Shown piece by piece: positions 1 to 64,000 of a stretch of 64,000 nucleotides of DNA. Both the position numbers and the translations under genes were made by a program. This DNA is from Halorarum salinum (GTDB lineage Archaea > Halobacteriota > Halobacteria > Halobacteriales > Haloferacaceae): NCBI RefSeq assembly GCF_013402875.1, contig NZ_CP058579.1, positions 2,852,001-2,916,000 on the forward strand, written 5' to 3'. The notes beneath the pieces are model-generated. The model ran no database searches and had not been told where the DNA came from. It worked only from the letters and a program-made list of their open reading frames with translations. Numbering within the stretch: the first letter of the stretch is position 1; the number at the start of each line of letters is the position of its first letter.

Positions 1-1848
1 CGTAGCGCAGCCTCGACGACGAGACGCCTCGCCGGCGCCTGGGCGGACGCGAAGACCGCCAGGCTCCAGGCGGCCGTCGAGACGCCCCAGAGCTGGGTCG
101 ACGGTGGCGGCGACGCCAGCGAGGATCGCTGGCAGGACCGCCGCGCGAAGCGGAAGCAACTCAAGGAGTACCACAAGGTTCGACGGGACGGCGGCATCGT
201 CGCGACGCTCCTCGAGGCGCGGGCGCTGATGGTGTTCGGCCCGGGCGGGAAGTTCACCTCCGAAGACGACGAGGTCGCAGACTGGCTCAACGACCAACTC
301 AACGACCGGGATAACCTGACCTACGACATCGGCCTCGACACGTACTTCTTCGGCTACGCACTGGGCGAGCCGATCGAGACGACCGGCGGTGACTTCTCTC
401 ATATCGAACTGATCGAGCCGTGGACGACCGTCCCCCAGCGAAACCGGAAGGGGGAGATCGACCAGTGGGAGCAGGAGATCACCGAGCACGGCGGAAAACA
501 CACTCAGACGTTCGACCCGGACGACATCGTCCACTTCAAGACGATGAAGGCGAGCGGCCGGGACCGCGTCGGCATGTCGCTCCTCGGCCGGAGCATGGAC
601 GAGGCGGAGGCCTACCGCGACAACCAGCGCGCCATCAAGAACGCCGTCCAGATGCAGGGCTTCCCCAAGTTCCACGTCAAGCTGGGGCGGGAGGGCGGCG
701 CCGTCATCGACGACAACGAACTCCGACGCGCTCGCCCGCAGTTCGACAACATCCACGAACTCACGAAGTGGGTGACTGGCCAGGACGTCGACATCGACGT
801 CATCGAGGCCGAGAGCTTCGAGTTCGAGGGCATCACCGAACACGACCTCTCGAAGCTGGCGATCGCGTTCATGCTCCCCGTCGAACTCACGCAGATCGGT
901 GGGGGTGACGGCCTCGGGACGGGCTTCCCCGCGAAGCTCCGGCGGCAGTTGTTCCTCCTGGGCGCGCGCTCGCACCAGCGCCTGCTCGGCGACCAGCTGG
1001 TCCAGCAGGTGGGCCGGCCGCTCCTCGAGGAGTACAGCCCGTTCGACGCCGACACGCAGATCGAGTACACGTTCAACGACCCCATCACGGACGTCGAGGA
1101 GTTGCAGACGGTCACGCGCGCCATCGGCGACGACCTGACGTCGAACGAACGGCGCGAACTGTTCGACTTCCCGCCCCACGACGATGACGACATCGGTGAG
1201 TCGTACGACGCGCCGGGCGAGTCCGGTGGCGAGGACGGCAACGGCCTCGACTTCTTCTCAGAGCACGCGCTGGCCGACACCGACGAGGACGTGTGGATGC
1301 AGCTCTACGAGGAGAAGCTGTGGACCGACGAGACGGACCAGCGCCTACTGGCGTTCAGTGATGCGGAGGTCCCCCAGTTCGTGCAGGAACGCCTCCGCGA
1401 GGCCATCCTCGGCGGCGCACTTTTCCCTGACTTCGACGGCGTCGACGATCTGATGGACCTCCGGATGGAGTTCGTGGAGACACTCACCGAGGACGGGTGG
1501 TCCATCGCCGAACTCCAGGACCGCATCTTGGAGATAGAGCCCGACCTCGCCGAGCACGAGGCGGAGCGGATCGCCCGGACGGAGACGCAGGCCGTCGTCA
1601 ACGACGCCCGGGAGATCGGCTACCGAGAGCGCGACGACTTCGAGGACCTCCGCTTCCGGTGGGCGGGGCCGGACGACCACCGGACGACCGAGACGTGCGA
1701 GGCGATCAAGGATCAAACCCCCGAAGAGGGACTCTCGCTGTCGGAACTCGAGTCCCTCGTCGAGGAGGTGGCCCGCGAGGAGGGTCACGACCCGCGGAAG
1801 TGGACGCCGCACATCCAGTGTCGGCATACGTACGTCCGAGACGTATAG
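1..1848 (+). CDS. Portal protein fused to a MuF-like head morphogenesis domain (5' end cut off)
   Basis: The frame is open from base 1, so the N terminus lies left of the window; 615 residues are visible. The N-terminal two thirds reads as a phage portal, the dodecameric ring at the DNA-packaging vertex. The last 100 residues carry a Mu gpF-like minor head protein signature: ERIARTETQAVVNDA, then RFRWAGPDDHRTTETC, and a terminal HIQCRHTYV. Portal and MuF are usually separate neighbouring genes; here they are one polypeptide. It is followed by a protease/scaffold gene and the capsid gene, the usual siphovirus head order. The internal ATG at 229 is not the real start. Portal assignment is by gene order and overall look; the MuF motif is seen directly. 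Confidence 0.85.
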   Translation, partial: RSAASTTRRLAGAWADAKTARLQAAVETPQSWVDGGGDASEDRWQDRRAKRKQLKEYHKVRRDGGIVATLLEARALMVFGPGGKFTSEDDEVADWLNDQLNDRDNLTYDIGLDTYFFGYALGEPIETTGGDFSHIELIEPWTTVPQRNRKGEIDQWEQEITEHGGKHTQTFDPDDIVHFKTMKASGRDRVGMSLLGRSMDEAEAYRDNQRAIKNAVQMQGFPKFHVKLGREGGAVIDDNELRRARPQFDNIHELTKWVTGQDVDIDVIEAESFEFEGITEHDLSKLAIAFMLPVELTQIGGGDGLGTGFPAKLRRQLFLLGARSHQRLLGDQLVQQVGRPLLEEYSPFDADTQIEYTFNDPITDVEELQTVTRAIGDDLTSNERRELFDFPPHDDDDIGESYDAPGESGGEDGNGLDFFSEHALADTDEDVWMQLYEEKLWTDETDQRLLAFSDAEVPQFVQERLREAILGGALFPDFDGVDDLMDLRMEFVETLTEDGWSIAELQDRILEIEPDLAEHEAERIARTETQAVVNDAREIGYRERDDFEDLRFRWAGPDDHRTTETCEAIKDQTPEEGLSLSELESLVEEVAREEGHDPRKWTPHIQCRHTYVRDV

Positions 1849-1926
1849 CGACGGAATCTGGCGACGCCGGCCACGGTCAAAACGGGCGGGGTGGTGGCTT
1901 GGGCGACGGCGGGACTGACTTCACGA

Positions 1927-3138
1927 ATGGACGCACCAGACGACGAACTGAGAGACATCGCGACGGTCCACGACCTCGCCGACGTCCAGGATCCCGGCCG
2001 CATCGAGCGCGTCGAGCAGGACGGCGGCACGGTCCGGTACCGAAACATCCTCATGCTCGCACCGGGCGTGTGGGGAGACGCCGGCAGCGGCCGGCACATC
2101 TACTACTCGCCCGAGGGCATCGAGAACTCGGCTGACAACTGGGAGGCGTCGACGGTCAACCTGTTCCACGAGCGGGACAACGAAGTGACCGACGTCGGCG
2201 ACGTTGACACGGACACCGTCTTCGTCGATGAGGAGGGCGGCCTGTACGGCGATATCGTCCTCCACATGGACAACGCGGCGAGTCAGTTCGCCGACGACGC
2301 CCTCCAGAACGCCCTCGAAACCGACGGTCGCGAGGGGCTGCAAGGCCCGAGCGTCGAGCTTCGTGGAGACGAGTACCGCTTCAACGAGGAGTACGGAACG
2401 CACGAACTCGTCGAGGGGACGTTCAACGGCCTCGGTCTCGTGGGGCTGGGCGTCTCGCCCGGCCCCGGATCGAAGGACGCTGCGTTCGCCGAGCAGACCC
2501 AGGAGCGAGCCGTCGCGCTGGCCGGGACGGACGACCCGGCGTTGCTGACACTCCAAGACCATGACCAGACAGCCATGACCAGAGACGAACAGATCGCGCT
2601 CCTGGCCGAGCACGGCATCGACCTCGACGACGACGTCGACGACGATGACGTGCAGGCCCTGATGGACGCGCTCGAACTACAGGACGAAGACGGCGAGGAG
2701 GAGGACAACGAGTCCGAATCCGAGGACGGAGAAGACGGCGACGGTGGCGAGGACGGTACCGAGGAGGAGGATGACGACGAAGACGTCGACATCAACCTCG
2801 AGGAGGTCGCCGGCCGCGTCGACGACGTCGCGGAACAGGTGCAGACCAACGCGGAGCGCATCGAAGCGCTCGCAGAGGCGACCGAGGCGCTCCAGCAGGA
2901 CGACGTCGACCTCGCCGAGATGTCCGAGTCGCTGTCCACGCTGGCCGAGTCGATCGACGACATGGCCGACGCGGAGGCAGTTGCAGACCTCGAGTCCCGG
3001 CTCTCGGACATCGAAGACGAACCGGAGGAGTCGACCAGTCTCGCCGACGTCGGCGGGGCGGAAGTGACGGACAGCGACGAGAAGTACCTCGTCGAGATGG
3101 GGCCGAACGCGACCCAGAAACCCGCGTTCACAAGGTGA
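1927..3138 (+). CDS. Prohead protease-like protein with acidic coiled-coil scaffold region
   Basis: This protein has 403 residues. The first 200 residues resemble phage capsid maturation proteins placed between portal and capsid (DUF2213/prohead-protease-like), with RYRNILMLAPGVWGD, YYSPEGIENS and the region GLQGPSVELRG. Roughly residues 215-285 are a very acidic Glu/Asp stretch, followed by a heptad-rich helix (residues about 290-380) that looks like a scaffold. A protease joined to a scaffold is common in HK97-type heads. The ATG at 1927 is chosen because homology-like sequence begins MDAPDDELRDIATV; an in-frame ATG at 1891 would add twelve non-conserved residues. The catalytic residues are not certain from sequence alone. 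Confidence 0.7.
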   Translation: MDAPDDELRDIATVHDLADVQDPGRIERVEQDGGTVRYRNILMLAPGVWGDAGSGRHIYYSPEGIENSADNWEASTVNLFHERDNEVTDVGDVDTDTVFVDEEGGLYGDIVLHMDNAASQFADDALQNALETDGREGLQGPSVELRGDEYRFNEEYGTHELVEGTFNGLGLVGLGVSPGPGSKDAAFAEQTQERAVALAGTDDPALLTLQDHDQTAMTRDEQIALLAEHGIDLDDDVDDDDVQALMDALELQDEDGEEEDNESESEDGEDGDGGEDGTEEEDDDEDVDINLEEVAGRVDDVAEQVQTNAERIEALAEATEALQQDDVDLAEMSESLSTLAESIDDMADAEAVADLESRLSDIEDEPEESTSLADVGGAEVTDSDEKYLVEMGPNATQKPAFTR

Positions 3139-3144
3139 CAACCA

Positions 3145-3531
3145 ATGAGTGACGTGTTCGTTGGTGGGCTCGAAAACCTCGATGGCGACCTCGTCGCCAA
3201 CGGGTCCATCAGCGCTCGAGACCAGGTGGAACTGACCGGAGACAACCAGGTGGAAGCCGTCGCCTCCGACGGCGTGGCCGGCTACGGCGTCGCGATGTAC
3301 GACGCCGTGAGCGGCGACGCGGTGGCGGTGGCGACGACCGGCGCGAAGGTCGAGGTGAACTCGACCGGCGTGAGCGCCGGCGACTTCGTGACTGGCCACG
3401 GCTCGACGGGCGACGCCGGGCAGGTCACGACCGCCGACGGCACTGGCGATGAGATCCTCGGCGAAGCCCTCACCGGCACCGCCGACGGGACGTGTGAAGT
3501 GATGATCACGCTCGGCGGAGAGGTGAACTGA
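3145..3531 (+). CDS. Capsid decoration-like protein (DUF2190-like)
   Basis: A 128-residue, beta-rich, Gly/Val/Thr-rich protein sits directly before the major capsid gene. It shows the DUF2190-type pattern of short strands separated by Gly-Asp turns (GVAGYGVAMYDAVSGDAVAV, then DFVTGHGSTGDAGQV). Such proteins trimerise on the capsid surface and stabilise it. Its stop codon is one base before the next start. It has no cysteine and no basic DNA-binding patch. The function is inferred from position and composition. Confidence 0.6.
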   Translation: MSDVFVGGLENLDGDLVANGSISARDQVELTGDNQVEAVASDGVAGYGVAMYDAVSGDAVAVATTGAKVEVNSTGVSAGDFVTGHGSTGDAGQVTTADGTGDEILGEALTGTADGTCEVMITLGGEVN

Positions 3532-3532
3532 C

Positions 3533-4714
3533 ATGACGAGACTCGACGCACAACGGAAGCTGCGGCAGCACGGACAGACGGGGAACTGGCGGTTCAAGGG
3601 CCTTCTCCTGGCCAACCTTTCGGGAACCGGCGTCAGCCGGCAGGACGTCGCGAAGGCGTGGCCCACCAAGCCCTCGGAGTACCGCTTCCTCCAGGCCAAC
3701 CCGGGCTACAGCCCGGAGCAGGAGGCGACCCGGACGGCCATCGTCGAGGAGGGGTCCGAAGAGCACCACATGCTCTCGGACTACGCCGACGACGAACTCG
3801 AGGAGGTCGACCACGAACTCCACGAGGCACACGTCGACCGGTCCATCCAGCACATGCTGTTTGCGACCTCGACGCCCGAGGAGGTGGACGTCCTCTTCCG
3901 CGACCAGCTCGCTGACGTCGTCGCCGAGGGCGCGCGCCAGCGGCAGATGGCCCGCAACGGCTCGTTCATCTTCAACGCCGACACCACGGAGGGGACGATC
4001 ACGGTCGGAGAGGACGACGAGTACAACTACGAGAGTGGGTCTGGCGGCATCGCCGAGGGTGGTGCCATCCGGGACGACAGCGAAGACCCCTCGACGGTCA
4101 GCTGGGACTGCAAGAAGGTCGGCCGGGGGGCCAGGATCACCGACGAGATGACGCGCCACGCCCGGATCGACATCATCGAGCGGGAGGTGCAGCGTCTCGG
4201 CCGCGTCACCGAAAACGACATGAACCGCATCTGGCTGAACGAACTCGTCGACGGCGCCAACCAGAACCACGACACGGCGGGCTCCGATCAGGGCGTCCCC
4301 GCGCTGAACGGTGGCGTCACCGAGGTCGACAAGCAGGACTTCATGCCGGACACGTTCGTGTCCCACCCCGAGTTCCGGGGCGTGCTCTTCGACGACTCCA
4401 ATCTCGTCGAGGTCAACCGCGCTGGCCAGGACGCCGAGCTACGCGAGCGCGAACTGGCTCGGGTCATGGGCATCGACCACCTGCCGATGACCGGGTCGGC
4501 CTACGACTCCAGTACGAACTCGTGGAGTTACGACACCGACGGCGACTACGGTGCGGTCGTCTACCAGCAGGAGCACATGTGGCTGGTCATCGAACAGGAC
4601 ATCGAGATCAAGGACTACGAGGACCCCATCCGGGACCTCCAGGGCGTCAACGCCCGGGCGTGGGTCGACGCGGACTACGCACAGACCGACGCTGCAGCAA
4701 CCGTCGAATATTAA
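3533..4714 (+). CDS. Major capsid protein (HK97-fold type)
   Basis: This 393-residue protein follows the decoration gene and precedes connector genes, the standard place for the major capsid protein. The N-terminal 100 residues are helical and charged (the delta-domain-like region). The middle contains an acidic loop around FNADTTEGTITVGEDDEYN, which may correspond to the E-loop. The C-terminal part (VSHPEFRGVLFDDSNLVE, GAVVYQQEHMWLVIEQDIEI) is typical of haloarchaeal virus capsid proteins. A head protease upstream suggests the N terminus is cleaved on maturation. No lysine/asparagine crosslink can be shown from sequence. Confidence 0.8.
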   Translation: MTRLDAQRKLRQHGQTGNWRFKGLLLANLSGTGVSRQDVAKAWPTKPSEYRFLQANPGYSPEQEATRTAIVEEGSEEHHMLSDYADDELEEVDHELHEAHVDRSIQHMLFATSTPEEVDVLFRDQLADVVAEGARQRQMARNGSFIFNADTTEGTITVGEDDEYNYESGSGGIAEGGAIRDDSEDPSTVSWDCKKVGRGARITDEMTRHARIDIIEREVQRLGRVTENDMNRIWLNELVDGANQNHDTAGSDQGVPALNGGVTEVDKQDFMPDTFVSHPEFRGVLFDDSNLVEVNRAGQDAELRERELARVMGIDHLPMTGSAYDSSTNSWSYDTDGDYGAVVYQQEHMWLVIEQDIEIKDYEDPIRDLQGVNARAWVDADYAQTDAAATVEY

Positions 4715-4741
4715 GCGGCCTACCGAGGCCGGAGACCATCC

Positions 4742-5029
4742 ATGAAATTCCCACGGTCGACGAAGGGGACCAGATCCCTCGACGAGCGGTGGCACCGGAA
4801 GGCCGAACAGGCGAAGCGAACCACAACCGGCCTCGACGAGTGGTCCGACCGAGAGATCGAACGCTGGGACCTGGACGACCCCGCCCGGAAGCCGACGGGC
4901 CGGAAGCACCCGGAGACGTGGCGCTACGACAAGCCACTCCGCCGGGTCAATCGGAGTTCGGGCGGCGATCGGCGGCGTGACGCCCGCGAGAACCAGGACA
5001 TCGGCGACGCCGAGGAGGACCGCGCATGA
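4742..5029 (+). CDS. Small charged head-region protein, unknown
   Basis: This 95-residue protein is very rich in Arg, Lys, Asp and Glu and has no hydrophobic segment. It starts MKFPRSTKGTRSLDERWHRK. I do not recognise a family. Its stop overlaps the next ATG (ATGA), so it is translationally coupled within the head operon. A minor structural or DNA-binding role is only a guess from charge. Confidence 0.6.
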   Translation: MKFPRSTKGTRSLDERWHRKAEQAKRTTTGLDEWSDREIERWDLDDPARKPTGRKHPETWRYDKPLRRVNRSSGGDRRRDARENQDIGDAEEDRA

Positions 5030-5244
5030 CTGACGTCCTCCCGACGACGGTCCACAACCTCGAACGCGACGACCGCTCGCCGTGCTGTGACGCACAACTC
5101 GTGCTGGTGAGCCCGCCGAACGGCTACGAGTGTCGCGAGTGCTACGAACGCTACGACCTCGATGACGGACCGGACCAGTGCCAGACCGTCATGGACAACG
5201 GCGAGGTGTGCGGGAGAGACCGCCCGTGTCAGTACCATGACTGA
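5026..5244 (+). CDS. Cys-rich putative zinc-binding micro-protein
   Basis: This 72-residue protein contains CC at residues 20-21, CRECY a little later, and a C-terminal GEVCGRDRPCQYHD. That arrangement gives two possible zinc knuckles. It overlaps the previous gene by ATGA and overlaps the start of the next small Cys-rich gene. No enzyme motif is seen. Compact zinc proteins of this kind are common in haloarchaeal viruses, but their roles are mostly unknown. Confidence 0.7.
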   Translation: MTDVLPTTVHNLERDDRSPCCDAQLVLVSPPNGYECRECYERYDLDDGPDQCQTVMDNGEVCGRDRPCQYHD

Positions 5245-5350
5245 GGTGACACTCTCGTGTGGCTGCCGGACCATGCGAACCGACGCCGAGAACTTCGGCA
5301 CGCTCGTCTGCCCCAGGCACGGCGAGCAGGGGTTCACAACTCATGGTTGA
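5237..5350 (+). CDS. 37-residue Cys/His micro-protein
   Basis: A very short gene, MTEVTLSCGCRTM at the start and LVCPRHGEQGF near the end, giving a CxC...CxxH zinc-like pattern. The ATG at 5237 overlaps the previous stop and the stop at 5350 overlaps the next ATG at 5343. The tight coupling and conserved metal-ligand spacing support a real gene despite its size. Confidence 0.6.
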   Translation: MTEVTLSCGCRTMRTDAENFGTLVCPRHGEQGFTTHG

Positions 5351-5708
5351 GGTCGACGACATCCAGGCCGTCTACGGCGAGCAGGAGCCGGCGCTCAGCA
5401 CTGACAAGAAGCAGGAACTCGCCGATATGGCCGGCCGCATCCGGACGACCGTATTCGGCGGGCGGGTGACGCGTCAGTCCGAGCTCGAGGGCAACCCCGA
5501 CGACTTCGAGGCGTACCTCGGCGCGCACCTCTGGGAGATCGCGGAGGGCGGCGAAGCCCAGTCGCAGTCCCAGACGGGCGGGAGCGTCAACTTCCAGCAC
5601 CTTCAGACGAACGTCGAGAGCACGCTCAGCGAGACGCGGTACGGCCGCGTCTGCCTGATGATGCTCCGGTCGAACGCCTCCATCGGCATCGTCCGAGCCG
5701 ACTACTGA
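5343..5708 (+). CDS. Head-tail adaptor (DUF4054-like)
   Basis: This 121-residue protein has the features of DUF4054-type head completion proteins: a conserved AHLWEIAEGG, a Gly/Ser/Gln-rich linker (residues about 70-82), then LSETRYGRVCLMML near the C terminus. These proteins form a ring under the portal connecting head to neck. It lies between the capsid gene and the gp10-like gene, as expected. The ATG at 5343 overlaps the previous stop; an upstream in-frame ATG at 5259 would overlap the micro-gene completely and is rejected. Confidence 0.7.
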   Translation: MVEVDDIQAVYGEQEPALSTDKKQELADMAGRIRTTVFGGRVTRQSELEGNPDDFEAYLGAHLWEIAEGGEAQSQSQTGGSVNFQHLQTNVESTLSETRYGRVCLMMLRSNASIGIVRADY

Positions 5709-5715
5709 CACCCTC

Positions 5716-6159
5716 ATGCTCTCGACCAGCATCCGAACGAGGCGGACGTCGAACCTCGGCCAGAAGGTGTCGCGTGGCGTTCGCCGCGGGATGCGTGAGG
5801 CGGCCGACGTCGGCTACGCCGTCTCACAGGACGAGGCCCCGAAAGACCGCGGTGCTGGTGGCGGGCTCATGGGCTCGGGCGTCGAGCCCACCTGGGTCGG
5901 CGACACGCTCGTGTGGGGCTACACGGCCGAGCACGCCCGCCCGGTCGAGGACGGGACCGCGCCGCACTATCCCCCGATCGAGCCGCTGAAGGGCTGGGCC
6001 AGGCGCGTCCTCGGCGACGAGGGAGCGGCGTACGCGGTCCAGGAAACGATCGCCCAGGAGGGTACCGAGGCCCAGCCGTACGTCGAGCCGGGCTTCGAGG
6101 CGAATGCCGCGGAACTCAGACAGCGCGGGCTCACAGAGCACATCGACGGCGAACTATGA
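5716..6159 (+). CDS. HK97 gp10-like neck/tail completion protein
   Basis: This 147-residue protein matches the HK97 gp10 pattern: DEAPKDRGAGGGLMGSGVEP, GYTAEHARPVEDGTAPHYP, a short basic GWARRVL, and the C-terminal AQPYVEPGFEA. The family links the connector to the tail tube. It is coupled to the next gene by an ATGA overlap. I am confident of the family; its exact place in the neck is inferred. Confidence 0.8.
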   Translation: MLSTSIRTRRTSNLGQKVSRGVRRGMREAADVGYAVSQDEAPKDRGAGGGLMGSGVEPTWVGDTLVWGYTAEHARPVEDGTAPHYPPIEPLKGWARRVLGDEGAAYAVQETIAQEGTEAQPYVEPGFEANAAELRQRGLTEHIDGEL

Positions 6160-6395
6160 ACGACGACCAGGCCGACCAGGTTGTGCAGTGCCTCGTCGGC
6201 ATCGGCGCCGAACTCACGGCCATCCGGCAGGAACTCCAGCGCCTCAACGACGAGGTGCCCGAACCTGGGCCGGACGTCGAGACGTTCGAGTGCCGGTTCT
6301 GCGACCACGTCCCACACGGCGAGGGCATGGCCGAGCGGCACGCCGTCGACGGCCACAACGCGCCCCATAGCGCGTGGGAGGAAACGTACGAATGA
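6156..6395 (+). CDS. C2H2-type zinc finger micro-protein
   Basis: This 79-residue protein has an N-terminal amphipathic coiled-coil helix (residues 5-30) and a C-terminal single zinc finger, FECRFCDHVPHGEGMAERH followed by a second His in DGHNAPH. It is inserted between two neck genes and shares ATGA overlaps with both. It may be a regulatory passenger in the structural operon or a minor virion component. Confidence 0.7.
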   Translation: MNDDQADQVVQCLVGIGAELTAIRQELQRLNDEVPEPGPDVETFECRFCDHVPHGEGMAERHAVDGHNAPHSAWEETYE

Positions 6396-6859
6396 GCGCC
6401 ACCTCTGCGTCCGACGACCCCGTGCAGACGGTTATCGACCTGCTCTCAGGGACCGCCGAGGCCGACTGGCCCGGTGGGATCAAACCCGACCCGATCGAAC
6501 CCCAGTGGGAGTCGGACTTCCGGACCAAGTCGAACCGGAGCGCCCCGGCGGCGTACGTGTACAGCCCCGAAGACGGGTCTCGAGAGCAGTTCGGCGCCGA
6601 GTACGAGACGGTCGACCAGACCGAGACCGTCCGGGTCGTCGTGTGGGCGCCCGACGAGACCGCCACGAACGCCGTGTCGAGCGACGCCATCGCCATCCTC
6701 GAGGACTACGCGAACGACACTCGCGAGAACACGGAGTGGGTGACGATTCGCCCCTCGCCTGTCGACGACCGTCGAGCGGAGATGCTGGCCCGGCGGGCGG
6801 ACCAGGCCGTCGTCGCGGTCGACGTCGAACTCCGCCGCGACGATAGCACCGGCACGTAA
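6392..6859 (+). CDS. Tail terminator/completion-like protein
   Basis: This 155-residue protein stands between gp10-like and tail tube genes, where siphoviruses encode the tail terminator. The segment RAPAAYVYSPEDG-type strand followed by ETVRVVVWAPDETA and VAVDVELRRD fits the alpha/beta fold of that group, though sequence conservation is weak. The start at 6392 overlaps the previous stop. An in-frame ATG at 6374 is possible but would overlap more. Confidence 0.6.
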   Translation: MSATSASDDPVQTVIDLLSGTAEADWPGGIKPDPIEPQWESDFRTKSNRSAPAAYVYSPEDGSREQFGAEYETVDQTETVRVVVWAPDETATNAVSSDAIAILEDYANDTRENTEWVTIRPSPVDDRRAEMLARRADQAVVAVDVELRRDDSTGT

Positions 6860-6890
6860 CCGACCGATTCCAGATACAGAGACACAACAC

Positions 6891-7352
6891 ATGGCAGCAC
6901 AAGCCTACTTCGGCGACAGCATGACCCTCACGGTCACAGCCCCCGACGGGTCGACTGACGTCCCCGTCGCCGGGCTCCAGGGCGTGTCGTTCATGCTATC
7001 CGCCGAACACATCGAACTGTTCACCGCCGACTCCATCGAGTGGGAGGCGGTCAAGAAACGAGAACTGAGAATCCCCACCGAGGTGGAGTACGCGAAGTTC
7101 GACGAGTCGTTCGCCCAGTGGTGGATGGGCGTCGACAGCGCCGGGACGTCCGTCGAGGACACCTCGGACGTTGCGTTCTTCCAGATCGACGGGACGATCA
7201 CCAGTTCGGACGGCAGCTCCACCATCGAGGCTACCGTCGACGACGTCTACTTCGAAGAGCTACCGCTCTTCGAGGCTGAGGAGGGCGAGTGGATCGCCCA
7301 GAGCCTCTCGGGGACCGGCAAGACCGTGAGCAACTTCGCCCCGCAGGCGTGA
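6891..7352 (+). CDS. Major tail (tube) protein
   Basis: This 153-residue beta-rich protein lies between the terminator-like gene and the tail chaperone gene, which is the canonical place of the tube protein. It contains a mid-protein segment VAFFQIDGTITSSDGS and a C-terminal GTGKTVSNFAPQA that is not a Walker motif in context. Polymerised rings of this protein form the tail tube. Assignment rests mainly on synteny. Confidence 0.7.
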   Translation: MAAQAYFGDSMTLTVTAPDGSTDVPVAGLQGVSFMLSAEHIELFTADSIEWEAVKKRELRIPTEVEYAKFDESFAQWWMGVDSAGTSVEDTSDVAFFQIDGTITSSDGSSTIEATVDDVYFEELPLFEAEEGEWIAQSLSGTGKTVSNFAPQA

Positions 7353-7354
7353 CC

Positions 7355-7858
7355 ATGGCCCAGGAACTGCCGGACGAACTCACGAACCTGAGCGAAGAGG
7401 AGAAGGAGGCACGCAAGCAGCGCCTCCTCGACGAGTCACGCCAGACGCGCCAGGACCTCGAAGCCGAGCAGCAGGACCTACTCGACTCGCTCGGCGAGGA
7501 ACACGGCGGCGACCTCATCGAGACGACCGTCACGCTCCCTGGAGACAACGTCGCGACCATCGAGGTGCTGATCAACGGCGAGTTGATCAATCGGATGTCG
7601 CGGGTCGAGTCGATGCTATCCGCGCTCGACGACCCCCAGCCGGGCGATCTTGAGAAGATCGAGCGGGCGATGGACGACGCCGCGGGCGTCCTTGCCGACA
7701 TGACTGTGGAGGCGAAGTACAGCAAGGAGGTGTTCTACGAGGTCTACCGGCTGCACGGTCCCGAAGCCCTGGGGACCCACGTCGAGGCGGCGTTCGACGC
7801 CATCGAGGCGGAAATGGAGCGGAGGTCCGGAACGGCCAACGGGTTTCGCGAGGAGTAA
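7355..7858 (+). CDS. Tail assembly chaperone, short form (gpG-like)
   Basis: This 167-residue protein is strongly helical, with a charged N-terminal coiled coil (residues 8-48). It precedes the tape-measure gene and follows the tube gene, like lambda gpG. The zero frame stops at 7856-7858. Just before this stop lies GGG TTT C, where a +1 shift would enter a long open frame to 8003. The start at 7355 is preferred because the upstream in-frame ATG at 7289 lies inside the tail tube gene. Confidence 0.7.
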   Translation: MAQELPDELTNLSEEEKEARKQRLLDESRQTRQDLEAEQQDLLDSLGEEHGGDLIETTVTLPGDNVATIEVLINGELINRMSRVESMLSALDDPQPGDLEKIERAMDDAAGVLADMTVEAKYSKEVFYEVYRLHGPEALGTHVEAAFDAIEAEMERRSGTANGFREE

Positions 7859-8003
7859 GCGCGGCCTCGTGCTCGCGCTGGCGTGTGACCTCACGGGGAG
7901 CTGGCCTGCGGAGGCCATGGAACGAAGTCAGACCGAGTTGATGCTCACCGCCCGGCTGGCGTCCCGACTTCGGAACGAGGAATCGAAGCGGTTCAGGAAC
8001 TGA
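7848..8003 (+). CDS. Frameshift extension of the tail chaperone (gpGT-like)
   Basis: After the short chaperone, the +1 frame is open for 51 codons to a TGA at 8001-8003 and reads like protein: GLVLALACDLTGSW, then MERSQTELMLTARLASRLR. At 7841-7847 the codons GGG TTT can re-pair as GGT TTC, so one-base forward slippage is plausible; the -1 frame closes earlier and has poor composition. A short-plus-extended chaperone pair made by frameshifting is known in many siphoviruses. An independent gene starting at the in-frame ATG 7917 cannot be excluded. Confidence 0.6.
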   Translation, partial: ARSKRGLVLALACDLTGSWPAEAMERSQTELMLTARLASRLRNEESKRFRN

Positions 8004-8316
8004 GTGAGGGGTCTGCTGCTGTCCGATCCTTCTTTTTGTACACACTGTACAGGAACCCCCCACTCACGGCAGCGACACCCCCGAAGAAGATGACGCCGAA
8101 TGCGGCCGTCGACAGCGCCGCCCCAGAGAACGGGAGGAGGACGCTAATCAGCGCGATGGTCGCGGAGATCGCGAACACCGGATAGCAGACGAGCGTGATG
8201 ATGCCACCGGAGAGTTTCCCACGATTGCCGGGCTCGAACCCGCATTCGGGGCAGCGAGCCGCCTCGGCATCGATCGCCGACCGGCACTTCTCGCACGTGG
8301 CGGTTGTATCGCCCAT
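7993..8316 (-). CDS. Zinc-ribbon membrane protein, reverse-strand moron
   Basis: This 107-residue protein lies on the opposite strand inside the tail operon, between the chaperone and tape-measure genes, and its 3' end overlaps the chaperone extension by 11 bases. It has an N-terminal zinc ribbon (CEKC and CPEC) and two hydrophobic helices (residues about 40-65 and 69-91) followed by a basic YSVYKKKDR. Orientation and content suggest a moron expressed separately in the lysogen. The start MGDTTATCEKC is preferred over an ATG six codons upstream. Confidence 0.75.
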   Translation of the reverse strand: MGDTTATCEKCRSAIDAEAARCPECGFEPGNRGKLSGGIITLVCYPVFAISATIALISVLLPFSGAALSTAAFGVIFFGGVAAVSGGFLYSVYKKKDRTAADPSLSS

Positions 8317-8358
8317 ACCTAACGTCGGAAACAAAACACAATAAGCGTTCCCGCACTA

Positions 8359-9468
8359 ATGTCAACGAGCGAAGCATACGAACTGGCGGTACAGATGCGG
8401 CCCGAGGGCATCGGCGAAACCCAGAGTGGCCTCGAAGGCGTCGGAGGGCAGTTCGACGAGACGGCCGGGAGCGTCGGCGACTCCGCATCGGAAATGGAGG
8501 GCTTCTCGCAGGCGTGGGCCGGCGCTATGTCGGCCATCGTCGCTGGGCTGGCCGTCGCCGCGGCGGGCCTGCTCACGCAGGTCCCCGTCATCGGCGAGCT
8601 GATGGCCAGTCTCGTCAGCGTCATCCAGGCGGTGGCGTTCCAGATGGACGGGGTCCTCCGGCCCGTCATCACTCCACTCGCGGACTTCTTCTACCAGCTC
8701 TCGGCAGCCATCTTCGAAGCCGAGGGTATCATGGGGACGATCATCGGCGTGGTCGCCTCCGTCGCGGCCATCCTGACGACGGTCGTCGGCGTCATCGCTG
8801 CTGTAGGCGCACAGCTGGGCGTGTTCGCCTCGACGGGGGCGGGCGTCATCTCCATCCTCGGATCGATCGCGAGCGCAATCGGGACCGTCGTCGGCATCAT
8901 CGCGGCTGCCATCGCCTCGATCGGCGCGCTCGCAGCCGCGGTGGTCGTCGCGGTCGCGGCGATCGTCGCCTTCGCGGCCGCCTACCTGACCAACTTCCGC
9001 GGTGTCCGTGACAAGACCGACGCGTTCGTCGCCGACATGGCAGCCGCCATCTCCGGATTCGTCAGCGACGCCGTGTCGGCTCTCGCGGGCCTCGCCGGGG
9101 ACGCGCTCGACTGGATGCAGGGCATGGCCTCGAACATCGGGGACGTGTTCACCGACCTGCTCGACAGCGCCCGCGAGTGGGGTGCGTCGCTCATCACGCG
9201 CCTCGTCGAGGGCATCCGATCCATGATGCCGAACCTACAGGGGATGCTGAACCAGAACGTCGTGGCGGGCGTCTCCGTCGGCGACGTCGTCGGGGGCATC
9301 GGGAGTGGGGCCAGCGCGGCCGGACAGGCAGCGGGGAGCGCCGCCAGCCAGGCCAGACAGTTCGGCGCCCAGCGCAACGTCACCATCACGAACCAGATGG
9401 ACGGCCGGCGCGTCGACCGCGCCACTGGCCGGTACGGGAAGGACCGCGGCGTCCGACGGGGGCTCTAA
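8359..9468 (+). CDS. Tail tape measure protein
   Basis: This 369-residue protein is almost wholly helical. It has long hydrophobic Ala/Val/Ile-rich stretches (residues about 50-80, 115-220) and a Gly/Ala-rich segment near residue 320. It sits directly after the chaperones and before the distal tail gene. Tape measures set tail length at about 1.5 angstrom per residue, so this one implies a short tail of roughly 55 nm. The hydrophobic stretches may insert into the host membrane at DNA injection. Confidence 0.8.
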   Translation: MSTSEAYELAVQMRPEGIGETQSGLEGVGGQFDETAGSVGDSASEMEGFSQAWAGAMSAIVAGLAVAAAGLLTQVPVIGELMASLVSVIQAVAFQMDGVLRPVITPLADFFYQLSAAIFEAEGIMGTIIGVVASVAAILTTVVGVIAAVGAQLGVFASTGAGVISILGSIASAIGTVVGIIAAAIASIGALAAAVVVAVAAIVAFAAAYLTNFRGVRDKTDAFVADMAAAISGFVSDAVSALAGLAGDALDWMQGMASNIGDVFTDLLDSAREWGASLITRLVEGIRSMMPNLQGMLNQNVVAGVSVGDVVGGIGSGASAAGQAAGSAASQARQFGAQRNVTITNQMDGRRVDRATGRYGKDRGVRRGL

Positions 9469-9471
9469 CGC

Positions 9472-10329
9472 ATGGAGGCGACGCTGGAGCGCGGCGACAC
9501 GAGCATCGCGCTCCCGCTCGTCGAGGAAGGCGGCGGGAGCCCGCTCGTCGCAGTCGACATCGGGAAGCCCGAACTCGACGTCCACTCGTCGGGCGTCCTG
9601 GACCCACGGACGATGGACCAGTGGAGCGGCCTCGAGCAGTACACGCTGTTCGTCAAGTTCTACGACAGCAATGCCTACGATGACGCGATCGTGCTCGCCG
9701 ACCTGCTCAAGTCCTACTCGGGGGGCGATCCGCTGCTGCTCAACATCCCGATGAGCGAGTTCGACAGCGACATCGAGGTCGCTCCCGCGGCCGGCCAGGA
9801 CGAAGCCACCAGCATGACCTACCCGCCCGGCATCCGCGACTACGTCGAGATCGACCTCAGTCTCACTCGGGTCAGCAACACGTTCGGCGAGGGGACACAG
9901 GACGCGTCCACACCCACCGCGACCGGGTCGGGGCCGATCGAACTGGCAGACGGGAGCACGACCGTCGAACTCTCCACGGGCGTCGAGGTCAGCCGGTCCG
10001 TCGGCCGGCCGAACAGTTCCACACGTCGCTCTACCAAGCAGTTGCCGACCTACCGCGACAAGCGCAAGGCGGCTCACGACGCGTTCGAACTCAGTTTCGA
10101 GTTCGTCGACGGCGCCGTGTCGGACGTCACCGCCATCGCGGACCTGTTCCGAACGAAGTTGGGACGCGACTCGCTGACGCTGGATTTCAACGGCCTCTAC
10201 GGCCTGGGCTCGTTCGCCGTCGTCCCCGACGGGTCGAACGCACTTCGCCACACCCGCTCCAGTGGCGAGCAGGGCGTCACGCTTGTTCCGTCGGTGAACC
10301 TCCGCCGCGTCCATGAGGAATCTGCATGA
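9472..10329 (+). CDS. Distal tail-like protein
   Basis: This 285-residue protein lies between tape measure and hub, the usual distal-tail position. It has beta-strand character (SIALPLVEEGG, TLFVKFYDS, SVNLRRVHEE) and a Thr/Gly-rich linker at about residues 140-165. Its stop overlaps the next start (ATGA). No catalytic motif is seen. The role as tail-tip adaptor is inferred from synteny. Confidence 0.6.
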   Translation: MEATLERGDTSIALPLVEEGGGSPLVAVDIGKPELDVHSSGVLDPRTMDQWSGLEQYTLFVKFYDSNAYDDAIVLADLLKSYSGGDPLLLNIPMSEFDSDIEVAPAAGQDEATSMTYPPGIRDYVEIDLSLTRVSNTFGEGTQDASTPTATGSGPIELADGSTTVELSTGVEVSRSVGRPNSSTRRSTKQLPTYRDKRKAAHDAFELSFEFVDGAVSDVTAIADLFRTKLGRDSLTLDFNGLYGLGSFAVVPDGSNALRHTRSSGEQGVTLVPSVNLRRVHEESA

Positions 10330-13226
10330 CCGTCTGGCTGGTCCAGCTCGGCAACGGTGAGTACGAGCCGAACCTCTTCGACGTCGAGATCTCCGACACG
10401 GCGAATCCCTTCGGCAACTACGCTGTCGCCTACATCGACGACCAGTCGGGAGACCGCTACGACGCCTACCCGTACGGGACGCGCGTTGACATCTACTACG
10501 CCGAGGAGGAGGACGTCGACGCGCTCCTCGAGGTCGAGTCGGGCGAGACCTACACAATCGAGGCGGGCGAGACAGAGGAGTACCAGATGGCGCTCGTCGA
10601 CGGCACGCTCGAGGTCGATGGCACGCTCGAACTCACTGACGAGGGATTCGAGCGGCGGTTTACGGGATACGTCGTCGAACGCCGTGAGGGTGACCGGAAC
10701 GGCGCCGACGAGCTGGAGGTCACGGTCCACAGCTTCGACCAGTTCCTCCGGCGGAACCGCGTCTCAAACGACCAGTCTGGGAACACCATCGAGGAGGCGC
10801 TCGAAGACATCATCACGACTGACACGCCAGTTGCGTACGCCGCTGCAAACGTCGACGTCGTCGATAACCAGACGCTCACCCAGAGCTATCGGGGAGAGAA
10901 AGTCGAGGACGTCCTCCGCAGCCTAGCGTTCAAGTCCGGCGACGAGGGGTTCGGCGTTGACTCGGCCGTCGAGTTCTTCTTCCGGCCCAGAGAGGCCGAG
11001 GCTGCACCGCGCGGCATCTCGAACTCGCAGTGGACCGACTACGACATCCCAGAGGTTGGCAACGAGGCCATCAACGAGGTGACGGTCTTCTTCGATGGTG
11101 GTGATGAGTCGGTGACGGTCGACGCAGGAGATGCCAAACTCGACCTCCAGGAGAGTCTCCGGCTGGCCGGGCCAGGCACCCAAAGCGAGGAAATAACCCG
11201 CGAAGAACTCACCGACATCGCCGACGCGCAGGCGGTCGGTGAGCAGTACCTCCGATACCGAAACACCACGTTGACGGGGGAGGTCACGACCTTCGGATTG
11301 AACGATGCCGAGCCGGGAGACGTCATCAACATCCAGATCGACGAGCGCGGCATCGACGACGACTTCCGAATCGCGGCGAACGAGATGCGCTGGGGCGAGG
11401 ACAGCAACACCCTCACGATCGTCGAGAAGCGAGGGGACCAGGACGACCTGCTCGTCCGGCTGAGCGATACGCTCGACCGCGTCGAGTCGCGGGAGGCAAA
11501 CCGAGACGGCGTCAACAACCGGGTGACGAGCACGACCGCCGGAGCGATTATCGACGTCACGGGAGAGATCGACGCCAGCGGCGGCATTGACTCGGCGTCC
11601 GACCGGTGGGTGAACGCTGGCTTCCGACTCGTTCGCGATGCGTGGAGCAGTCGGGGTAGCCCCATCGACATCGCTGAGATAGCCGTCGGTGACGACGCAA
11701 GCGGGCTCTCTCGGACGAACGATGCACTGGCGAACGAGACGGCACGGAACGCCGTCACGGAGACTTTGTCGGGTGACACAGGCGTTGAGTATGCAGCTGA
11801 CTTCGACGTGGCTGACGTCCGTGAGGCCGGCCTCTTCGACTCGGCTGGCGTGATGGTCTGTCGGGCGGTGTTCGATAGTGCTGGCGAGGGGTTAAGCGGG
11901 ACGAACGAGGTGGCAGTCGCGCTCGATGTGTCCAACGATGAGAGCGTCTCCAGAGGCGTGTTGACCGATGCCGGTCAGGAGGCAGTCCGGGACATCATCG
12001 CGGATAACTCCCCCAGCCTCCCAACACAGTACGCCTACGGGTCCGATAACACCGCGCCACTGACGAGTGATACAGCCCTCGGGAATGAGGTGGTCACACG
12101 CGATCTCGATAAACTGCTGATACAGAGTGCGAGTGATGCGTCGAGTTGGGTGGCTGTCGTTGGTGAGGCCGACGAGACAACACCACTGACGAACACCGCG
12201 GGGGATCACGAGGCACTGCAATCCAACTTCGTCTTCGAGGCTGAAGACGCCGACACGCGGGACGCCGGCATCAATATCGAGTCGGATAGCAGCGCCTCCG
12301 GGGGAGAGGCGACCATCTGGATCAACACCGAGGGGCGGGGGTCGACGTGGGAGTTCGAATCCGACTACGTCATCCCAGCAGACGAGTTCTTCGTCGCAGT
12401 ACGAACGTCGAGTACGGGCACAGCGACGCCGACGATAACGGCATATCTCGACCGGGGTGCGACCGGGACTAATCTCGAAGAACTCGCCCCCGTCGGCGTC
12501 GCAGGGGGGACCTTCACCTGGCAAACCCGCACACCAACCCTTGCGGATAATCTCGACTCCGGAACGCACGCGCTCCGAATCGAGGTGACGGAGGTCTCGG
12601 AAAACGACGAGGACAACTTCTACTTCGACGTCGTCTCAATCGGCGATAACCGCTATAGCTACACCTTCGACGACGACAACGGCGGGTCCAGTGGCTATCT
12701 CGACGGGCCGGAACTCTACCCCGAACTCCAAGAGACCGAGTTCGAGACGGCAAGCACGCGGCGAGACGTCACCGAGGCGTCCGTCGAATCCGACTGGAAC
12801 GACACCAGCGGCGAGCAGTACATCGAACTCGCGAACGACCCTGACGGCGAGGGGTACCTCAAGACGGAGAATAGCGACACAGCGAGTGAGACGTTTGCCG
12901 GGGCGCAGACCGACGTCAACGTCCGCATCGGAATCGGGCGCTACGGCACGAGGTCCGACGCCACGCCCCAGGAAGGGTTCAACGGGCAGGCGGTCGACTG
13001 GTTCGACCTGTTCGCGAATCCGGACGCGATCACGCCGGAGAGCACGAACTCCGCGTCCGTCCGGTCGATCGTCGGCCCTGGCGAGATCGTCGGCGAGACC
13101 ATCCGCGAGGCGGGTCAGTTGGCTGCTGATGACACGGCGCTCACGCGGTCGGTCATGGCCGAATTCACGGTTGGATCAGGACAACGGGTCGAGTCCAGCG
13201 AGACCGTCACCTGGCAGAACGACTGA
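10326..13226 (+). CDS. Large tail hub / fibre protein
   Basis: This 966-residue protein is the longest virion gene here. The first 400 residues resemble tail hub or baseplate proteins (VTVHSFDQFLRRNRVS, EEALEDIITTDTP, YRGEKVEDVLRSLAFKSGDE, which are LysM/gpD-like tail-protein features). The C-terminal half is rich in Ser, Thr, Asp and Gly with beta-sandwich-like blocks, including one resembling a carbohydrate-binding module (residues about 630-770). It is coupled to the distal tail gene. A fused hub plus adhesion fibre is the best reading. Confidence 0.6.
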   Translation: MTVWLVQLGNGEYEPNLFDVEISDTANPFGNYAVAYIDDQSGDRYDAYPYGTRVDIYYAEEEDVDALLEVESGETYTIEAGETEEYQMALVDGTLEVDGTLELTDEGFERRFTGYVVERREGDRNGADELEVTVHSFDQFLRRNRVSNDQSGNTIEEALEDIITTDTPVAYAAANVDVVDNQTLTQSYRGEKVEDVLRSLAFKSGDEGFGVDSAVEFFFRPREAEAAPRGISNSQWTDYDIPEVGNEAINEVTVFFDGGDESVTVDAGDAKLDLQESLRLAGPGTQSEEITREELTDIADAQAVGEQYLRYRNTTLTGEVTTFGLNDAEPGDVINIQIDERGIDDDFRIAANEMRWGEDSNTLTIVEKRGDQDDLLVRLSDTLDRVESREANRDGVNNRVTSTTAGAIIDVTGEIDASGGIDSASDRWVNAGFRLVRDAWSSRGSPIDIAEIAVGDDASGLSRTNDALANETARNAVTETLSGDTGVEYAADFDVADVREAGLFDSAGVMVCRAVFDSAGEGLSGTNEVAVALDVSNDESVSRGVLTDAGQEAVRDIIADNSPSLPTQYAYGSDNTAPLTSDTALGNEVVTRDLDKLLIQSASDASSWVAVVGEADETTPLTNTAGDHEALQSNFVFEAEDADTRDAGINIESDSSASGGEATIWINTEGRGSTWEFESDYVIPADEFFVAVRTSSTGTATPTITAYLDRGATGTNLEELAPVGVAGGTFTWQTRTPTLADNLDSGTHALRIEVTEVSENDEDNFYFDVVSIGDNRYSYTFDDDNGGSSGYLDGPELYPELQETEFETASTRRDVTEASVESDWNDTSGEQYIELANDPDGEGYLKTENSDTASETFAGAQTDVNVRIGIGRYGTRSDATPQEGFNGQAVDWFDLFANPDAITPESTNSASVRSIVGPGEIVGETIREAGQLAADDTALTRSVMAEFTVGSGQRVESSETVTWQND

Positions 13227-13262
13227 CCGGGTGGGCATGATGCACAGGCGCATGGCCCAAGC

Positions 13263-13270
13263 ATTATTAC
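13263..13270 (+). promoter_or_regulatory. TATA-like box before the tail spike gene
   Basis: ATTATTAC lies about 27 bases before the ATG at 13293. This is the spacing of a leaderless haloarchaeal transcript, so the spike may have its own promoter separate from the tail operon. Confidence 0.45.
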
Positions 13271-13292
13271 TGGCTGCTGAGGGGTTGCTTGT

Positions 13293-14945
13293 ATGCCACC
13301 CTCTCGCCGAGCTTTCGCCCAGGCACTCCCTGCTGTGGCTCTCCTCGGTGGGGGCAGTACCACGACAACGACACGAGACACAACCATGACAACATCAATC
13401 GACGGCGACAGCGTTCGCACCGACCCGACGCACATCGATGACACGGACAGCCCCTACACCACGCAGGACGAGAACCTGCTCTACGTCGACACCTCCAGCG
13501 GGAGCGTCACCGTCACGCTCGCGACGGCGGACGCCCGCAATGGCCACTCGGTACGAATCGTCGACGTGGGTGGCAACGCGGGAACGAACGCTATCACGGT
13601 CGAGACGGAGAGCAGCGAGGTCATCAACCCCGATGGAGAGGGCTCGAAGACGATCGACGCGGACTGGGGCCAGCTCGAGGTCCAGTCTGACGGTGACGAC
13701 TGGTTCGCCCAGACAGGAGGTGGCGGGGGCGACGTCGCCAACCCGATGGAGGAGGACCTCGACGCCGGCGGAAACGATATTACGAACGCCGGCGCGATGG
13801 ACGCAGACGAGGCAAATAGCAAAGAATCGCCGCGGGTCAACGTCAAGTGGTTTGGGGCAGTTGGAGACGGGTCGACCGACGACACCTCAGCGATTGATTC
13901 GGCAGTGGCTCACGCGAAGAGCATTGGTGCAACAGTCTACTTTCCCACTGGAGACTACCCGTTCACGAACCAGATTGTCGTTGACTGGATTGGTGGTGGG
14001 GTTGTGGGCGATGCATTTGATTCATCCACACTCACATATGACGGAGATGCCGATCGTGGCATAGTCCCGGCAAGCACCAACCTGACGTTTAGGAATTTCA
14101 CGCTTTCCGTGGGGTCAGGAGCCCATTTGCATGGTATCGCTAACGATTCAGCGACGTATAGCGATAGTGGCCTGAGTCAAACGGTATTCGATAGTGTGCG
14201 AGTCACTGGATTCAATAATTCAGGTGGCGCGTGTTACCGATTCGAAGAAACGGATCAGGTTGACCTGTTCGGCTGCGATGCCTATTCGGGACATGACGGA
14301 TTCTGGTTCGACAGTAACGGCGGGGATAACTGCCTGTTCGGGTGTTCGAGCCGACAGCACAACAACCACGCTGCGGACATTTCAACGAGTGGGTCAACGA
14401 CCATTATTGGCGGGAATTATGCGAATAGCGACTCCGGTATTGTCCTCGGGACGGGACAGCGTGACTTTGCCACGTTCATTTATGGGACGTATCTCGAAGG
14501 GAACACAGTCGCCGATATCGAGGTCGCGAATGCCACCGCTGCGGAAATCGCGCCGGGATTCTCCGCGAGCGGCGTGGGCGTGCTGCTGCGCGACGCTGTG
14601 GACTTCAAGGTCAACCCGCGCGGGAGGTTCACCAACGCGACGGCTGCCCTGCAGGTTGGCGATGCGTCAAACTCGGCGATCAGAGGGAAAATCAATAGCG
14701 GGATTCGGCAAGACGGCGGCGGGACAGACGTTGATATCGTCGACGCAAACGCCGTCACGTGGGAGACGTGGGAATACACATGGGAGCTGGGGACGGACGT
14801 TCAGTATTTCAACCGATGGCTGTCTTCGACGCCATCCCCTGACGCGTCGAACGCGCTGTACGTCGACGACGGGACGAACACGGGAGACTCGAACCCCCAC
14901 TGGCGGGTCACGACGGACGGAGGAACAAGCTGGAGCGATATGTGA
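13293..14945 (+). CDS. Pectate-lyase-like tail spike
   Basis: This 550-residue protein contains the classic entry motif of the pectate-lyase-3 beta-helix family: VNVKWFGAVGDGSTDD at about residues 183-198, followed by repeated short strands. Phage spikes of this type bind and often cleave surface polysaccharide. The first 90 residues form a separate head-binding-like domain. If the start is 13293, the protein begins with a twin-arginine-like leader (SRRAFAQALPAVALLGGG); if it is the ATG at 13386, the leader disappears. The TATA-like box supports 13293. The glycan target is unknown. Confidence 0.75.
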   Translation: MPPSRRAFAQALPAVALLGGGSTTTTTRDTTMTTSIDGDSVRTDPTHIDDTDSPYTTQDENLLYVDTSSGSVTVTLATADARNGHSVRIVDVGGNAGTNAITVETESSEVINPDGEGSKTIDADWGQLEVQSDGDDWFAQTGGGGGDVANPMEEDLDAGGNDITNAGAMDADEANSKESPRVNVKWFGAVGDGSTDDTSAIDSAVAHAKSIGATVYFPTGDYPFTNQIVVDWIGGGVVGDAFDSSTLTYDGDADRGIVPASTNLTFRNFTLSVGSGAHLHGIANDSATYSDSGLSQTVFDSVRVTGFNNSGGACYRFEETDQVDLFGCDAYSGHDGFWFDSNGGDNCLFGCSSRQHNNHAADISTSGSTTIIGGNYANSDSGIVLGTGQRDFATFIYGTYLEGNTVADIEVANATAAEIAPGFSASGVGVLLRDAVDFKVNPRGRFTNATAALQVGDASNSAIRGKINSGIRQDGGGTDVDIVDANAVTWETWEYTWELGTDVQYFNRWLSSTPSPDASNALYVDDGTNTGDSNPHWRVTTDGGTSWSDM

Positions 14946-15011
14946 CTTGAGGGTGTGCAGAGTTGTCAACTCCATTCTGAGGGGAGCCGGTGCCAGTTTG
15001 CCGGTCATTCA

Positions 15012-15186
15012 CTCTCTTTTGCTTTCGACCCGTTAATGTAATTCTCACCCCAACGGCCGGCAGTGGTGTTTCTAATGAATTCCAGACGTCTGCGAGAAAT
15101 GGACTGAATCACAGTCAACACGACGAACGCCAACGACGGCGGGGCCGCTCTGTAACCGGTGCGAACATGTGTGTAAACAATTAAAC
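15012..15186 (+). promoter_or_regulatory. Intergenic region: T-rich end of tail operon and promoter for conversion genes
   Basis: The gap 14946-15208 has no convincing gene. A pyrimidine/T-rich stretch near 15012-15025 could end tail transcription. An AT-rich AATTAAAC at 15179-15186 lies about 26 bases before the next ATG, fitting a leaderless promoter. Confidence 0.45.
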
Positions 15187-15208
15187 AGAGTGGGGAAAGT
15201 TCGTCAGT

Positions 15209-16447
15209 ATGGACCAGTACCTCCCATCGCCTTGGACGGATCTGCCGGCATCGACTCGCCACTGGATTCTCATTGGGTTGCTATTCGTTACTCCAGGTGC
15301 ATTCCTCATCAACAGCGGCTCAATTGCAAACTGGGGGAGTGCTGCCGCAAGCATCATTCAGGGCGAATCAGTCTATAGCATCGTCGACGTGACCAGTGAT
15401 GGCCGCCCTGTTTCTGCGTATCCGTATCTCCCCTCGTTCGCTATCCTCCTCACAGTTCCGTTCGCCCTTTCGTGGGTGGCATTTCATTCGCCCATTGGCC
15501 TTCCGCTCTCCCCGTCGACGTCGTTACTGAGTGTCGCGGTCACCTCAATCGGTGCGTATCTCCTCCTGCTGGCCTCCGCAGGGTGGTACTGGCAGGATCG
15601 CGATGCTACTCCGGCCAGTGGGGGGATGCTCCGGGCCGATTTCGCTGTCATCGCACTCGTGGCCTACGTCCCGCTCTGGATACGGGTTGGGTTCCGCGGA
15701 GCTGATGTCTTGGTCGCAGCACTCTGTTTGCTGTCGGTCGTGCTTTTTGACCGCCGCCGGTTCGCCCTGGCAGGGATAGCGATCGGGGTTTCGACGTTCA
15801 AATTCACTGCACTCCCTGCGGCACTCGTCCTTACCGGCGTCGTGTTTCTCGAACATGGAACGGATAAAGAGACGCGGCGATTCATCGGCGGCGGTGTAAT
15901 CAGTCAATTGCCGAATCTTGGCTACTTCGCCCTTCACCCCGGCGACCTGATGTTGCTCATCGAGAACCGAGGGGCGGTGAGTCGGCACGCTGGCGAGGGT
16001 GGAAGTGGGTTCGCGGGCCTATTCCAACCGATCGGTCCTTACTACGAAAGCCTCGTGTTTCCACTCCTGCTCATCGTGTTCGTCGGTTTGGGGATCTATG
16101 TTGCAACCTCGAACGAACTGTTGGCGGGGATGGCGGTCGGGTTCATTCCGATGGTCTTTTTCATTCCGGCAGAGGTTCGCTACCTCCCGTTCGGCGTGTT
16201 CCTGCTTGTCCTCCTCGCAGGAAAGTGGGGTTCAGTGCTGGGGGCGGTTTCCACCGGGCTGATTCTCACGACAGGTGCGTACACCACGCTCAGCAGTAAA
16301 CTCGGCAGCGGTGATCGGTGGGGGATGCTGTGGGAAATTGGCGGGATCTCGAAGGTTCATCTGCTGGTGTTGGCTGTGTGTTTCGTTGGACTCCTACTAT
16401 CCCATCGTTTGCCAAGGTCCCCGATCTTCGACCTTTCCCCCGAGTAA
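15209..16447 (+). CDS. Multi-spanning membrane glycosyltransferase-like protein (GT87-like)
   Basis: This 412-residue integral membrane protein has about nine to ten hydrophobic helices. It contains the loop RVGFRGADVLVAALCLLSVV and the segment AGIAIGVSTFKFTALPAAL, which resemble GT87/DUF2029 polyprenyl-phosphate-sugar-dependent transferases. Such enzymes add sugars to glycans on the outer face of the membrane. It lies after the spike gene with its own promoter and is followed by a phosphatase-superfamily gene. A role in changing host surface glycans, and so excluding related viruses, is an inference. Its AT content is slightly above the head genes. Confidence 0.65.
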   Translation: MDQYLPSPWTDLPASTRHWILIGLLFVTPGAFLINSGSIANWGSAAASIIQGESVYSIVDVTSDGRPVSAYPYLPSFAILLTVPFALSWVAFHSPIGLPLSPSTSLLSVAVTSIGAYLLLLASAGWYWQDRDATPASGGMLRADFAVIALVAYVPLWIRVGFRGADVLVAALCLLSVVLFDRRRFALAGIAIGVSTFKFTALPAALVLTGVVFLEHGTDKETRRFIGGGVISQLPNLGYFALHPGDLMLLIENRGAVSRHAGEGGSGFAGLFQPIGPYYESLVFPLLLIVFVGLGIYVATSNELLAGMAVGFIPMVFFIPAEVRYLPFGVFLLVLLAGKWGSVLGAVSTGLILTTGAYTTLSSKLGSGDRWGMLWEIGGISKVHLLVLAVCFVGLLLSHRLPRSPIFDLSPE

Positions 16448-16513
16448 AATTTCTACCTTTCTGTTTCAATCATCGAAACAGATAACCGTTCAGAAGCGAC
16501 AGCATTTCGAAAA

Positions 16514-17401
16514 ATGGCCCTGCGTGAAAAGATGAAGAGAGCGGTAGAACAGCCGGATTTGGTATTCCAGCCACTAAACAGGCTGTACTACAACGTCACC
16601 AATGAAACCGAATTCAATGACCGCGGTATCGATGTTCTCCAAGAGGATTGGGACAATCTAATTATTTTAGACGCGTGCCGGTACGACTTCTTCGAAGAAC
16701 ACTGCACACTCGACGGCAACCTTGAAAAGCGAATTTCCAAAGCAGCAGCCACTGAAGAGTTCCTCCGAGCGACGTTTGGGAACCGCACGATCCGCGATCT
16801 CGTGTATGTCTCGTCAAATCCGCAGTATGAACGGTTGAAAACTGAGATCGATGCGGAAGTATTCAAATACATTGCGACCGAGAAGGACGCACTTGACGGG
16901 CTTTCGGTTTACCCAGAGACCGTTACGGACGACGCGTTGGACGCCGCCGAGGACCATCCTGACAAACGCCTCATGGTCCACTATATGCAGCCCCACCAGC
17001 CCTACCTCGCAGGTGGCGGTGAGGAAATCGACTATGGAATGGGGTTGGTGGCGACAATGAAGAAGAATGATCTTACGCAGGCGGAGGTTCGAGAGGCGTA
17101 CCGGGCGAATCTCGACTATGTTCTGGAGGAAGTGACTCGCCTCATCGACAGCCTTGAAGGGAAGACAGTCATCACCGCAGACCATGGAGAAATATTAGGA
17201 GAACGGCAACGGCCGTTCCCCGCGCGAACATTCTCGCACCCCACTGGAATCTATATCAAGGAGACGGTTGAGGTTCCCTGGTTCATCGTGGACCGTGGCG
17301 AGCGCAAAGACATCGTTCCAGAGGCTCCGGTCAGAGACGAGGTGGAGGAGAGCGTCGAAGAAGTGGACAGCCACCTCCGCGACTTGGGGTATCTCGATTG
17401 A
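16514..17401 (+). CDS. Alkaline phosphatase/sulfatase-superfamily protein
   Basis: This 295-residue protein shows superfamily metal-site motifs: NLIILDACRYDFFEEH near residue 50, MQPHQPYLAGG near residue 160, and VITADHGEILGE near residue 220, then SHPTGIYIKETVEVPW. Haloarchaeal members often sit in glycan gene clusters. There is no signal peptide, so it acts inside the cell or at the inner membrane face. Placed 66 bases after the GT87-like gene, it probably works on the same surface glycan or its lipid carrier. Substrate is unknown. Confidence 0.75.
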   Translation: MALREKMKRAVEQPDLVFQPLNRLYYNVTNETEFNDRGIDVLQEDWDNLIILDACRYDFFEEHCTLDGNLEKRISKAAATEEFLRATFGNRTIRDLVYVSSNPQYERLKTEIDAEVFKYIATEKDALDGLSVYPETVTDDALDAAEDHPDKRLMVHYMQPHQPYLAGGGEEIDYGMGLVATMKKNDLTQAEVREAYRANLDYVLEEVTRLIDSLEGKTVITADHGEILGERQRPFPARTFSHPTGIYIKETVEVPWFIVDRGERKDIVPEAPVRDEVEESVEEVDSHLRDLGYLD

Positions 17402-17473
17402 TCGGACCGAGACTGAGGAACTGATCGAGACCGATTCTCTTCTACCAGTGCGAAATTGAGTGATGGAGTTCAT

Positions 17474-17564
17474 CGGCCGACGAGGTGACTCACGCCCCGT
17501 CGGCCGGGGCGCGGGACATCCCACGCCCACGCGCGATTCAACGCAGACTCGCAGAAGTCTGCGT
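17474..17564. terminator. Two hairpins between convergent genes
   Basis: CGGCCGACG (17474-17482) pairs with CGTCGGCCG (17498-17506). ACGCAGACT (17541-17549) pairs perfectly with AGTCTGCGT (17556-17564) across a six-base loop. They lie between the end of the phosphatase gene and the end of a reverse-strand gene and probably serve both as transcript ends. The rest of 17402-17653 holds no clear gene. Confidence 0.55.
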
Positions 17565-17653
17565 GTTGATTTGGACACCACTTTTCCCATGCTCGCCCCC
17601 GCCCTCGCTTCTGTCCGGGGCTGGGTTACGGTGGGGAGGGTAGACAGCGGCGG

Positions 17654-17917
17654 CTACCGCCGACTCTCGACGAGTCGTTCCGTCTGCTCCTTCCGGTCGA
17701 CCCCGCGGATCGTGAGCGTACGGTTGACCGCCTCGTCGGCGAGCGTCAACTGCGCGTACGCGGTATCGACGTACCGCGGTGCGTGGGCCTCGGGGTCGGA
17801 GACACGAATCCGGTTCAGGGCCGAGGCGACGAGTTCGCGGGCGTCCTCGATCTCTTCGGCCGCCGCGACGAGCTCCTCGGTATCGACGTCCGGGTGGACT
17901 GGGGCACAGTTGTCCAT
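17654..17917 (-). CDS. Small helical protein, unknown
   Basis: This 87-residue, all-helical acidic protein is not recognised. It starts MDNCAPVHPDVDTEELV and ends with a basic RKEQTERLVESRR. It could be a small regulator, but no helix-turn-helix is clear. It is separated from the upstream gene by 88 bases. Confidence 0.5.
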   Translation of the reverse strand: MDNCAPVHPDVDTEELVAAAEEIEDARELVASALNRIRVSDPEAHAPRYVDTAYAQLTLADEAVNRTLTIRGVDRKEQTERLVESRR

Positions 17918-18005
17918 GGAATCGCACTCCCGTCACCGCCGGGAAAAGGTGCGCCTCACCCGCGCGGTGAAAGTGGGCGAATCGGTGGAAGTAAACCAGC
18001 GACAG

Positions 18006-18296
18006 CTATCGCGACTGGAAGAGCGCCACCGCATCCGTGACGACGTCGGCCGTCCCGCTGGGGAGTCGGAGCGCCTCCAGCTCCTGGTCGAACTGTTCGA
18101 CCGGCTCGTGGAGGAGTAACACTGCGGGCCGCTCGGCGGGCTCGCCCGTCAGGTCGGCCGTTCCCTCGTGGCCGGCGGTACGCCACTCGATCCGGGCGCC
18201 CGTGTCGTCGGGGAACACCTCGACTTCGATGCGTGCTTCGTGGCTGTCGCCGTCAGTGCGGATCCACGAGACCGGGCCAAGTGAGGTAGGAGTCAT
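18006..18296 (-). CDS. Hypothetical 96-residue protein
   Basis: A soluble alpha/beta protein with no recognised motif; it has WIRTDGDSHEARIEVEVFP then TAGHEGTADLTGEP. Its ATG overlaps the stop of the upstream membrane gene (ATGA), so the two form an operon. Confidence 0.55.
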   Translation of the reverse strand: MTPTSLGPVSWIRTDGDSHEARIEVEVFPDDTGARIEWRTAGHEGTADLTGEPAERPAVLLLHEPVEQFDQELEALRLPSGTADVVTDAVALFQSR

Positions 18297-18604
18297 TCTT
18301 GAGTGTGGTACCGGTTTGAAGGGCCCGACGTACGGGGGCGGTTCAGTCGTTGGGCGCTATTCGGGCTGTTGTCATCCTCTTCTGAGTGCCCTAAGAGATG
18401 TACATTCACCCACGAATCAGTGGGCCGAATGTACCGCTCAACCACCCAGAAATAGGAGGCTATCAGCAGGACGCCGGGAATAGTAATGCCATACAAATAC
18501 GCCACACCGTTCACAGCATATCCCGTGGCTGCTACCCCACCAACAAGGCTCACGATGAATAATTTCCCGCCCTCTAAGAGGGCCTCACGTAACGTGTAGG
18601 TCAT
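18293..18604 (-). CDS. Small membrane protein
   Basis: This 103-residue protein has two hydrophobic helices (residues about 15-40 and 45-63) and a polar Asn/Arg/Pro-rich tail. The start MTYTLREALLEGG is preferred over an ATG four codons upstream. It is coupled to the next gene. A superinfection-exclusion or holin-like role is possible but not shown. Confidence 0.55.
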   Translation of the reverse strand: MTYTLREALLEGGKLFIVSLVGGVAATGYAVNGVAYLYGITIPGVLLIASYFWVVERYIRPTDSWVNVHLLGHSEEDDNSPNSAQRLNRPRTSGPSNRYHTQE

Positions 18605-18657
18605 ACAGCGGACCACAAGCTCCCTCGAATTAGTCTATTCGACACTGCACGGGGTTC

Positions 18658-18737
18658 GGTGGAAGTGTAGGAAATGGTGGAAGTAGTCGTTGGAAATGAT
18701 TCGTGCAGGCCTGCACAACTGCCGACAGCGATTATAA
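18658..18737. promoter_or_regulatory. Divergent control region with palindrome, direct repeats and TATA box
   Basis: GGTGGAAGT occurs at 18658-18666 and 18676-18684, 18 bases apart. GTGCAGGCCTGCAC at 18703-18716 is a perfect 14-bp palindrome. ATTATAA at 18731-18737 is 30 bases before the ATG at 18764. The region separates a leftward and a rightward gene, so it is a probable operator. Confidence 0.5.
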
Positions 18738-18763
18738 GGGAGGACAACCTCGTCGCTACTGTC

Positions 18764-18904
18764 ATGAAAGAACTGACACAACACGTGCTGTTGCACCTGT
18801 TCGAAGATTTGCGAATAGATCCAGATGCCACCTTCAGTATGCCTCTTTGGAATGAGGCCTTAGGAGTCGCCGACTGGCTATTCCACTTCGCTGGATTGGT
18901 GTAG
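18764..18904 (+). CDS. Possible 46-residue protein behind a TATA box
   Basis: A short frame begins MKELTQHVLLHLFEDL. It is called mainly because the TATA box at 18731-18737 is at leaderless distance and a palindrome lies just upstream. It has an amphipathic N-terminal helix and no recognised motif. It could instead be an untranslated RNA. Confidence 0.35.
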   Translation: MKELTQHVLLHLFEDLRIDPDATFSMPLWNEALGVADWLFHFAGLV

Positions 18905-18909
18905 CGGCG

Positions 18910-19182
18910 CTACGCGTCCACGCACGCCTCGATGAACTCGTCCAGGCTGTCCCACTCGTCGGGGTCGTAGGCACGGAGCGCCTCCAGACCCTCCTCGGTG
19001 ACGCGGTCGTCTTCGTCGGTGAAGGCATGGGTGCGGCGGAGCTTCCGCTGGACCGTCGCGGGGTCGAGCGGCAGCTTCTCGTTCAGTTCGACGTCGGCCC
19101 AGTGGTGCTCGCCCTCGAGGAGGTCGAACTCCTTCTCGGGTTTGTCGTTGGAGACGTCGTGTCTATTCGTCACGACTCCCAT
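18910..19182 (-). CDS. Hypothetical acidic protein
   Basis: This 90-residue protein starts MGVVTNRHDVSND or at the internal GTG of VTNRHD; the TNRH start sequence recurs at the start of another gene (19870). It ends EEFIEACVDA-like acidic residues. RKLRRTHAFTDEDDRVTEEG suggests a small DNA- or RNA-binding fold, but no family is recognised. It overlaps the previous stop. Confidence 0.55.
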   Translation of the reverse strand: MGVVTNRHDVSNDKPEKEFDLLEGEHHWADVELNEKLPLDPATVQRKLRRTHAFTDEDDRVTEEGLEALRAYDPDEWDSLDEFIEACVDA

Positions 19183-19292
19183 ATCCTCCCGCACTCACCT
19201 CGGCAGATGAACGCCATGCCGTGGTACTCTCTGTGCTCAGGGTGGGTTTCTTCCATCTCGCCGCCGCAGTTAGGACACGTAGCTTCGGTCAT
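19170..19292 (-). CDS. 40-residue zinc ribbon
   Basis: It starts MTEATCPNCGGEMEETH and ends FICRGECGRIWES, giving CxxC...CxxxC. A TTAAT box at 19317-19321 is 27 bases upstream, supporting a leaderless start here rather than at the in-frame ATG at 19382. It overlaps the next gene. Confidence 0.65.
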   Translation of the reverse strand: MTEATCPNCGGEMEETHPEHREYHGMAFICRGECGRIWES

Positions 19293-19345
19293 GTTTCTTG
19301 GTTTTCCTGTTGGGTGATTAATCTCCCCCTCCAATTCGTCGCCTT

Positions 19346-19567
19346 TCATGGTCTTACTAATGTCCGGATGATGTTTCGGCACCCCTCACAGAGGATGAGC
19401 CGGTGGCGTTGCGATTTGATGAGCAATAGGTTCGGGGGCCCACCGCACCAGTCGCAGAACTCCTCGACTTTGTCCGGGTCGTGGATCTCCACCTCGTGCA
19501 TCGAGATTCCGACTTGAGCGTCGTGATGTTCGCAGACGCCTCCCAATCCACCGTCGTGTCTATCCAT
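19346..19567 (-). CDS. 73-residue zinc ribbon
   Basis: It contains CEHHDAQVG near the N terminus and a clear CDWCGG...CEGC pair. The ATG overlaps the upstream stop (ATGGATAG). Its opening MDRHDGG resembles the TNRH starts of two neighbours. Likely a zinc-stabilised adaptor; target unknown. Confidence 0.65.
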   Translation of the reverse strand: MDRHDGGLGGVCEHHDAQVGISMHEVEIHDPDKVEEFCDWCGGPPNLLLIKSQRHRLILCEGCRNIIRTLVRP

Positions 19568-19733
19568 CGAATCCCTCCGCGTCCGGGTCCGAGATGAGGT
19601 CCTCCGGAGCAATCTCGATTCTCATGGGGCCGTGGAACCATTCGCCCACGATGATTCGGTCAGTCCCACCGTCTCCCGAAGTTACTCGCCAGGCGTCAAG
19701 GTCGGGGCGTTCGATTTTTTCAGTGGTGGTCAT
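19560..19733 (-). CDS. 57-residue hypothetical protein
   Basis: It starts MTTTEKIERPDLDAW and ends DPDAEGFDG, a compact beta-rich frame lying exactly between two coupled genes. It shares ATGA with the upstream stop and overlaps the downstream start. No motif recognised. Confidence 0.55.
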   Translation of the reverse strand: MTTTEKIERPDLDAWRVTSGDGGTDRIIVGEWFHGPMRIEIAPEDLISDPDAEGFDG

Positions 19734-19870
19734 AGGTCGTACCGTTGATTGTAGTCGTCCAGGCAGACATCACAGAGCAGCTGGTCCGTCCCTGTGGGTC
19801 CCCGAAGCAACGACGGTGCCGCTCCGCACTCGTCGCACCCGCGACGGGTCGGTTCGTGTCTATTCGTCAC
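19730..19870 (-). CDS. 46-residue zinc ribbon, GTG start
   Basis: It starts VTNRHEPTRRGCDECG and has a second pair in LLCDVCLDDYN, giving CxxC...CxxC. The GTG lies two bases after the stop of the upstream gene and its own stop overlaps the next ATG. Zinc binding is inferred. Confidence 0.6.
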   Translation of the reverse strand: MTNRHEPTRRGCDECGAAPSLLRGPTGTDQLLCDVCLDDYNQRYDL

Positions 19871-19872
19871 GG

Positions 19873-20157
19873 TCACACCTTACAGACGTACACTTTCTGT
19901 GTATCGCCGTTGGGGCTCATGTGCCACTTTGACGTCCGCCAGCTGTACCAGAGGTCGAAACATGCAGCACCGTCCCAGCCGCCCTTGACCTTGTACCAGT
20001 CCTCGTAGTCCGGACCCATCTCCGGCATCTCTTCGGCCTGCTTCGCCCAGGAGTCAAACTCGCCCCCGTAGTTGGTGACGATCTTGTCGCCAGATTCGAG
20101 CGAGAGGCTGCTCCCCACGAACTGTTTCGACCTGGCCGAATGGGTTGTTGCGCTCAT
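19873..20157 (-). CDS. 94-residue protein, first gene of a leftward operon
   Basis: It starts MSATTHSARSKQFVG and is rich in Trp and Tyr (DLWYSWRTSKWHMSPNGD). No family is recognised. It is the first leftward gene after the operator array; a TATA-like TCTATAAG on this strand (20183-20189) is about 29 bases upstream, so array proteins should control it directly. Confidence 0.55.
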   Translation of the reverse strand: MSATTHSARSKQFVGSSLSLESGDKIVTNYGGEFDSWAKQAEEMPEMGPDYEDWYKVKGGWDGAACFDLWYSWRTSKWHMSPNGDTQKVYVCKV

Positions 20158-20158
20158 A

Positions 20159-20257
20159 CTACAGTATAATGTAGCCATCCACTTATAGATTACGGTATAT
20201 TGTAGCCTACAGTATTCGGTAGGTTTACGGAGTTCCGTAGCCTACCGGAAACTGTAA
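20159..20257. promoter_or_regulatory. Array of five 16-bp pseudopalindromic operators
   Basis: Five related 16-mers fit YTAC-N8-GTAR: CTACAGTATAATGTAG (20159), TTACGGTATATTGTAG (20190), CTACAGTATTCGGTAG (20207), TTACGGAGTTCCGTAG (20225) and CTACCGGAAACTGTAA (20242). Start-to-start spacings are 31, 17, 18 and 17 bases. They fill the gap between divergent genes and flank or cover both promoters, as expected for cooperative repressor binding. Confidence 0.75.
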
Positions 20258-20258
20258 C

Positions 20259-20486
20259 ATGGACGCGACGGCAGACGCTGTTATGTCTGAAGACGGCCCG
20301 CGTGGCCTGATGACAGATCGTGAAATGGAGATTCTACTCGGTGAGGCGGACGTCTCTGAGAAGTACTACGGCGTCGTCGTGACGCGCGTTAGGAAGCGGA
20401 TCAACAGGCTCGGCGAGAGCGAGTTGGAGGCGCTCGAAGCCCATGACACCCTCGCGGACGAGCTACGCGACGCGGTCTGCGAGTAA
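20259..20486 (+). CDS. Probable small DNA-binding regulator
   Basis: This 75-residue protein contains RGLMTDREMEILLGEADV followed by RVRKRINRL, a pattern seen in many haloarchaeal provirus proteins that I take to be DNA-binding. It is the only rightward gene of the operator array and is flanked by leftward operons, so it is the best candidate for the protein that binds the array. An internal start at 20283 is possible. No experimental family name is offered. Confidence 0.6.
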   Translation: MDATADAVMSEDGPRGLMTDREMEILLGEADVSEKYYGVVVTRVRKRINRLGESELEALEAHDTLADELRDAVCE

Positions 20487-20510
20487 ATTCCTGCTCGCAA
20501 TTAGCTCCCG

Positions 20511-20627
20511 TCACAGATACCACCCCCACGATTGAAAGGCGGTGTACGCCACGTCAAGCCAAAACAACATCGCGGATAGCAGTACGAATATCGGTGCCCA
20601 CTCTCGGAGCTGTTGAATCAGTTTCAT
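20511..20627 (-). CDS. 38-residue membrane micro-protein
   Basis: It starts MKLIQQLREW and has one hydrophobic helix (FVLLSAMLFWLDVAY). Its ATG overlaps the upstream stop (ATGA). It is the last gene of the leftward operon and is one of three single-span micro-proteins in the provirus. Confidence 0.6.
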   Translation of the reverse strand: MKLIQQLREWAPIFVLLSAMLFWLDVAYTAFQSWGWYL

Positions 20628-20770
20628 TGGTGGAATCCGTGTGGATCATAGAGCAACACCGAACAATCGCTGTTCGTACAGTGGTGTTCCGCTGTATTTT
20701 CGAGCGCCAGCAGATTCGGCTCCCCACTGCATGCTGGGCAAGGGACGGCCTCTACGCCGGTGTCAGACAT
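20624..20770 (-). CDS. 48-residue zinc ribbon
   Basis: It starts MSDTGVEAVPCPACSGEP and has a second pair in HHCTNSDCSVLLYD, giving CxxC and CxxxxC. It overlaps genes on both sides. Likely a zinc-stabilised micro-protein. Confidence 0.65.
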   Translation of the reverse strand: MSDTGVEAVPCPACSGEPNLLALENTAEHHCTNSDCSVLLYDPHGFHQ

Positions 20771-20963
20771 AGCTCTCAGCCTCCGAAATGGGAACTAGGC
20801 CATCCGTGAGATTGTGCCTGGTTTCCTCACCGCAGCGCCGGCACTCGTGATCCGCACTGCCGATGGGGAACATCACGGAGAGCCGGACGCTAAGGCTGCA
20901 CTCCTTACAGGAGTACGTCCCAACGTGACGACTTCCTCCTTCGTAATCCGCACGCTCAGACAT
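20763..20963 (-). CDS. 66-residue zinc ribbon
   Basis: It starts MSERADYEGGSRH and carries CKEC and CRRC pairs separated by a hydrophobic strand. It overlaps the next ATG. The longer in-frame extension to 21170 is a shadow of the neighbouring gene. Confidence 0.65.
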   Translation of the reverse strand: MSERADYEGGSRHVGTYSCKECSLSVRLSVMFPIGSADHECRRCGEETRHNLTDGLVPISEAESYV

Positions 20964-21270
20964 CGTACCCCTCTTCGTCGCTGTTCTCCTTCGCTCGGAC
21001 AAGGGCGGCGTGCCAATCGGGGTGTTCGCTCCCCGAAGCCGTCCCGCGGTCCTTGCCGTTCGAGGCTTCGAGCCCGCGGCGTAGGTGTCCGACGAGCGCC
21101 CCCGCGACGGCGGGGTGTGCCTCTCCGAGCGCGTTCTGTAGGTCGCGGAGCGTCTTCTCGCCGCTGTCATGGTTCGCGGAGCCGCAGAGGGCGAGGAGTT
21201 CCGCGACCGTCATGGACTCGCTCGCCTCGGTGGGGCGACGATTTCCTGTGTCAGAGTCTGCATCGTTCAC
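20956..21270 (-). CDS. 104-residue hypothetical protein, GTG start
   Basis: The start is chosen at the GTG whose GTGA overlaps a stop in the preceding reading frame. The core MTVAELLALCGSANHDS is followed by an amphipathic helical region ending GHLRRGLEAS. Not recognised. Its coupling suggests it was originally translated with the broken zinc-finger gene upstream. Confidence 0.55.
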   Translation of the reverse strand: MNDADSDTGNRRPTEASESMTVAELLALCGSANHDSGEKTLRDLQNALGEAHPAVAGALVGHLRRGLEASNGKDRGTASGSEHPDWHAALVRAKENSDEEGYDV

Positions 21271-21427
21271 GCTGACCACCCCCGAGGTGCGGCGCAGTCG
21301 TGGTCCGGGATCTCGTCGATGCCTCGAACACGGTGCCGCAGCCGCTACAGAACGGATACCCTGGCGGGCACTCGGGGTCCCCTCCGAACTCGCGCTGAAC
21401 ACCAGATTCTAATTGGTCGCCGCTCAT
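21251..21427 (-). pseudogene. Zinc finger micro-gene with a probable frameshift
   Basis: From ATG 21427 the frame reads MSGDQLESGV, then ECPPGYPFCSGCGTVF, a normal CxxC half finger. After that the zero frame degenerates, while another frame continues GIDEIPDHDCAAPRGWSA, supplying the HxC half and a stop that makes GTGA with the next start. The natural protein needs both, so one base change near 21330 is likely. A programmed shift or sequencing error is possible. Confidence 0.5.
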
Positions 21428-21561
21428 TGGACCGGGACACCTCCGCCGAACAACAGCGCGTTCAGGAGGAGCAAGGCAACCCCCATCCAGAGGAGCTGAT
21501 TAACGACGGCCAGCACATCGTTCATCAGCTGAAGACCTCCCGCGTTGTCTACGTCGCTCAC
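21424..21561 (-). CDS. 45-residue membrane micro-protein, GTG start
   Basis: It starts VSDVDNAGGLQLMND and has one Leu-rich helix (LLWMGVALLLLNALLF). It makes GTGA with the upstream nucleotidyltransferase gene and ATGA with the next gene. Co-translation with the enzyme suggests a membrane partner, though this is unproved. Confidence 0.6.
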   Translation of the reverse strand: MSDVDNAGGLQLMNDVLAVVNQLLWMGVALLLLNALLFGGGVPVQ

Positions 21562-21971
21562 AGTACCACCTCGCCCTCAGCGGCGTCCGACCACGTGGGA
21601 TAGCACTGCGGGTCAACGTAGCCGAACGGAGCGCCCCCGGCCACTTCCGTCGTGACCGCGTGCTTCAGCGTCTTCGCGATGACGCTCGCCGTCTCTTCAT
21701 CGAGGGCGTCCGTGTCGAGAATCACCCGGAGGTCGAGGTCGCTGAACGTCTCCGTCGCCTCGCCCTCGGCGAAACTGCCGTAGACGTAGACTTCGTCGAC
21801 GGTTAGATCCGGGTCGAGCGGCTGGAAGTTCCGGCGGATGCAGTCCTCGATGGCGTCGCGGACAGCCTCCCGGTGCTCCTGATCGACGTCGTCGATGTGA
21901 AGCCGCGGCTTGCTCTCCCGAATCTGGTTGACTTCATTCCGGTGGATTGCGGCGGTAGATTCCTCACTCAT
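21558..21971 (-). CDS. Nucleotidyltransferase (Pol-beta / MNT-like)
   Basis: This 137-residue protein has the minimal nucleotidyltransferase signature VYVYGSFAEGEA at residues 61-72 followed by FSDLDLRVIL, with Gly65-Ser66 and acidic residues 78 and 80. MNT-type enzymes transfer AMP or other nucleotides to proteins or RNA and often serve as antitoxins. No HEPN toxin partner is adjacent; a membrane micro-protein is coupled downstream and a zinc ribbon upstream. Possible roles are modification of a host factor or neutralising a toxin. Family call is firm; substrate is unknown. Confidence 0.75.
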   Translation of the reverse strand: MSEESTAAIHRNEVNQIRESKPRLHIDDVDQEHREAVRDAIEDCIRRNFQPLDPDLTVDEVYVYGSFAEGEATETFSDLDLRVILDTDALDEETASVIAKTLKHAVTTEVAGGAPFGYVDPQCYPTWSDAAEGEVVL

Positions 21972-22135
21972 ACAGTACCGTCCTCCTCACCGGTGGCGCA
22001 GTCCGGACAGCGAGTGATCTGGGCCGGCCCGTCGCCGATGCGTTCCCAGACCCACACGCCCTTCGCATCCTGGTATTTCTCCGACTTCCCGCACTCCCAG
22101 CACCGGAGTTTCGGATTTCCTCGACAGACAGCCAT
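21968..22135 (-). CDS. 55-residue zinc ribbon
   Basis: It starts MAVCRGNPKLRCWECGKSE and ends CPDCATGEEDGTV. A CxxC pair at each end of a Trp-rich hairpin fits a rubredoxin-like knuckle. It is coupled to the nucleotidyltransferase gene. Confidence 0.65.
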   Translation of the reverse strand: MAVCRGNPKLRCWECGKSEKYQDAKGVWVWERIGDGPAQITRCPDCATGEEDGTV

Positions 22136-22137
22136 CG

Positions 22138-22296
22138 TTACTCCACCGACCCCCTGTCGGGGTCGTACGAGTCCATCAGGATGTTCTCTCCGCACCCTCC
22201 GCACTCGTAGATGTTGTTCTTGATGTCCTCGGGGTCCGCATCCTCCGAGAACGACGTCAGGTCACCACAGTTCGGACACTCGAATCCCAGTGTCAT
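22138..22296 (-). CDS. 52-residue zinc ribbon
   Basis: It starts MTLGFECPNCGDLTSF and has a second pair ECGGCGENI. Stop is TAA two bases before the next ATG. Zinc ribbon by pattern; partner unknown. Confidence 0.65.
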   Translation of the reverse strand: MTLGFECPNCGDLTSFSEDADPEDIKNNIYECGGCGENILMDSYDPDRGSVE

Positions 22297-22298
22297 CG

Positions 22299-22484
22299 TT
22301 AGTTTACCTCCACGTCGACGATCTCGTCCTTCTCCGTCGGTCGCTCACCGAGGAACTCGCCCCAGTAGTTCCAGAAGTAGTCTTCGGCGTGCTCGGCCTC
22401 GACGAGGTCGCCCGGCACCTGGAACTCCCTCTCGATGGTGACGGCGACGGTGTGCGGATCTTCGCTCTCGTGTCTGTCGCTCAT
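22299..22484 (-). CDS. 61-residue acidic protein
   Basis: It starts MSDRHESEDPHTV and has an aromatic YFWNYWGEFLGE segment. No motif is recognised. It overlaps the upstream zinc finger gene by ATGA. Confidence 0.55.
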   Translation of the reverse strand: MSDRHESEDPHTVAVTIEREFQVPGDLVEAEHAEDYFWNYWGEFLGERPTEKDEIVDVEVN

Positions 22485-22759
22485 GCTTCCTCCGCGGGCG
22501 CGTACTTCTCGACGAGCTGCTGGCCGTGCTGTCTGGAGACGTGCCGCCGGGCTTTCTCCAGGCTACTGAACGGCGACGTCGAACAGTGCTGGCAGTACCA
22601 CTCGGTGCGGCGACCGATGACGCGGTCGTGGAGTTCCTGATACTCGTCCGTAGACCACGCCTCCGGCGGCTTCTCCGGGGCGTCGTACTGGAAGCCCTCG
22701 TTGTTCTCCTTCCAGACGTCCTGCGGACTTTCCGACGCATGTCCTGCACGCTCAGACAT
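22481..22759 (-). CDS. C2H2 zinc finger protein
   Basis: This 92-residue protein carries one classical finger: WYCQHCSTSPFSSLEKARRH followed by a second His, the pattern C-x2-C-x12-H-x4-H. Such fingers can bind nucleic acid or protein. The N-terminal half is acidic and Trp-containing. It is coupled on both sides. Confidence 0.7.
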   Translation of the reverse strand: MSERAGHASESPQDVWKENNEGFQYDAPEKPPEAWSTDEYQELHDRVIGRRTEWYCQHCSTSPFSSLEKARRHVSRQHGQQLVEKYAPAEEA

Positions 22760-23081
22760 CGTCGTCCTCCATCTTCCACTCCTCCGGCAGTTCCTCGACG
22801 AGGCCGTGCTTCTCCACCAGGGCGCTGAACCCGGTGTTGAGCATGTCCACGCGGTCGTACGACTTCGTGACCTTCGTGTGACGCACGTACTCGTCTTCCA
22901 GGTCGTCCTCGGGGTAGTGGTACCACTCGCCGCCGACCATCGCGACGAGCTTCGGGTACTTCCCGTCCCGTAGTTCAGCGACGAGGTAGACCTTCTCGCC
23001 GTCGATCTCCCCGTACGCCTCTTTGTCTTCCCAGCGGTCGCGGTTCCTCGCCTCCAGAATCATGTCGTGGTTCTCGTTCAT
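22752..23081 (-). CDS. 109-residue hypothetical protein
   Basis: A soluble acidic protein with beta-strands (KVYLVAELRDG, LVAMVGGEWYHYP) and a helical C terminus ending WKMEDDDV. Not recognised. It overlaps neighbours on both sides. Confidence 0.55.
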   Translation of the reverse strand: MNENHDMILEARNRDRWEDKEAYGEIDGEKVYLVAELRDGKYPKLVAMVGGEWYHYPEDDLEDEYVRHTKVTKSYDRVDMLNTGFSALVEKHGLVEELPEEWKMEDDDV

Positions 23082-23428
23082 GCCGGCACCTCACGGTCGA
23101 GGAAGCCGTCCTCGTCCTCGACGTCGATCACTTCGATGCTGTCCTCGTGTCCGAGTATCCAGTTCTTGATCGACCGTTGCTCGTGCTCGTCGTGCATGTC
23201 TGACCCCTCGGGGAACTTTCGGACGCGCGTCGAGACGATCTCGAACATCGGCGTCCCGCCTGCACAGTCGCCGATGTAACGAGCTGCCGTGCGGGCGTCG
23301 CCGTCGTAATCGTAGTTGCTCGTGTCCTTCGGCGCCCGGAGCGCTTTGGACCGGTCGTCCTTGATCTGCTGCAATACAGCGGTGGCGTTTCGGTCGTGTG
23401 TGTCGTTATCCTGATTCGTTTGGCTCAT
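23078..23428 (-). CDS. 116-residue hypothetical protein
   Basis: The start MSQTNQDNDTHDRN is preferred because upstream residues belong to the winged-helix gene in another frame. The middle has YIGDCAGGTPMFEIVSTR. No family recognised. It overlaps the winged-helix gene by 23 bases. Confidence 0.5.
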   Translation of the reverse strand: MSQTNQDNDTHDRNATAVLQQIKDDRSKALRAPKDTSNYDYDGDARTAARYIGDCAGGTPMFEIVSTRVRKFPEGSDMHDEHEQRSIKNWILGHEDSIEVIDVEDEDGFLDREVPA

Positions 23429-23651
23429 TGTTCCTCGGGTCACTCTGGAACTCGTACAGCCCGTAGCCGAGCGAGCGCACGTGCTCGTGGCGTCGCAGGT
23501 CGGCCAGTCGCTCGCGGATGTACTGCTTGGAGTAGCCAAGCTCGTCAGCGAGCAGCGGGGCGTTGTATCGGTTCTCCTTCAGTGCGTCCAGGATTCGCCC
23601 ATCAACCTCGCGGAGGTCTTCGGCTTTCATGGACGCGAGTTCTGTGCTCAT
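23406..23651 (-). CDS. Winged helix-turn-helix regulator
   Basis: This 81-residue protein has a wHTH: EVDGRILDALKENRYNAPLL, then ADELGYSKQYIRERLADLRR, then the wing VRSLGYGLYEF. It is the first gene of the long leftward operon and divergent from the early rightward operon, the usual place for a switch regulator. The start at 23651 is at leaderless distance from a TTAAT-like box near 23683. A shorter start at MKAEDL is possible. Confidence 0.7.
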   Translation of the reverse strand: MSTELASMKAEDLREVDGRILDALKENRYNAPLLADELGYSKQYIRERLADLRRHEHVRSLGYGLYEFQSDPRNNEPNESG

Positions 23652-23728
23652 CCGCATATGTGTGGTGATTGGCACCCACCATTAACCTATGGCCGTCACC
23701 CACGATGCTAACACCGCATGACTTTAGT

Positions 23729-23768
23729 CTACAATCCGTAGGTTTATGATACTGGAGTATAGACTATA
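23729..23768. promoter_or_regulatory. Early promoter with operator-like repeats
   Basis: CTACAATCCGTAG (23729-23741) has the CTAC...GTAG ends seen in the array at 20.2 kb but a five-base core. TTTATGAT at 23743-23750 is a TATA candidate. TATAGACTATA at 23758-23768 is a perfect palindrome. This is the divergent region between the wHTH gene and the early operon. Confidence 0.5.
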
Positions 23769-23776
23769 GAGTAGGA

Positions 23777-23833
23777 AGCACCGGATGGCCGCTTCAGAAA
23801 GTGGCCGCGTGCTGGAGACACGCGACCGGTGCT
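23777..23833 (+). ncRNA. Foldable leader of the early operon
   Basis: AGCACCGG (23777-23784) can pair with CCGGTGCT (23826-23833), enclosing a smaller hairpin GCGTG/CACGC (23807-23811 with 23819-23823). It starts just after the predicted start site from the TATA box at 23743-23750. A long structured leader is unusual for this group. Confidence 0.4.
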
Positions 23834-23849
23834 TGCCATCCGAGCAAGC

Positions 23850-23999
23850 ATGTCAACGCAAGCCCGCGCGGGAGTTAAGTCCCGCGACACGACGGACGAA
23901 GAGCACGAAACCGACCGCGGAACCGCGACGGCACCGCACCCGTTCGGTGAGGAGATCGCCGAACTCGCACCATTCGCCAGTCGCGGGAGGGACGCATGA
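23850..23999 (+). CDS. 49-residue hypothetical protein
   Basis: It starts MSTQARAGVKSRDTTDEE. No motif recognised; it overlaps the next ATG (ATGA). It is the first coupled gene of the early rightward run. Confidence 0.5.
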   Translation: MSTQARAGVKSRDTTDEEHETDRGTATAPHPFGEEIAELAPFASRGRDA

Positions 24000-24154
24000 G
24001 CGCGACGTTCCCCACGGAGGTCTCGATCGAGGCGTTCGCGGCCTCGACGCCGTCGGTCCCCGCAGCGGAGCTCGACTGCTCGGACTGCGGCGTGACGTTC
24101 CTGGGCGACCCCGACGGCCCCGTGACGTGCCCGCAGTGCCGGAGAGCGGCATGA
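23996..24154 (+). CDS. 52-residue zinc ribbon
   Basis: It has LDCSDCGVTFLG and VTCPQCRRAA, two CxxC pairs separated by about 17 residues. It is coupled on both sides by ATGA. Confidence 0.65.
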   Translation: MSATFPTEVSIEAFAASTPSVPAAELDCSDCGVTFLGDPDGPVTCPQCRRAA

Positions 24155-24285
24155 CCGTCCGCACGACCTATCGCGTCGACCTGCCCGGCCGGCGCCCGAT
24201 CGAGACCGAGAGCGCACGCGCGGCGCAGGCGTTCAGTGAGGACGGCGCGACCGTCACCGCGGTGTCGCGCGGGGTGGAGGCATGA
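24151..24285 (+). CDS. 44-residue hypothetical protein
   Basis: It starts MTVRTTYRVDLPGRRP. A small beta-alpha-beta-like frame with no motif. Coupled by ATGA to the next gene. Confidence 0.5.
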   Translation: MTVRTTYRVDLPGRRPIETESARAAQAFSEDGATVTAVSRGVEA

Positions 24286-24401
24286 GCCGGTGGGACCGCC
24301 AGTCCGAGGAGGAGTTCCGCCTCGACGTCGCCTACGCCTTCGGCGAGGGCATGAGCCCGCTGGACGTCCTCGGCCGGGACTGGGGTGGTTCGCGTGAGTA
24401 A
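24282..24401 (+). CDS. 39-residue hypothetical protein
   Basis: It starts MSRWDRQSEEEFRLD and ends RDWGGSRE. It overlaps both neighbours. Possibly a short regulator; no motif recognised. Confidence 0.45.
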   Translation: MSRWDRQSEEEFRLDVAYAFGEGMSPLDVLGRDWGGSRE

Positions 24402-24588
24402 GTACGAGTACGTCTACGAGTCGTTCCGAAAGTCGGACGGGCGGATCGAGATCCCCGAGGAGGCGGTCGGAATCACGACCGACTACTTCGGCGACCTCGC
24501 GACCGTTCACTACCTCATGCCCGTGGAGGGGCAGATCGACCGCGACGACCGCCCGCCGACTGAGGACGACTTCAACGTGGGGCCATGA
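24394..24588 (+). CDS. 64-residue hypothetical protein, GTG start
   Basis: It starts VSKYEYVYESFRKSDG and is acidic. The GTG at 24394 overlaps the previous stop by eight bases. No family recognised. Stop overlaps the next ATG. Confidence 0.5.
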   Translation: MSKYEYVYESFRKSDGRIEIPEEAVGITTDYFGDLATVHYLMPVEGQIDRDDRPPTEDDFNVGP

Positions 24589-24776
24589 GATCGTTCTCCG
24601 AACCCGAGACGGAGTTCGTCCTCGAGAAGGGCAACAACGGCAAGCCAACGGGCGTGGTGATTTGCGCGCACTGCGGCGCCGGCCACCTCACCGTCGAGGA
24701 GATCCCGCACGACAACGACTGCGACCAGCGTGGTGTTGTCTCCCACTGGTGGGAGCAGACGTTCGCGGCCGACTAA
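24585..24776 (+). CDS. 63-residue Cys/His micro-protein
   Basis: It contains VICAHCGAGHLTVEEIPHDN followed by a further Cys (DCDQRG), a CxxC...H...C pattern that could bind zinc. It ends the coupled run of early genes. Confidence 0.6.
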   Translation: MRSFSEPETEFVLEKGNNGKPTGVVICAHCGAGHLTVEEIPHDNDCDQRGVVSHWWEQTFAAD

Positions 24777-24931
24777 CCCCCTGTTCACTTCCACTCGCCA
24801 GTATTTGTTTCACTATGGTCGACACTGTATCCCCATCAGGCGGTTACCCGTTCGCCGGGCGACCAGTTTCACTTTCGCCAAGCCCCTCCGGATGGCCACT
24901 AAGTCGGATGGCGACCACGTGTCAACCGGGT

Positions 24932-25102
24932 ATGGACCCCAACCAGGTTCCCGCCGGCTCTCCGTGGTGGTCGCGGGCGGAGTTAGCCCGCGGGCTAACA
25001 GAGCACGACGGCGTCGAGCAGCTTGCCGAGGCGTGGGGCTGTTCGGAGAAGACGATCCGGAAGTGGGCCGACAGGCACGGCCTCGAACTGGAGGCGGTCT
25101 AA
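24932..25102 (+). CDS. 56-residue helix-turn-helix protein
   Basis: It contains GVEQLAEAWGCSEKTIRKWA, a clear HTH like those of phage or transposase regulators, after an N-terminal WWSRAELARGL helix. The start MDPNQVPAG is chosen; in-frame ATGs at 24908 and 24814 are possible, and the region 24777-24931 otherwise shows nothing firm. Its 3' end nearly meets the convergent repressor gene. Confidence 0.65.
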   Translation: MDPNQVPAGSPWWSRAELARGLTEHDGVEQLAEAWGCSEKTIRKWADRHGLELEAV

Positions 25103-25106
25103 GATG

Positions 25107-25364
25107 TTAGTCCCGCGGCTCGAGCTCGCTGGCGTCGAGCTCCTCGTCGAGGTAGGCGAGCCCTTCGTCGGTGATGGCGTACAGGCCGCGGTGGATTTGA
25201 TCGAGGAGCCCATGCCGAGAGAGTTCCTTCGCACGTCGGCTGGCGTGGTCGGCGACCGGCCCGCCGAACGCCTCGATCGCGCCAGGCGTGAGGTTCCCAT
25301 TTTCTCTAATAAGTTCGAGAATTCGGTCATCTGCGGGAACCATCCACTCCGCAGGCTGGCGCAT
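25107..25364 (-). CDS. PhiH1-type repressor-like winged-helix protein
   Basis: This 85-residue protein matches the haloarchaeal phiH1 repressor-like family: MRQPAEWMVPADDRILELI, then NGNLTPGAIEAFGG, ASRRAKELSRHGLL and RGLYAITDEGLAYLDEELDA. The family binds operators that keep halovirus lytic genes silent. It is divergent from the promoter at 25.5 kb that drives DUF7344, PCNA and HNH genes, as expected for a lysogeny switch. The start at 25364 matches the family N terminus; an ATG at 25394 would add ten residues. Confidence 0.75.
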   Translation of the reverse strand: MRQPAEWMVPADDRILELIRENGNLTPGAIEAFGGPVADHASRRAKELSRHGLLDQIHRGLYAITDEGLAYLDEELDASELEPRD

Positions 25365-25470
25365 TGTACCCGTGTCTGCGGAAGAGCATGGCATATCTCC
25401 ACCGATGACAGACGGTTTGACAGTATCACTTATGAATATATCGCCATTCCCGAGTATTCTGACCGTACTT

Positions 25471-25534
25471 CTGATTAGCTGCTCAGTAATCCTGAGCAAG
25501 AACTATAAGGCATGGCTTCTAACATGCTAATCAG
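25471..25534. promoter_or_regulatory. Switch promoter with nested inverted repeats
   Basis: CTGATTAGC (25471-25479) is repeated inverted as GCTAATCAG (25526-25534). Between them lie a hairpin GCTCAG/CTGAGC (25481-25497) and the TATA box ACTATAAGG (25502-25510). The predicted start site (about 25530) falls inside the right arm, so a repressor bound to both arms would block initiation. The rest of 25365-25470 holds a second TATA-like GATATATTC on the reverse strand for the repressor gene. Confidence 0.6.
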
Positions 25535-25660
25535 CCCACCTGTCCGGACTTCCACCTATACGGGCTCCAGAAAGTCCGTGGAAAGTGAAAGTCCGGCGCG
25601 TAGGAGCGCGCCGGGTGGGTCGCCGAAGACCCCCAACCAGGGGTTGAGCACGACTGACCC
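25530..25660 (+). ncRNA. Structured leader RNA of about 130 nt
   Basis: Downstream of the TATA box the DNA is full of matched stems: CCCACC (25535-25540) with GGTGGG (25614-25619); CCGGACTT (25544-25551) with AAGTCCGG (about 25589-25596); CCAC with GTGG inside it; CGGGCT/AGTCCG closing a loop; CGGCGCG/CGCGCCG (25594-25613); GGGTC/GACCC (25617-25632), which competes with the first stem; and CAACC/GGTTG just before the ATG at 25661. Mutually exclusive stems are a hallmark of regulatory RNAs. No known family is recognised. Confidence 0.5.
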
Positions 25661-26188
25661 ATGAGCACATCAGACGACAGGGCACTTAAACAAAGCCCCA
25701 CGAGAAACAGTAGCACAGTAAACAGGTCTGAGAGCGACGGTGTCGGAGGCGAGGAGGCCGAAGAGAACCCGCAGGTGTTGGGCGGCCTCCAGAGCGGCAA
25801 TGATCCCGAGGACCTCTGGGACACGATGGGCTCCCAGCGCCGGAGACGGTCCGTCGAATACTGCGCCACGCGCGAGGGCGTGATGATCGGCGACCTCGCC
25901 GACCACAACGCCGCGCTGGAGAACGACTGTCCTGCCGACCAGCTCGACGCCCAGCAGCGCAAGCGCGTCTACATCGCGCTCCTTCAGAACCACCTCCCGC
26001 TCCTCGACGAGGCGAACATCATCGACTGGGACGGTCCCCAGGATACGGTCTCGCGTGGCGACGAGTTCGTCACCGCACACCTCGCTGTCGAGACGATGCA
26101 GGAGATCGACGCCGGCGAGTTCCGCCGGCAAAACGAGCCGGCCGGACTCGTCGGTGGGCTAAAGGCGAAGCTGTGGGGGTCCGCATGA
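25661..26188 (+). CDS. DUF7344-like regulator
   Basis: This 175-residue protein has a core of SQRRRRSVEYCATREGVMI, then LADHNAALEND, then RVYIALLQNHLPLLDEANII, the pattern of DUF7344 winged-helix proteins common in haloarchaea and their proviruses. The first 45 residues are disordered and Ser-rich. It is the first gene after the structured leader and is coupled to the following small genes and PCNA. Likely a transcription regulator of the early lytic operon. Confidence 0.7.
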   Translation: MSTSDDRALKQSPTRNSSTVNRSESDGVGGEEAEENPQVLGGLQSGNDPEDLWDTMGSQRRRRSVEYCATREGVMIGDLADHNAALENDCPADQLDAQQRKRVYIALLQNHLPLLDEANIIDWDGPQDTVSRGDEFVTAHLAVETMQEIDAGEFRRQNEPAGLVGGLKAKLWGSA

Positions 26189-26331
26189 GCACCTCGAGCG
26201 CGTTCAAGCAGGTCGGCGACCACACGCTCCAGCATCTCTACCAGCGGCTCACCCCTGAGTGGGACTGCATCGACTGTCCGGAGCGGCACGAGAACCCCGA
26301 GGACTTCGAGGACGTGGGGTGCTCGGCATGA
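26185..26331 (+). CDS. 48-residue Cys-containing micro-protein
   Basis: It starts MSTSSAFKQVGDHTLQHL and contains WDCIDCPERHENPED with a later Cys, a CxxC...H...C pattern. It overlaps DUF7344-like and PCNA genes by ATGA on both sides. Confidence 0.6.
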   Translation: MSTSSAFKQVGDHTLQHLYQRLTPEWDCIDCPERHENPEDFEDVGCSA

Positions 26332-27107
26332 GCGTCGCCGAACAGCGGGAGACGTTCGAGGCGATCATCGACGCACAGGTGCTCCAGCAGACCATCGACA
26401 CGCTTCAGGCGGTCGTGCAGGAGGCCATCTTCACACTCGACGAGGATGGCATCCGGGCGGCCGCGGTCGACCCCGGAAACGTCGCCATGACGCGCGTCGA
26501 TCTCGACGCGGCGGCGTTCGAGTCCTACTGGGCGGACGGCGGTCGCATCGGCGTGAACCTCACGCGCCTGGACGACATCGTCAGCAAGGCGAACGCGGAC
26601 GACATCATCCATCTCGAACTTGACGAGGAGACGCGGAAGCTCAACATCCGTTTCCGGAACGTCGATGTGAGCATGGCGCTGATCGACCCCGACGCGATTC
26701 GGAAAGAACCCGACCTTCCGAATCTCGACGACAAGTGGCACGCCGACCTGCACGTCGAGGCGGCCATGCTCTCGGAGGCGGTCGACATTGCTGACCTCAT
26801 TTCGGACCACGTCCGCTTCCGCAGCGTCGCCGACGAGGGAGTGCTGCACGTCGAGGCGCAGGGCGACACCGACGACTCGGACGTGACCGTCGAGGGGGAT
26901 GACCTCCTCCCGGGGAGCGAAATCGGCGAGGACTGCAACTCGCTTCTGTCGCTGGGTTACTTCACCGACCTGTTCAAGCCGGTTCCGAACGACGCCGAGG
27001 TGCGTCTGCGACACGGGACGGAACACCCGGTGCTGTTCGAGTACGAATTCGCCGACGGTCACGGGTTCGCTGAGGGCTTTCAGGCCCCGCGGGTCGAGGC
27101 GAGGTGA
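26328..27107 (+). CDS. Virus-encoded sliding clamp (PCNA)
   Basis: This 259-residue protein has the archaeal PCNA size and pattern: FEAIIDAQVLQQTIDTLQAV at the start, LDEDGIRAAAVDPGNVAM, LSEAVDIADLISDHVRF, and the C-terminal LRHGTEHPVLFEYEF. Clamps ring DNA and tether polymerase. No polymerase, helicase or primase is encoded in the visible provirus, so it probably captures the host replisome. The start MSVAEQRETF overlaps the preceding stop; an in-frame ATG at 26259 is not preferred. Confidence 0.85.
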   Translation: MSVAEQRETFEAIIDAQVLQQTIDTLQAVVQEAIFTLDEDGIRAAAVDPGNVAMTRVDLDAAAFESYWADGGRIGVNLTRLDDIVSKANADDIIHLELDEETRKLNIRFRNVDVSMALIDPDAIRKEPDLPNLDDKWHADLHVEAAMLSEAVDIADLISDHVRFRSVADEGVLHVEAQGDTDDSDVTVEGDDLLPGSEIGEDCNSLLSLGYFTDLFKPVPNDAEVRLRHGTEHPVLFEYEFADGHGFAEGFQAPRVEAR

Positions 27108-27114
27108 CCTGGAT

Positions 27115-27678
27115 GTGTCTACTACTGCATCCGAGCCTCAATACGTCCTCGGCGAGGCAGCACCCCAACAGGACACGTGCGCCCGCTTCGAGACAAAGGG
27201 CGGCCACGGATCGGGCGCTGGCTACGAGCGCTGGCGGAGTTATGAGTTTCGCCCGCACACCCCCCGCCGCGGCAAGGAGGACGTGTACGTCCCCCACCAC
27301 CGCCTACTGGCGGTCGTCGCGTGCTACCCGCCGGACATGCCAATCGAGGACATCCTCGCGGATCTCGACGGGAAGGACGTCCACCACTCGTCGCCTGAGG
27401 TCGAGGGTGACCGTGGCGTCAAGTGGGACAACCGACCGTCGTGCCTGCACGTCATCGACCACGCAGAACACTCGTCTATCACGAACGCGCAGGTTCGCGC
27501 GTGGGCCGAGGACGACAAGGCTCGCCGGGACTCTCCCGACCCCGAACCGGACGCCGATGCATGTGTCGTCTGTGGGGCGACGGAGGAACCGTTCGGCCGG
27601 TCGCCGGACTGGGACGGCCTTCGGTGCCTGCCGTGCGCCAAGGAGGCGTCCGAGGGGGCGCCAATCGAGGTGGTCTAA
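27115..27678 (+). CDS. HNH-type endonuclease-like protein with C-terminal zinc knuckle
   Basis: This 187-residue protein (GTG start) has an HNH-like core: VPHHRLLAVVACYPP, then KDVHHSSPEVEGDRG, then WDNRPSCLHVIDHAEHSS, the His/Asn/His layout of phage and homing nucleases. The C terminus carries CVVCGATEEPF and CLPCAKEA, a zinc ribbon. It follows PCNA by eight bases. Possible roles are packaging, DNA repair or a free-standing homing nuclease; the sequence cannot decide. Confidence 0.7.
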   Translation: MSTTASEPQYVLGEAAPQQDTCARFETKGGHGSGAGYERWRSYEFRPHTPRRGKEDVYVPHHRLLAVVACYPPDMPIEDILADLDGKDVHHSSPEVEGDRGVKWDNRPSCLHVIDHAEHSSITNAQVRAWAEDDKARRDSPDPEPDADACVVCGATEEPFGRSPDWDGLRCLPCAKEASEGAPIEVV

Positions 27679-27822
27679 GTGACTGAGCAGGTTCGCGAGC
27701 ACCTCCAGCGGGCGCTCGACGCTGCGGTCACGTCCGACGCCGATCTCGACGAGGCGGAGGAGGCGTTCGATGAGTTCAAGGGACGCATCGACGACCTGCG
27801 CGTCGTCCGAGGGGAGGCATGA
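27679..27822 (+). CDS. 47-residue helical protein, GTG start
   Basis: It starts VTEQVREHLQRALDA immediately after the previous stop and is a single amphipathic coiled coil. No motif; overlaps the next ATG. Confidence 0.5.
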   Translation: MTEQVREHLQRALDAAVTSDADLDEAEEAFDEFKGRIDDLRVVRGEA

Positions 27823-27914
27823 CGCTCTCCACCTGGCAGGCGTTCGGCCTCGTGTGGGCGGTCACGCTCGGCTGCTTCGGTGCCATCGTCACCGCGGTGG
27901 TGATGCTCGGATGA
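27819..27914 (+). CDS. 31-residue membrane micro-protein
   Basis: MTLSTWQAFGLVWAV and the rest form a single hydrophobic span. It overlaps genes at both ends by four bases, which supports translation. Confidence 0.5.
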   Translation: MTLSTWQAFGLVWAVTLGCFGAIVTAVVMLG

Positions 27915-28177
27915 GCGCCAACGAGGACCTCGTCGAGTGCTGCCCGGAGTGCGGGCGGGCGCGGATCTATAAGCTCAAACGGTCGCTCAACGGCGGCCAC
28001 GCCGACCACGAGTTCGCCTACTCGTGTCGGATCTGTTCCCACAAGTTCGACGACCCCGACGAGCGGGAGCCGCGGAACGATGGCGGGATGGACCCGAACT
28101 CGCTCGCCGCCCGTCTCGACCGCGCCAGCCCGGAGGACATCGGCCTGTCGCCCGTTGGCGACCGGGGGGACGCATGA
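27911..28177 (+). CDS. 88-residue zinc ribbon
   Basis: It carries CCPECGRARIY and SCRICSHKFDDPDE, giving two CxxC pairs. The C-terminal 40 residues are acidic and disordered. Coupled to neighbours by ATGA. Confidence 0.7.
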   Translation: MSANEDLVECCPECGRARIYKLKRSLNGGHADHEFAYSCRICSHKFDDPDEREPRNDGGMDPNSLAARLDRASPEDIGLSPVGDRGDA

Positions 28178-28566
28178 GCGCCGCCCCTTCCCGGCAGGAC
28201 GAACCCGTCATCGCCGCGGGCGAGTACCCGCTCCCCGCCGTCCCGAGCCAGCACCTCCGCGAGGACCGCTGGCCATCGCGGGGCGGATCCGGCGAGGACA
28301 TCCACGTCGCATGGCGCCGCGCCCGCCGGCTCGACCTCCGGCACGCCGAGGACGGCATCGAGCGCGTCCCCGCCCACGACGAGGCCCGCTACGACGACGT
28401 CACCGAGGCGGTGCTGTTCCGCCGAGACGACACGCTCACGACGTGCTACAGCGTCCGGCTGGAGCTCATCACGAACGACCACGGCCGGGCGGTCCGCGAG
28501 GCCGTCCGGGAGCAGTTCTGGCGCGATGGACAGTCGCTAAATCACCATGAGGTTCACGAACCATGA
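28174..28566 (+). CDS. 130-residue hypothetical protein
   Basis: It has PLPAVPSQHLREDRW and AVLFRRDDTLTTCYSVRLE followed by a C-terminal HHEVHEP. It resembles small conserved haloarchaeal proteins of unknown role. Overlaps by ATGA on both sides. Confidence 0.55.
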   Translation: MSAAPSRQDEPVIAAGEYPLPAVPSQHLREDRWPSRGGSGEDIHVAWRRARRLDLRHAEDGIERVPAHDEARYDDVTEAVLFRRDDTLTTCYSVRLELITNDHGRAVREAVREQFWRDGQSLNHHEVHEP

Positions 28567-28730
28567 GCAAGTCCGCACAGTCAATCGAGGCCGTTCAGGC
28601 CGATACGACCGACCAGTGGATACAGGAGCACAAGGCGGAGATCGACCGCGAGGCCGACAGCGACGGCCCGCACGCCTGGGTGTTCCAGCGCATCCGTCAG
28701 GAGTCGGACTGCTGGGAGGGCGACTCGTGA
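28563..28730 (+). CDS. 55-residue hypothetical protein
   Basis: It starts MSKSAQSIEAVQADTTDQW and ends SDCWEGDS. Its 3' end overlaps the convergent integrase gene by 34 bases. No motif recognised. Confidence 0.5.
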   Translation: MSKSAQSIEAVQADTTDQWIQEHKAEIDREADSDGPHAWVFQRIRQESDCWEGDS

Positions 28731-29974
28731 GCCCCCAGCATGCTGGCGTCCTCGTCGAGGCGCTGGAGCGACTCGGAGAGGAACGCCCGCCGCTCCTGCT
28801 CGGAGAGGTCGGCCATGGCGTCTGCGAGCGAGCCGATGGCCTGCTGTTTCAGACGCCGCGTCGCCCCGTCAGCGGGCTCACCACACCGGTTGCAGTACTG
28901 GTGACCGGGAGCGAGTGGTTCGCGACAGTTCGGACAGGGGATGCGCTGGCGGTCCGGCCCGTCCTCGTCCTCCTCGACGATGCCGGCGTGGCGCCAGATC
29001 GCCTCGTTGTGCTGCTCGCCGGAGATGTGCTCGTAGGTGGCCCACATGTCGGTGTCGACCGACCAGTGGACGCGGTGCTCGATCTCGCCGCGGTCCCAGC
29101 CCTCGCGACGCATCCGCGTGATTGCCGAGTGGCGGAAGTTGTGGGGGTTGACGGGCTTGTCGATCCCCGCGTGGTCCGCGGCCTTCCGCAGCTGCCCGCG
29201 GATGTTCTGCGGGGAGATGGCACCGGCGTCGTCCTCGTCGGTGTTGTGGTTCCCGCCGATACGGTGGAAGAAGGCGACGTCCTCACGCTCCGGGCGCGGG
29301 TGCGTCGACCGGAGGTAGGTCTGGAGGATGGTCTTCGAGTCGATGATGGGGTAGGACATGACTGTCGCGCCCTTCAGGCCGGTCGCGTTCGGGTTCGGCG
29401 AGTAGGTGGCGCGGACGCCCTCGAGGTCGACGTCGCCGACGCGGAGCGACCCGACGAGCGAGAGGCGGGCGCCCGTGTCGGCGAGGAACTCGATGAGCGC
29501 GATGTCGCGGAGGTTGTTCGCCCCCTCGGCGAGTGCGGCGACGTCCTCGGGAGTAAGCATGTCCTCGGGTTCGACGTTGTTCTGTGGGGGTGCGACGAGG
29601 TCGTAGTCCTCGACCCACTCCGCCTCGACGTCGATCGTGTCGAGGAACTTCGTCACGGCGAACTGGTAGTTGCGGATGGTCCCCTCGGAGAAGCCTGGGT
29701 CGTCACCCTGCCCGAGCGCGGGATCGCGTCGCCAGTCGAAGACGTAGCTGTCGAGACCCGCCTCGTCGAGGTCGATGAGGGGCTCGTCGGTGAGGTCGGA
29801 GACACGGCGGAGATTCCGGAGGTAGACAGCGAGCGTCGACTCGGCGACGTGGCCGTCGATGGCGGTGACGAACCGCTTGATGTAGGGTCGGTCTACCTCG
29901 TCGTGGTCGTCGACGGCGTCGAGCTCCTTTCGGAGTTGCCGGCCGAAGTTCTGGAAGTCCTCCAGGTTGCCCAT
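28697..29974 (-). CDS. Tyrosine integrase with C-terminal zinc ribbon
   Basis: This 425-residue protein has the recombinase catalytic set: Arg170 in DTGARLSLVG, HNFRH at residues 278-282, HWS at 303-305 and Tyr314 in MWATYEH. An N-terminal SAM-like core-binding domain spans about residues 1-120. Beyond the catalytic domain is a zinc ribbon (CPNC at 347, CNRC at 361) and a helical tail. It is encoded toward the provirus interior; a TTTACA box near 30000 is 26 bases upstream. It lies 270 bases from the tRNA-like element, the usual arrangement for integration at a tRNA 3' end. Confidence 0.9.
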   Translation of the reverse strand: MGNLEDFQNFGRQLRKELDAVDDHDEVDRPYIKRFVTAIDGHVAESTLAVYLRNLRRVSDLTDEPLIDLDEAGLDSYVFDWRRDPALGQGDDPGFSEGTIRNYQFAVTKFLDTIDVEAEWVEDYDLVAPPQNNVEPEDMLTPEDVAALAEGANNLRDIALIEFLADTGARLSLVGSLRVGDVDLEGVRATYSPNPNATGLKGATVMSYPIIDSKTILQTYLRSTHPRPEREDVAFFHRIGGNHNTDEDDAGAISPQNIRGQLRKAADHAGIDKPVNPHNFRHSAITRMRREGWDRGEIEHRVHWSVDTDMWATYEHISGEQHNEAIWRHAGIVEEDEDGPDRQRIPCPNCREPLAPGHQYCNRCGEPADGATRRLKQQAIGSLADAMADLSEQERRAFLSESLQRLDEDASMLGAHESPSQQSDS

Positions 29975-30121
29975 GGACCCGCCGACTCAGAAGAGACTTG
30001 TAAAGGTGAGCTTTGGAAAAATAGGCTTTTTGGACGTCCCAGGCCGAGGCGTATCCCCGACGAGCCGTCGGATTTCCCGGCCGCTGGTCGAAACGGGCCG
30101 GCCGTCGACTGGCGGTCTCGG

Positions 30122-30189
30122 GTCCACGTGGTTACGGAACGTGGACCAGTTCGTGGACTCCCGGAACTCGCTCCGCCGGCAGGTCCACG
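30122..30189. promoter_or_regulatory. Four GTCCACG sites, probable integrase arm sites
   Basis: GTCCACG occurs forward at 30122-30128 and 30183-30189 and inverted (CGTGGAC) at 30140-30146 and 30152-30158. The first pair forms an 8-bp inverted repeat. They lie between the integrase gene and the putative attachment site and are good candidates for arm-type binding sites or accessory-factor sites. Confidence 0.5.
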
Positions 30190-30243
30190 CCCGGTCGGGG
30201 CCGTCCCAACCGTGCTGGTGGCTCTCGCGGAATCGGGGAGGAA

Positions 30244-30336
30244 CGGTAGGGGTGGGATTCGAACCACACGAGGCCGGAGTTCCGGCCTTCACCGTTTCGC
30301 GTATCGGTGATGCTCTTGCCAACGAGCGACCCTACC
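30244..30336 (-). tRNA. Degenerate class-II tRNA-like element, putative provirus attachment site
   Basis: The reverse strand gives acceptor GGTAGGG pairing with CCCTACC, a D arm GCTC-GTTGGCAA-GAGC, a stem TCACC/GGTGA closing a 12-base loop, a 7-bp variable arm AGGCCGG/CCGGCCT, and a T arm TTCGAAT with one bulged base. The long variable arm is class-II-like (Leu/Ser), but the oversized anticodon loop yields no believable anticodon. It may be a decayed tRNA or a tRNA-like RNA. Its 3' end faces the integrase, so it may be the attachment core; the left copy is outside the window. Confidence 0.55.
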
Positions 30337-30431
30337 TCGGCGGATGCTACTCCGTGGGGCGTCGTGTTTGTTATTACGTCGGTACCGACGGTTAGAACGC
30401 GCCGTAACGGGGTCACCGGGTTCCGCTCGTC

Positions 30432-30588
30432 GCCGTCGCGGATTCGCCCGCTGACCGGTCCGACCGACCCGGTCGGTCCGTCCGACCCGGCCGACCCCAC
30501 TGGCTGGGGGACTGGGGACTGAACGTCGTCGGAGACGCGTATCACGACAGGGGAGCGTTTTTGCGGCGCGACCACGTTTGGACGACGT
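30432..30588. other. Intergenic gap with GACCGAC-type repeats
   Basis: From the tRNA-like element to 30588 no gene is seen. GACCGACCCGGTCGGTC near 30466 is an inverted repeat and GACCGG/GACCCGG units recur. A T-run (gcgtttttgc) lies near 30554-30563, about 30 bases before the HD gene start. Confidence 0.4.
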
Positions 30589-31422
30589 ATGAGCGAGGAC
30601 GCCCAGGCCGCCGCCGGCGCCGCCGGCGGGCGACGATACGATCCCGACGCCGAGCACGCCTTCCCCGACGGGAAGTTGAACGAGGTGTTCGAGGCGATCC
30701 GCGACGACCCGGAGATCCACACCTACCTGCGCGCACAGAACGTGAACGCGGTCACCCGGAAGGGGTACAACGACCACGGCGCGAAACACATCGAGATCGT
30801 CCGCAACCACGCCCTGCGGCTGTACGACCTGCTGAAACGCGGCGGCGTGGAGTTCAACGGCGCCGCCCAGCAGGGGCTCGCGGAGGCCGACGAGGCGGTC
30901 ATCATCGCGCTCGCGGCCACCCTCCACGACATCGGCCACGTCGTCCACCGGGACGAGCACGCCTACTACTCGATCCCGCTCGCGGCCGACGTGCTCGACC
31001 GGTTCCTCGAGCAGTTCTACGACACGTCCGAGGCCGTCCGCATGAAGGGCGAGGTGCTCCACGCCATCCTCTGTCACCACACCGAGGAGGACCCGCTCAC
31101 CCGCGAGGCGGGCGTCATCCGCGTCGCCGACGGCCTCGACATGGAGCGCGGCCGGTCCAGGATGCCCTACGAGAAGGGCGGGCGCGGGATCAACACCCTC
31201 TCCTCGCAGGCCATCCGTCACGTCGAACTCAACCCCGGCACCGGCGAGAACGAGGACGTCCCCGTGTTCGTCGACATCGAGATGGTGAACGCCGCGGGCG
31301 TCTATCAGGTCGACAACCTCCTGAAGGCGAAGCTGAAGGACTCGCTCATCGACGAGTACGTCCGCATCGTCGCCATCAACACGAAGGCCGACGACCAGCT
31401 CGTCGAGCGCATCGAGCTGTAA
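30589..31422 (+). CDS. HD-domain phosphohydrolase
   Basis: This 277-residue protein has the HD metal motif at TLHDIGH (His113-Asp114), preceded by HGAKHIEIV (His63, His67) and followed by LCHHTEED and VADGLDMERGR. The family hydrolyses phosphate esters such as nucleotides or cyclic nucleotides. It is the first chromosomal gene right of the provirus. Substrate is not predictable. The N-terminal 15 residues are Ala/Gly-rich and probably disordered. Confidence 0.85.
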   Translation: MSEDAQAAAGAAGGRRYDPDAEHAFPDGKLNEVFEAIRDDPEIHTYLRAQNVNAVTRKGYNDHGAKHIEIVRNHALRLYDLLKRGGVEFNGAAQQGLAEADEAVIIALAATLHDIGHVVHRDEHAYYSIPLAADVLDRFLEQFYDTSEAVRMKGEVLHAILCHHTEEDPLTREAGVIRVADGLDMERGRSRMPYEKGGRGINTLSSQAIRHVELNPGTGENEDVPVFVDIEMVNAAGVYQVDNLLKAKLKDSLIDEYVRIVAINTKADDQLVERIEL

Positions 31423-31575
31423 TCCCGAACCGGCGCTCCGTCCGACCCGTTCTCCCGCGGAGGCGTTCTTCGGTCGGTCCCCCGACCGCACCTCATCGAA
31501 CCCCCGCGGCTGCCGCCTCCGGGACCCTTTTCAACGGCCGCGCGGTGTTTCGAACCGAAACGAGGATAGCCACAG

Positions 31576-32880
31576 GTGGCACGCTTCGGCAACTCCGTCG
31601 CGCTCCTCCGGAACAGGGAGTTCGCGGCGCTCGCGGGGACGGCGTTCGCGCGCAGTCAGGCGTACTCGACCATCCTCATCGCGCTCGCGCTGTACGCGGA
31701 GGCGTTCGGCACGACGGGGTTCGTCGAGGGGCTGTTCGGCACGGCGTTCGCGCTCGTCCAGCTCTGCATCGTGCTCCCGCTCGGCCGAAAGGTCGACACG
31801 GGGAACGCGAAGCGCTACCTGCTCGCCGGCTTCCTCGTCAACGTCGCGACGTTCGTCGGGTTCGTGCTCGTCCAGAGCCCCGAACACGTCATCCTCGTCC
31901 GGATGGTCCAGGGGCTCGGCGCGTCGATGCTTTGGATCACCGGCGCGACGGTCGTCGGCGAGATCAGCCCCGACGGCGAGCGCGGGCGCTGGCTCGGCTC
32001 GTACAACCAGTTCGCCTCGGTCTCCTCGCTCGCGGGCGATCTGCTCGGCGGCTACCTGCTGTACGCGTACGGCTTCACCGAGACGTACGTCGTCCTCACG
32101 CTCATCACGCTGGCGACGTTCGTGCTCGTCTACGCCTTCCTCCGGGACGACCCCGGCGGCCGGAAGGACCCCGAGGAAGCGGGGGGGATCGAGACGTTCC
32201 GCTCGCTCGTCGGCCTCGGGATGCTCCGCGCGCTGGTCACCTTTCGGTTCACCTTCAGCGTCGGCAAGATGGCCGTCATCATCTTCCTCCCCATCTACGC
32301 GCGGACGGAGTTCGGCATCTCCGCGTTCGCCATCGGCTGGATCATGGCCGGCGGGAAGGCGACGAAGGCGCTGACGCAGGGGTTCGTCGGCGACCTCACC
32401 GACCGGCTTGGCCGGAAACACCACTTCGTCGCCGTGGGGGCGCTCACGTACGGACTCGGGACGGCGGCAATCCCGCTCGCGGCCCACTTCGAGGGGACGC
32501 TCGACCCGGTCGAGATCACGTACCTCGGGGACACGCAGGTGCTCGGCGGCGCGTTCTTCGCGCTGTTCGCGGCCTACTCCGTCCTCGGTATCGCCGACTC
32601 CATCCGCCTCCCGGCGAGCATGGCGCTGTTCGTCGAGGAGGGCGAGCAGTACGACTCCGTCGCGAGCGCGATGTCGCTCCGCTCGATCTCCTGGAAGGTC
32701 GGACAGGTCGTCGGCCCGGTCGTCGTCGGCACGGTGATGGACATCGTCTCGACGGAGGCCGGGTTCCTCCTCGCCGCGGGGTTCATCGGCTTCGCGACGA
32801 CCGCGTTCGTGATCCAGTCGCGCTTGGCCGCACGGGCGGAGCGGCGGGCGGCGGCCACCTCGGCCGTCGGCGACGACTGA
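31576..32880 (+). CDS. MFS transporter
   Basis: This 434-residue membrane protein (GTG start) shows about 12 hydrophobic spans. The loop FVEGLFGTAFALVQLCIVLP followed by LGRKVDTGN resembles the conserved MFS loop between helices 2 and 3. It probably exports small molecules or drugs. The ligand is unknown. Confidence 0.8.
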   Translation: MARFGNSVALLRNREFAALAGTAFARSQAYSTILIALALYAEAFGTTGFVEGLFGTAFALVQLCIVLPLGRKVDTGNAKRYLLAGFLVNVATFVGFVLVQSPEHVILVRMVQGLGASMLWITGATVVGEISPDGERGRWLGSYNQFASVSSLAGDLLGGYLLYAYGFTETYVVLTLITLATFVLVYAFLRDDPGGRKDPEEAGGIETFRSLVGLGMLRALVTFRFTFSVGKMAVIIFLPIYARTEFGISAFAIGWIMAGGKATKALTQGFVGDLTDRLGRKHHFVAVGALTYGLGTAAIPLAAHFEGTLDPVEITYLGDTQVLGGAFFALFAAYSVLGIADSIRLPASMALFVEEGEQYDSVASAMSLRSISWKVGQVVGPVVVGTVMDIVSTEAGFLLAAGFIGFATTAFVIQSRLAARAERRAAATSAVGDD

Positions 32881-33119
32881 GACGCACGGCCCGCTCGCCG
32901 ATCGTACGAACCGACCCGGGCCACGTCGGCGCCTCGACCCCCCTGGGAACGGCGCCCCGGGGTTCGGTGGCGTCCGGCCGTCGACCACCTGTTTGCGGAA
33001 CGCGTCCGGTCGTCGACACGGTGCGTTCCGCCTCCACGTGTCACTTTCCGTGAGTTCTAGCGCAGTCACCGACAATCGTTAACACGGGATTTCGCGTCTA
33101 GGATGGCGGGAGGACACAC

Positions 33120-34283
33120 ATGGGAACCGACGCCGTCGTGTACCACGACCCGTACGACGTATCGGTCGAGGAAGTCGAGGACCCCGAACTGGAGGGGCCC
33201 AACGACGCGCTCGTCGAGGTGACGACGACGGCCATCTGCGGGTCGGACCTCCACATGTACGAGGGGCGGGCGGGCGCCGATCCGGGGATGGTGTTCGGCC
33301 ACGAGTTCATGGGCACCGTCCGGGAGGTCGGCGAGGGGGTCGAGACCCTCTCGCCGGGGGATCGCGTGGTGCTCCCGTTCAACGTCTCGTGTGGTCACTG
33401 CCGCAACTGCGAGGCGGGGTACACCGGGTTCTGCACGAACGTGGAATCCGACTCCCCGGGAGCGGCGTACGGCTACGTGAACATGGGCCCGTACCGGGGC
33501 GGCCAGGCCGAGAGCGTACGCGTTCCGTACGCCGACTTCAACGCGCTCGAACTTCCGGAGGGCGACGAACACGAGGACGACTTCATCCTCCTCGCCGACG
33601 TGTTCCCGACGGGCTGGCACGGTACGGAACTCGCCGACCTGCAGCCCGGCGAGTCGATCGCCGTCTACGGCGCGGGGCCGGTCGGCACGATGGCCGCCTA
33701 CAGCGCCAAACTCAGGGGCGCCTCGGAGATCTACGTCGTCGACCGCGTCGAGAGCCGGCTCGAGATGGTCGAGGAGCACTGCGACGCCGTCCCGATAAAC
33801 TTCGAGGAAGACGACCCGGCCGAGCGGATAAAGGAACGTCACGGCGGCGGGGTGGACAGGGGCGTCGACGCCGTGGGGTACCAGGCGATCGAGGGGGACA
33901 GGGAGGGGGACAGCCCCTACGACGCCGCCCGCGAGAACCCCTCGATCGTCCTCAACCACCTCGTCGACACCGTTCGCGCGACGGGGAAGATCGGCGTCGT
34001 CGGCGTGTACGTCTCCGCGGACCCGAACGCGCCCGAACAGGTCGAGCAGCAGGGGAAACTGGACCTCGCGTTCGGGAAACTGTTCGAGAAGGGGCTGCGC
34101 TTCGGCACCGGTCAGTGTGACGTGAAGCGGTACAACCGGCGGCTCCGCGACATGATCGTCGACGGGGTCGCGGAGCCGAGCTTCCTCGTCTCACACCGCG
34201 TCTCCCTCGAGGACGCGCCGGAGATGTACGAGCGGTTCGACGAGCGCGAGGAGGGGGTCACGAAGGTCCTCCTCACGCCGTGA
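33120..34283 (+). CDS. Zinc alcohol dehydrogenase, glutathione-independent formaldehyde dehydrogenase-like
   Basis: This 387-residue medium-chain dehydrogenase has catalytic zinc ligands Cys40, His61 and Glu62 (FGHEF) and structural-zinc cysteines at 91, 94, 97 and 105. The Rossmann motif is AVYGAGPVGTMAAYSA. The internal loop and C-terminal DVKRYNRRLRDMI resemble glutathione-independent formaldehyde dehydrogenases. It oxidises aldehydes or alcohols with NAD. A Shine-Dalgarno-like GGGAGGA lies shortly before the ATG, unusual among leaderless neighbours. Confidence 0.85.
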   Translation: MGTDAVVYHDPYDVSVEEVEDPELEGPNDALVEVTTTAICGSDLHMYEGRAGADPGMVFGHEFMGTVREVGEGVETLSPGDRVVLPFNVSCGHCRNCEAGYTGFCTNVESDSPGAAYGYVNMGPYRGGQAESVRVPYADFNALELPEGDEHEDDFILLADVFPTGWHGTELADLQPGESIAVYGAGPVGTMAAYSAKLRGASEIYVVDRVESRLEMVEEHCDAVPINFEEDDPAERIKERHGGGVDRGVDAVGYQAIEGDREGDSPYDAARENPSIVLNHLVDTVRATGKIGVVGVYVSADPNAPEQVEQQGKLDLAFGKLFEKGLRFGTGQCDVKRYNRRLRDMIVDGVAEPSFLVSHRVSLEDAPEMYERFDEREEGVTKVLLTP

Positions 34284-34342
34284 ACCGCGGGGGGCGCGTC
34301 GCGGCGACGTGGATTGCTCCGTACCTCGCTTCGCCCGGGGAG

Positions 34343-34414
34343 TGCGCCGGCCGGGATTTGAACCCGGGTCGTTGGCTTGGAAGGCCAAAGTCATACCAGC
34401 TAGACCACCGGCGC
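34343..34414 (-). tRNA. tRNA-Gly (anticodon TCC)
   Basis: The reverse strand has acceptor GCGCCGG paired with CCGGCGC, an anticodon arm TTGGC-CTTCCAA-GCCAA with anticodon TCC, and T arm CCGGGTTCAAATCCCGG; discriminator A. No intron. It is intact, unlike the tRNA-like element by the integrase. Confidence 0.95.
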
Positions 34415-34527
34415 TCGACTTCCGCGCTCGCGCGCCGGGATCGACGAACCGACGGGTTCGCTCGCCACCGGCGCTCGCGAGTCGTTCGAACGTATCGGCA
34501 GCAGGAATAAGGACCTTCCCCTTTCGG

Positions 34528-35631
34528 TCAGTCGTCGGCGGCCGCCTCCTCCGCGTCGACCTCGGTCCGGGGACCGGCGGCGTGGCCCTCGTGGGCCACA
34601 GCGGTCGCCAGCAACTCCGGCGAGATGGCCGGGACGTCCGACTCGTCCACCGGCCCGAGCCGCTCGATCTCCTCGGTCGAGCGCGGGAACGGCCGGAGGT
34701 CCATGTGGATGGCGATGCCCGCCTTCGCGCCCTCGCCCATCGCGACCGGGATCTGGTTGTGGCCCGGCGTGAGGTCGCCGACCGCGTACACCCCGTCGCG
34801 GCTCGTTCGTCCGTGGTCGTCGACCTCGATCGTGCCGCCCTCGGTCCGCTCGAGGTCCAGGCCGTCGGCGAGGTCGGCGTTGTACTCCGACCCGTACATC
34901 GGGAACCCGCCGCGGTACTCCCGGGTCGTCCCGTCCGCGAACTCGAACGACTCCAGCCAGCCGTCCCCGTCCTTGTTCATCCCCGTGATCTCCTCGTGGA
35001 CGACGCCGACGGGGTGGTTCTCCAGCATCGTCGCCGCGTCCTCGCTCCACGTCGGCTCGTCGCCCCGCGTGAGCACGTCCACACGGTCGGTGAAGTTCAG
35101 CATGATCATCGCGACGTACGCCGCGGAGTCGCCCGCACCCATCACGTACACCGGCTCGTCGACGAACATGTACGCGTCACAGTGGAGACAGTAGTGGAGC
35201 CCCCGTCCCGTCGGGGGAAGCGGCGGGTCCGGCCGCCGGTCGGAGAAGCCGGTGGCGAGCACGACCCTGCGGACGGCGTACTCCCCGTCACCGGCGACGA
35301 CGCGGAAGCCGGCTTCCCCCGCGCCCTCGTCGCCCTCCTCGAGGCCGCTGCCGTTCCCCCCGTCGCGAGCGGACACGTCCTCCACGAACGTCCGTTCGTA
35401 GTCGGCTCCGTACGACTCCACCTGTTCGCGCGCCGTCCGCAGGAACTCGGCGCCGCTCGTCTCCTCGGTGACGCCGACGACGTTGTGGGTGTCCCGCATC
35501 ATCGCCGCGCGCCCGCCGCCGCGGTCGAAGACCGCAGTGTCGAGCCCCAGTCGAGTCGTGTACAGCGCCGCGGTCAGCCCCGCCGGGCCGCCGCCGACGA
35601 CGACGACGTCGTAGTCGAACTCGTCGCTCAT
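34528..35631 (-). CDS. Thioredoxin-reductase-like flavoprotein
   Basis: This 367-residue protein has FAD motif VVVVGGGPAGLTAALY, the NAD(P) motif VYVMGAGDSA and a YCLHCD pair with cysteines 148 and 151, as in thioredoxin reductases. There is an acidic insertion around residues 88-105 (RDGGNGSGLEEGDEGAG) not typical of TrxR. It probably transfers electrons from NAD(P)H to a disulfide protein. Confidence 0.8.
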   Translation of the reverse strand: MSDEFDYDVVVVGGGPAGLTAALYTTRLGLDTAVFDRGGGRAAMMRDTHNVVGVTEETSGAEFLRTAREQVESYGADYERTFVEDVSARDGGNGSGLEEGDEGAGEAGFRVVAGDGEYAVRRVVLATGFSDRRPDPPLPPTGRGLHYCLHCDAYMFVDEPVYVMGAGDSAAYVAMIMLNFTDRVDVLTRGDEPTWSEDAATMLENHPVGVVHEEITGMNKDGDGWLESFEFADGTTREYRGGFPMYGSEYNADLADGLDLERTEGGTIEVDDHGRTSRDGVYAVGDLTPGHNQIPVAMGEGAKAGIAIHMDLRPFPRSTEEIERLGPVDESDVPAISPELLATAVAHEGHAAGPRTEVDAEEAAADD

Positions 35632-35655
35632 ACGCCACCGTTCGGGCGGCCACGG

Positions 35656-36411
35656 TTAAAGTCGCGTCCGTCCGTGCGCCGGCCCCGGGCAGCCGTCACC
35701 GGGGGGGGCGACGACCGCGTAGCAGTTCCCGCTGGAGACGAACGCCTCGACCGTCCGGAGGGCGCTCGCGTCGAGGTCGGACCGGAACTCGTCGGGGTCG
35801 TAGACGTGGTAGTACCGGGGGACCGTCTCCCCGCCCGGGAGCGTCCAGTCGACGGCCGTGTCGAACCCCTCCTCCCGGTCGAACCGCTCGCTCTCGGTGC
35901 TCCACGCGCTGACCAGCCCACGCCCGCCGGGAGCGAGCACCCGCGAGAGTTCGGAGAGCGAGCCGACCCGGCGCTCCCGCGTCCCGAGGTGGTGGAGCGC
36001 GGCGACGTAGACGGCCACCTCGAACGCGTCCTCGCGGAACGGGAGCGTCGCGGCGTCCCCCCGTACCGCCGCGAACTGCCCGAGGTAACTCCGCTCCCGG
36101 GCCCGGTCGACGGCCTCCCGGAGGAGCCCCCCGCTCACGTCGACGCCCACGACGTGCTCGACGCGGTCCGCGAGCGCCTCGACGTGGCGTCCGTTCCCGC
36201 AACCGACGTCCAGGCCGCGGCGGGCCGTCCGACCCTCGAGGAACGACTCCACCTCCGGCCACGGGTACGCCCTCGTCTCCGCGAAGTGGGACGCGATCCG
36301 GTCGTACGTCGCCGCCGTCGAACGGGGCGTCGAGTCGACGCCTTCCGCCGCGTTATCGGCGGTATCCGCGTCGTGGTTCCCCGTGGTCTCCGCCTCCCGG
36401 TCGTCGCTCAC
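35656..36411 (-). CDS. Trm9-like class I SAM methyltransferase
   Basis: This 251-residue protein has TYDRIASHFAETRAYPWPEV then LDVGCGNGRHVEAL, the motif I and N-terminal features of Trm9/ABH8-type tRNA wobble-uridine methyltransferases. Motif post I is VVGVDVSGGL. Its GTG makes GTGA with the upstream secretion gene. The tRNA target is inferred from family resemblance. The first 30 residues are acidic and disordered. Confidence 0.8.
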   Translation of the reverse strand: MSDDREAETTGNHDADTADNAAEGVDSTPRSTAATYDRIASHFAETRAYPWPEVESFLEGRTARRGLDVGCGNGRHVEALADRVEHVVGVDVSGGLLREAVDRARERSYLGQFAAVRGDAATLPFREDAFEVAVYVAALHHLGTRERRVGSLSELSRVLAPGGRGLVSAWSTESERFDREEGFDTAVDWTLPGGETVPRYYHVYDPDEFRSDLDASALRTVEAFVSSGNCYAVVAPPGDGCPGPAHGRTRL

Positions 36412-38567
36412 GGGCCGATCACCGCGAAGGTGACGTATGCCGCGAGGAGCATCACGCACGCGTGTTTCACGCCGTCCGCGGGGCGTCCCTCGCCGAGCTG
36501 GCCCGCGACGAGCCCCGAACAGATCGCCTGGACGACCGCGGCGTGGTAGAACAGGAGCACGTACGCCCCGGTCGGGACGTCCTCGATCCCGCCGAAGACG
36601 CCCATCGACGTCCCCGGAACGCCGCCCGTCGACCCGGAGAGCCCGGCGTTCTCGATCGCCGGGACGAACGAGACGGACAGCGCGGCCACGATGCCGAGGA
36701 ACACGGCGAACGAGACGTAGATGACGAGCAGGTAGGTGACCATCACCTGCCGGCGCTCCCTGCGCAGCCGCTGGGTCGCGCGCGTCTCGTCGGCGGCGAT
36801 CTCGAGCACCGGCGCGACGTCGTCGCTCGCCTCGATCGCGTTCGTGACGAGCGCGACCGCGCGGGAGACCGCCGGCGAGTTCACCCGCCCCTCCATGCGT
36901 TCGAGCGCCGTCGAGACGTCGGCACCCCACTGGACGTCGCGCCAGGTCCGCCGGAGTTCGGGCGTCAGGGCCCCGAGGTCGGTCCGCGTGAGCCGTCGGA
37001 CGCTCCCGACGACGGTGAGGCCGGCCTCGTTGACGCTCGCCATCCGATCGAGGAAGTCGGGCACCGCCCGTTCGATCGCCCTCGTCCGCCGCTTGTCGAG
37101 TTCGTAGGCCAGTCCGAAGCCGACCAGCACGAACAGCGTCGCCTCGACGGCGGGCGAGTCGAGCGCCCGGAGGGCCGAAAGCGGCGAGAGCGGGATCGGT
37201 TCCGCCCGGAACCACACCCACCAGAGCCCGACGGGGACGGTGAGCAGCGCCGTCGTCGCAGGCCGGTCGAGCAGGGTCTCCCCCGGTCGGCGGAGCAGAC
37301 CGAGTAGCCGATCGAACCGGTCGTAGGCGGCGAGTCGCTCCCGATTCGCGGTCCACCCGTCGGTCCCGTTCGCGTCACGTCCGGCGGCTCCGCCGTCCGC
37401 CCTCGTGGTTTCCGCGTCGGCCGCGTCGGCCGCTCCGGCCGCCTCCCCGTCGCCCGTCGCCCGGACGTTCGCCGCGAGGAGGCGACGCGGGTCGGGGTCG
37501 GCGTCCGACCGCCGACCGCCGGAGGCGTCCCGGGTGATCGAACCGACGTAGAGGACGAACGCGGCGCTCGCGACCGGGAGGCCGCCGTAGACGATCGCCC
37601 GGAGCAGGTCGGTCGTGTCCTGGAGGACGAGGCCGACGACGACGAGGATGGTGACGAGAAACAGCGGGCCGGCGACCAGCACCGTGACGTACGCCTCCGC
37701 GAACGTCGAGAGCAGTTCGAGATACCGTTCCTGCCGGGACTCCGCCTCGTCCTGGTAGCGCTCGTACTGGCCCTCGAGGAACTCGGAGAGGTTCCGACCG
37801 CTCCCGAGCACCGACGAGAGGTTCTCGCCGAACTCGGCCATGTTCGTCGACGGGGTCCGCCGCGCCATCCGTTCCATCGCGGTGAGCACGTCCGTCCCGA
37901 AGTCGTTCATGTCCCGCACGGCGACGCCGAGTTCCCTCGCCGCCTCGCCGTAGGCCGCCTCGTTCTCGGCCAGGGTGTCGAGCACGGCCGGGAACGACAT
38001 GCCTGACCTGGAGAGCGCGTAGACGAACGCCACCGTCCGGGGGAGCGTCGCCTCGATCCGCCCGGCCCTGACGTCCGCCCGATGGTCGAGCCGGGTCCAG
38101 CGGAGGGCGTAGGTCGCGAGCGCCGACCCGGCGCCGACCGTCGCCGCCGAGACCAGCAGCAGCGGGAACAGGTCGACCATCCCGAGTTCGTCGACCCGCG
38201 TGAGGTCCGCCAGGAACGACAGCGCCGCGGGAAGCGCGCCACGGAGCGCGTCGCCGCCGACGCTGAGCGCGGCGAGCAGGAGCGCCATCCCGTAGACGCC
38301 GAGGACGCTCCCTGCGACGCCCGCGATGCCCGCGTACAGCAGCGTCTTCGACGCGTACGCCCGGTGCGTGACGCCGGCGTGAGCCGCACGGAGCCGCTCC
38401 AGTTGCTCGCGCTTCCGGGGGCTCTCGTCGGCGACGTACGTCCCGAAGAGCGCGAGCGATACCCTCGTCAGCGACAGGTCGACGCGCGGGCTGAACCGGG
38501 CCAGCGCCACGGGGGCGGAGACGAGGGCGACGAACACGAGCGGCAGGACGACGGCGACACCGACCAT
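36408..38567 (-). CDS. PilC/TadC-type secretion membrane protein
   Basis: This 719-residue protein has two repeats of the type II secretion F domain (RSGMSFPAVLDTLAENEAAY and VNEAGLTVVGSVRRLT), each with a helical cytosolic part and hydrophobic spans, ending with membrane helices. It works with the PilB-like ATPase encoded three bases upstream. Together they assemble archaeal type IV pili. No pilin gene is adjacent. Confidence 0.85.
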   Translation of the reverse strand: MVGVAVVLPLVFVALVSAPVALARFSPRVDLSLTRVSLALFGTYVADESPRKREQLERLRAAHAGVTHRAYASKTLLYAGIAGVAGSVLGVYGMALLLAALSVGGDALRGALPAALSFLADLTRVDELGMVDLFPLLLVSAATVGAGSALATYALRWTRLDHRADVRAGRIEATLPRTVAFVYALSRSGMSFPAVLDTLAENEAAYGEAARELGVAVRDMNDFGTDVLTAMERMARRTPSTNMAEFGENLSSVLGSGRNLSEFLEGQYERYQDEAESRQERYLELLSTFAEAYVTVLVAGPLFLVTILVVVGLVLQDTTDLLRAIVYGGLPVASAAFVLYVGSITRDASGGRRSDADPDPRRLLAANVRATGDGEAAGAADAADAETTRADGGAAGRDANGTDGWTANRERLAAYDRFDRLLGLLRRPGETLLDRPATTALLTVPVGLWWVWFRAEPIPLSPLSALRALDSPAVEATLFVLVGFGLAYELDKRRTRAIERAVPDFLDRMASVNEAGLTVVGSVRRLTRTDLGALTPELRRTWRDVQWGADVSTALERMEGRVNSPAVSRAVALVTNAIEASDDVAPVLEIAADETRATQRLRRERRQVMVTYLLVIYVSFAVFLGIVAALSVSFVPAIENAGLSGSTGGVPGTSMGVFGGIEDVPTGAYVLLFYHAAVVQAICSGLVAGQLGEGRPADGVKHACVMLLAAYVTFAVIGP

Positions 38568-38570
38568 CGG

Positions 38571-40319
38571 TTACCCGCCGCGGTCCCCCGCGTCGTCCGT
38601 CCCCGGCTCCCGTTCCGGTCCGTTCGTTCCGCCGTCCACCCCGCCGGGCCCGTGCTCGTCGGGTTGGACCCCCTCGGACCCGGACTCGGCCCCGACCGTT
38701 CCCAGGGGCTCGTCCGCCTCGAGCCGTTCCATCACGCGGTCGGCGTCCGCGTAGTACTCGTTGACGAGCGCCGTGAAGCGGCGGTAGTCGTTGACGCCGC
38801 GTTCCCCCAGGCGTTCGAGGAACGCCTCGCGGTTCCGGAGTTCCCGGAGCAGTTCGGCGCGGGACCACCCACGTTCGTCCTGGATCTCCGCCAGGAGGTC
38901 CGACTCGTTCGACCGGAACGAGTCGGACTCCGGGTCCCACGCGAACGACGAGGAGTAGTCGAGTTCTCCGGTCCGCTGGTCGATGCCGCCGATCTCGCCG
39001 ACGGTCCGTGCGCGTCGGACCCGCCCCTCGTCGAACCGGGTCAGCGTCTGGACCGAGAGGACGTCGAGGCTCTGAACCATCGCGCGGGGGACGTTGATCG
39101 GGTCGTTCTCGAGGCGGTTGATCACCGTCTCGATGGAGTCGGCGTGCATCGTGGAGAACGTCGTGTGGCCCGTGTTCATCGCCTGGAACAGGGTGACCGC
39201 CTCCGCGCCCCGCACCTCGCCGACGACGATGTACTCGGGCCTGTGGCGGAGCGCGGAGCGCAGCAGGTCGTACATGTCGATGTCCGTCCCCTCGTGGAGG
39301 CGCTCGCGGGTGACCGAGGAGAGCCAGTTGTCGTGGTACAGCGAGAGCTCCCGGGTGTCCTCGATCGTGAGCACCTTCGAGCGCGGCGGGATGAACATCG
39401 ACACCGCGTTCATCGAGGTCGTCTTGCCCGAGGCCGTCCCCCCGGCGAATATGAGGCTCTTGTTGTGCTCGATGCAGAGCCAGAAGTACGCCATCTGCTC
39501 GACGCTGAAGGTGCCGTACTCGATCAGGTCGATCGGCGTGAACGGCTCCTCCGCGTACTGGCGGATGGTGAACGCCGATCCCCGCGGGGTCACCTCCTCG
39601 CCGAGCGCCAGTTCCGCGCGGGAGCCGTCCGGCAGCGTCGTCTCGACGATGGGGTCGCCGACCGAGATGTGTCGCCCGGACTGCTGGGCGAGCCTGACGA
39701 CGTAGTCGTCCAGTTCCTCCCGGCCGAACGCGACGTTCGTCCGGACGTCGGTGTACTCGTCGTGGTAGACGAAGATCGGCAGGTCGTAGCCGTCACAGGA
39801 GACGTCCTCGATGTGCCGGTCGTTGAGCAGCGGGTCGATCCTGCCGAACCCGCGGAAGTCGCGCGCGAGGTAGTACAGGACGGAGTGGAACGTCCGCATG
39901 TCACACTCCACGCCGTACCCCTCGAGGAGCGCCTCCAGTTCCCCCCGGAGGACGTTCTCGTAATCCGCCCCGTCGTCCGAGCGGTACAACAGCGGGTCGC
40001 GGATGTCGTCGACGACCCGCCGCAGGAGCGACAGTTCGAACCCGTCCAGGTCCGGTTCGACGGCGTGATAGCGGTGCTCGCTCGCCTCCGAATCGTAGCT
40101 GACGACGACGTAGGCGTACGGTGCGTTCACCCAGTAGCGCTCGATCTCCTCGTGCGCGTCCGGGAGCGTGTGCGAGGCGAACGGACCGTCATCGCCGGGG
40201 TCGAGCGGCCGGACGTCGACGTCCGTCCCGCGGAGCATCTCCACCGTCCGGCCGATGCGGTGGCGGAGCTCGGCGAGCCGACCCCCTCCACCGTCGCCGT
40301 CAGCCAGGTCCCCCGACAT
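38571..40319 (-). CDS. PilB-type secretion ATPase
   Basis: This 582-residue ATPase has Walker A GGTASGKTTSMNAV, the Walker B region EYIVVGEVRGAEAVTLFQAM and a His-box HTTFSTMHAD. It powers pilus assembly. The start at 40319 agrees with a TTAAAT box at 40353-40358; an upstream in-frame ATG at 40346 lies too close to that box. The C-terminal tail is Pro/Gly/Asp-rich. Confidence 0.85.
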   Translation of the reverse strand: MSGDLADGDGGGGRLAELRHRIGRTVEMLRGTDVDVRPLDPGDDGPFASHTLPDAHEEIERYWVNAPYAYVVVSYDSEASEHRYHAVEPDLDGFELSLLRRVVDDIRDPLLYRSDDGADYENVLRGELEALLEGYGVECDMRTFHSVLYYLARDFRGFGRIDPLLNDRHIEDVSCDGYDLPIFVYHDEYTDVRTNVAFGREELDDYVVRLAQQSGRHISVGDPIVETTLPDGSRAELALGEEVTPRGSAFTIRQYAEEPFTPIDLIEYGTFSVEQMAYFWLCIEHNKSLIFAGGTASGKTTSMNAVSMFIPPRSKVLTIEDTRELSLYHDNWLSSVTRERLHEGTDIDMYDLLRSALRHRPEYIVVGEVRGAEAVTLFQAMNTGHTTFSTMHADSIETVINRLENDPINVPRAMVQSLDVLSVQTLTRFDEGRVRRARTVGEIGGIDQRTGELDYSSSFAWDPESDSFRSNESDLLAEIQDERGWSRAELLRELRNREAFLERLGERGVNDYRRFTALVNEYYADADRVMERLEADEPLGTVGAESGSEGVQPDEHGPGGVDGGTNGPEREPGTDDAGDRGG

Positions 40320-40432
40320 GCGGTTGTCGTCGGCGGTTCGGCGCACCCCTACTTAAATCCGGCACCACGTCCGGCCGTCGCGTGGGGCCGGACCTGGCCG
40401 TTCGTCGCCGGCGGGGACGACGCTGGTTCGGC

Positions 40433-40963
40433 TCAGGTGACCTGCTCGGCCCGCAGTAGCACGGCCCCGAACGCGAGGTAGAACGCGACGCCGACGGGGA
40501 TCGAGATGCCGTCCAGCCCGCCGCCGCCGAGGTCGACGCCGAGGACGCCCCCCACGAGCAGCGCCGACGCGGCCGCGAAGACGACGCCGCAGGCGACGAG
40601 CAGGCCGCCGAGGACCGACACCGGGTCGACCGGCCACGACTCGGCCCGTTCCTCCTCCCGGTAGTAGTACGCCGAGACGGCGAGCGCGACGGCGAGGAGC
40701 GCGGCGCCGACGAGCCACGCTGCGTAGGCGTCCGCGACGGGCTGTCCGGCCTGGAGCCGGTAGGCCGAGACGGGGTCGCGGACGCTCGTCGCCTCGGTGA
40801 ACGGGACGCCGAACGCGTACTGGATCTCGAGCAGCGGGAACCGGACGAGCAGGACGCTCCCCCCGAAGGCGTCCCCGTACAGGACATTCCAGGGGATGAG
40901 CGCGGCGAACCACGTCGAGACCACCGCGAGTTCGCCGGCGTACTCGGAGCGGACCCAGACCAT
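40433..40963 (-). CDS. Haloarchaeal membrane protein, unknown
   Basis: This 176-residue protein begins MVWVRSEYAGELAVVSTWFA and has about five hydrophobic spans, a pattern common to a conserved haloarchaeal family of unknown function. A TTTTATG box lies 28 bases upstream, supporting the start at 40963 and leaderless transcription. No motif suggests an enzyme. Confidence 0.65.
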   Translation of the reverse strand: MVWVRSEYAGELAVVSTWFAALIPWNVLYGDAFGGSVLLVRFPLLEIQYAFGVPFTEATSVRDPVSAYRLQAGQPVADAYAAWLVGAALLAVALAVSAYYYREEERAESWPVDPVSVLGGLLVACGVVFAAASALLVGGVLGVDLGGGGLDGISIPVGVAFYLAFGAVLLRAEQVT

Positions 40964-41088
40964 ACGTCGCCGGGAACGCCGGGTGACATAAAACCGCCCG
41001 AACCGCTCCCACCCGGGGTCCAGGCGGCTTCCCGGCCCCGCCAGCGGCGGTACGTTCATACCCACGTACGCCAATTCTCCGGTACGGA

Positions 41089-41562
41089 ATGAGGCGCGAC
41101 TACTTCGAGCTGGACGTGGAGCAGGTCGACTGGGTCGACACCGACGGGGAGCCGCGGCAGCCCCGCGTGTACATCGACTTTCACGGTCCGGACGGGTTGC
41201 TCAGGGACCGTCTCACCGGCTCGGACGGCGAACTCCTCGAGGCCGAGGAGACCGACGTCGCGTTCCGCCTCCGGGAGTCACACGAGGGGAACCCGAGTGC
41301 GAAGGGGGTCGTCGGCGTGACGAACCGCATCACGGGCGACTTCGTGCTCGAACTCAACGAGGAGGCCGACGACGTCCTCCGGTTCATCCGCGCTGCCCGG
41401 GAGTACGGTCGCCACGACGCGAGCGACGGAAGCTACCGGGTCGAGATCTCGGTCGACGGGGAGCGGCTCGTCACCTACGAGAAGCGGACGTTCCTCGTGT
41501 ACGACCGCGAGGGGAACCTGCTCCGCCGGGAGAGTCTCATCCCGCCGGGCGTCGAACTGTAG
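41089..41562 (+). CDS. Haloarchaeal DUF5793-like protein
   Basis: This 157-residue protein starts MRRDYFELDVEQVDW and ends LLRRESLIPPGVEL; I recognise it as a conserved haloarchaeal protein of DUF5793 type. It is a soluble beta-rich protein with no catalytic motif. Function unknown. Confidence 0.65.
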   Translation: MRRDYFELDVEQVDWVDTDGEPRQPRVYIDFHGPDGLLRDRLTGSDGELLEAEETDVAFRLRESHEGNPSAKGVVGVTNRITGDFVLELNEEADDVLRFIRAAREYGRHDASDGSYRVEISVDGERLVTYEKRTFLVYDREGNLLRRESLIPPGVEL

Positions 41563-41658
41563 CGGCGTGGAGACGTCGCGCCGGGTTCCCCCGCGGGACC
41601 TCCCCGGCTCCGGTCGGAACCGCAAGGTCCATCCCGCCCTCGGCGCGTACCGGCGTGC

Positions 41659-42288
41659 GTGAAGAACGTCACCGACCGCGTGTCGAACCCGTTCGGGATG
41701 AGCCCGGACTGCGACCGGTTCGTGCCGGGCTACGGCGACGCGAACGCCGACTTCCACGTCGTCGGTGACCACCCGGGCGCCCACGGCGGCGTCGAGACGG
41801 GGGTGCCGTTCACGGGGACGCCCGCGGCCGAACGCCTGCAGGACGCGCTCGCGGAGGGAGGGCTCCTCCGGGCGACCGGCGACACCCCCGAGGTGGCGTC
41901 GACGTTCCTCTCGTATCTCCACATGTGCGTGCCCGACGGCGAGCCGACGCCCGCGGCGTACGCCGACATGGAGCGCTTCTTCGACGCGGAACTCAGGGCG
42001 ATCGCGGCCCACGTCCTGCTCCCCGTGGGCGAGCGGGCGACCGAGCACGTCCTCGAGACGTACACCGCGCAGGCCTGGAAGACGGACGTCGACATGGCGG
42101 AGCTCCACGGGACCGAACTCCGGGGGTCGGGGTGGCTCGTGCTGCCGATCCGGGACCCGCGCGAGTGGGACGGGACGGACGGCCCCGAACTCGTCGAGTC
42201 GCTTCGGACCCTCCGGTCGACCGACTTCCGGCGCGTCTCCGACCTCGGCCGGTTCCTCCCGGGCGAGGACCCGTACCTCGTTCGGTGA
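41659..42288 (+). CDS. Uracil-DNA glycosylase-superfamily-like protein
   Basis: This 209-residue protein (GTG start) has GYGDANADFHVVGDHPGAHG followed by GVPFTGTPAAERLQ, which resembles motif A of UDG family proteins. No strong motif for uracil recognition is evident, so it may be an inactive or divergent relative. It is a common haloarchaeal gene. Function unproved. Confidence 0.65.
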   Translation: MKNVTDRVSNPFGMSPDCDRFVPGYGDANADFHVVGDHPGAHGGVETGVPFTGTPAAERLQDALAEGGLLRATGDTPEVASTFLSYLHMCVPDGEPTPAAYADMERFFDAELRAIAAHVLLPVGERATEHVLETYTAQAWKTDVDMAELHGTELRGSGWLVLPIRDPREWDGTDGPELVESLRTLRSTDFRRVSDLGRFLPGEDPYLVR

Positions 42289-42584
42289 GCGGCCCTCGGT
42301 CGTCAAGTATTGTCGCTCCACCACGGTTATTTGTGACTCCCCCACCCACCGACTCACGGCGGTCATCCGGACGCGTCTGACTGTCAGACCGCACGCGTAC
42401 CGACGAACTGACCGTCCGCGATTGGTGCTCGCCGGCCGATTCCGGCCGGCACCCGCTTTACCGTCGCCGTCCCGAACCCCACAGCACGGCGTTTCCCCGT
42501 TCCGGACGCGTCGCGGCCGACGGGGAGTCGGCTACCTCCACCGGGATGGGAACCCTCTTGCGGCAGGGTGATCCATCCGACCAC
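42289..42584. other. Intergenic gap with hairpin
   Basis: No gene is convincing in this gap. GCCGGCCG (42431-42438) pairs perfectly with CGGCCGGC (42443-42450) across four bases, which may end the upstream transcript. No clear TATA box precedes the next gene. Confidence 0.5.
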
Positions 42585-43598
42585 ATGGAGCGAATCCGGC
42601 TACACAACACCGTCTTCGAGGGGATGAACGACGTCTACCTCCTCGACGGCGAGGAGACGGTCCTCGTGGATTCGGGCGTCGCCCTCCCCGAGGTGCGCGC
42701 CGACCTCGAGGACGGCCTCTCCGAGCACGGCGTCGCGCTCGCGGACGTCGACAGGCTGTTTCTCACGCACTGGCACCACGACCACGCGGGACTCGCGGGC
42801 GAGATCCAGGCGGCGTCCGGCGCGACCGTCCACGTCCACGAGGCCGACGCCCCGCTCGTCTCGGGCGGGGAGGACGTCCTGGCGGCGAACCGCGAGCAGC
42901 AGCGGGAGGCGTTCGAGGCGTGGGCCATCCCGGACGGCCCGCGGGAGGAACTGGCAGCCACTCTGGACGGCCAGTCCGACGTCCTGGGCGAACCCGTGGA
43001 CGTCACCCCGTTCTCCGACGCCGACGCGTTCGCCGTGAACGGGCGGACGCTCGAGGCGGTCCATCTCCCCGGCCACGCCGCCGGCCTCACGGCGTTCGCC
43101 GACGGGGACGCCGGCGAGGCGTTCGTGGGCGACGTCATCCTCCCGAAGTACACGCCGAACGTCGGCGGGGCCGACGTCCGCGTCGACGGCGCGCTCGGCC
43201 TGTACGTCGACAGCCTCGTCGAGGTGATCGAGCGGGACTGGGACGTCGTCTGGCCGGGCCACCGCGACCGCATCGACGACCCGGCGGGTCGCGCGGCGAC
43301 CATCCTCCGACACCACCGCGACCGGACGCGGAACGTCGTCGGCGTCCTCGAACGCCGGGGGGCGAGCACGCCCTGGAAGGTGAGCGCGGACCTGTTCGGA
43401 TCGCTCTCGGGCGTCCACATCCTGCACGGTCCGGGAGAGGCGTACGCCCACCTGGACCACCTCGCGGGGGCCGGGGTCGTCGAGCGCGACGGGCGCGAGT
43501 ACCGACTCGTCGAGTCGGACCCGGACGTGGACGCGCTGTTCCCGGACGTGGGCATCGAGCGCGTCGTCGAGTTCGAGGCGTCGGGAACACAACACTAA
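42585..43598 (+). CDS. Metallo-beta-lactamase-fold hydrolase
   Basis: This 337-residue protein has the HxHxDH signature [10 protein letters not shown] (His62, His64, Asp66, His67) and [13 protein letters not shown] as a further metal-ligand region. It resembles glyoxalase II-like hydrolases. The start [11 protein letters not shown] is preferred over an in-frame ATG at 42546. The C terminus has a winged-helix-like stretch ([14 protein letters not shown]). Substrate unknown. Confidence 0.8.
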
Positions 43599-43624
43599 AA
43601 CGCGCCCTCGGCCAACCAGTGGCC

Positions 43625-43921
43625 ATGGAACTCCGCGTGCTGGACAAGACGGACGAGGAACTCCGCATCGAGGTCGCGGACGAGGACCACACGTTCATGA
43701 ACGTCCTCAAGGGCGCGCTGCTCGAGTCCGACGACGTCGGGGCGGCGACCTACGACATGAACCCCGAGCAGTCGGGCGGGCAGACCGAGCCGATCCTCTC
43801 GATCAAGACCGAGGACGGCGTCGACCCGCTCGACGCGCTGGAGGAGGCCGCGAACTCCGTCAGCGACCGGATGGGGACGCTGTACGGCGAGATCGAGGAC
43901 GCGTTCGCGTCGGCGGCCTGA
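43625..43921 (+). CDS. rpoL: DNA-directed RNA polymerase subunit L
   Basis: This 98-residue protein has the RpoL/Rpb11 signature [33 protein letters not shown] and the [16 protein letters not shown] helix. It pairs with subunit D in the polymerase assembly platform. A CACTAAAAC box lies about 27 bases upstream. Length matches the family. Confidence 0.92.
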
Positions 43922-43942
43922 GGAACGGCGGGTCTCGCGTCT

Positions 43943-44521
43943 CTACGTCCCGGCTTCGTACTTCTCACCGGCCTCCACTGCCACGTCGAGCCAGTTCTCC
44001 GTCGGAACGAGCGGGCACTCGTACGCCTCCGAGTACGCGCAGTAGGGGCTGTACGCCCCGTTGAAGTCGAGCACCCAGTCGCCGTCGGCCGTCCGGTCGG
44101 CGGGGTCCTCGAGGTCGAGGTACCGCCCGGCCGGGTACGTCCCCTCGCCGCTCGTCGCGTCGCGGAACGGGACCCACAACCGGCGTTCGTCGCCGGGCGA
44201 TCGGTACGCCTGGAGCGTCACCGCCCCGCCGTCCAGTTCGAACCGGAACTCGCCGACGTTCCGGTAGCGTCGCTCCCCGTTCTGGGTCGTCTCGACGGTG
44301 ATCTCCCCGGGGTCGTCGTGCTCGTGCAGGGGAGCCTCGACGCGGTAGGCCGGATCCGGGTCGAAGTACGGGAGCCCCTCGAACCCCGCCCGCCGATCGC
44401 TCGGGATCGGCGACTGCGGGTGTTCCGCGAGGAACTCGTCCTTCCGTCGTCGGTGCTCGCGGACCGCCTCGACGTAGTCGGCGTCGTCGCTCACGCGTCC
44501 GTCTACGCACGGCTGCGGCAT
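43943..44521 (-). CDS. DUF1684-like protein
   Basis: This 192-residue protein has the features of DUF1684 proteins: VREHRRRKDEFLAEHPQSPI, FEGLPYFDPDPAYRVEA, TYPAGRYLDLEDP and LDFNGAYSPYCAYSEAYECP. It has no known activity. The ATG at 44521 is used because a TGTATC element is 27 bases upstream; a GTG at 44494 is also possible. Confidence 0.75.
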   Translation of the reverse strand: MPQPCVDGRVSDDADYVEAVREHRRRKDEFLAEHPQSPIPSDRRAGFEGLPYFDPDPAYRVEAPLHEHDDPGEITVETTQNGERRYRNVGEFRFELDGGAVTLQAYRSPGDERRLWVPFRDATSGEGTYPAGRYLDLEDPADRTADGDWVLDFNGAYSPYCAYSEAYECPLVPTENWLDVAVEAGEKYEAGT

Positions 44522-44601
44522 GAAGGTGGGTCGTGAGTGTCCCGGCGATACACGACTGTCGAGCGGTGGCTCCGGGCGACTCCGGCGGGCGGATGGCGAC
44601 C

Positions 44602-45417
44602 CTACAGCCGAATGGGGAGTCCGTGCTCGTGGAGGTACGCCTTCGTCTCGTCGATGGCGTACTCGTCGAAGTGGAAGATGGAGGCCGCCAGGGCCGCGTC
44701 GGCGCCGGCGTCCGTGAACACCTCGTACATGTCCTCGGGCCCGCCACACCCGGAGGAGGCGATCACCGGCGTCGAGACGGCGTCACAGACCGCCTTCGTG
44801 AGGGGAACGTCGTAGCCCTCCTCGGTGCCGTCGGCGTCGATGGAGTTGACGAACAGCTCGCCCGCGCCGCGCTCCTCCGCCTCGACGGCCCACTCGACCG
44901 CGTCGAGGCCGGTTCCCTCGCGGCCGCCCTTGACGGTGCACTCGAACCAGCACGACTCGCCGTCGACCTCGACGTAGTGTTCGCCCCGCTCGTCGAAGCG
45001 GCGCTTCGAGTCGACCGAGATGACGATGCACTGGCTCCCGAACGACTCGGCGCCCTTCGTGATCAGCTCCGGGTTCGCGATCGCGCCGGAGTTGATCGAG
45101 ACCTTGTCCGCGCCGGCCCGGAGTGTCTCCCTGACGTCCTCGCGGGTCCTGATCCCGCCGCCGACGGTGAGCGGGATGAACACCTCGTCGGCGACCGCAG
45201 AGACGGTGTCCAACATCGTCTCGCGCCCCTCCGCGGAGGCGGTGATGTCCAGAAAGACGAACTCGTCGGCCCCGGCCTCGTTGTACTTGCTCGCCAGTTC
45301 GACGGGGTCGCCGGTGTAGCGGAGGTTCTCGAAGTTGACCCCCGTGTAGACGGCGGCGTTCCCGTCCCCGTCGAGGTCGACGTCGATGCAGGGGATGACT
45401 CGTTTGGTCAGTGGCAT
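44602..45417 (-). CDS. hisF: Imidazole glycerol phosphate synthase, cyclase subunit
   Basis: This 271-residue barrel enzyme makes imidazole glycerol phosphate and AICAR with HisH in histidine synthesis. It has [20 protein letters not shown] (catalytic Asp12), [18 protein letters not shown] and [14 protein letters not shown] (second catalytic Asp) plus [11 protein letters not shown]. Length matches the family. It is not clustered with other his genes here. Confidence 0.95.
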
Positions 45418-45590
45418 GTCGGGTACGGACTCCGTTCCGGGACGCAGTCCCGTGGTTCCGTTTCACCTCGAAACACGCCGCTTTCGGGTATTAGCCTGTT
45501 GGTCGCGGCACGGGTCGACGCGACGCGGAAGCGGGCGGGTTGCGGATGTCACTGCCGAGCGGAGGCCCGGTCGACCATCCCCGGACCCGA

Positions 45591-46862
45591 TTACCGCCCG
45601 TTCCCGCGACCGTTCCCTCGCCCCCTCGACTCTCCGCTGCGGCCGCTCCCGCGGTCGCCCCGTCCGTCACCTCCGGATTCTTTCCCCCCGTCGCCGCGAC
45701 CGTGCCCCCGTCCACGGCCCTTTTCGTCGTCATCGTCGTCTTCCTCGTCATCGTCGTCGTCCCCATCGTCATCGTCCTCATAGTCGTCCTCGTCTTCATC
45801 GTCGTCGTCATCGCCCCGGTCTCGGTCCTTCTCCCTGTCGTCGTCTTCCTTGTCGTCATCGTCCTTCCGGTCCCCATCTCCGTCGCGGTCACCATCTCTG
45901 TCCTTCCTGTCGTCATCGTCGTAGTCCCCGTCCTTCCGGTCGTCATCGTCGTCCCGGTCCCGGTCGTGGTCCTCGTCGTCGCGGTCGCGGTCCCGGTCGT
46001 CGTGATCCTCATCCTTTCGATCGTCGTCCTCGTCCCGGTCTTTCTTCTCGTCGTCCCCGTCCCGGTCCTTCCGACCGTCGCACGAACCGTCACGGATCGT
46101 TACCGGTCGGTCGAGCGCGAGCGAGGTCCGCTCCGGGTCGTCGCGGCCGTTCGGGAACGAGAGGACCTGCCAGTCGGTGATCGGGTCCTCGGCGTAGTGT
46201 TCCCCCCAGAGTCCGGCGAGTTCGTTGAACGCGGGGTCGACGGTGACCTCGAACCCGTCGCCGAGCGGGCCGAGTGCACCGCCGTCGGTGCCCGCACTCC
46301 CCCACGTCCAGTCGATCACGTGGGTCGGCCCGTCGACGTCCCACCCGTCGTAGTTGTTCTCGGCGGGTTCCCCGGTGTCGGGGTCGAGGTACAGGTCGTC
46401 CTTGACGGCCCACGCCGCGTCGGACGGCACGTCCTCCACCGTCCAGGTGACCGACCCACCCTCCCCCCTGCTGTCGCCGTTCGTGTCGTGGACCGTGACG
46501 AGGCTCAGTCCGCCCGGCCCGTCGTAGAGGAAGGTGATCGTCGTGTTCGGCCGCTGGAGGTCCGTCGTCCCGTTCGACTGGTAGTACGGCCCCCCGTCGT
46601 CTACGGCCCCGTTGTCGCCGACGAACCGGCCCGGGATCTGGAGGTCGTACAGTTCCTCGACGGTCCGGTCGCCCGAGAGCGGGACGACCGGAACGCAGTC
46701 GTCCCCCTGGACGGCGGCGTACCCCTCGCTTCCCGCCGACCGATCAGTCCCGGCGGCGTCCCCGGCCAGCGCGGCGAGCGCGAGGGTTCCTCCTACCGAC
46801 TGCAGGAACGCCCGTCTGTCGGCGACGGCCCGGTCCCGCGTGTCGCTCCGTAACGGTCCCAT
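45591..46862 (-). CDS. Tat-exported protein with long Asp/Arg/Lys tail
   Basis: This 423-residue protein has a twin-arginine signal with Arg16-Arg17 (RRAFLQSVGG) and a hydrophobic core to residue about 34. Residues 50-255 are a folded acidic domain (NTTITFLYDGPGG, VDPAFNELAGLWG). Residues about 262-423 are almost entirely Asp, Arg, Lys and Glu, with Gly at the end. The tail may bind ions, nucleic acid or the S-layer. Not recognised beyond that. Confidence 0.7.
   Translation of the reverse strand: MGPLRSDTRDRAVADRRAFLQSVGGTLALAALAGDAAGTDRSAGSEGYAAVQGDDCVPVVPLSGDRTVEELYDLQIPGRFVGDNGAVDDGGPYYQSNGTTDLQRPNTTITFLYDGPGGLSLVTVHDTNGDSRGEGGSVTWTVEDVPSDAAWAVKDDLYLDPDTGEPAENNYDGWDVDGPTHVIDWTWGSAGTDGGALGPLGDGFEVTVDPAFNELAGLWGEHYAEDPITDWQVLSFPNGRDDPERTSLALDRPVTIRDGSCDGRKDRDGDDEKKDRDEDDDRKDEDHDDRDRDRDDEDHDRDRDDDDDRKDGDYDDDDRKDRDGDRDGDGDRKDDDDKEDDDREKDRDRGDDDDDEDEDDYEDDDDGDDDDDEEDDDDDEKGRGRGHGRGDGGKESGGDGRGDRGSGRSGESRGRGNGRGNGR
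45594..46079 (-). repeat. Low-complexity Asp/Arg/Lys coding repeat
   Basis: In the protein above, GAC, CGG, AAG and GAG codons repeat irregularly (DDDDRKD and DRDRD-like units), giving a mixed acidic/basic chain of about 160 residues. On the other strand this looks like a GTC/TCG-rich repeat and creates spurious open frames. It is likely hypervariable between strains. Confidence 0.8.
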
Positions 46863-47063
46863 GTGCGGTTCAGAACGGTCCCGCTACGGATTGTTATGAG
46901 TCGCTTGGTCGGAACCGGCCGCTCCAAACGGCGGCTTACCCGTCGGCCGCGACGACCCGGCGGGCAAGCCGGAGAGGCGCCCTACGCCGACGGGTGGCGA
47001 CTAACCGGTCGCGGCCGATCCGTATCACGAGCGATTAAGTGCCGCCGCGCGTCAGGTGGGGGT

Positions 47064-47219
47064 ATGGCCGACCACCACGATCACGACCGCTACCGCGAGT
47101 TCGAGGACGAACGCGTCACCTCCCCCATGCAGCCGTTCACGACCGGGCAGGTGCTCACCGGCGCCGTCGTCGCGGCCGTCGGAATCGCCCTCGCGTTCGG
47201 GCTCCCGTTCCTGTTTTAA
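47064..47219 (+). CDS. 51-residue membrane micro-protein
   Basis: It starts MADHHDHDRYREFEDERVTS and has one hydrophobic helix at the C terminus (ending LAFGLPFLF). It resembles a conserved small haloarchaeal membrane family (DUF7550-like, from memory). Its 3' end overlaps the convergent lipoprotein gene by four bases. Confidence 0.6.
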   Translation: MADHHDHDRYREFEDERVTSPMQPFTTGQVLTGAVVAAVGIALAFGLPFLF

Positions 47220-48529
47220 TCGGTCCCGTCGATCCGGACGGTCACGGTCCCGTTCTCGCCGTTCGAGGACGCCCGGGCGGATTCGACGAACGACTCGCTG
47301 CCGAGGAAGACGACGATGGTCTCCCCGTCGATCCGAGCCGTTCTGACGGGGTCGTTCGCGTCGCGGGCGCCCTCCCACCCGTCGAACGCCGCCGAGAACT
47401 CGGTGGCGTTCGCGGCGTCGTCGAACCGGAGCACCCAGGCGTAGCCGGTGCCGCGCTCGCCCTCCCCGGCGTTCGCGAACGCGATGCGCTCGTCGGCGCC
47501 CCACCCGTCGGCGCCGGCGGCGGCCGCGGACTCGTTCAGTTCGCTCCCGAGCACGACGCGGACGAACAGTTCGCCGAACCGGTCCCGGGCGACCGGTTCG
47601 TGCTCCCAGTTGCCGCCCGCCTCGGCGTCGACCACGAGGTCGGCGACGGGTTCGGAGTCCGGATCGAGCCCGTGAACGAGCTGCTCGCTCGTCCGGGGCG
47701 GATCGGTGTACAGCACGTCGATCTCCTCGGGCCCCTCCAGCCGACCGTCGGCGTAGCGCGCTCCGAAGTAGTACGGCGCCAGGCCGAGCTTCGACGCCCC
47801 GCTGTTGTTCCGGTATCGTTGCCCCATCGACTCGGTCGCGTTCGGGTCGGCGAGGTCGTACAGCGCCGCGTACTCGGTCTCGACGTACGTCGCCGACCCC
47901 TCGGTGATGCTCCGCTGGACCATGAAGCCGTCAGTCGTCGGCCGCCCGACGGTCACGTCCGCGGCCGTCCGGCGGAACGCGTCCGTCCGGAACTGGACGA
48001 CGTGGACCGACTCGTGGGCGAGCGTCCGCTCGGTCAGCTCGCTCCGGTCGAGGATCCGCCGGTTCACCGTCACGGTGTCGGGCGACTGGACGTACGCCGC
48101 GGCGGTCAGGGTCCGCGTGCGGTCCTCCGGGACGGTAATGCCGAGGAGGCGGTAGAACTCGGGGTAGCGCGTGGCGCCGACGTCCATCCGCTCGTCCGGT
48201 TCGATCCGGACCCGTTCCGGCGGTTGGGTGTGTCGCGCGTCGAGCATCGACACGACCCTCGCGTGGACGAGCGCGTAGTCGACCGGGAGCTCCCCGCCCT
48301 CCGTGTCGATGTCGTACGAGGCCGCCAGCGACTCGGGGGAGGCGGGGCGCTCCGTCCCCGTCGGCGTGTCGGTCGGCGTCGGCGTCTCGACGTTCGGGGT
48401 CGCCAGGGCCGCGTCCTTGGGGCCGACGGGCGCGGTCGCCTCGGCGGCCGGCCGTTCGGTGAACGACACGCCCGAGCTACAGCCGGCGAGCACGAGGAGG
48501 AGGACGACGAGCGGCGTCGGCGTGCGCAT
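47216..48529 (-). CDS. Hvo_1808-family-like surface lipoprotein
   Basis: This 437-residue protein has a lipobox at LLVLAGCSS (Cys17), a Pro/Thr linker, and the motif LAHESVHVVQ, a HExxH-like zinc site suggesting a metallopeptidase fold. I recall similar proteins as the Hvo_1808 family of surface proteins. It is exported and lipid-anchored. Activity is unproved. Confidence 0.7.
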   Translation of the reverse strand: MRTPTPLVVLLLVLAGCSSGVSFTERPAAEATAPVGPKDAALATPNVETPTPTDTPTGTERPASPESLAASYDIDTEGGELPVDYALVHARVVSMLDARHTQPPERVRIEPDERMDVGATRYPEFYRLLGITVPEDRTRTLTAAAYVQSPDTVTVNRRILDRSELTERTLAHESVHVVQFRTDAFRRTAADVTVGRPTTDGFMVQRSITEGSATYVETEYAALYDLADPNATESMGQRYRNNSGASKLGLAPYYFGARYADGRLEGPEEIDVLYTDPPRTSEQLVHGLDPDSEPVADLVVDAEAGGNWEHEPVARDRFGELFVRVVLGSELNESAAAAGADGWGADERIAFANAGEGERGTGYAWVLRFDDAANATEFSAAFDGWEGARDANDPVRTARIDGETIVVFLGSESFVESARASSNGENGTVTVRIDGTD

Positions 48530-48593
48530 GCCGTTACCATTGGACACGAATCACCGTAAGGCTACGGGGGGCCCGGAAGGACGCGCGGGCCCG

Positions 48594-50738
48594 CTACGCG
48601 AGCTCCCGCCCGATGATCCCGCGGAGTTCCTCGATCCGGTCGGCGTCGTACCGGATCGGTTCGTCGCCGACCGTCGCGGCCAGGGTCCCGTCGGCGGTGG
48701 CCTCGCCGATGCGTTCGACGGGCGCGACGCCGTCGAAACGTGCCTCGACGGCGTCAGGGTCGGTCGTCTCCACCACCGCCCGTCCGGGCGTCTCGTCGAA
48801 CAGCGCGACCGCGTCGTCGACGGCGACGTCGACGCCGGCGTCCGGGGTCACCATCTCCGCGAGCGTCACCGCGAGCCCTCCCGTGCTCACGTCGTGAACG
48901 GCGAGCGTCCCGTCCCGGTCCGCCACCGTCGCGAGCGCCTCCAGCACGGCCGGGGCGTCCGGCCCGAGTTCGGGGAACCGGTCCGTCCCGCCCGCGTGCG
49001 CGAGGTACTCCGATCCACCGAGCGCCCCGCCGGCCTCCCCGACGACGAGCAGTTCGCCGTCGCCCGTCACCGACGCGGGCGGTGCGTCGTATGAGTCCTT
49101 CGTCCCGATCATCGCGACCGTGGGCGTCGGGGGGATCGGTCCGGTGACGGAGTCGTTGTACAGCGAGACGTTGCCCCCGACGACCGGGACGGACAGGTCC
49201 GCGCACATGTCCGCGAGACCGTCGACCGCGGCCGCGAAGCCGCCGTACACGTCGGGCTTCTCCGGGTTGCCGCCGTTCAGGCAGTCCACCGCGGCGAGCG
49301 GTCGTGCCCCCTTCGCGGCGAGGTTCGTCGCGTTCTCCAGCGCGATCGCTCGGGCCCCCTCGTACGGCGCCACCTCGGTCCAGCGCGGCTCGGCGCCCGC
49401 AGAGAGGGCGACCCCGACGCCCGCCTCGCGGACGGCGACGATGGCCGCGTCGTCCCCGGGACCAACCCCGGTCCGCGTCCCGACCTCGTGATCGTACTGG
49501 CGGTACACCCAGCGCTTGCTCGCGGTGGTGGGGCTGCCGACGACGGCCTCGAACGCCGCCGTCGGGTCCGGGTCCGGGAGGTCGCGATCCGGTTGCGCGG
49601 GGGGCTCGCGGTCGAGGTCGTTCGTCGGGGCGCCGTCGGCGAGGAACTCCGCCGGGACGTCGACGACCGTCTCACCTCGGAACGAGCAGACGTAGTTCCC
49701 CTCGGCGACTTCCCCGATGACCGAGCAGCCGAGGTCGAAGCGGTCGGCGATCTCGCGGACGCGCTCGACGTCCACGGGCCGTACCTCGTAGCACATCCGC
49801 TCCTGGGATTCGGCCAGCAGGATCTCCAGAGCGTTCATGTTCGGTTCGCGCTGGTGGACGGCGTCGAGTTCGATCTCGGCGCCGAGCCCGCCCTTGGCGA
49901 CGAGTTCGGAGGACGCGCCGCCGAGCCCCGCCGCCCCGAGGTCGCGCGCGGACACGAGCAACCGTTCGTCCAGCAACTGTTCGTTGGCCTCGACGAGCCG
50001 CTTCTCGGCGTAGGGGTCGCCGACCTGGACGGCGGGCCGGTCCTCGGTCTCAGCGTCCTCGGCGAGGTCCTCGGAGGCGAAGGAGGCGCCCCCGAGCCCG
50101 TCCCGTCCCGTTCCGTTGCCGACGAGGACGAGTTTGTTTCCCGGCTCCTCCGCGACGGCGGTCACCATCCGGTCGGCGGAGGTCAGCCCGAGACACGCGA
50201 CGTTGACGAGCGGGTTCCCCTCGTACCCCTCGTGGAAGGCGACCGAACCGCCGACCGTGGGGACGCCGATGCAGTTCCCGTAGTGGCTGATCCCCTCGAC
50301 GACGCCCTCGAAGAGGTACCTGGAGTGTTCCCTATCGAACCCTCCGAAGTAGAGCGAGTCGGTCAGGGCGATGGGGTAGGCCCCCATGCTCAACGTGTCG
50401 CGGACGATCCCGCCGACGCCCGTCGCCGCGCCGTCGAACGGGTCCACGTAGGAGGGGTGGTTGTGGCTCTCGATGCCGAGGGTGACGTAGGTGTCGGCGT
50501 GGTCCCCGTCGGTCCGGGAGTCCGTACCGGCCGACGGAAGCGCGACCACGGCTGCGTCGTCGCCCGGGCCGACCACCACGTCCTCGCTCTCGCTCTCGAA
50601 GGCCCCAAGCAGGGGCCGCGAGGAGCGGTATGCGCAGTGTTCGCTCCAAAGGTTCTCGAACAGCGCGGCCTCTGCGGTCGTGAGGTCCCGGCCCAGTTCG
50701 GCAGTCACGAGCTCGCGGTCCTCGGCGGGGAGGCTCAT
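48594..50738 (-). CDS. purL: Phosphoribosylformylglycinamidine synthase, PurL subunit
   Basis: This 714-residue protein has small-type PurL features: [41 protein letters not shown] and [12 protein letters not shown]. It makes FGAM in purine synthesis with PurS and PurQ, which are not in the window. Size agrees with archaeal PurL. Confidence 0.95.
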
Positions 50739-50856
50739 CCATAGTCACGTTCAGAACCACCGGCAAAATGGCTTTCCATATGCATGGACGTGGTCACGGC
50801 GCGGGACGAAATTCCGGACCGCGTACCTTTTCTACCGGCCGCGACAAGCCTACCCC

Positions 50857-51540
50857 GTGCTATCGGTCGAGCTGCACAGTCACTCGGAGCTCTCACACGA
50901 CGGGCGCGACCCGGTCGACATGCTCCTCGAACAGGCAGCCGCCGTCGGGCTGGACGCGCTCGCGGTCACCGACCACGACGAACTCGGCGCGAGCCTCGAA
51001 GCCGCCGATCGGGCCGACGAGCACGGCCTGGTCGGCATCACCGGGATGGAGGTGACGAGCGCCGCCGGTCACGTCCTCGCGCTCGGCATCGAGGAGCGGG
51101 TTCCCGCCGGACTCCCGTTCGACGAGACGCTCGACCGGATCGCCGAACAGGGGGGGCTCTCGGTCATCCCCCACCCGTTCCAGAAGTCGAGACACGGCGT
51201 CGCACCCCACGTCACGAACGACCAGCTCTCGGAGGCCGACGCCATCGAGGTGTACAACTCCCGGCTGTTGACCGGCCGTGCGAACCGGAAGGCAGAGACG
51301 TTCGCCGTCAATCACGGCGTTCCGATGACCGCCGGCAGCGACGCCCACATCGCGGAGATGGTCGGACAGGCCGTCACCGAGGTCGGCGCGAAGCGGCGCT
51401 CGACTAACGCGGTACTGGACGCGATCCGCGACGGACGGACGAGCGTCGTCGGCCAGCGGACGCCCTGGCACATCTCCTTCCGCCAGGCGGCCGGCGGCGC
51501 GAAGCGCCGGTTCCGGCGCGGACTGGGCGAGTTTCTGTAG
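50857..51540 (+). CDS. PHP-domain phosphoesterase
   Basis: This 227-residue protein (GTG start) has the PHP metal motif VELHSHSELSHDG, VTDHDELGAS, VIPHPFQKSRHG and AGSDAHIAEM. Family members hydrolyse phosphate esters such as nucleotides. It ends two bases before the next gene. The long N-terminal frame to 50491 is not preferred. Confidence 0.8.
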   Translation: MLSVELHSHSELSHDGRDPVDMLLEQAAAVGLDALAVTDHDELGASLEAADRADEHGLVGITGMEVTSAAGHVLALGIEERVPAGLPFDETLDRIAEQGGLSVIPHPFQKSRHGVAPHVTNDQLSEADAIEVYNSRLLTGRANRKAETFAVNHGVPMTAGSDAHIAEMVGQAVTEVGAKRRSTNAVLDAIRDGRTSVVGQRTPWHISFRQAAGGAKRRFRRGLGEFL

Positions 51541-51541
51541 C

Positions 51542-52624
51542 GTGTCCCGCGTCGACGGCGCTCCCGCCGAACTCGTTCGCGACGCTCTCGACGACGGCGA
51601 TCCGTTCCCCGGGACGGGAGGGTTCGCGGGGAGGATCGACGGCCGGCTCGTCCGTGACGTGCTGGGCCGGCGACCCGTCTTCTCCGAACCGGGGGACCCG
51701 AACACGTGGAGTTTCGATCCCACCGACCTCGCCGATCCGCGTCCGGTCCCCGCCGGCGCCGTTCGCGGTTCGAACGGCGACGAACTGCAGTGGTCGCTCC
51801 CCGACCCGGATCCGGCATCCCACGACGATGCCCAGGCGGCCGTCACCGACGTCGTGGGGGCGGCGCTCGACGACGTCGTCCCGTCGAACCTCGCCGTCGC
51901 CTTCTCCGGCGGCGTCGACTCGGCGCTCGTCGCGACGGGCGTCCCCGACGCGCCGCTGTTCGTCGCCGGATTCGACGGTGCACACGACGTCTCCGCGGCG
52001 CGGGAGGCCGCGAGGCTGATGGGGCGTGACCTCCGGGTCGTGGAACTGACCCACGGGGACCTCGAACGGGCGATTCCCGAGGTCGCGGGCGCGACCGGAC
52101 GGACGAACCCGATGGACGTCGCCATCGCGCTCCCGCTCCACCTCGTCGCCGAGCGCGCGAGGAACGCGGGGTTCGACCGGCTCGCCGTCGGGCAGGGCGC
52201 GGACGAACTGTTCGGCGGGTACGCGAAGGTCGTGGAGCCCGCCTCGGACCGTCGGGTCGAGGCGGACACGGTCCGCGGGGCGAGACGGGAGACGGTGCTG
52301 TCGCTTCCCGACCAGCTCGAGCGGGACGTGCTCGCGATCAGAGCCGCCGGCGTGGAACCCGTCGCGCCGCTGCTTCACGACCACGTCGTCGAGGCGGCGC
52401 TCCGGCTACCTGCCGAGTTGATCGCCACCGGCGACGAGCGGAAGGTCGCGCTCCGTCGCGCGGCTTCGGGGCTGGTACCTGACCCCGTCCGGGAAGCGGA
52501 CAAGAAGGCGGTCCAGTACGGCACGTACGTCTCGCGGGAACTGGACCGACTCGCGCGCCGTGCCGGCTTCAAGCGACGTATGGAGAACCACGTCGGGCGG
52601 TACGTGGAGTCGCTGCTGGAGTGA
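51542..52624 (+). CDS. Asparagine-synthase-like PP-loop protein
   Basis: This 360-residue protein (GTG start) has the PP-loop AFSGGVDSALVATG and GQGADELFGGYAK, typical of asparagine synthetase synthase domains, and the C-terminal helical part (LDRLARRAGFKRRMENH). It lacks a full N-terminal glutaminase. Such proteins form an AMP-activated amide or related product. It is operonic with the PHP gene; the product is unknown. Confidence 0.75.
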   Translation: MSRVDGAPAELVRDALDDGDPFPGTGGFAGRIDGRLVRDVLGRRPVFSEPGDPNTWSFDPTDLADPRPVPAGAVRGSNGDELQWSLPDPDPASHDDAQAAVTDVVGAALDDVVPSNLAVAFSGGVDSALVATGVPDAPLFVAGFDGAHDVSAAREAARLMGRDLRVVELTHGDLERAIPEVAGATGRTNPMDVAIALPLHLVAERARNAGFDRLAVGQGADELFGGYAKVVEPASDRRVEADTVRGARRETVLSLPDQLERDVLAIRAAGVEPVAPLLHDHVVEAALRLPAELIATGDERKVALRRAASGLVPDPVREADKKAVQYGTYVSRELDRLARRAGFKRRMENHVGRYVESLLE

Positions 52625-52777
52625 CGTCGTAGGGGCCTCCGAACGTGGTCGGAACGACGCGTGGCTGGCGAACACGCGGTGCGGGCTCCCGGACGGCGCT
52701 GCACCGCGCAACCGCGTGGCGCCGCCCGATCGTCGTCAGGTCACGGGGGGTCTGCTCCCGTCTTCGTACTTGAACCT

Positions 52778-53257
52778 TCAGCGGGCGCCCGAGACGACCT
52801 CGATCGCCTCGATCCCGATCTCGGTCGTGTCGGCGTCGACGTCGCCGGCCCGTAGCCGTTCGGCGTCGTACCACTCCCACGCCTCGGGCGGCGCCTCGTT
52901 CGCGGGGGCGGGTGGCGCGATCGCCCGCGATCCGACGTGCGCGAAGTAGATGAGGTCGACGTGCTGGTGGCCCACGGAGCCGTCCTCGTGGACGTTGATG
53001 TCGTACAGCATCGTGTGGCGCGGATCCGGCAGCGTCCGACCGGCCGGCGCGTCGACGGGGTCGGTGTCGTCCACTAGTTCCGGTTCGAGCCCGGTCTCCT
53101 CGTACGCCTCTCTGAGCGCGGCCTCGTGGGGGAGTTCGTCGCGGTCCAGGTGGCCGCCCGGCGGGACGTGGATGCCGAGTTTCGGGTGTTCGTGCAGGAC
53201 GGTCGCGCCCTCGTTGACGAGGTAGACGGTCGCCGTGATGTGGCGAGTACACTCCAT
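52778..53257 (-). CDS. Nudix hydrolase
   Basis: This 159-residue protein has the Nudix box: GGHLDRDELPHEAALREAYE followed by ETGL, matching GX5EX7REUXEEXGU. The N-terminal TATVYLVNEGATVL is a typical strand. Substrate (nucleotide or sugar diphosphate) unknown. Confidence 0.85.
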   Translation of the reverse strand: MECTRHITATVYLVNEGATVLHEHPKLGIHVPPGGHLDRDELPHEAALREAYEETGLEPELVDDTDPVDAPAGRTLPDPRHTMLYDINVHEDGSVGHQHVDLIYFAHVGSRAIAPPAPANEAPPEAWEWYDAERLRAGDVDADTTEIGIEAIEVVSGAR

Positions 53258-53370
53258 GGCTACCGCTCTCGCGTGCGTGACTTCTGGGTTGCGAACTCGG
53301 CCTCGCGATCACGAACGGGGAACGACGAACCCACGAATCCGGCCCCAAACCGTCGGAACGGCCGCCGTCG

Positions 53371-54351
53371 TCAGTCGAGTCGGACCTCCTCCTCGGCCTC
53401 GAGCAGCTCGTGGTAGCGGTTCCTGATGGTGACCTCGGAGATGTTCGCCACCTCGCTGACCTCGCTCTGTGTGACCTTCTCGTTGGTGAGAAGCGACGCC
53501 GCGTAGACGGCGGCCGCCGCGAGCCCCACGGGCGACTTGCCCGAGTGGACGCCCTGGGCCTTCGCGGTCGAGAGGAGCTTGCGGGCCCGCCGCTCGGCCT
53601 CCTCCGAGAGCTCGAGTTCGGAGGCGAACCGGGGGACGTACTGCTCCGGGTCGGCCGGCTGGATCTCGAGGCTCAGTTCGCGGACGACGTAGCGGTAGGT
53701 CCTGGCGATCTCGTCCTTCTCGACCCGCGAGACGCTCGCGATCTCGTCGAGCGAGCGCGGCGTCCCCGCCTGCCTCGCTGCCGCGTACAGCGCGGAGGTG
53801 GAGACGCCCTCGATGGACCGGCCCGGAAGGAGATCGTCGTTCAGCGCGCGGCGGTAGATGACCGAGGCGGTCTCGCGGACGTTCTCCGGGAGGCCGAGCG
53901 CGCTGGCCATGCGGTCGATCTCGCCGAGCGCCTGCTTCAGGTTCCGCTCCTTCGAGTCCCGCGTCCGGAACCGCTCGTTCCAGGTCCGGAGCCGTTGCAT
54001 CTTCTCCCGCTGGCGGCCCGAGAGCTGGTTGCCGTAGGCGTCCTTGTTCTGCCAGCCGATGTTCGTCGAGAGCCCCTTGTCGTGCATCATGTTGGTCGTG
54101 GGGGCGCCGACGCGGCTCTTCTCGTCCTTCTCGGCGGCGTCGAACGCGCGCCACTCGGGCCCGCGGTCGATCTCGTCCTCCTCGACGACGAGCCCGCAGT
54201 CGCGACAGACGGTCTCGCCCCGCTCGGAGTCGGCCACGAGGTCGCCGCCGCACTCCGGGCACGCCTCCCGCTGGCGCTCCTCGCTCGTCTCGGATCGTTC
54301 GTCCTGTCGTCTCGTACGGTCGTCCGCGTCGTCTCGGACGTTTTCGCTCAT
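53371..54351 (-). CDS. tfb: Transcription initiation factor IIB (TFB)
   Basis: This 326-residue protein has the N-terminal zinc ribbon CPECGGDLV...CRDCG and two cyclin repeats with the B-finger-like PTTNMMHDKGLSTN. TFB bridges TBP and RNA polymerase at the promoter. The genome likely has several tfb genes; which paralogue this is cannot be told. Confidence 0.93.
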   Translation of the reverse strand: MSENVRDDADDRTRRQDERSETSEERQREACPECGGDLVADSERGETVCRDCGLVVEEDEIDRGPEWRAFDAAEKDEKSRVGAPTTNMMHDKGLSTNIGWQNKDAYGNQLSGRQREKMQRLRTWNERFRTRDSKERNLKQALGEIDRMASALGLPENVRETASVIYRRALNDDLLPGRSIEGVSTSALYAAARQAGTPRSLDEIASVSRVEKDEIARTYRYVVRELSLEIQPADPEQYVPRFASELELSEEAERRARKLLSTAKAQGVHSGKSPVGLAAAAVYAASLLTNEKVTQSEVSEVANISEVTIRNRYHELLEAEEEVRLD

Positions 54352-54587
54352 TATGAATGGTTGGGGACCGGGGAGATGGGTCTCAGCCCTGTTCGTCGTA
54401 TACTGTGTCGTATCGCAGGCGACTTAACTGTGGCGGCAGATTACGGCTCGGCCCTGCCGGAAAGCTTGCGTCCGAACGCGAGCGGGGGCTCTCGAACGTG
54501 GCCATCCCGGAGGTGGAACACACCGTCCGAAGCGGGCGGATGCAAGCTATCGAAACCCTTACTCCCGGTCCGGGACAGCCTTCGACA

Positions 54588-54890
54588 ATGACGGACACCG
54601 CCGACGCGGGGGACGCGGACGACGAGGTGGACCCCGATGCGGTCCGCCACGTCGCGGACCTCGCCAGGGTCGACCTGACCGACGCGGAGGCCGCGGAGTT
54701 CGCCGAGCAGTTCTCGGACGTCCTCTCGTACTTCGAGGCGCTCGACGAGGTGCCGGCCGTCGAGGACGAACCCGACCTCGTGAACGTGATGCGCGCCGAC
54801 GAGGTCCGCGAGGGGCTCACCCAGGAGGAGGCGCTCGCGAACGCCCCGGAGTCCGAGGAGGGGTACTTCAAGGGCCCCCGGGTGTCGTAG
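54588..54890 (+). CDS. gatC: Glutamyl-tRNA(Gln) amidotransferase subunit C
   Basis: This 100-residue protein has VRHVADLARVDLTDAEAAEF, VLSYFEALDEV and the C-terminal EGYFKGPRVS, the GatC signature. It chaperones GatA in making Gln-tRNA and is placed directly before gatA. The ATG at 54588 is chosen by family length. Confidence 0.92.
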   Translation: MTDTADAGDADDEVDPDAVRHVADLARVDLTDAEAAEFAEQFSDVLSYFEALDEVPAVEDEPDLVNVMRADEVREGLTQEEALANAPESEEGYFKGPRVS

Positions 54891-56162
54891 ATGGCCGACT
54901 ACAACGCGTTCGTCACCAAGACGACCGTCGAGGGCGCCGACGAGGGGCCGCTGGCCGGGACGACCGTCGCCGTCAAGGACAACATCTCCACCGAGGGCGT
55001 CAGGACGACGTGCGGGTCGGCGATGCTCACCGAGTACGTCCCCCCGTACGACGCGACGGTCGTCGAGCGCCTGAAGGACGCCGGCGCGACCGTCGTCGGG
55101 AAGGCGAACATGGACGAGTTCGGGATGGGCGGGACGACGGAGACGTCGGCGTTCGGTCCCGTGAAGAACCCGGCGGACCCGGAGCGCGTCCCGGGTGGCT
55201 CCTCCGGCGGATCCGCCGCGGCCGTCGCGGCCGGCCAGGCCGACGTCGCGCTCGGTTCGGACACCGGCGGATCCGTCCGGAACCCGGCGGCGTTCTGCGG
55301 CGTCGTCGGCATCAAGCCCACCTACGGGCTCGTCTCCCGGTACGGCCTCGTGGCCTACGCGAACTCCCTCGAACAGATCGGCCCGCTCGCGCCCACCGTC
55401 GAGGAGGCGGCCGCCCTGCTCGACGTCGTTGCGGGCCCGGACGGGAACGACTCCACGACCCGGGAGGAGGGCGCCGACTCGAACTACGCGGCCGCCGCGG
55501 ACGGCGACGTCGAGAGCCTGACCGTCGGCGTCCCCGCCGAACTCGCGGAGGGGGCAGACGAGGCGGTCGCCTCGACGTTCGAGGACGCGCTGGCGGACCT
55601 CGAATCGCGGGGCGCCGAGACGGTCGAGGTGTCGCTCCCGTCGGTCGAACACGCCGTGCAGGCGTACTACGTCATCGCGATGTCGGAGGCGTCCTCGAAC
55701 CTCGCGCGGTTCGACGGCGTCCGCTACGGCGTCTCCGGCGGGGAGGGCAACTGGAACGAGTCGTTCGCGCGCGCCAGGGAGGAGGGCTTCGGCCCGGAAG
55801 TGAAGCGACGTGTCCTCCTCGGGACGTACGCCCTCTCGGCGGGCTACCACGACAAGTACTACAAGAAGGCCCAGGACGCCCGCGCGTGGGTGAAGCGGGA
55901 CTTCGACGAGGCGCTCGCGGAGGCCGACGTCCTCGCGACCCCCACGATGCCGGTGCTCCCGCCGAAGCGCGGCGAGAGCCTCGACGATCCGCTCTCGCTG
56001 TACCTGATGGACGCGAACACCGTCCCGGTGAACCTCGCGAACCTCCCCGCCGTCTCGGTGCCGGCCGGCGAGGCCGACGGCCTCCCCGTCGGGATGCAGT
56101 TCGTCGGGCCGAAGTTCGGCGAGGAGACGATCGTCCGGGCCGCGAGCGCCGTCGAGTCGTAA
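54891..56162 (+). CDS. gatA: Glutamyl-tRNA(Gln) amidotransferase subunit A
   Basis: This 423-residue amidase has the Lys-cisSer-Ser triad: Lys29 in AVKDNIS, Ser104/105 in GGSSGG, and Ser128 in DTGGSVRNP. It releases ammonia from glutamine for GatB. The start follows gatC with no gap. Length is slightly short versus bacterial GatA, as is normal in archaea. gatB is not in the window. Confidence 0.93.
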   Translation: MADYNAFVTKTTVEGADEGPLAGTTVAVKDNISTEGVRTTCGSAMLTEYVPPYDATVVERLKDAGATVVGKANMDEFGMGGTTETSAFGPVKNPADPERVPGGSSGGSAAAVAAGQADVALGSDTGGSVRNPAAFCGVVGIKPTYGLVSRYGLVAYANSLEQIGPLAPTVEEAAALLDVVAGPDGNDSTTREEGADSNYAAAADGDVESLTVGVPAELAEGADEAVASTFEDALADLESRGAETVEVSLPSVEHAVQAYYVIAMSEASSNLARFDGVRYGVSGGEGNWNESFARAREEGFGPEVKRRVLLGTYALSAGYHDKYYKKAQDARAWVKRDFDEALAEADVLATPTMPVLPPKRGESLDDPLSLYLMDANTVPVNLANLPAVSVPAGEADGLPVGMQFVGPKFGEETIVRAASAVES

Positions 56163-56474
56163 CCCCGCCCCCGTTCGACGATCCTCCCACGTGCAGGTTT
56201 CAGCGGCCCTCGAACCGTTTCTAGCGGGCTGCTCGCTTCGAGTTCGTTCGGCCCGATCGATGAACGCTATTGAAATCTCTGATATCTAGTAAGAAATGAA
56301 TAACATTCCTTATGTACTCCCGGTACTTTATTTGAGAATGGGGCTGTGGCGGTCTGAAACCGTCGATTCTGACCGACCTTCATCGAATCCTGAGTTTTCA
56401 AATCGATTCAGTTATCGAAGTGGCAGGAATATTTAGGTAATTATTCCTCTGTATCTCCCCCCGAACGAAACGTC
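56163..56474 (+). promoter_or_regulatory. AT-rich gap before the hydrophobic micro-gene
   Basis: No gene is seen in this 312-base gap. It is the most AT-rich stretch of the chromosomal part, with GATATCTAG-like motifs, and a TATA-like ATATTTAGGTAA at 56429-56440 about 40 bases before the next ATG. The AT content suggests recent acquisition or a regulated promoter. Confidence 0.5.
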
Positions 56475-56606
56475 ATGTCCGACAACCCGGTCAAGACCTA
56501 CCTCGCATCGCACCCGAGAGCCTGCGGCGCCGTCTTCATGATGTGCATGCTGCTCGCCAGCGCGGGCAACGCGGCGGCGACGGCGTCCTGCTTCAACGGC
56601 CCGTAA
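56475..56606 (+). CDS. 43-residue hydrophobic micro-protein (DUF7503-like)
   Basis: It starts MSDNPVKTYLASHPRACG, has one hydrophobic helix (AVFMMCMLLASAG), and ends with a Cys and Asn-Gly-Pro. The HPR, AGN and terminal GP match a family of haloarchaeal micro-proteins known to me as DUF7503-like. Its stop is directly next to the stop of the convergent CHAT gene. It could be a pore or membrane target of the CHAT protease; that is inference only. Confidence 0.6.
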   Translation: MSDNPVKTYLASHPRACGAVFMMCMLLASAGNAAATASCFNGP

Positions 56607-58742
56607 TCATATCTTCGAGAAGTCGAGTTCGTCCGACCACTGCAGTTCGTGATCGATAATTAACGGCGTCCGCTTCTGTTTGGTAGTCGATTGAAGGTTT
56701 TCCCTTTCTATCGTCAGGGTCGGCGGCCTGCTACCGAGGAGATAATACGCCCCGTCCTCGTCGAAGTGATCGACGAAGAAGCTCCCGGCGCCGTAGCTCC
56801 GGTTAGGGACGACTCGATGAGTGATCTCGAATCGGTCCTCCGAAGGTTTGTTCCGCGTCATGATCTCGACCAACGTCGGGGCACCGCTATCAGCCTGACA
56901 CAGCGTCACCCCGGCGTCGCCGACGACCGAGTACGCCCCGCCGACGACGTGGACCTTCTTCACGACGTCGAGGACGCCGTGGAGGTCGAAGCCGTAGTCG
57001 AGCAGTCGCGCCATCGTCCGGCCGGCGTTCGTCGCCATGATGTTGCCGACGTCCGTCGTCGTCACCAGCCCGCCGATGCTGCCGGCCCGGACGAGTTCCA
57101 TCCCCTGGGTGTAGGAGGTGCAGGCGTTCAGGAGGAACGCCTTCACGCCGGTCCCCTCGAGGGTGTGGAGGTCCAGATACCCGTCCGAACACTTCATCCC
57201 CTCGGCGTCGACGTGGCCGACGAAGTGGAGGAAGTCGTGTTCGGCCGCGAGCAGCTCGCGCAACTGCTCGCACGTCAGGTCGAACGCGATGTCGATGTCG
57301 AACTCGAGGTAGTCGCGGAAGCCGTAGAGCTGTTCGGTCTCCTCGCGCATCTCGTCCTCGTTGCAGACGACCTGGACGTCGATGACCCGCGACTCCGAGG
57401 CAGGCTGGTCGAGCCGTCGGCGGTACGAGCCGACCGTCGGCTTCGAGGCGCCCACGGGGTAGCCGTCGCCGACCCAGACGTGCCCCACCGTGTCGACCGG
57501 CTCGGGGGTGACGACCGTCTCGTCCTCGAAGGCGTCCCCGTCGACCCCGACCCCGCCCTCGTCCTCGGATCGGTAGAAGTCGCCCAGCGAGTCCTCCTGC
57601 CGCTCGGCTGCCGCCGGGATCGCCTCGGGGTTCCTGATCGCCGAGAGGTCGTTCACGACGAACGGGAGCAGCTCCGCGCTGGAGGGCTCGGGCGCCACGT
57701 CCGCGGTGAGGTGCCAGTCGAGGAGCCCCGAGAGATCGTCCGTCGGGACGTCGACGTAGGCGGCGAGACGCTCGTCGAGCGGGAGGTCGTACAGCCGGCC
57801 GAGGTCCAGGTCGACGCGCTCGTCGACGACGCGGCGCTCGTGGAGGTCGACGTCGTAGAACCCCTCGGTCCGGACGACGCAGTCGAGCAGGAACACGTGT
57901 TCGAGGAACTCCCTCGTCTCGGCCGCGAGGCCCCCGCCGTCGAGACGGTGGGTCGTCCCGGCGGCCGTGACCGCCGGCGCGTCGCCGGGAACCACCGTCG
58001 CCCCGAGGTAGTACGCGAGCGTCGCGACGGTGTACACCGCACCCCACTCCTCGGGGACGGCGATCCTGACCCCGGTCCCGGGCGGGGCGGCGAACGACGG
58101 AATCTCGCGCTCGTCCCCGAACGAGACGAGCGGCGGGTGCCCACGCAGCGTGGGGAACGAGCGTTCGGGGGAGGTGGTTGCGAGCGCCGACCCGAACGTC
58201 GAGACGGCGTCCATCAGGCCCCGTGGCGTCTCCGGTACCGTGACCGTGCCCGCGGGCCGCCCGTGGAACGACCGGGCGCCGACGCGGACCGTCCGGGTCC
58301 CGTCGTACTCGAACCGCGTTCGGTCCCCCTCGCTGTCGATGCGGAACGGGCCGTCCAGCCGGAGGTACAGCTTCATCGGGGCGGACGACACCTCCAGTTC
58401 GTACCGTCCCGCGTCGATCGCCGTACACTGTCCCGGCGGACAGGAGTCGACCGGCGACCCGTCCTCCCGGACGTACACGGCCACGGGCTTCCGGAAGGCG
58501 AGGTGGTCGGTCTCCACGGTCACGGCCGAGTCGACGGGGAACACGAAGCCGTCCGCGTCGGTCGCGCGTCGGCCGGCGCCGCCCGCGTCGACCCTGAACG
58601 ACACGTCCTCGATGTCGTCCCGGACCAGCAGGTCCTCCCCGTCCCGTTCGAACCGTATCACCGTCGGCGCCCCCCGCACGGTCGACACCGGCGACGGCCG
58701 CCCTCGTCGTCCCCCCAACGTCGTCGCATTCGGGATGGACAA
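56607..58742 (-). CDS. CHAT-domain protease-like protein
   Basis: This 711-residue protein has a C-terminal CHAT (caspase-like) domain: HFVGHVDAEG with His510 and LLNACTSYTQGMEL with Cys541 form the catalytic dyad. The N-terminal 370 residues are a beta-rich domain (FDGPFRIDSEGDRTRFEYDG-type strands) and the middle is acidic. CHAT proteases cut gasdermin-type or other targets in bacterial immunity. The start codon is TTG at 58742 behind a TTTAATA box; GTG at 58661 is an alternative. It is convergent with the micro-gene and adjacent to it. Confidence 0.75.
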   Translation of the reverse strand: MSIPNATTLGGRRGRPSPVSTVRGAPTVIRFERDGEDLLVRDDIEDVSFRVDAGGAGRRATDADGFVFPVDSAVTVETDHLAFRKPVAVYVREDGSPVDSCPPGQCTAIDAGRYELEVSSAPMKLYLRLDGPFRIDSEGDRTRFEYDGTRTVRVGARSFHGRPAGTVTVPETPRGLMDAVSTFGSALATTSPERSFPTLRGHPPLVSFGDEREIPSFAAPPGTGVRIAVPEEWGAVYTVATLAYYLGATVVPGDAPAVTAAGTTHRLDGGGLAAETREFLEHVFLLDCVVRTEGFYDVDLHERRVVDERVDLDLGRLYDLPLDERLAAYVDVPTDDLSGLLDWHLTADVAPEPSSAELLPFVVNDLSAIRNPEAIPAAAERQEDSLGDFYRSEDEGGVGVDGDAFEDETVVTPEPVDTVGHVWVGDGYPVGASKPTVGSYRRRLDQPASESRVIDVQVVCNEDEMREETEQLYGFRDYLEFDIDIAFDLTCEQLRELLAAEHDFLHFVGHVDAEGMKCSDGYLDLHTLEGTGVKAFLLNACTSYTQGMELVRAGSIGGLVTTTDVGNIMATNAGRTMARLLDYGFDLHGVLDVVKKVHVVGGAYSVVGDAGVTLCQADSGAPTLVEIMTRNKPSEDRFEITHRVVPNRSYGAGSFFVDHFDEDGAYYLLGSRPPTLTIERENLQSTTKQKRTPLIIDHELQWSDELDFSKI

Positions 58743-58811
58743 TCCTCCAGATCGTATTAAAGCGTTACGCGCCGTCGCTCCGACGTCGACTCCCGATTCC
58801 GCCGGAGCCGA

Positions 58812-60452
58812 CTAGCGCCGCCAGAACTCCGGCGTGAGACACGCCAGCACCGGGATGATCTCCAGCCGGCCGATCCACATGAGGACCACCATCAGCAGCT
58901 TGGCCGGCGCGGAAAAGCCCAGATAGCTCCCCATCGGGCCGACCGCCCCGAACCCAGGACCGACGTTCCCGAGGGTCGCGGCGACGGCGCTCATCGTGGC
59001 GAGCACGCTCAGCCCCTGTCCGACGCGAGCGGCGTCGAGGAACAGGACGAGGGTACCCAGGAAGAACAGCACCAGGTACAGCGCGGTGAACGCGAACACG
59101 CCCCGGATGCCGTCCTCGTCGAGCGGCCGGCCGTTGAGCCGGACGGGGCGGACCGCCGCGGGGTGGGACGTCGTGAACAGCTCCCGTCGGACGGTCTTGA
59201 GGACGATGTACCACCGGACGACCTTCACGCCGCCGCCCGTCGAACCGGCCGACCCGCCGACGAACATCCCGAACAGGAGCGCGTACTTGAGCACCGGGCT
59301 CCAGGCGTTGAAGTCGGTGTTCGCGTAGCCGGTCGTCGTCACGATGGAGACGACCTGGAACAGCGCGTGACGAATCGACGGCTCGACGCTCGCGCCGACT
59401 GCCGCCGCGACGTCCGTCAGATACGCCGTCTCGAAGGTCCCTCCGCTCGGCGCGGTTTCGACGAACCCCGAGCCCGTGAAAAGCACCGCGGAGACGATTG
59501 CTCCCAGCACGCCCAGCACCCCCAGGAACGCCCGCCACTCCTGATCCTCGAACAGCCGCGTCCGGTCGCCGGCAAGCGCGTGCCAGAACAGCGCGAAGTT
59601 CGTCCCGGCCACGACCATGAACGGGATGACGACCCACTGCACCGCCGCCGAGAACGCCTCGATGGACCGCGCCTCGGGGGAGAACCCGCCGGTCGGCATC
59701 GTCGTGAGTCCGTGTGCGACGGCGTTGTAAAGGTCCATGTTCGGCGCTAGCCCGGGCATCCCGAGCGGCGGGCCGACGACGTGTAACCCGTACAGCAGGC
59801 CGATCTCGATCGCGGTGAAGCCCATGTACGCGGCCCAGAGGATGCGTGCCGTCCTGGCGATCCGTGGCGTGAACTTCTCGATTCCGGGGCCCGGCGCCTC
59901 CGCGTCCATGAGCTGTGCGCCCCCCACCGACAGTTCCGGGAGGATGGCGACCGCGAGCACGACGATTCCCATCCCGCCGAGCCACTGGGTGAGCTGTCGC
60001 CACAGCATGACGCCGCGGGTGTGGGAGTCGAACGAGATGTCGCCCAGCACCGTCGCGCCCGTCGTCGTGAACCCGGACATGGCCTCGAACAGCGCGTTCG
60101 CCGGGTTCCCGAGCGTCGAGTCCGGGTGGATCGGAGCCATCAGCCCCGGGACGCCGTGCGCCTCGACGAGATACGGCACCGACCCGACGACCGCGACCGC
60201 GAACCACGTGAATGCCACCATCAACAGCCCCTCACGGGCGCCGAGGTCCGGGTCGGGATCGAGCCGTTCGAGGGCGGTGCCGAGTCCGGCGGTGAGGAGG
60301 ACGGCGACGACGAACGGGACGACGCTCTCGGCGTAGTACAGCGAGACGAGGAGCGGCACGAGAAGCGGGATCGAGAGGTACCTGAGCACGGTCCCGACCA
60401 GACTCAGACTGGCCCGGTACCGTACCGTGACCGCCCAGGCCCTTCGCGACAT
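58812..60452 (-). CDS. TrkH-family potassium transporter
   Basis: This 546-residue membrane protein has the TrkH pore repeats: FEAMSGFTTTGATVL, AHGLTTMPTGGFSPEAR and VVSIVTTTGYANTDF, GNVGPGFG. It imports K+. It is longer than the other TrkH here and its gene ends the trk cluster. The open frame reaching 62138 is a shadow. Confidence 0.88.
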   Translation of the reverse strand: MSRRAWAVTVRYRASLSLVGTVLRYLSIPLLVPLLVSLYYAESVVPFVVAVLLTAGLGTALERLDPDPDLGAREGLLMVAFTWFAVAVVGSVPYLVEAHGVPGLMAPIHPDSTLGNPANALFEAMSGFTTTGATVLGDISFDSHTRGVMLWRQLTQWLGGMGIVVLAVAILPELSVGGAQLMDAEAPGPGIEKFTPRIARTARILWAAYMGFTAIEIGLLYGLHVVGPPLGMPGLAPNMDLYNAVAHGLTTMPTGGFSPEARSIEAFSAAVQWVVIPFMVVAGTNFALFWHALAGDRTRLFEDQEWRAFLGVLGVLGAIVSAVLFTGSGFVETAPSGGTFETAYLTDVAAAVGASVEPSIRHALFQVVSIVTTTGYANTDFNAWSPVLKYALLFGMFVGGSAGSTGGGVKVVRWYIVLKTVRRELFTTSHPAAVRPVRLNGRPLDEDGIRGVFAFTALYLVLFFLGTLVLFLDAARVGQGLSVLATMSAVAATLGNVGPGFGAVGPMGSYLGFSAPAKLLMVVLMWIGRLEIIPVLACLTPEFWRR

Positions 60453-60556
60453 ACTCCGGGCCACTCGACTGACCGGTATGAATTCCCCGTTTCTGACTCG
60501 CGGCGGGACGCTCCGGGCCCGTCGGGAGCGTCCGGCCGGCGATCCGGACGCCCGCG

Positions 60557-62059
60557 TCAGGACCGCCAGTACGCCGGCGTCAGCAGGACGAGCACCGGGA
60601 TGATCTCCAGCCGGCCGATCCACATCATGACGACCATCAGCAGCTTCGACGAGCGCGGGAACGGGGCGTAGCTGTCGAACGGGCCCGCGAGCCCGAACGC
60701 CGGCCCGATGTTGAGGAACGTCGACGCCGCGGCCCCCATCGCCTCGAACTCCGAGAGCCGGAGCCCCACGCGAGCGGAGTCCACGACGAGCAGCACCGCC
60801 CCGAGGAAGAACCCGATGATGACGAGGAGCGTGTACGCGTAGATGTCGCGGACGGCCTCCTCCGGGACGGCGCGACCGCCCAGGCGCACGGGCCTGACCG
60901 CGTCGGGGTGGACGGTCGTGAACAGGTCCCGGCGGAACGCGCGTCCGATGACGAGCCAGCGGAGCACCTTCACCGAACACGTGGTGCTGCCCGCCATCCC
61001 GCCGGCGAACATGAGCATGAAGAGGACGTGTTTCGCGGACGCCGGCCACACCGTGTAGTCCAGCGTCGCGTAGCCGGTCGTCGTCACGATGGAGACGACC
61101 TGGAACACGGAGTCCCGGAGCGTCCTCTCGGAGACGCCGTCGGCGCCCGGCGTCACGACCAGCAGCACGAACACGAGCGCCGCCGCGCCGGCGAGCACGC
61201 CGACGTAGAAGCGGAACTCGTCGCTCCGCCTGATCCGCTCGAGGTCCCGCTGGAACAGGTGATACAGGAGGACGAAGTTCGTCGCGCCGACGACCATCAC
61301 GAGCACGAACGTCCACTGGACGACCGCCGAGAAGGCGCCCGCGCTGTCCGGCCGGGGCGAGAACCCGCTCGTCGAGATGGAGGTGAACGCGTGGGCGACG
61401 GCGTCGTAGAACGTCATTTCGGGGGCGACGCCGATCAACCTGAGCGCGAACAGGAGGCCGATGGTAGCCAGCGTGAGCAGGACGTACAGCCCCCAGATGA
61501 TGCGGGCGGTGTCGATGAGCCGCGGCGTGAGCTTGTTGACGTCGTCCAACTGCGACTCCGTCTCCATGAGCTGTGCGCCGCCGACGCCCAGCGTCGCCAG
61601 CACGGCCGTCGCGAGCGCGAGGATGCCGAGGCCGCCGAGCCACTGGAGGAACGACCGCCACAGCAGCAGCGACCGCGGCTGGGCGCCGAAGTCGACGAGG
61701 ACGGTCGCGCCGGTCGTCGTGATGCCGCTCATCGCCTCGAAGAGCGCGTACTCGGGGGTGGAGAGCTCGCCCGCGCCGCCGAGGACGAACGGGACGGCCC
61801 CCACCAGCGCGATGCAGAGCCAGACGAGCGAGACGGCGAGGTACGCCTCCCGGGCGCCGACGTTCTCGGTGTCCCACCGGCCGACGTACTCCAGCACGGA
61901 TCCCGCCGCGAGCGAGACCGCCGACGCGACGAGGTAGGGGACGAGCGTCTCGCCGTACCACAGCGCCGCGGCGACAGGCACGGCAGGCGCGAGCGCGAGC
62001 CAGCGGAGCACGCGACCCAGCAGGGCGATGCTGACGCGCCAGTCGACGCGGAGCCTCAC
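60557..62059 (-). CDS. TrkH-family potassium transporter
   Basis: This 500-residue membrane protein has FEAMSGITTTGATVL, AFTSISTSGFSPRPD, VVSIVTTTGYATLDY and FLNIGPAFGLAG. Its GTG makes GTGA with the trkA stop, so it is translated with trkA. The two TrkH proteins differ in length and pore residues (MSGF/MSGI), suggesting different conductance or regulation. Confidence 0.88.
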   Translation of the reverse strand: MRLRVDWRVSIALLGRVLRWLALAPAVPVAAALWYGETLVPYLVASAVSLAAGSVLEYVGRWDTENVGAREAYLAVSLVWLCIALVGAVPFVLGGAGELSTPEYALFEAMSGITTTGATVLVDFGAQPRSLLLWRSFLQWLGGLGILALATAVLATLGVGGAQLMETESQLDDVNKLTPRLIDTARIIWGLYVLLTLATIGLLFALRLIGVAPEMTFYDAVAHAFTSISTSGFSPRPDSAGAFSAVVQWTFVLVMVVGATNFVLLYHLFQRDLERIRRSDEFRFYVGVLAGAAALVFVLLVVTPGADGVSERTLRDSVFQVVSIVTTTGYATLDYTVWPASAKHVLFMLMFAGGMAGSTTCSVKVLRWLVIGRAFRRDLFTTVHPDAVRPVRLGGRAVPEEAVRDIYAYTLLVIIGFFLGAVLLVVDSARVGLRLSEFEAMGAAASTFLNIGPAFGLAGPFDSYAPFPRSSKLLMVVMMWIGRLEIIPVLVLLTPAYWRS

Positions 62060-63393
62060 AGTTTGGCCGTGAGGTCCGCCACCACGTCGGCCGGCGCGAA
62101 CGCGACGACGTGATCGCCCGTCTCGATGACGGTGTCACCGCGGGGCGTCACGAACGAGTCGTTCCGGGTGATGGCACCGAAGACGACGCGCTCCGGGAGT
62201 TGGGCCACCGACTCCTGGATGGTCCTGCCTGCGAGGGGGCTGTCGGCCTCGATCTCGATCTCGATGACCTCCGCCTTGTGGGACTCGATGAGCGCCACGT
62301 TCTCGGCCCGGTTCTCGCGCGTGAACCGGGTGATCTCCTCGGCGACGACCGCGCGCGGGCTGATGGCGACGTCCACACCGACGGTCTCGAACAGTTCGAT
62401 GTACGGGTCGCTGTCGACGATCGAGACGGTCCGTCCGACGCCGAGCCGCTTCCCGAGCAGGCACGCGAGCAGGTTCTTCTCGTCGGCGTCGAGCGCGCTC
62501 ACGAGCACGTCCGCGTCGCCGACGTGTTCCCGCTCCAGGAACTCCACGTCGGTCGCGTCCGACTGGAGCACGACCGAGTCGGGGAGCAGCTCCGCGAGTT
62601 CGCGGGCCCGATCCGGATCCTGCTCTATGACCCGGACCGAGATGCCCCGGTCCTCGAACAGTCGGGCGACGTGGTAGCCGATCTCCGAGCCGCCGACGAC
62701 GACCAGTTCGGACACCTCGGCCTGCTGTTCCCTGCTGGCGACGGTCGGCGCGAACCCGCGGACGCTCTCGGGGCTCCCGATGACGACGAGCCTGTCGCCC
62801 CCGCTGATGACGGTCTCGCCGGTCGGGATGACGACGTCGCCGTTCCGGAGGACTGCGACGAACGTGAGCGAGTCGAACCGGTCCGCCTCCGCGACGGTCT
62901 CTCCGACCACCTCGCTGTCGGAAGCCACCTCGAACTCGGCCATCTGTACCTTCCCGCCCGCGAAGGGGTCGACGTCCAGCGCCGCCGGGAGGCCGACGAC
63001 GCGGACGACCGACTGTGCGGTGAGCAGGTTCGTACACACCATGAAGTCGATGCCGAACGCGGTCTCGGACCGGCGCCAGGTCTTCAGGTACTCGGTCGCC
63101 TTCACGCGCGCGATGGTGAACGCGTCGGTGATCGCTTTCACCGTCGAACAGGCGACGATGTTGGTCTCGTCGTCGTCGGTCGAGGCGATGACGATCTCCG
63201 CGTCCGCCACGCCGGCCTCCTCCAGCGTGTCGACCGACGTCCCGTCGCCGTTGACCGTCAGCACGTCCAGCGAGTAGGTCAGTTCCTCACACCGCTCCGA
63301 ATCGCGCTCGACGACGACGACCTCGTGGGTGTCGTCGAGGTCGTCGGCGATGGACTCCCCGACCTGTCCGGCGCCGATGATGACGACGCGCAT
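62056..63393 (-). CDS. TrkA potassium uptake regulatory protein
   Basis: This 445-residue cytosolic protein has two RCK-type Rossmann repeats (VIIGAGQVGESIADDL and VVVGGSEIGYHVARL) each followed by an RCK-C domain. It binds NAD(H) and gates TrkH. It is upstream of and coupled to the first trkH gene. Confidence 0.9.
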   Translation of the reverse strand: MRVVIIGAGQVGESIADDLDDTHEVVVVERDSERCEELTYSLDVLTVNGDGTSVDTLEEAGVADAEIVIASTDDDETNIVACSTVKAITDAFTIARVKATEYLKTWRRSETAFGIDFMVCTNLLTAQSVVRVVGLPAALDVDPFAGGKVQMAEFEVASDSEVVGETVAEADRFDSLTFVAVLRNGDVVIPTGETVISGGDRLVVIGSPESVRGFAPTVASREQQAEVSELVVVGGSEIGYHVARLFEDRGISVRVIEQDPDRARELAELLPDSVVLQSDATDVEFLEREHVGDADVLVSALDADEKNLLACLLGKRLGVGRTVSIVDSDPYIELFETVGVDVAISPRAVVAEEITRFTRENRAENVALIESHKAEVIEIEIEADSPLAGRTIQESVAQLPERVVFGAITRNDSFVTPRGDTVIETGDHVVAFAPADVVADLTAKL

Positions 63394-63498
63394 CAGGCGA
63401 CCACCTCGATCATTACGTGGTGTGTCAGGCGGGGGCAGTATGAGGGTTCCGACCCCGCGACGGCCGTGACGCCCGAGAGCGCGGCCACGGTGGTCCGG

Positions 63499-64000
63499 TC
63501 AGCGCGTCCCGCCGTCCCCGGACGGGCCGTCCTCCGACCGCACGTCGAGTCGAACCTCCCGCTCCCTCCCCTCGAGTTCCCGGACCGCGCGCCGGACGAC
63601 GCGTTCGGCCTCCTCACGGACCAGCGGCCGTACACGGTCCAGCACCCGGCCGAAGGAGACGAACCGGGGGAGCGACACGGCCGACTCGTCGGCGGACTCG
63701 GCGTCGAACCGGACCTCGAAGGTGACCCGGCTCCCCTCCTCGGCGTCGGCGGGCGCTTCAGCTGGGAGGGGCTCTAGCGGTTCGACCAGCCAGGAGCCGT
63801 GCGCGTCGACGTCCTTCGTCACGCGCCAGTCGATGCGGGTCGGGGGCTCGACGTCCGTCACCTCCGACCGGGCGGTGTAGGTGAGCTTCCACCACGAGAA
63901 GCGGAACGCGTACCGGCTCCCGGGTCCGCCGTCGCCGTGGGTACAGGACACGCGGTCGAGGTACTTCGTGTACTCCGCGTAGCTCTCGAAGTCCAGCAGG
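63499..64000 (-). CDS. SRPBCC-family protein, cut off by the window end
   Basis: The frame runs off the right end; 167 residues are visible. In-frame residues upstream of the internal GTG (63951) read LLDFESYAEYTKYLDRV, so the true start is outside. The pattern FSWWKLTYTARSEV with WRVTKDVDAHGSW resembles SRPBCC/polyketide-cyclase lipid-binding proteins. The C terminus is Arg-rich. No enzyme motif is certain. Confidence 0.65.
   Translation of the reverse strand, partial: LLDFESYAEYTKYLDRVSCTHGDGGPGSRYAFRFSWWKLTYTARSEVTDVEPPTRIDWRVTKDVDAHGSWLVEPLEPLPAEAPADAEEGSRVTFEVRFDAESADESAVSLPRFVSFGRVLDRVRPLVREEAERVVRRAVRELEGREREVRLDVRSEDGPSGDGGTR

Follow-up and report, generated by a model that had tools for sequence, protein, structure and literature searches.

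Within a 64,000-nucleotide stretch of the Halorarum salinum genome (here called the window), a gene for a 43-residue hydrophobic peptide (56475..56606, + strand; MSDNPVKTYLASHPRACGAVFMMCMLLASAGNAAATASCFNGP) and an open reading frame (ORF) of 711 codons (56607..58742, - strand) face each other tail to tail on adjacent bases, which raises the question of what joins a micro-protein to its convergent neighbor. The original prediction took the pair to be a CHAT protease with a small membrane-damaging effector, possibly antiviral. Both ORFs are present at these positions and their stop codons abut.

The two genes and their partnership

The peptide matches the Pfam family PF24335 (DUF7503) with 54.1 bits against a gathering cutoff of 27, and the micro-protein is thus a real gene, as had been proposed. 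Its conserved leader (56475..56579, + strand), delimited by an alignment of 56 peptides and a position profile, consists of an N-terminal segment, an HPR motif, a hydrophobic stretch, and an Ala-rich end, and is under purifying selection (pN/pS 0.17-0.23). It is followed by a hypervariable tail (56580..56606, + strand; defined by pS/pN and tail diversity) that reads TASCFN, an invariant Gly-Pro, and the stop. The consensus is MS(D/E)...YL(A/E)(E)(H/N)P(R/K)-M-x-G-x-LFT-x-x-LLLSQAG-x-x-A-A, tail, Gly-Pro-stop. HP[RK] stands 29 residues from the end in 99 of the peptides bearing the motif and 28 residues from it in 18; position -10 is Ala in 108 of these 117, and position -12 is mostly Ala or Val. 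The leader resembles a signal peptide whose A-x-A end falls exactly where variability begins. The nine-residue tails are almost uncharged and comprise 103 distinct sequences among the 117 peptides. Given that all Gly codons, all Pro codons, and all three stops are in use while Gly-Pro is constant, selection acts on the protein. Judged from these alignments, what the peptides have in common is their last 8-9 residues, which end in Gly-Pro and lie at a constant distance from HP[R/K]. Gly-Pro is absent from about 14 peptides; at eight loci (L128, L130, L131, L306, L314, L367, L368, and L371), peptides with HPR and a hydrophobic segment have tails ending in TID, IV, IG, or NGG[AS]IS/IY. One further locus (L271, genome G143) carries two tandem DUF7503 gene copies encoding an identical protein. 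A SecM-like arrest at Gly-Pro-stop was considered and set aside, as there is no downstream gene in cis to regulate and no arrest motif common to the tails.

The AT-rich gap noticed beside the pair (56163..56474, + strand) reads, from its composition and from 145 upstream regions, in which GC drops to 0.31 at -60 to -30, as the promoter region of the peptide gene. A conserved operator 5' of the peptide was rejected, since only AT-rich promoter sequence without a common motif was found, and an Rfam search of the locus gave no match.

For the long ORF, a confident AlphaFold2 model (pLDDT 88.8) matches separase, gingipain R, SAVED-CHAT, and Csx29 in Foldseek, and the catalytic His510 (HxxGH; codon 57213..57215, - strand) and Cys541 (NxCxS; codon 57120..57122, - strand) are kept in 80 of 81 homologues. 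The neighbor is, on this model, a CHAT fold with an intact His/Cys dyad and predicted proteolytic activity, in agreement with the original assignment. No Pfam or NCBIfam match (searched up to E=1), PADLOC match, or PDB sequence match was obtained, as this CHAT family is too divergent for the curated profiles; membership of clan CD is defined by fold and dyad, a curated profile match being supporting rather than defining. The true start probably lies ~20-27 codons downstream of the annotated one: the first ~27 residues, absent from most relatives and poorly modelled, make the start uncertain and are probably untranslated.

In 60 related genomes, all 61 DUF7503 matches above the Pfam cutoff adjoin a CHAT gene in convergent orientation, as do 12 of 22 scored weaker matches, and none adjoins a CHAT gene in any other orientation. 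The four DUF7503 genes of the source genome are likewise each convergent with an adjoining CHAT paralogue. Among the best 80 GTDB relatives, the peptide occurs at the CHAT 3' end in 74, whereas random windows of equal size hold a small ORF ending in Gly-Pro in 0.86% of cases; together with the 61/61 convergence, this shows that the adjacency is not due to chance. The exceptions are soluble small ORFs ending in Ser-Gly-Pro, CHAT-CHAT arrays, or an insertion between both genes. Across 194 near-complete haloarchaeal genomes, CHAT is present in 177, and the peptide in 165 of these versus 0 of the 17 without CHAT, as read from the genome match listings (p 5e-17). The co-occurrence across haloarchaea on which the original prediction had staked itself is therefore found. 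At loci that had played no part in forming the idea, the peptide was present in 71 of 72, 63 of them ending in Gly-Pro.

The partnership also follows the active site. In 291 sampled loci (263 unique), 250 of 277 CHATs with an intact dyad have a recognised partner versus 0 of 13 dyad-less ones, and for the peptide itself the counts are 87 of 108 catalytically intact CHATs versus 0 of 13 dead ones; the dead paralogues may form one clade, so that 0/13 does not represent 13 independent events, the locus sample favors high-scoring CHATs, and pairs and paralogues are phylogenetically non-independent. This strict convergent co-occurrence, restricted to catalytically intact CHATs, bears out a functional pairing. 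The 27 intact CHATs without a recognised partner include tandem arrays; L194, L198, and L268 are CHAT-CHAT arrays with no recognisable peptide. The dyad-less paralogues (L142 at G000:C1:1066950-1068020, L224-L226, L229, L235, L236, L238, L240, L241, L247, L248, and L251), never seen with a partner peptide, are perhaps regulatory pseudo-proteases. Stop codons abut or overlap at many loci; at L106 and L199, ~1 to 2.6 kb separates CHAT and peptide, still convergent.

A hypervariable cassette across the convergent junction

Divergence was profiled along both genes in 35 independent, congeneric close-orthologue pairs. In the peptide, the leader (pS 0.27, pN 0.08) and its hydrophobic part (pS 0.29, pN 0.09) are conserved, whereas the tail is not (pS 0.60, pN 0.27), with the exception of Gly-Pro (pN 0.000). 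The protease mirrors this pattern: residues 420-580 have pS 0.30-0.31 and pN 0.03-0.08 (540-580 within them, pS 0.30 and pN 0.03), versus pS 0.65-0.71 and pN 0.27-0.34 for residues ~615-711, the values of pS at cassette divergence being near saturation. The CHAT profile was replicated in 15 pairs from later loci (residues 618-711, pS 0.70 and pN 0.32), and the genus group of the source organism fits it as well (2 pairs). In the window, the hypervariable C-terminal subdomain (residues 618-711) corresponds to 56610..56891 (- strand), and together with the tail it spans 56580..56891 (no strand).

Comparison of 19 Halorubrum species puts DNA identity at 0.91-0.93 in the leader, at 0.47-0.55 over most of ~300 bp, and at 0.86-0.93 beyond; raised pS in so sharply bounded a segment indicates allele replacement by recombination. 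The Halorubrum core and cassette trees conflict, with 10 incompatible split pairs at a support of at least 0.9, and cassette-tree groups have similar tails (QAAATP/QAAVNP/QGATTA; AATSNP/AATCNP; AMATTP/AVATTP; MAASNP twice). At equal core identity, pairs that have one CHAT C-terminal allele in common agree at 4.2 of 6 positions of the tail, versus 2.6 of 6 otherwise. Tree conflict, tail sharing, and the allele-sharing test mean that both halves move together. Within Halorubrum alone, tail and CHAT C-terminus were not significantly correlated in a Spearman test (p 0.24), since most alleles are saturated, and the coupling is therefore drawn from the allele-sharing test and the tree conflict. The tail and CHAT residues ~618-711 thus form one ~300-bp hypervariable cassette with conserved flanks that is swapped between backbones, and that both specificity halves lie side by side within it can explain why the genes are invariably tail to tail. 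A tail that correlates with the CHAT C-terminus could also be the product of linkage alone, given that both lie in one recombining segment.

The tail is also found without the membrane segment. In one genus, the gene in the peptide position (L283/L136, L290, L292, and L206, the last from a MAG named as Haloplanus, whose units are of the same type) has no hydrophobic segment and no recognisable signal peptide, and consists of a short stub followed by 13, 7 (the first truncated), 10, and 2 unit copies, respectively (e.g., YTADGNSGGISGP, MTADGNGSGISGP, MNADGNGGGISGP, YNADGNGGAVSGP). Among the 13 units of L283, the DNA has diverged (pS 0.58) but the 11 compared residues are unchanged (pN 0.000), which marks the Gly-Pro unit as the element under selection; it can be multiplied, and no membrane helix is needed. 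Other non-hydrophobic convergent small ORFs at CHAT 3' ends (L253, L262, L139, L140, L191, and L331), ending in YGGP, NGP, KAP, or SGP, are possibly further carrier types.

Proposed allele-specific recognition and its alternatives

We infer that the pair is very probably held together by allele-specific recognition between peptide and CHAT, in the manner of lock and key. The key would be the variable C-terminal 8-9 residues ending in Gly-Pro, presented by a conserved leader that is a membrane segment in most species and a soluble stub in a few. The lock would be the C-terminal subdomain (~residues 618-711) of the partner CHAT, to which the key would bind directly. The substrate groove of clan CD proteases is formed in part by loops that follow the catalytic Cys, and a role as substrate or pseudo-substrate is therefore natural for such a ligand. 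The most likely role would thus be to control how active a potentially lethal protease, or one of the stress response, is, and that the peptide is the cognate ligand controlling a suicide or stress CHAT protease seems to us somewhat favored. The ligand may restrain the protease until it is lost, cleaved, or displaced; inhibition rather than activation is a tentative choice, to which we give a little less than an even chance. New specificities would arise by recombinational exchange of the one ~300-bp cassette holding both halves, kept in one piece by the tail-to-tail orientation. Against lock and key stands the topology of the leader, which, being signal-peptide-like and N-in/C-out, would leave the tail on the outer side of the membrane, apart from a CHAT in the cytosol.

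This same feature is central to the main rival, an exported pheromone serving kin recognition, which we consider possible but unlikely. Signal peptidase would cut after Ala -10, and the 8-9-residue Gly-Pro peptide would be exported and, at a later point, sensed intracellularly by CHAT, as receptor or maturation protease, with the cassette alleles as pherotypes. Hypervariability does begin right after the A/V-x-A motif, the leader is conserved and the mature part variable, precursors with multiple copies exist, and the contiguous polymorphism with tree conflict is as in comQXPA (PMC4408185). Yet the multi-copy carriers and CHAT alike are without a recognisable signal peptide, the hydrophobic part is more conserved than usual for signal peptides, and the conserved neighborhood contains no recurring transporter or importer; it contains no dedicated processing enzyme or histidine-kinase receptor either. 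In a broader reading, to which we give close to an even chance, the pair would be a widespread archaeal self-recognition system: a Gly-Pro peptide, exported or intracellular and released from precursors with one or many copies, would be recognised by its cognate CHAT, which decides cell fate, and types would arise via cassette swaps.

Less probable still, and in our view quite improbable, is the proposal from which the analysis started, that CHAT clips the peptide and frees a membrane-active helix as a minimal analogue of bacterial gasdermin killing. The hydrophobic helix of most members and the intact dyad are compatible with it, but the diversifying part is the tail, and the recognition signature lies in the extreme C-terminus of the peptide and in the C-terminus of the protease. 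Its strongest counterargument is the repeat carriers: soluble ORFs replace the hydrophobic part at several loci, including tail-only tandem arrays that retain the Gly-Pro unit up to 13 times. Nor does the setting favor an antiviral function. PADLOC gave no match at the locus, the window neighbors are of housekeeping type (GatC/GatA and a TFB-like gene to one side of the pair, TrkH/TrkA-like genes to its other side), and a viral or plasmid origin was rejected, with no phage or viral-contig match to CHAT or peptide; CHAT does occur in 24 haloarchaeal plasmid records, each typed as non-mobilizable. HalX response regulators and TbsP-like regulators recur beside CHAT loci, which hints at signalling rather than a defence island. 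DUF7504 (PF24336), whose Pfam number adjoins that of DUF7503, is found no more than 700 bp away at 74 of 201 CHAT loci. In most cases it is upstream of CHAT and shares its strand (54 matches); less often it lies on the far side of the peptide, in divergent orientation to it (19 matches). The window has no copy. The modelled protein adopts a KaiC/RecA fold, and a conserved LLVVG segment stands where an active P-loop might be expected.

Two further accounts are very unlikely. Antisense pairing between the overlapping 3' ends of convergent transcripts, with the peptide sequence of little importance, would suit the stops that abut or overlap at many loci but not a leader under purifying selection, a Gly-Pro kept despite varying codons, or an orientation retained across gaps of more than 1 kb. 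Relaxed selection or a mutation hot spot at gene ends, without functional coupling, would account for hypervariable C-termini with raised pS but not for the invariant Gly-Pro, the conserved Gly653, Pro693, and Trp702 inside the variable CHAT region, the co-transfer of both halves, or the weaker contrast in peptide-less CHAT paralogues (3 pairs only).

Relation to known systems and significance

Each part of the arrangement has relatives. The Pfam entry for DUF7503, of which the window peptide is a member, gives no function, partner protease, cassette, or repeat carriers. Separase, gingipain, Csx29, and SAVED-CHAT share the clan CD fold and His/Cys dyad; the haloarchaeal CHAT has an N-terminal beta-sandwich and an alpha/beta domain in place of TPR or SAVED. 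Unlike Csx29 and SAVED-CHAT, it has no CRISPR or cyclic-nucleotide genes alongside and its partner is a tiny hypervariable peptide, and in contrast to the type III-E TPR-CHAT (Craspase), there is no TPR in the model, no Cas7-11-type neighbor, and no PADLOC match. Bacterial gasdermin modules place a caspase-like or CHAT protease beside a membrane-associated partner, whereas here no gasdermin is present, the partner being mostly 42-65 residues long or a repeat ORF, and the membrane segment is dispensable.

Signalling loci come closer in layout. In RRNPP systems (Rap-Phr, Rgg-SHP, AimR-AimP), the last ~5-10 residues of an adjacent short precursor are the variable ligand of a cytosolic TPR receptor; our pair has a similar precursor with a variable C-terminal tail as putative ligand, but a CHAT protease in place of the TPR protein and, in one genus, soluble multi-copy carriers. 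The agr locus is a polymorphic pheromone locus with a conserved leader and variable mature peptide, co-directional genes, and a histidine kinase receptor. In comQXPA/comQXP, a contiguous polymorphic segment covers peptide and partner, with tree conflict (PMC4408185). Here too, one hypervariable segment spans peptide and partner, with a conserved leader and tree conflict, seen between species; the comQXPA and agr genes are co-directional with a histidine-kinase receptor, whereas ours are convergent and involve a protease.

We know of no system in which a CHAT protease and a hypervariable cognate peptide share a convergent cassette that is swapped. The open-access papers searched hold no mention of DUF7503 or DUF7504, or of a CHAT domain together with Haloferax. 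The arrangement as a whole thus appears new and the archaeal system undescribed, as the original prediction had supposed. In Haloferax volcanii, an IETDase-type caspase-like activity has been reported without a known gene (PMC3615174). Haloferax species carry the CHAT/peptide pair, and the CHAT family is a candidate for this long-unassigned activity.

The cassette would also represent a genetic device, undescribed as far as we know, in which the genes stay convergent because the two halves of the specificity have to recombine together. To our knowledge, no peptide signalling has been established in Archaea; if the proposal is true, about 90% of the sampled haloarchaeal genomes would carry a peptide-based recognition or cell-death system.
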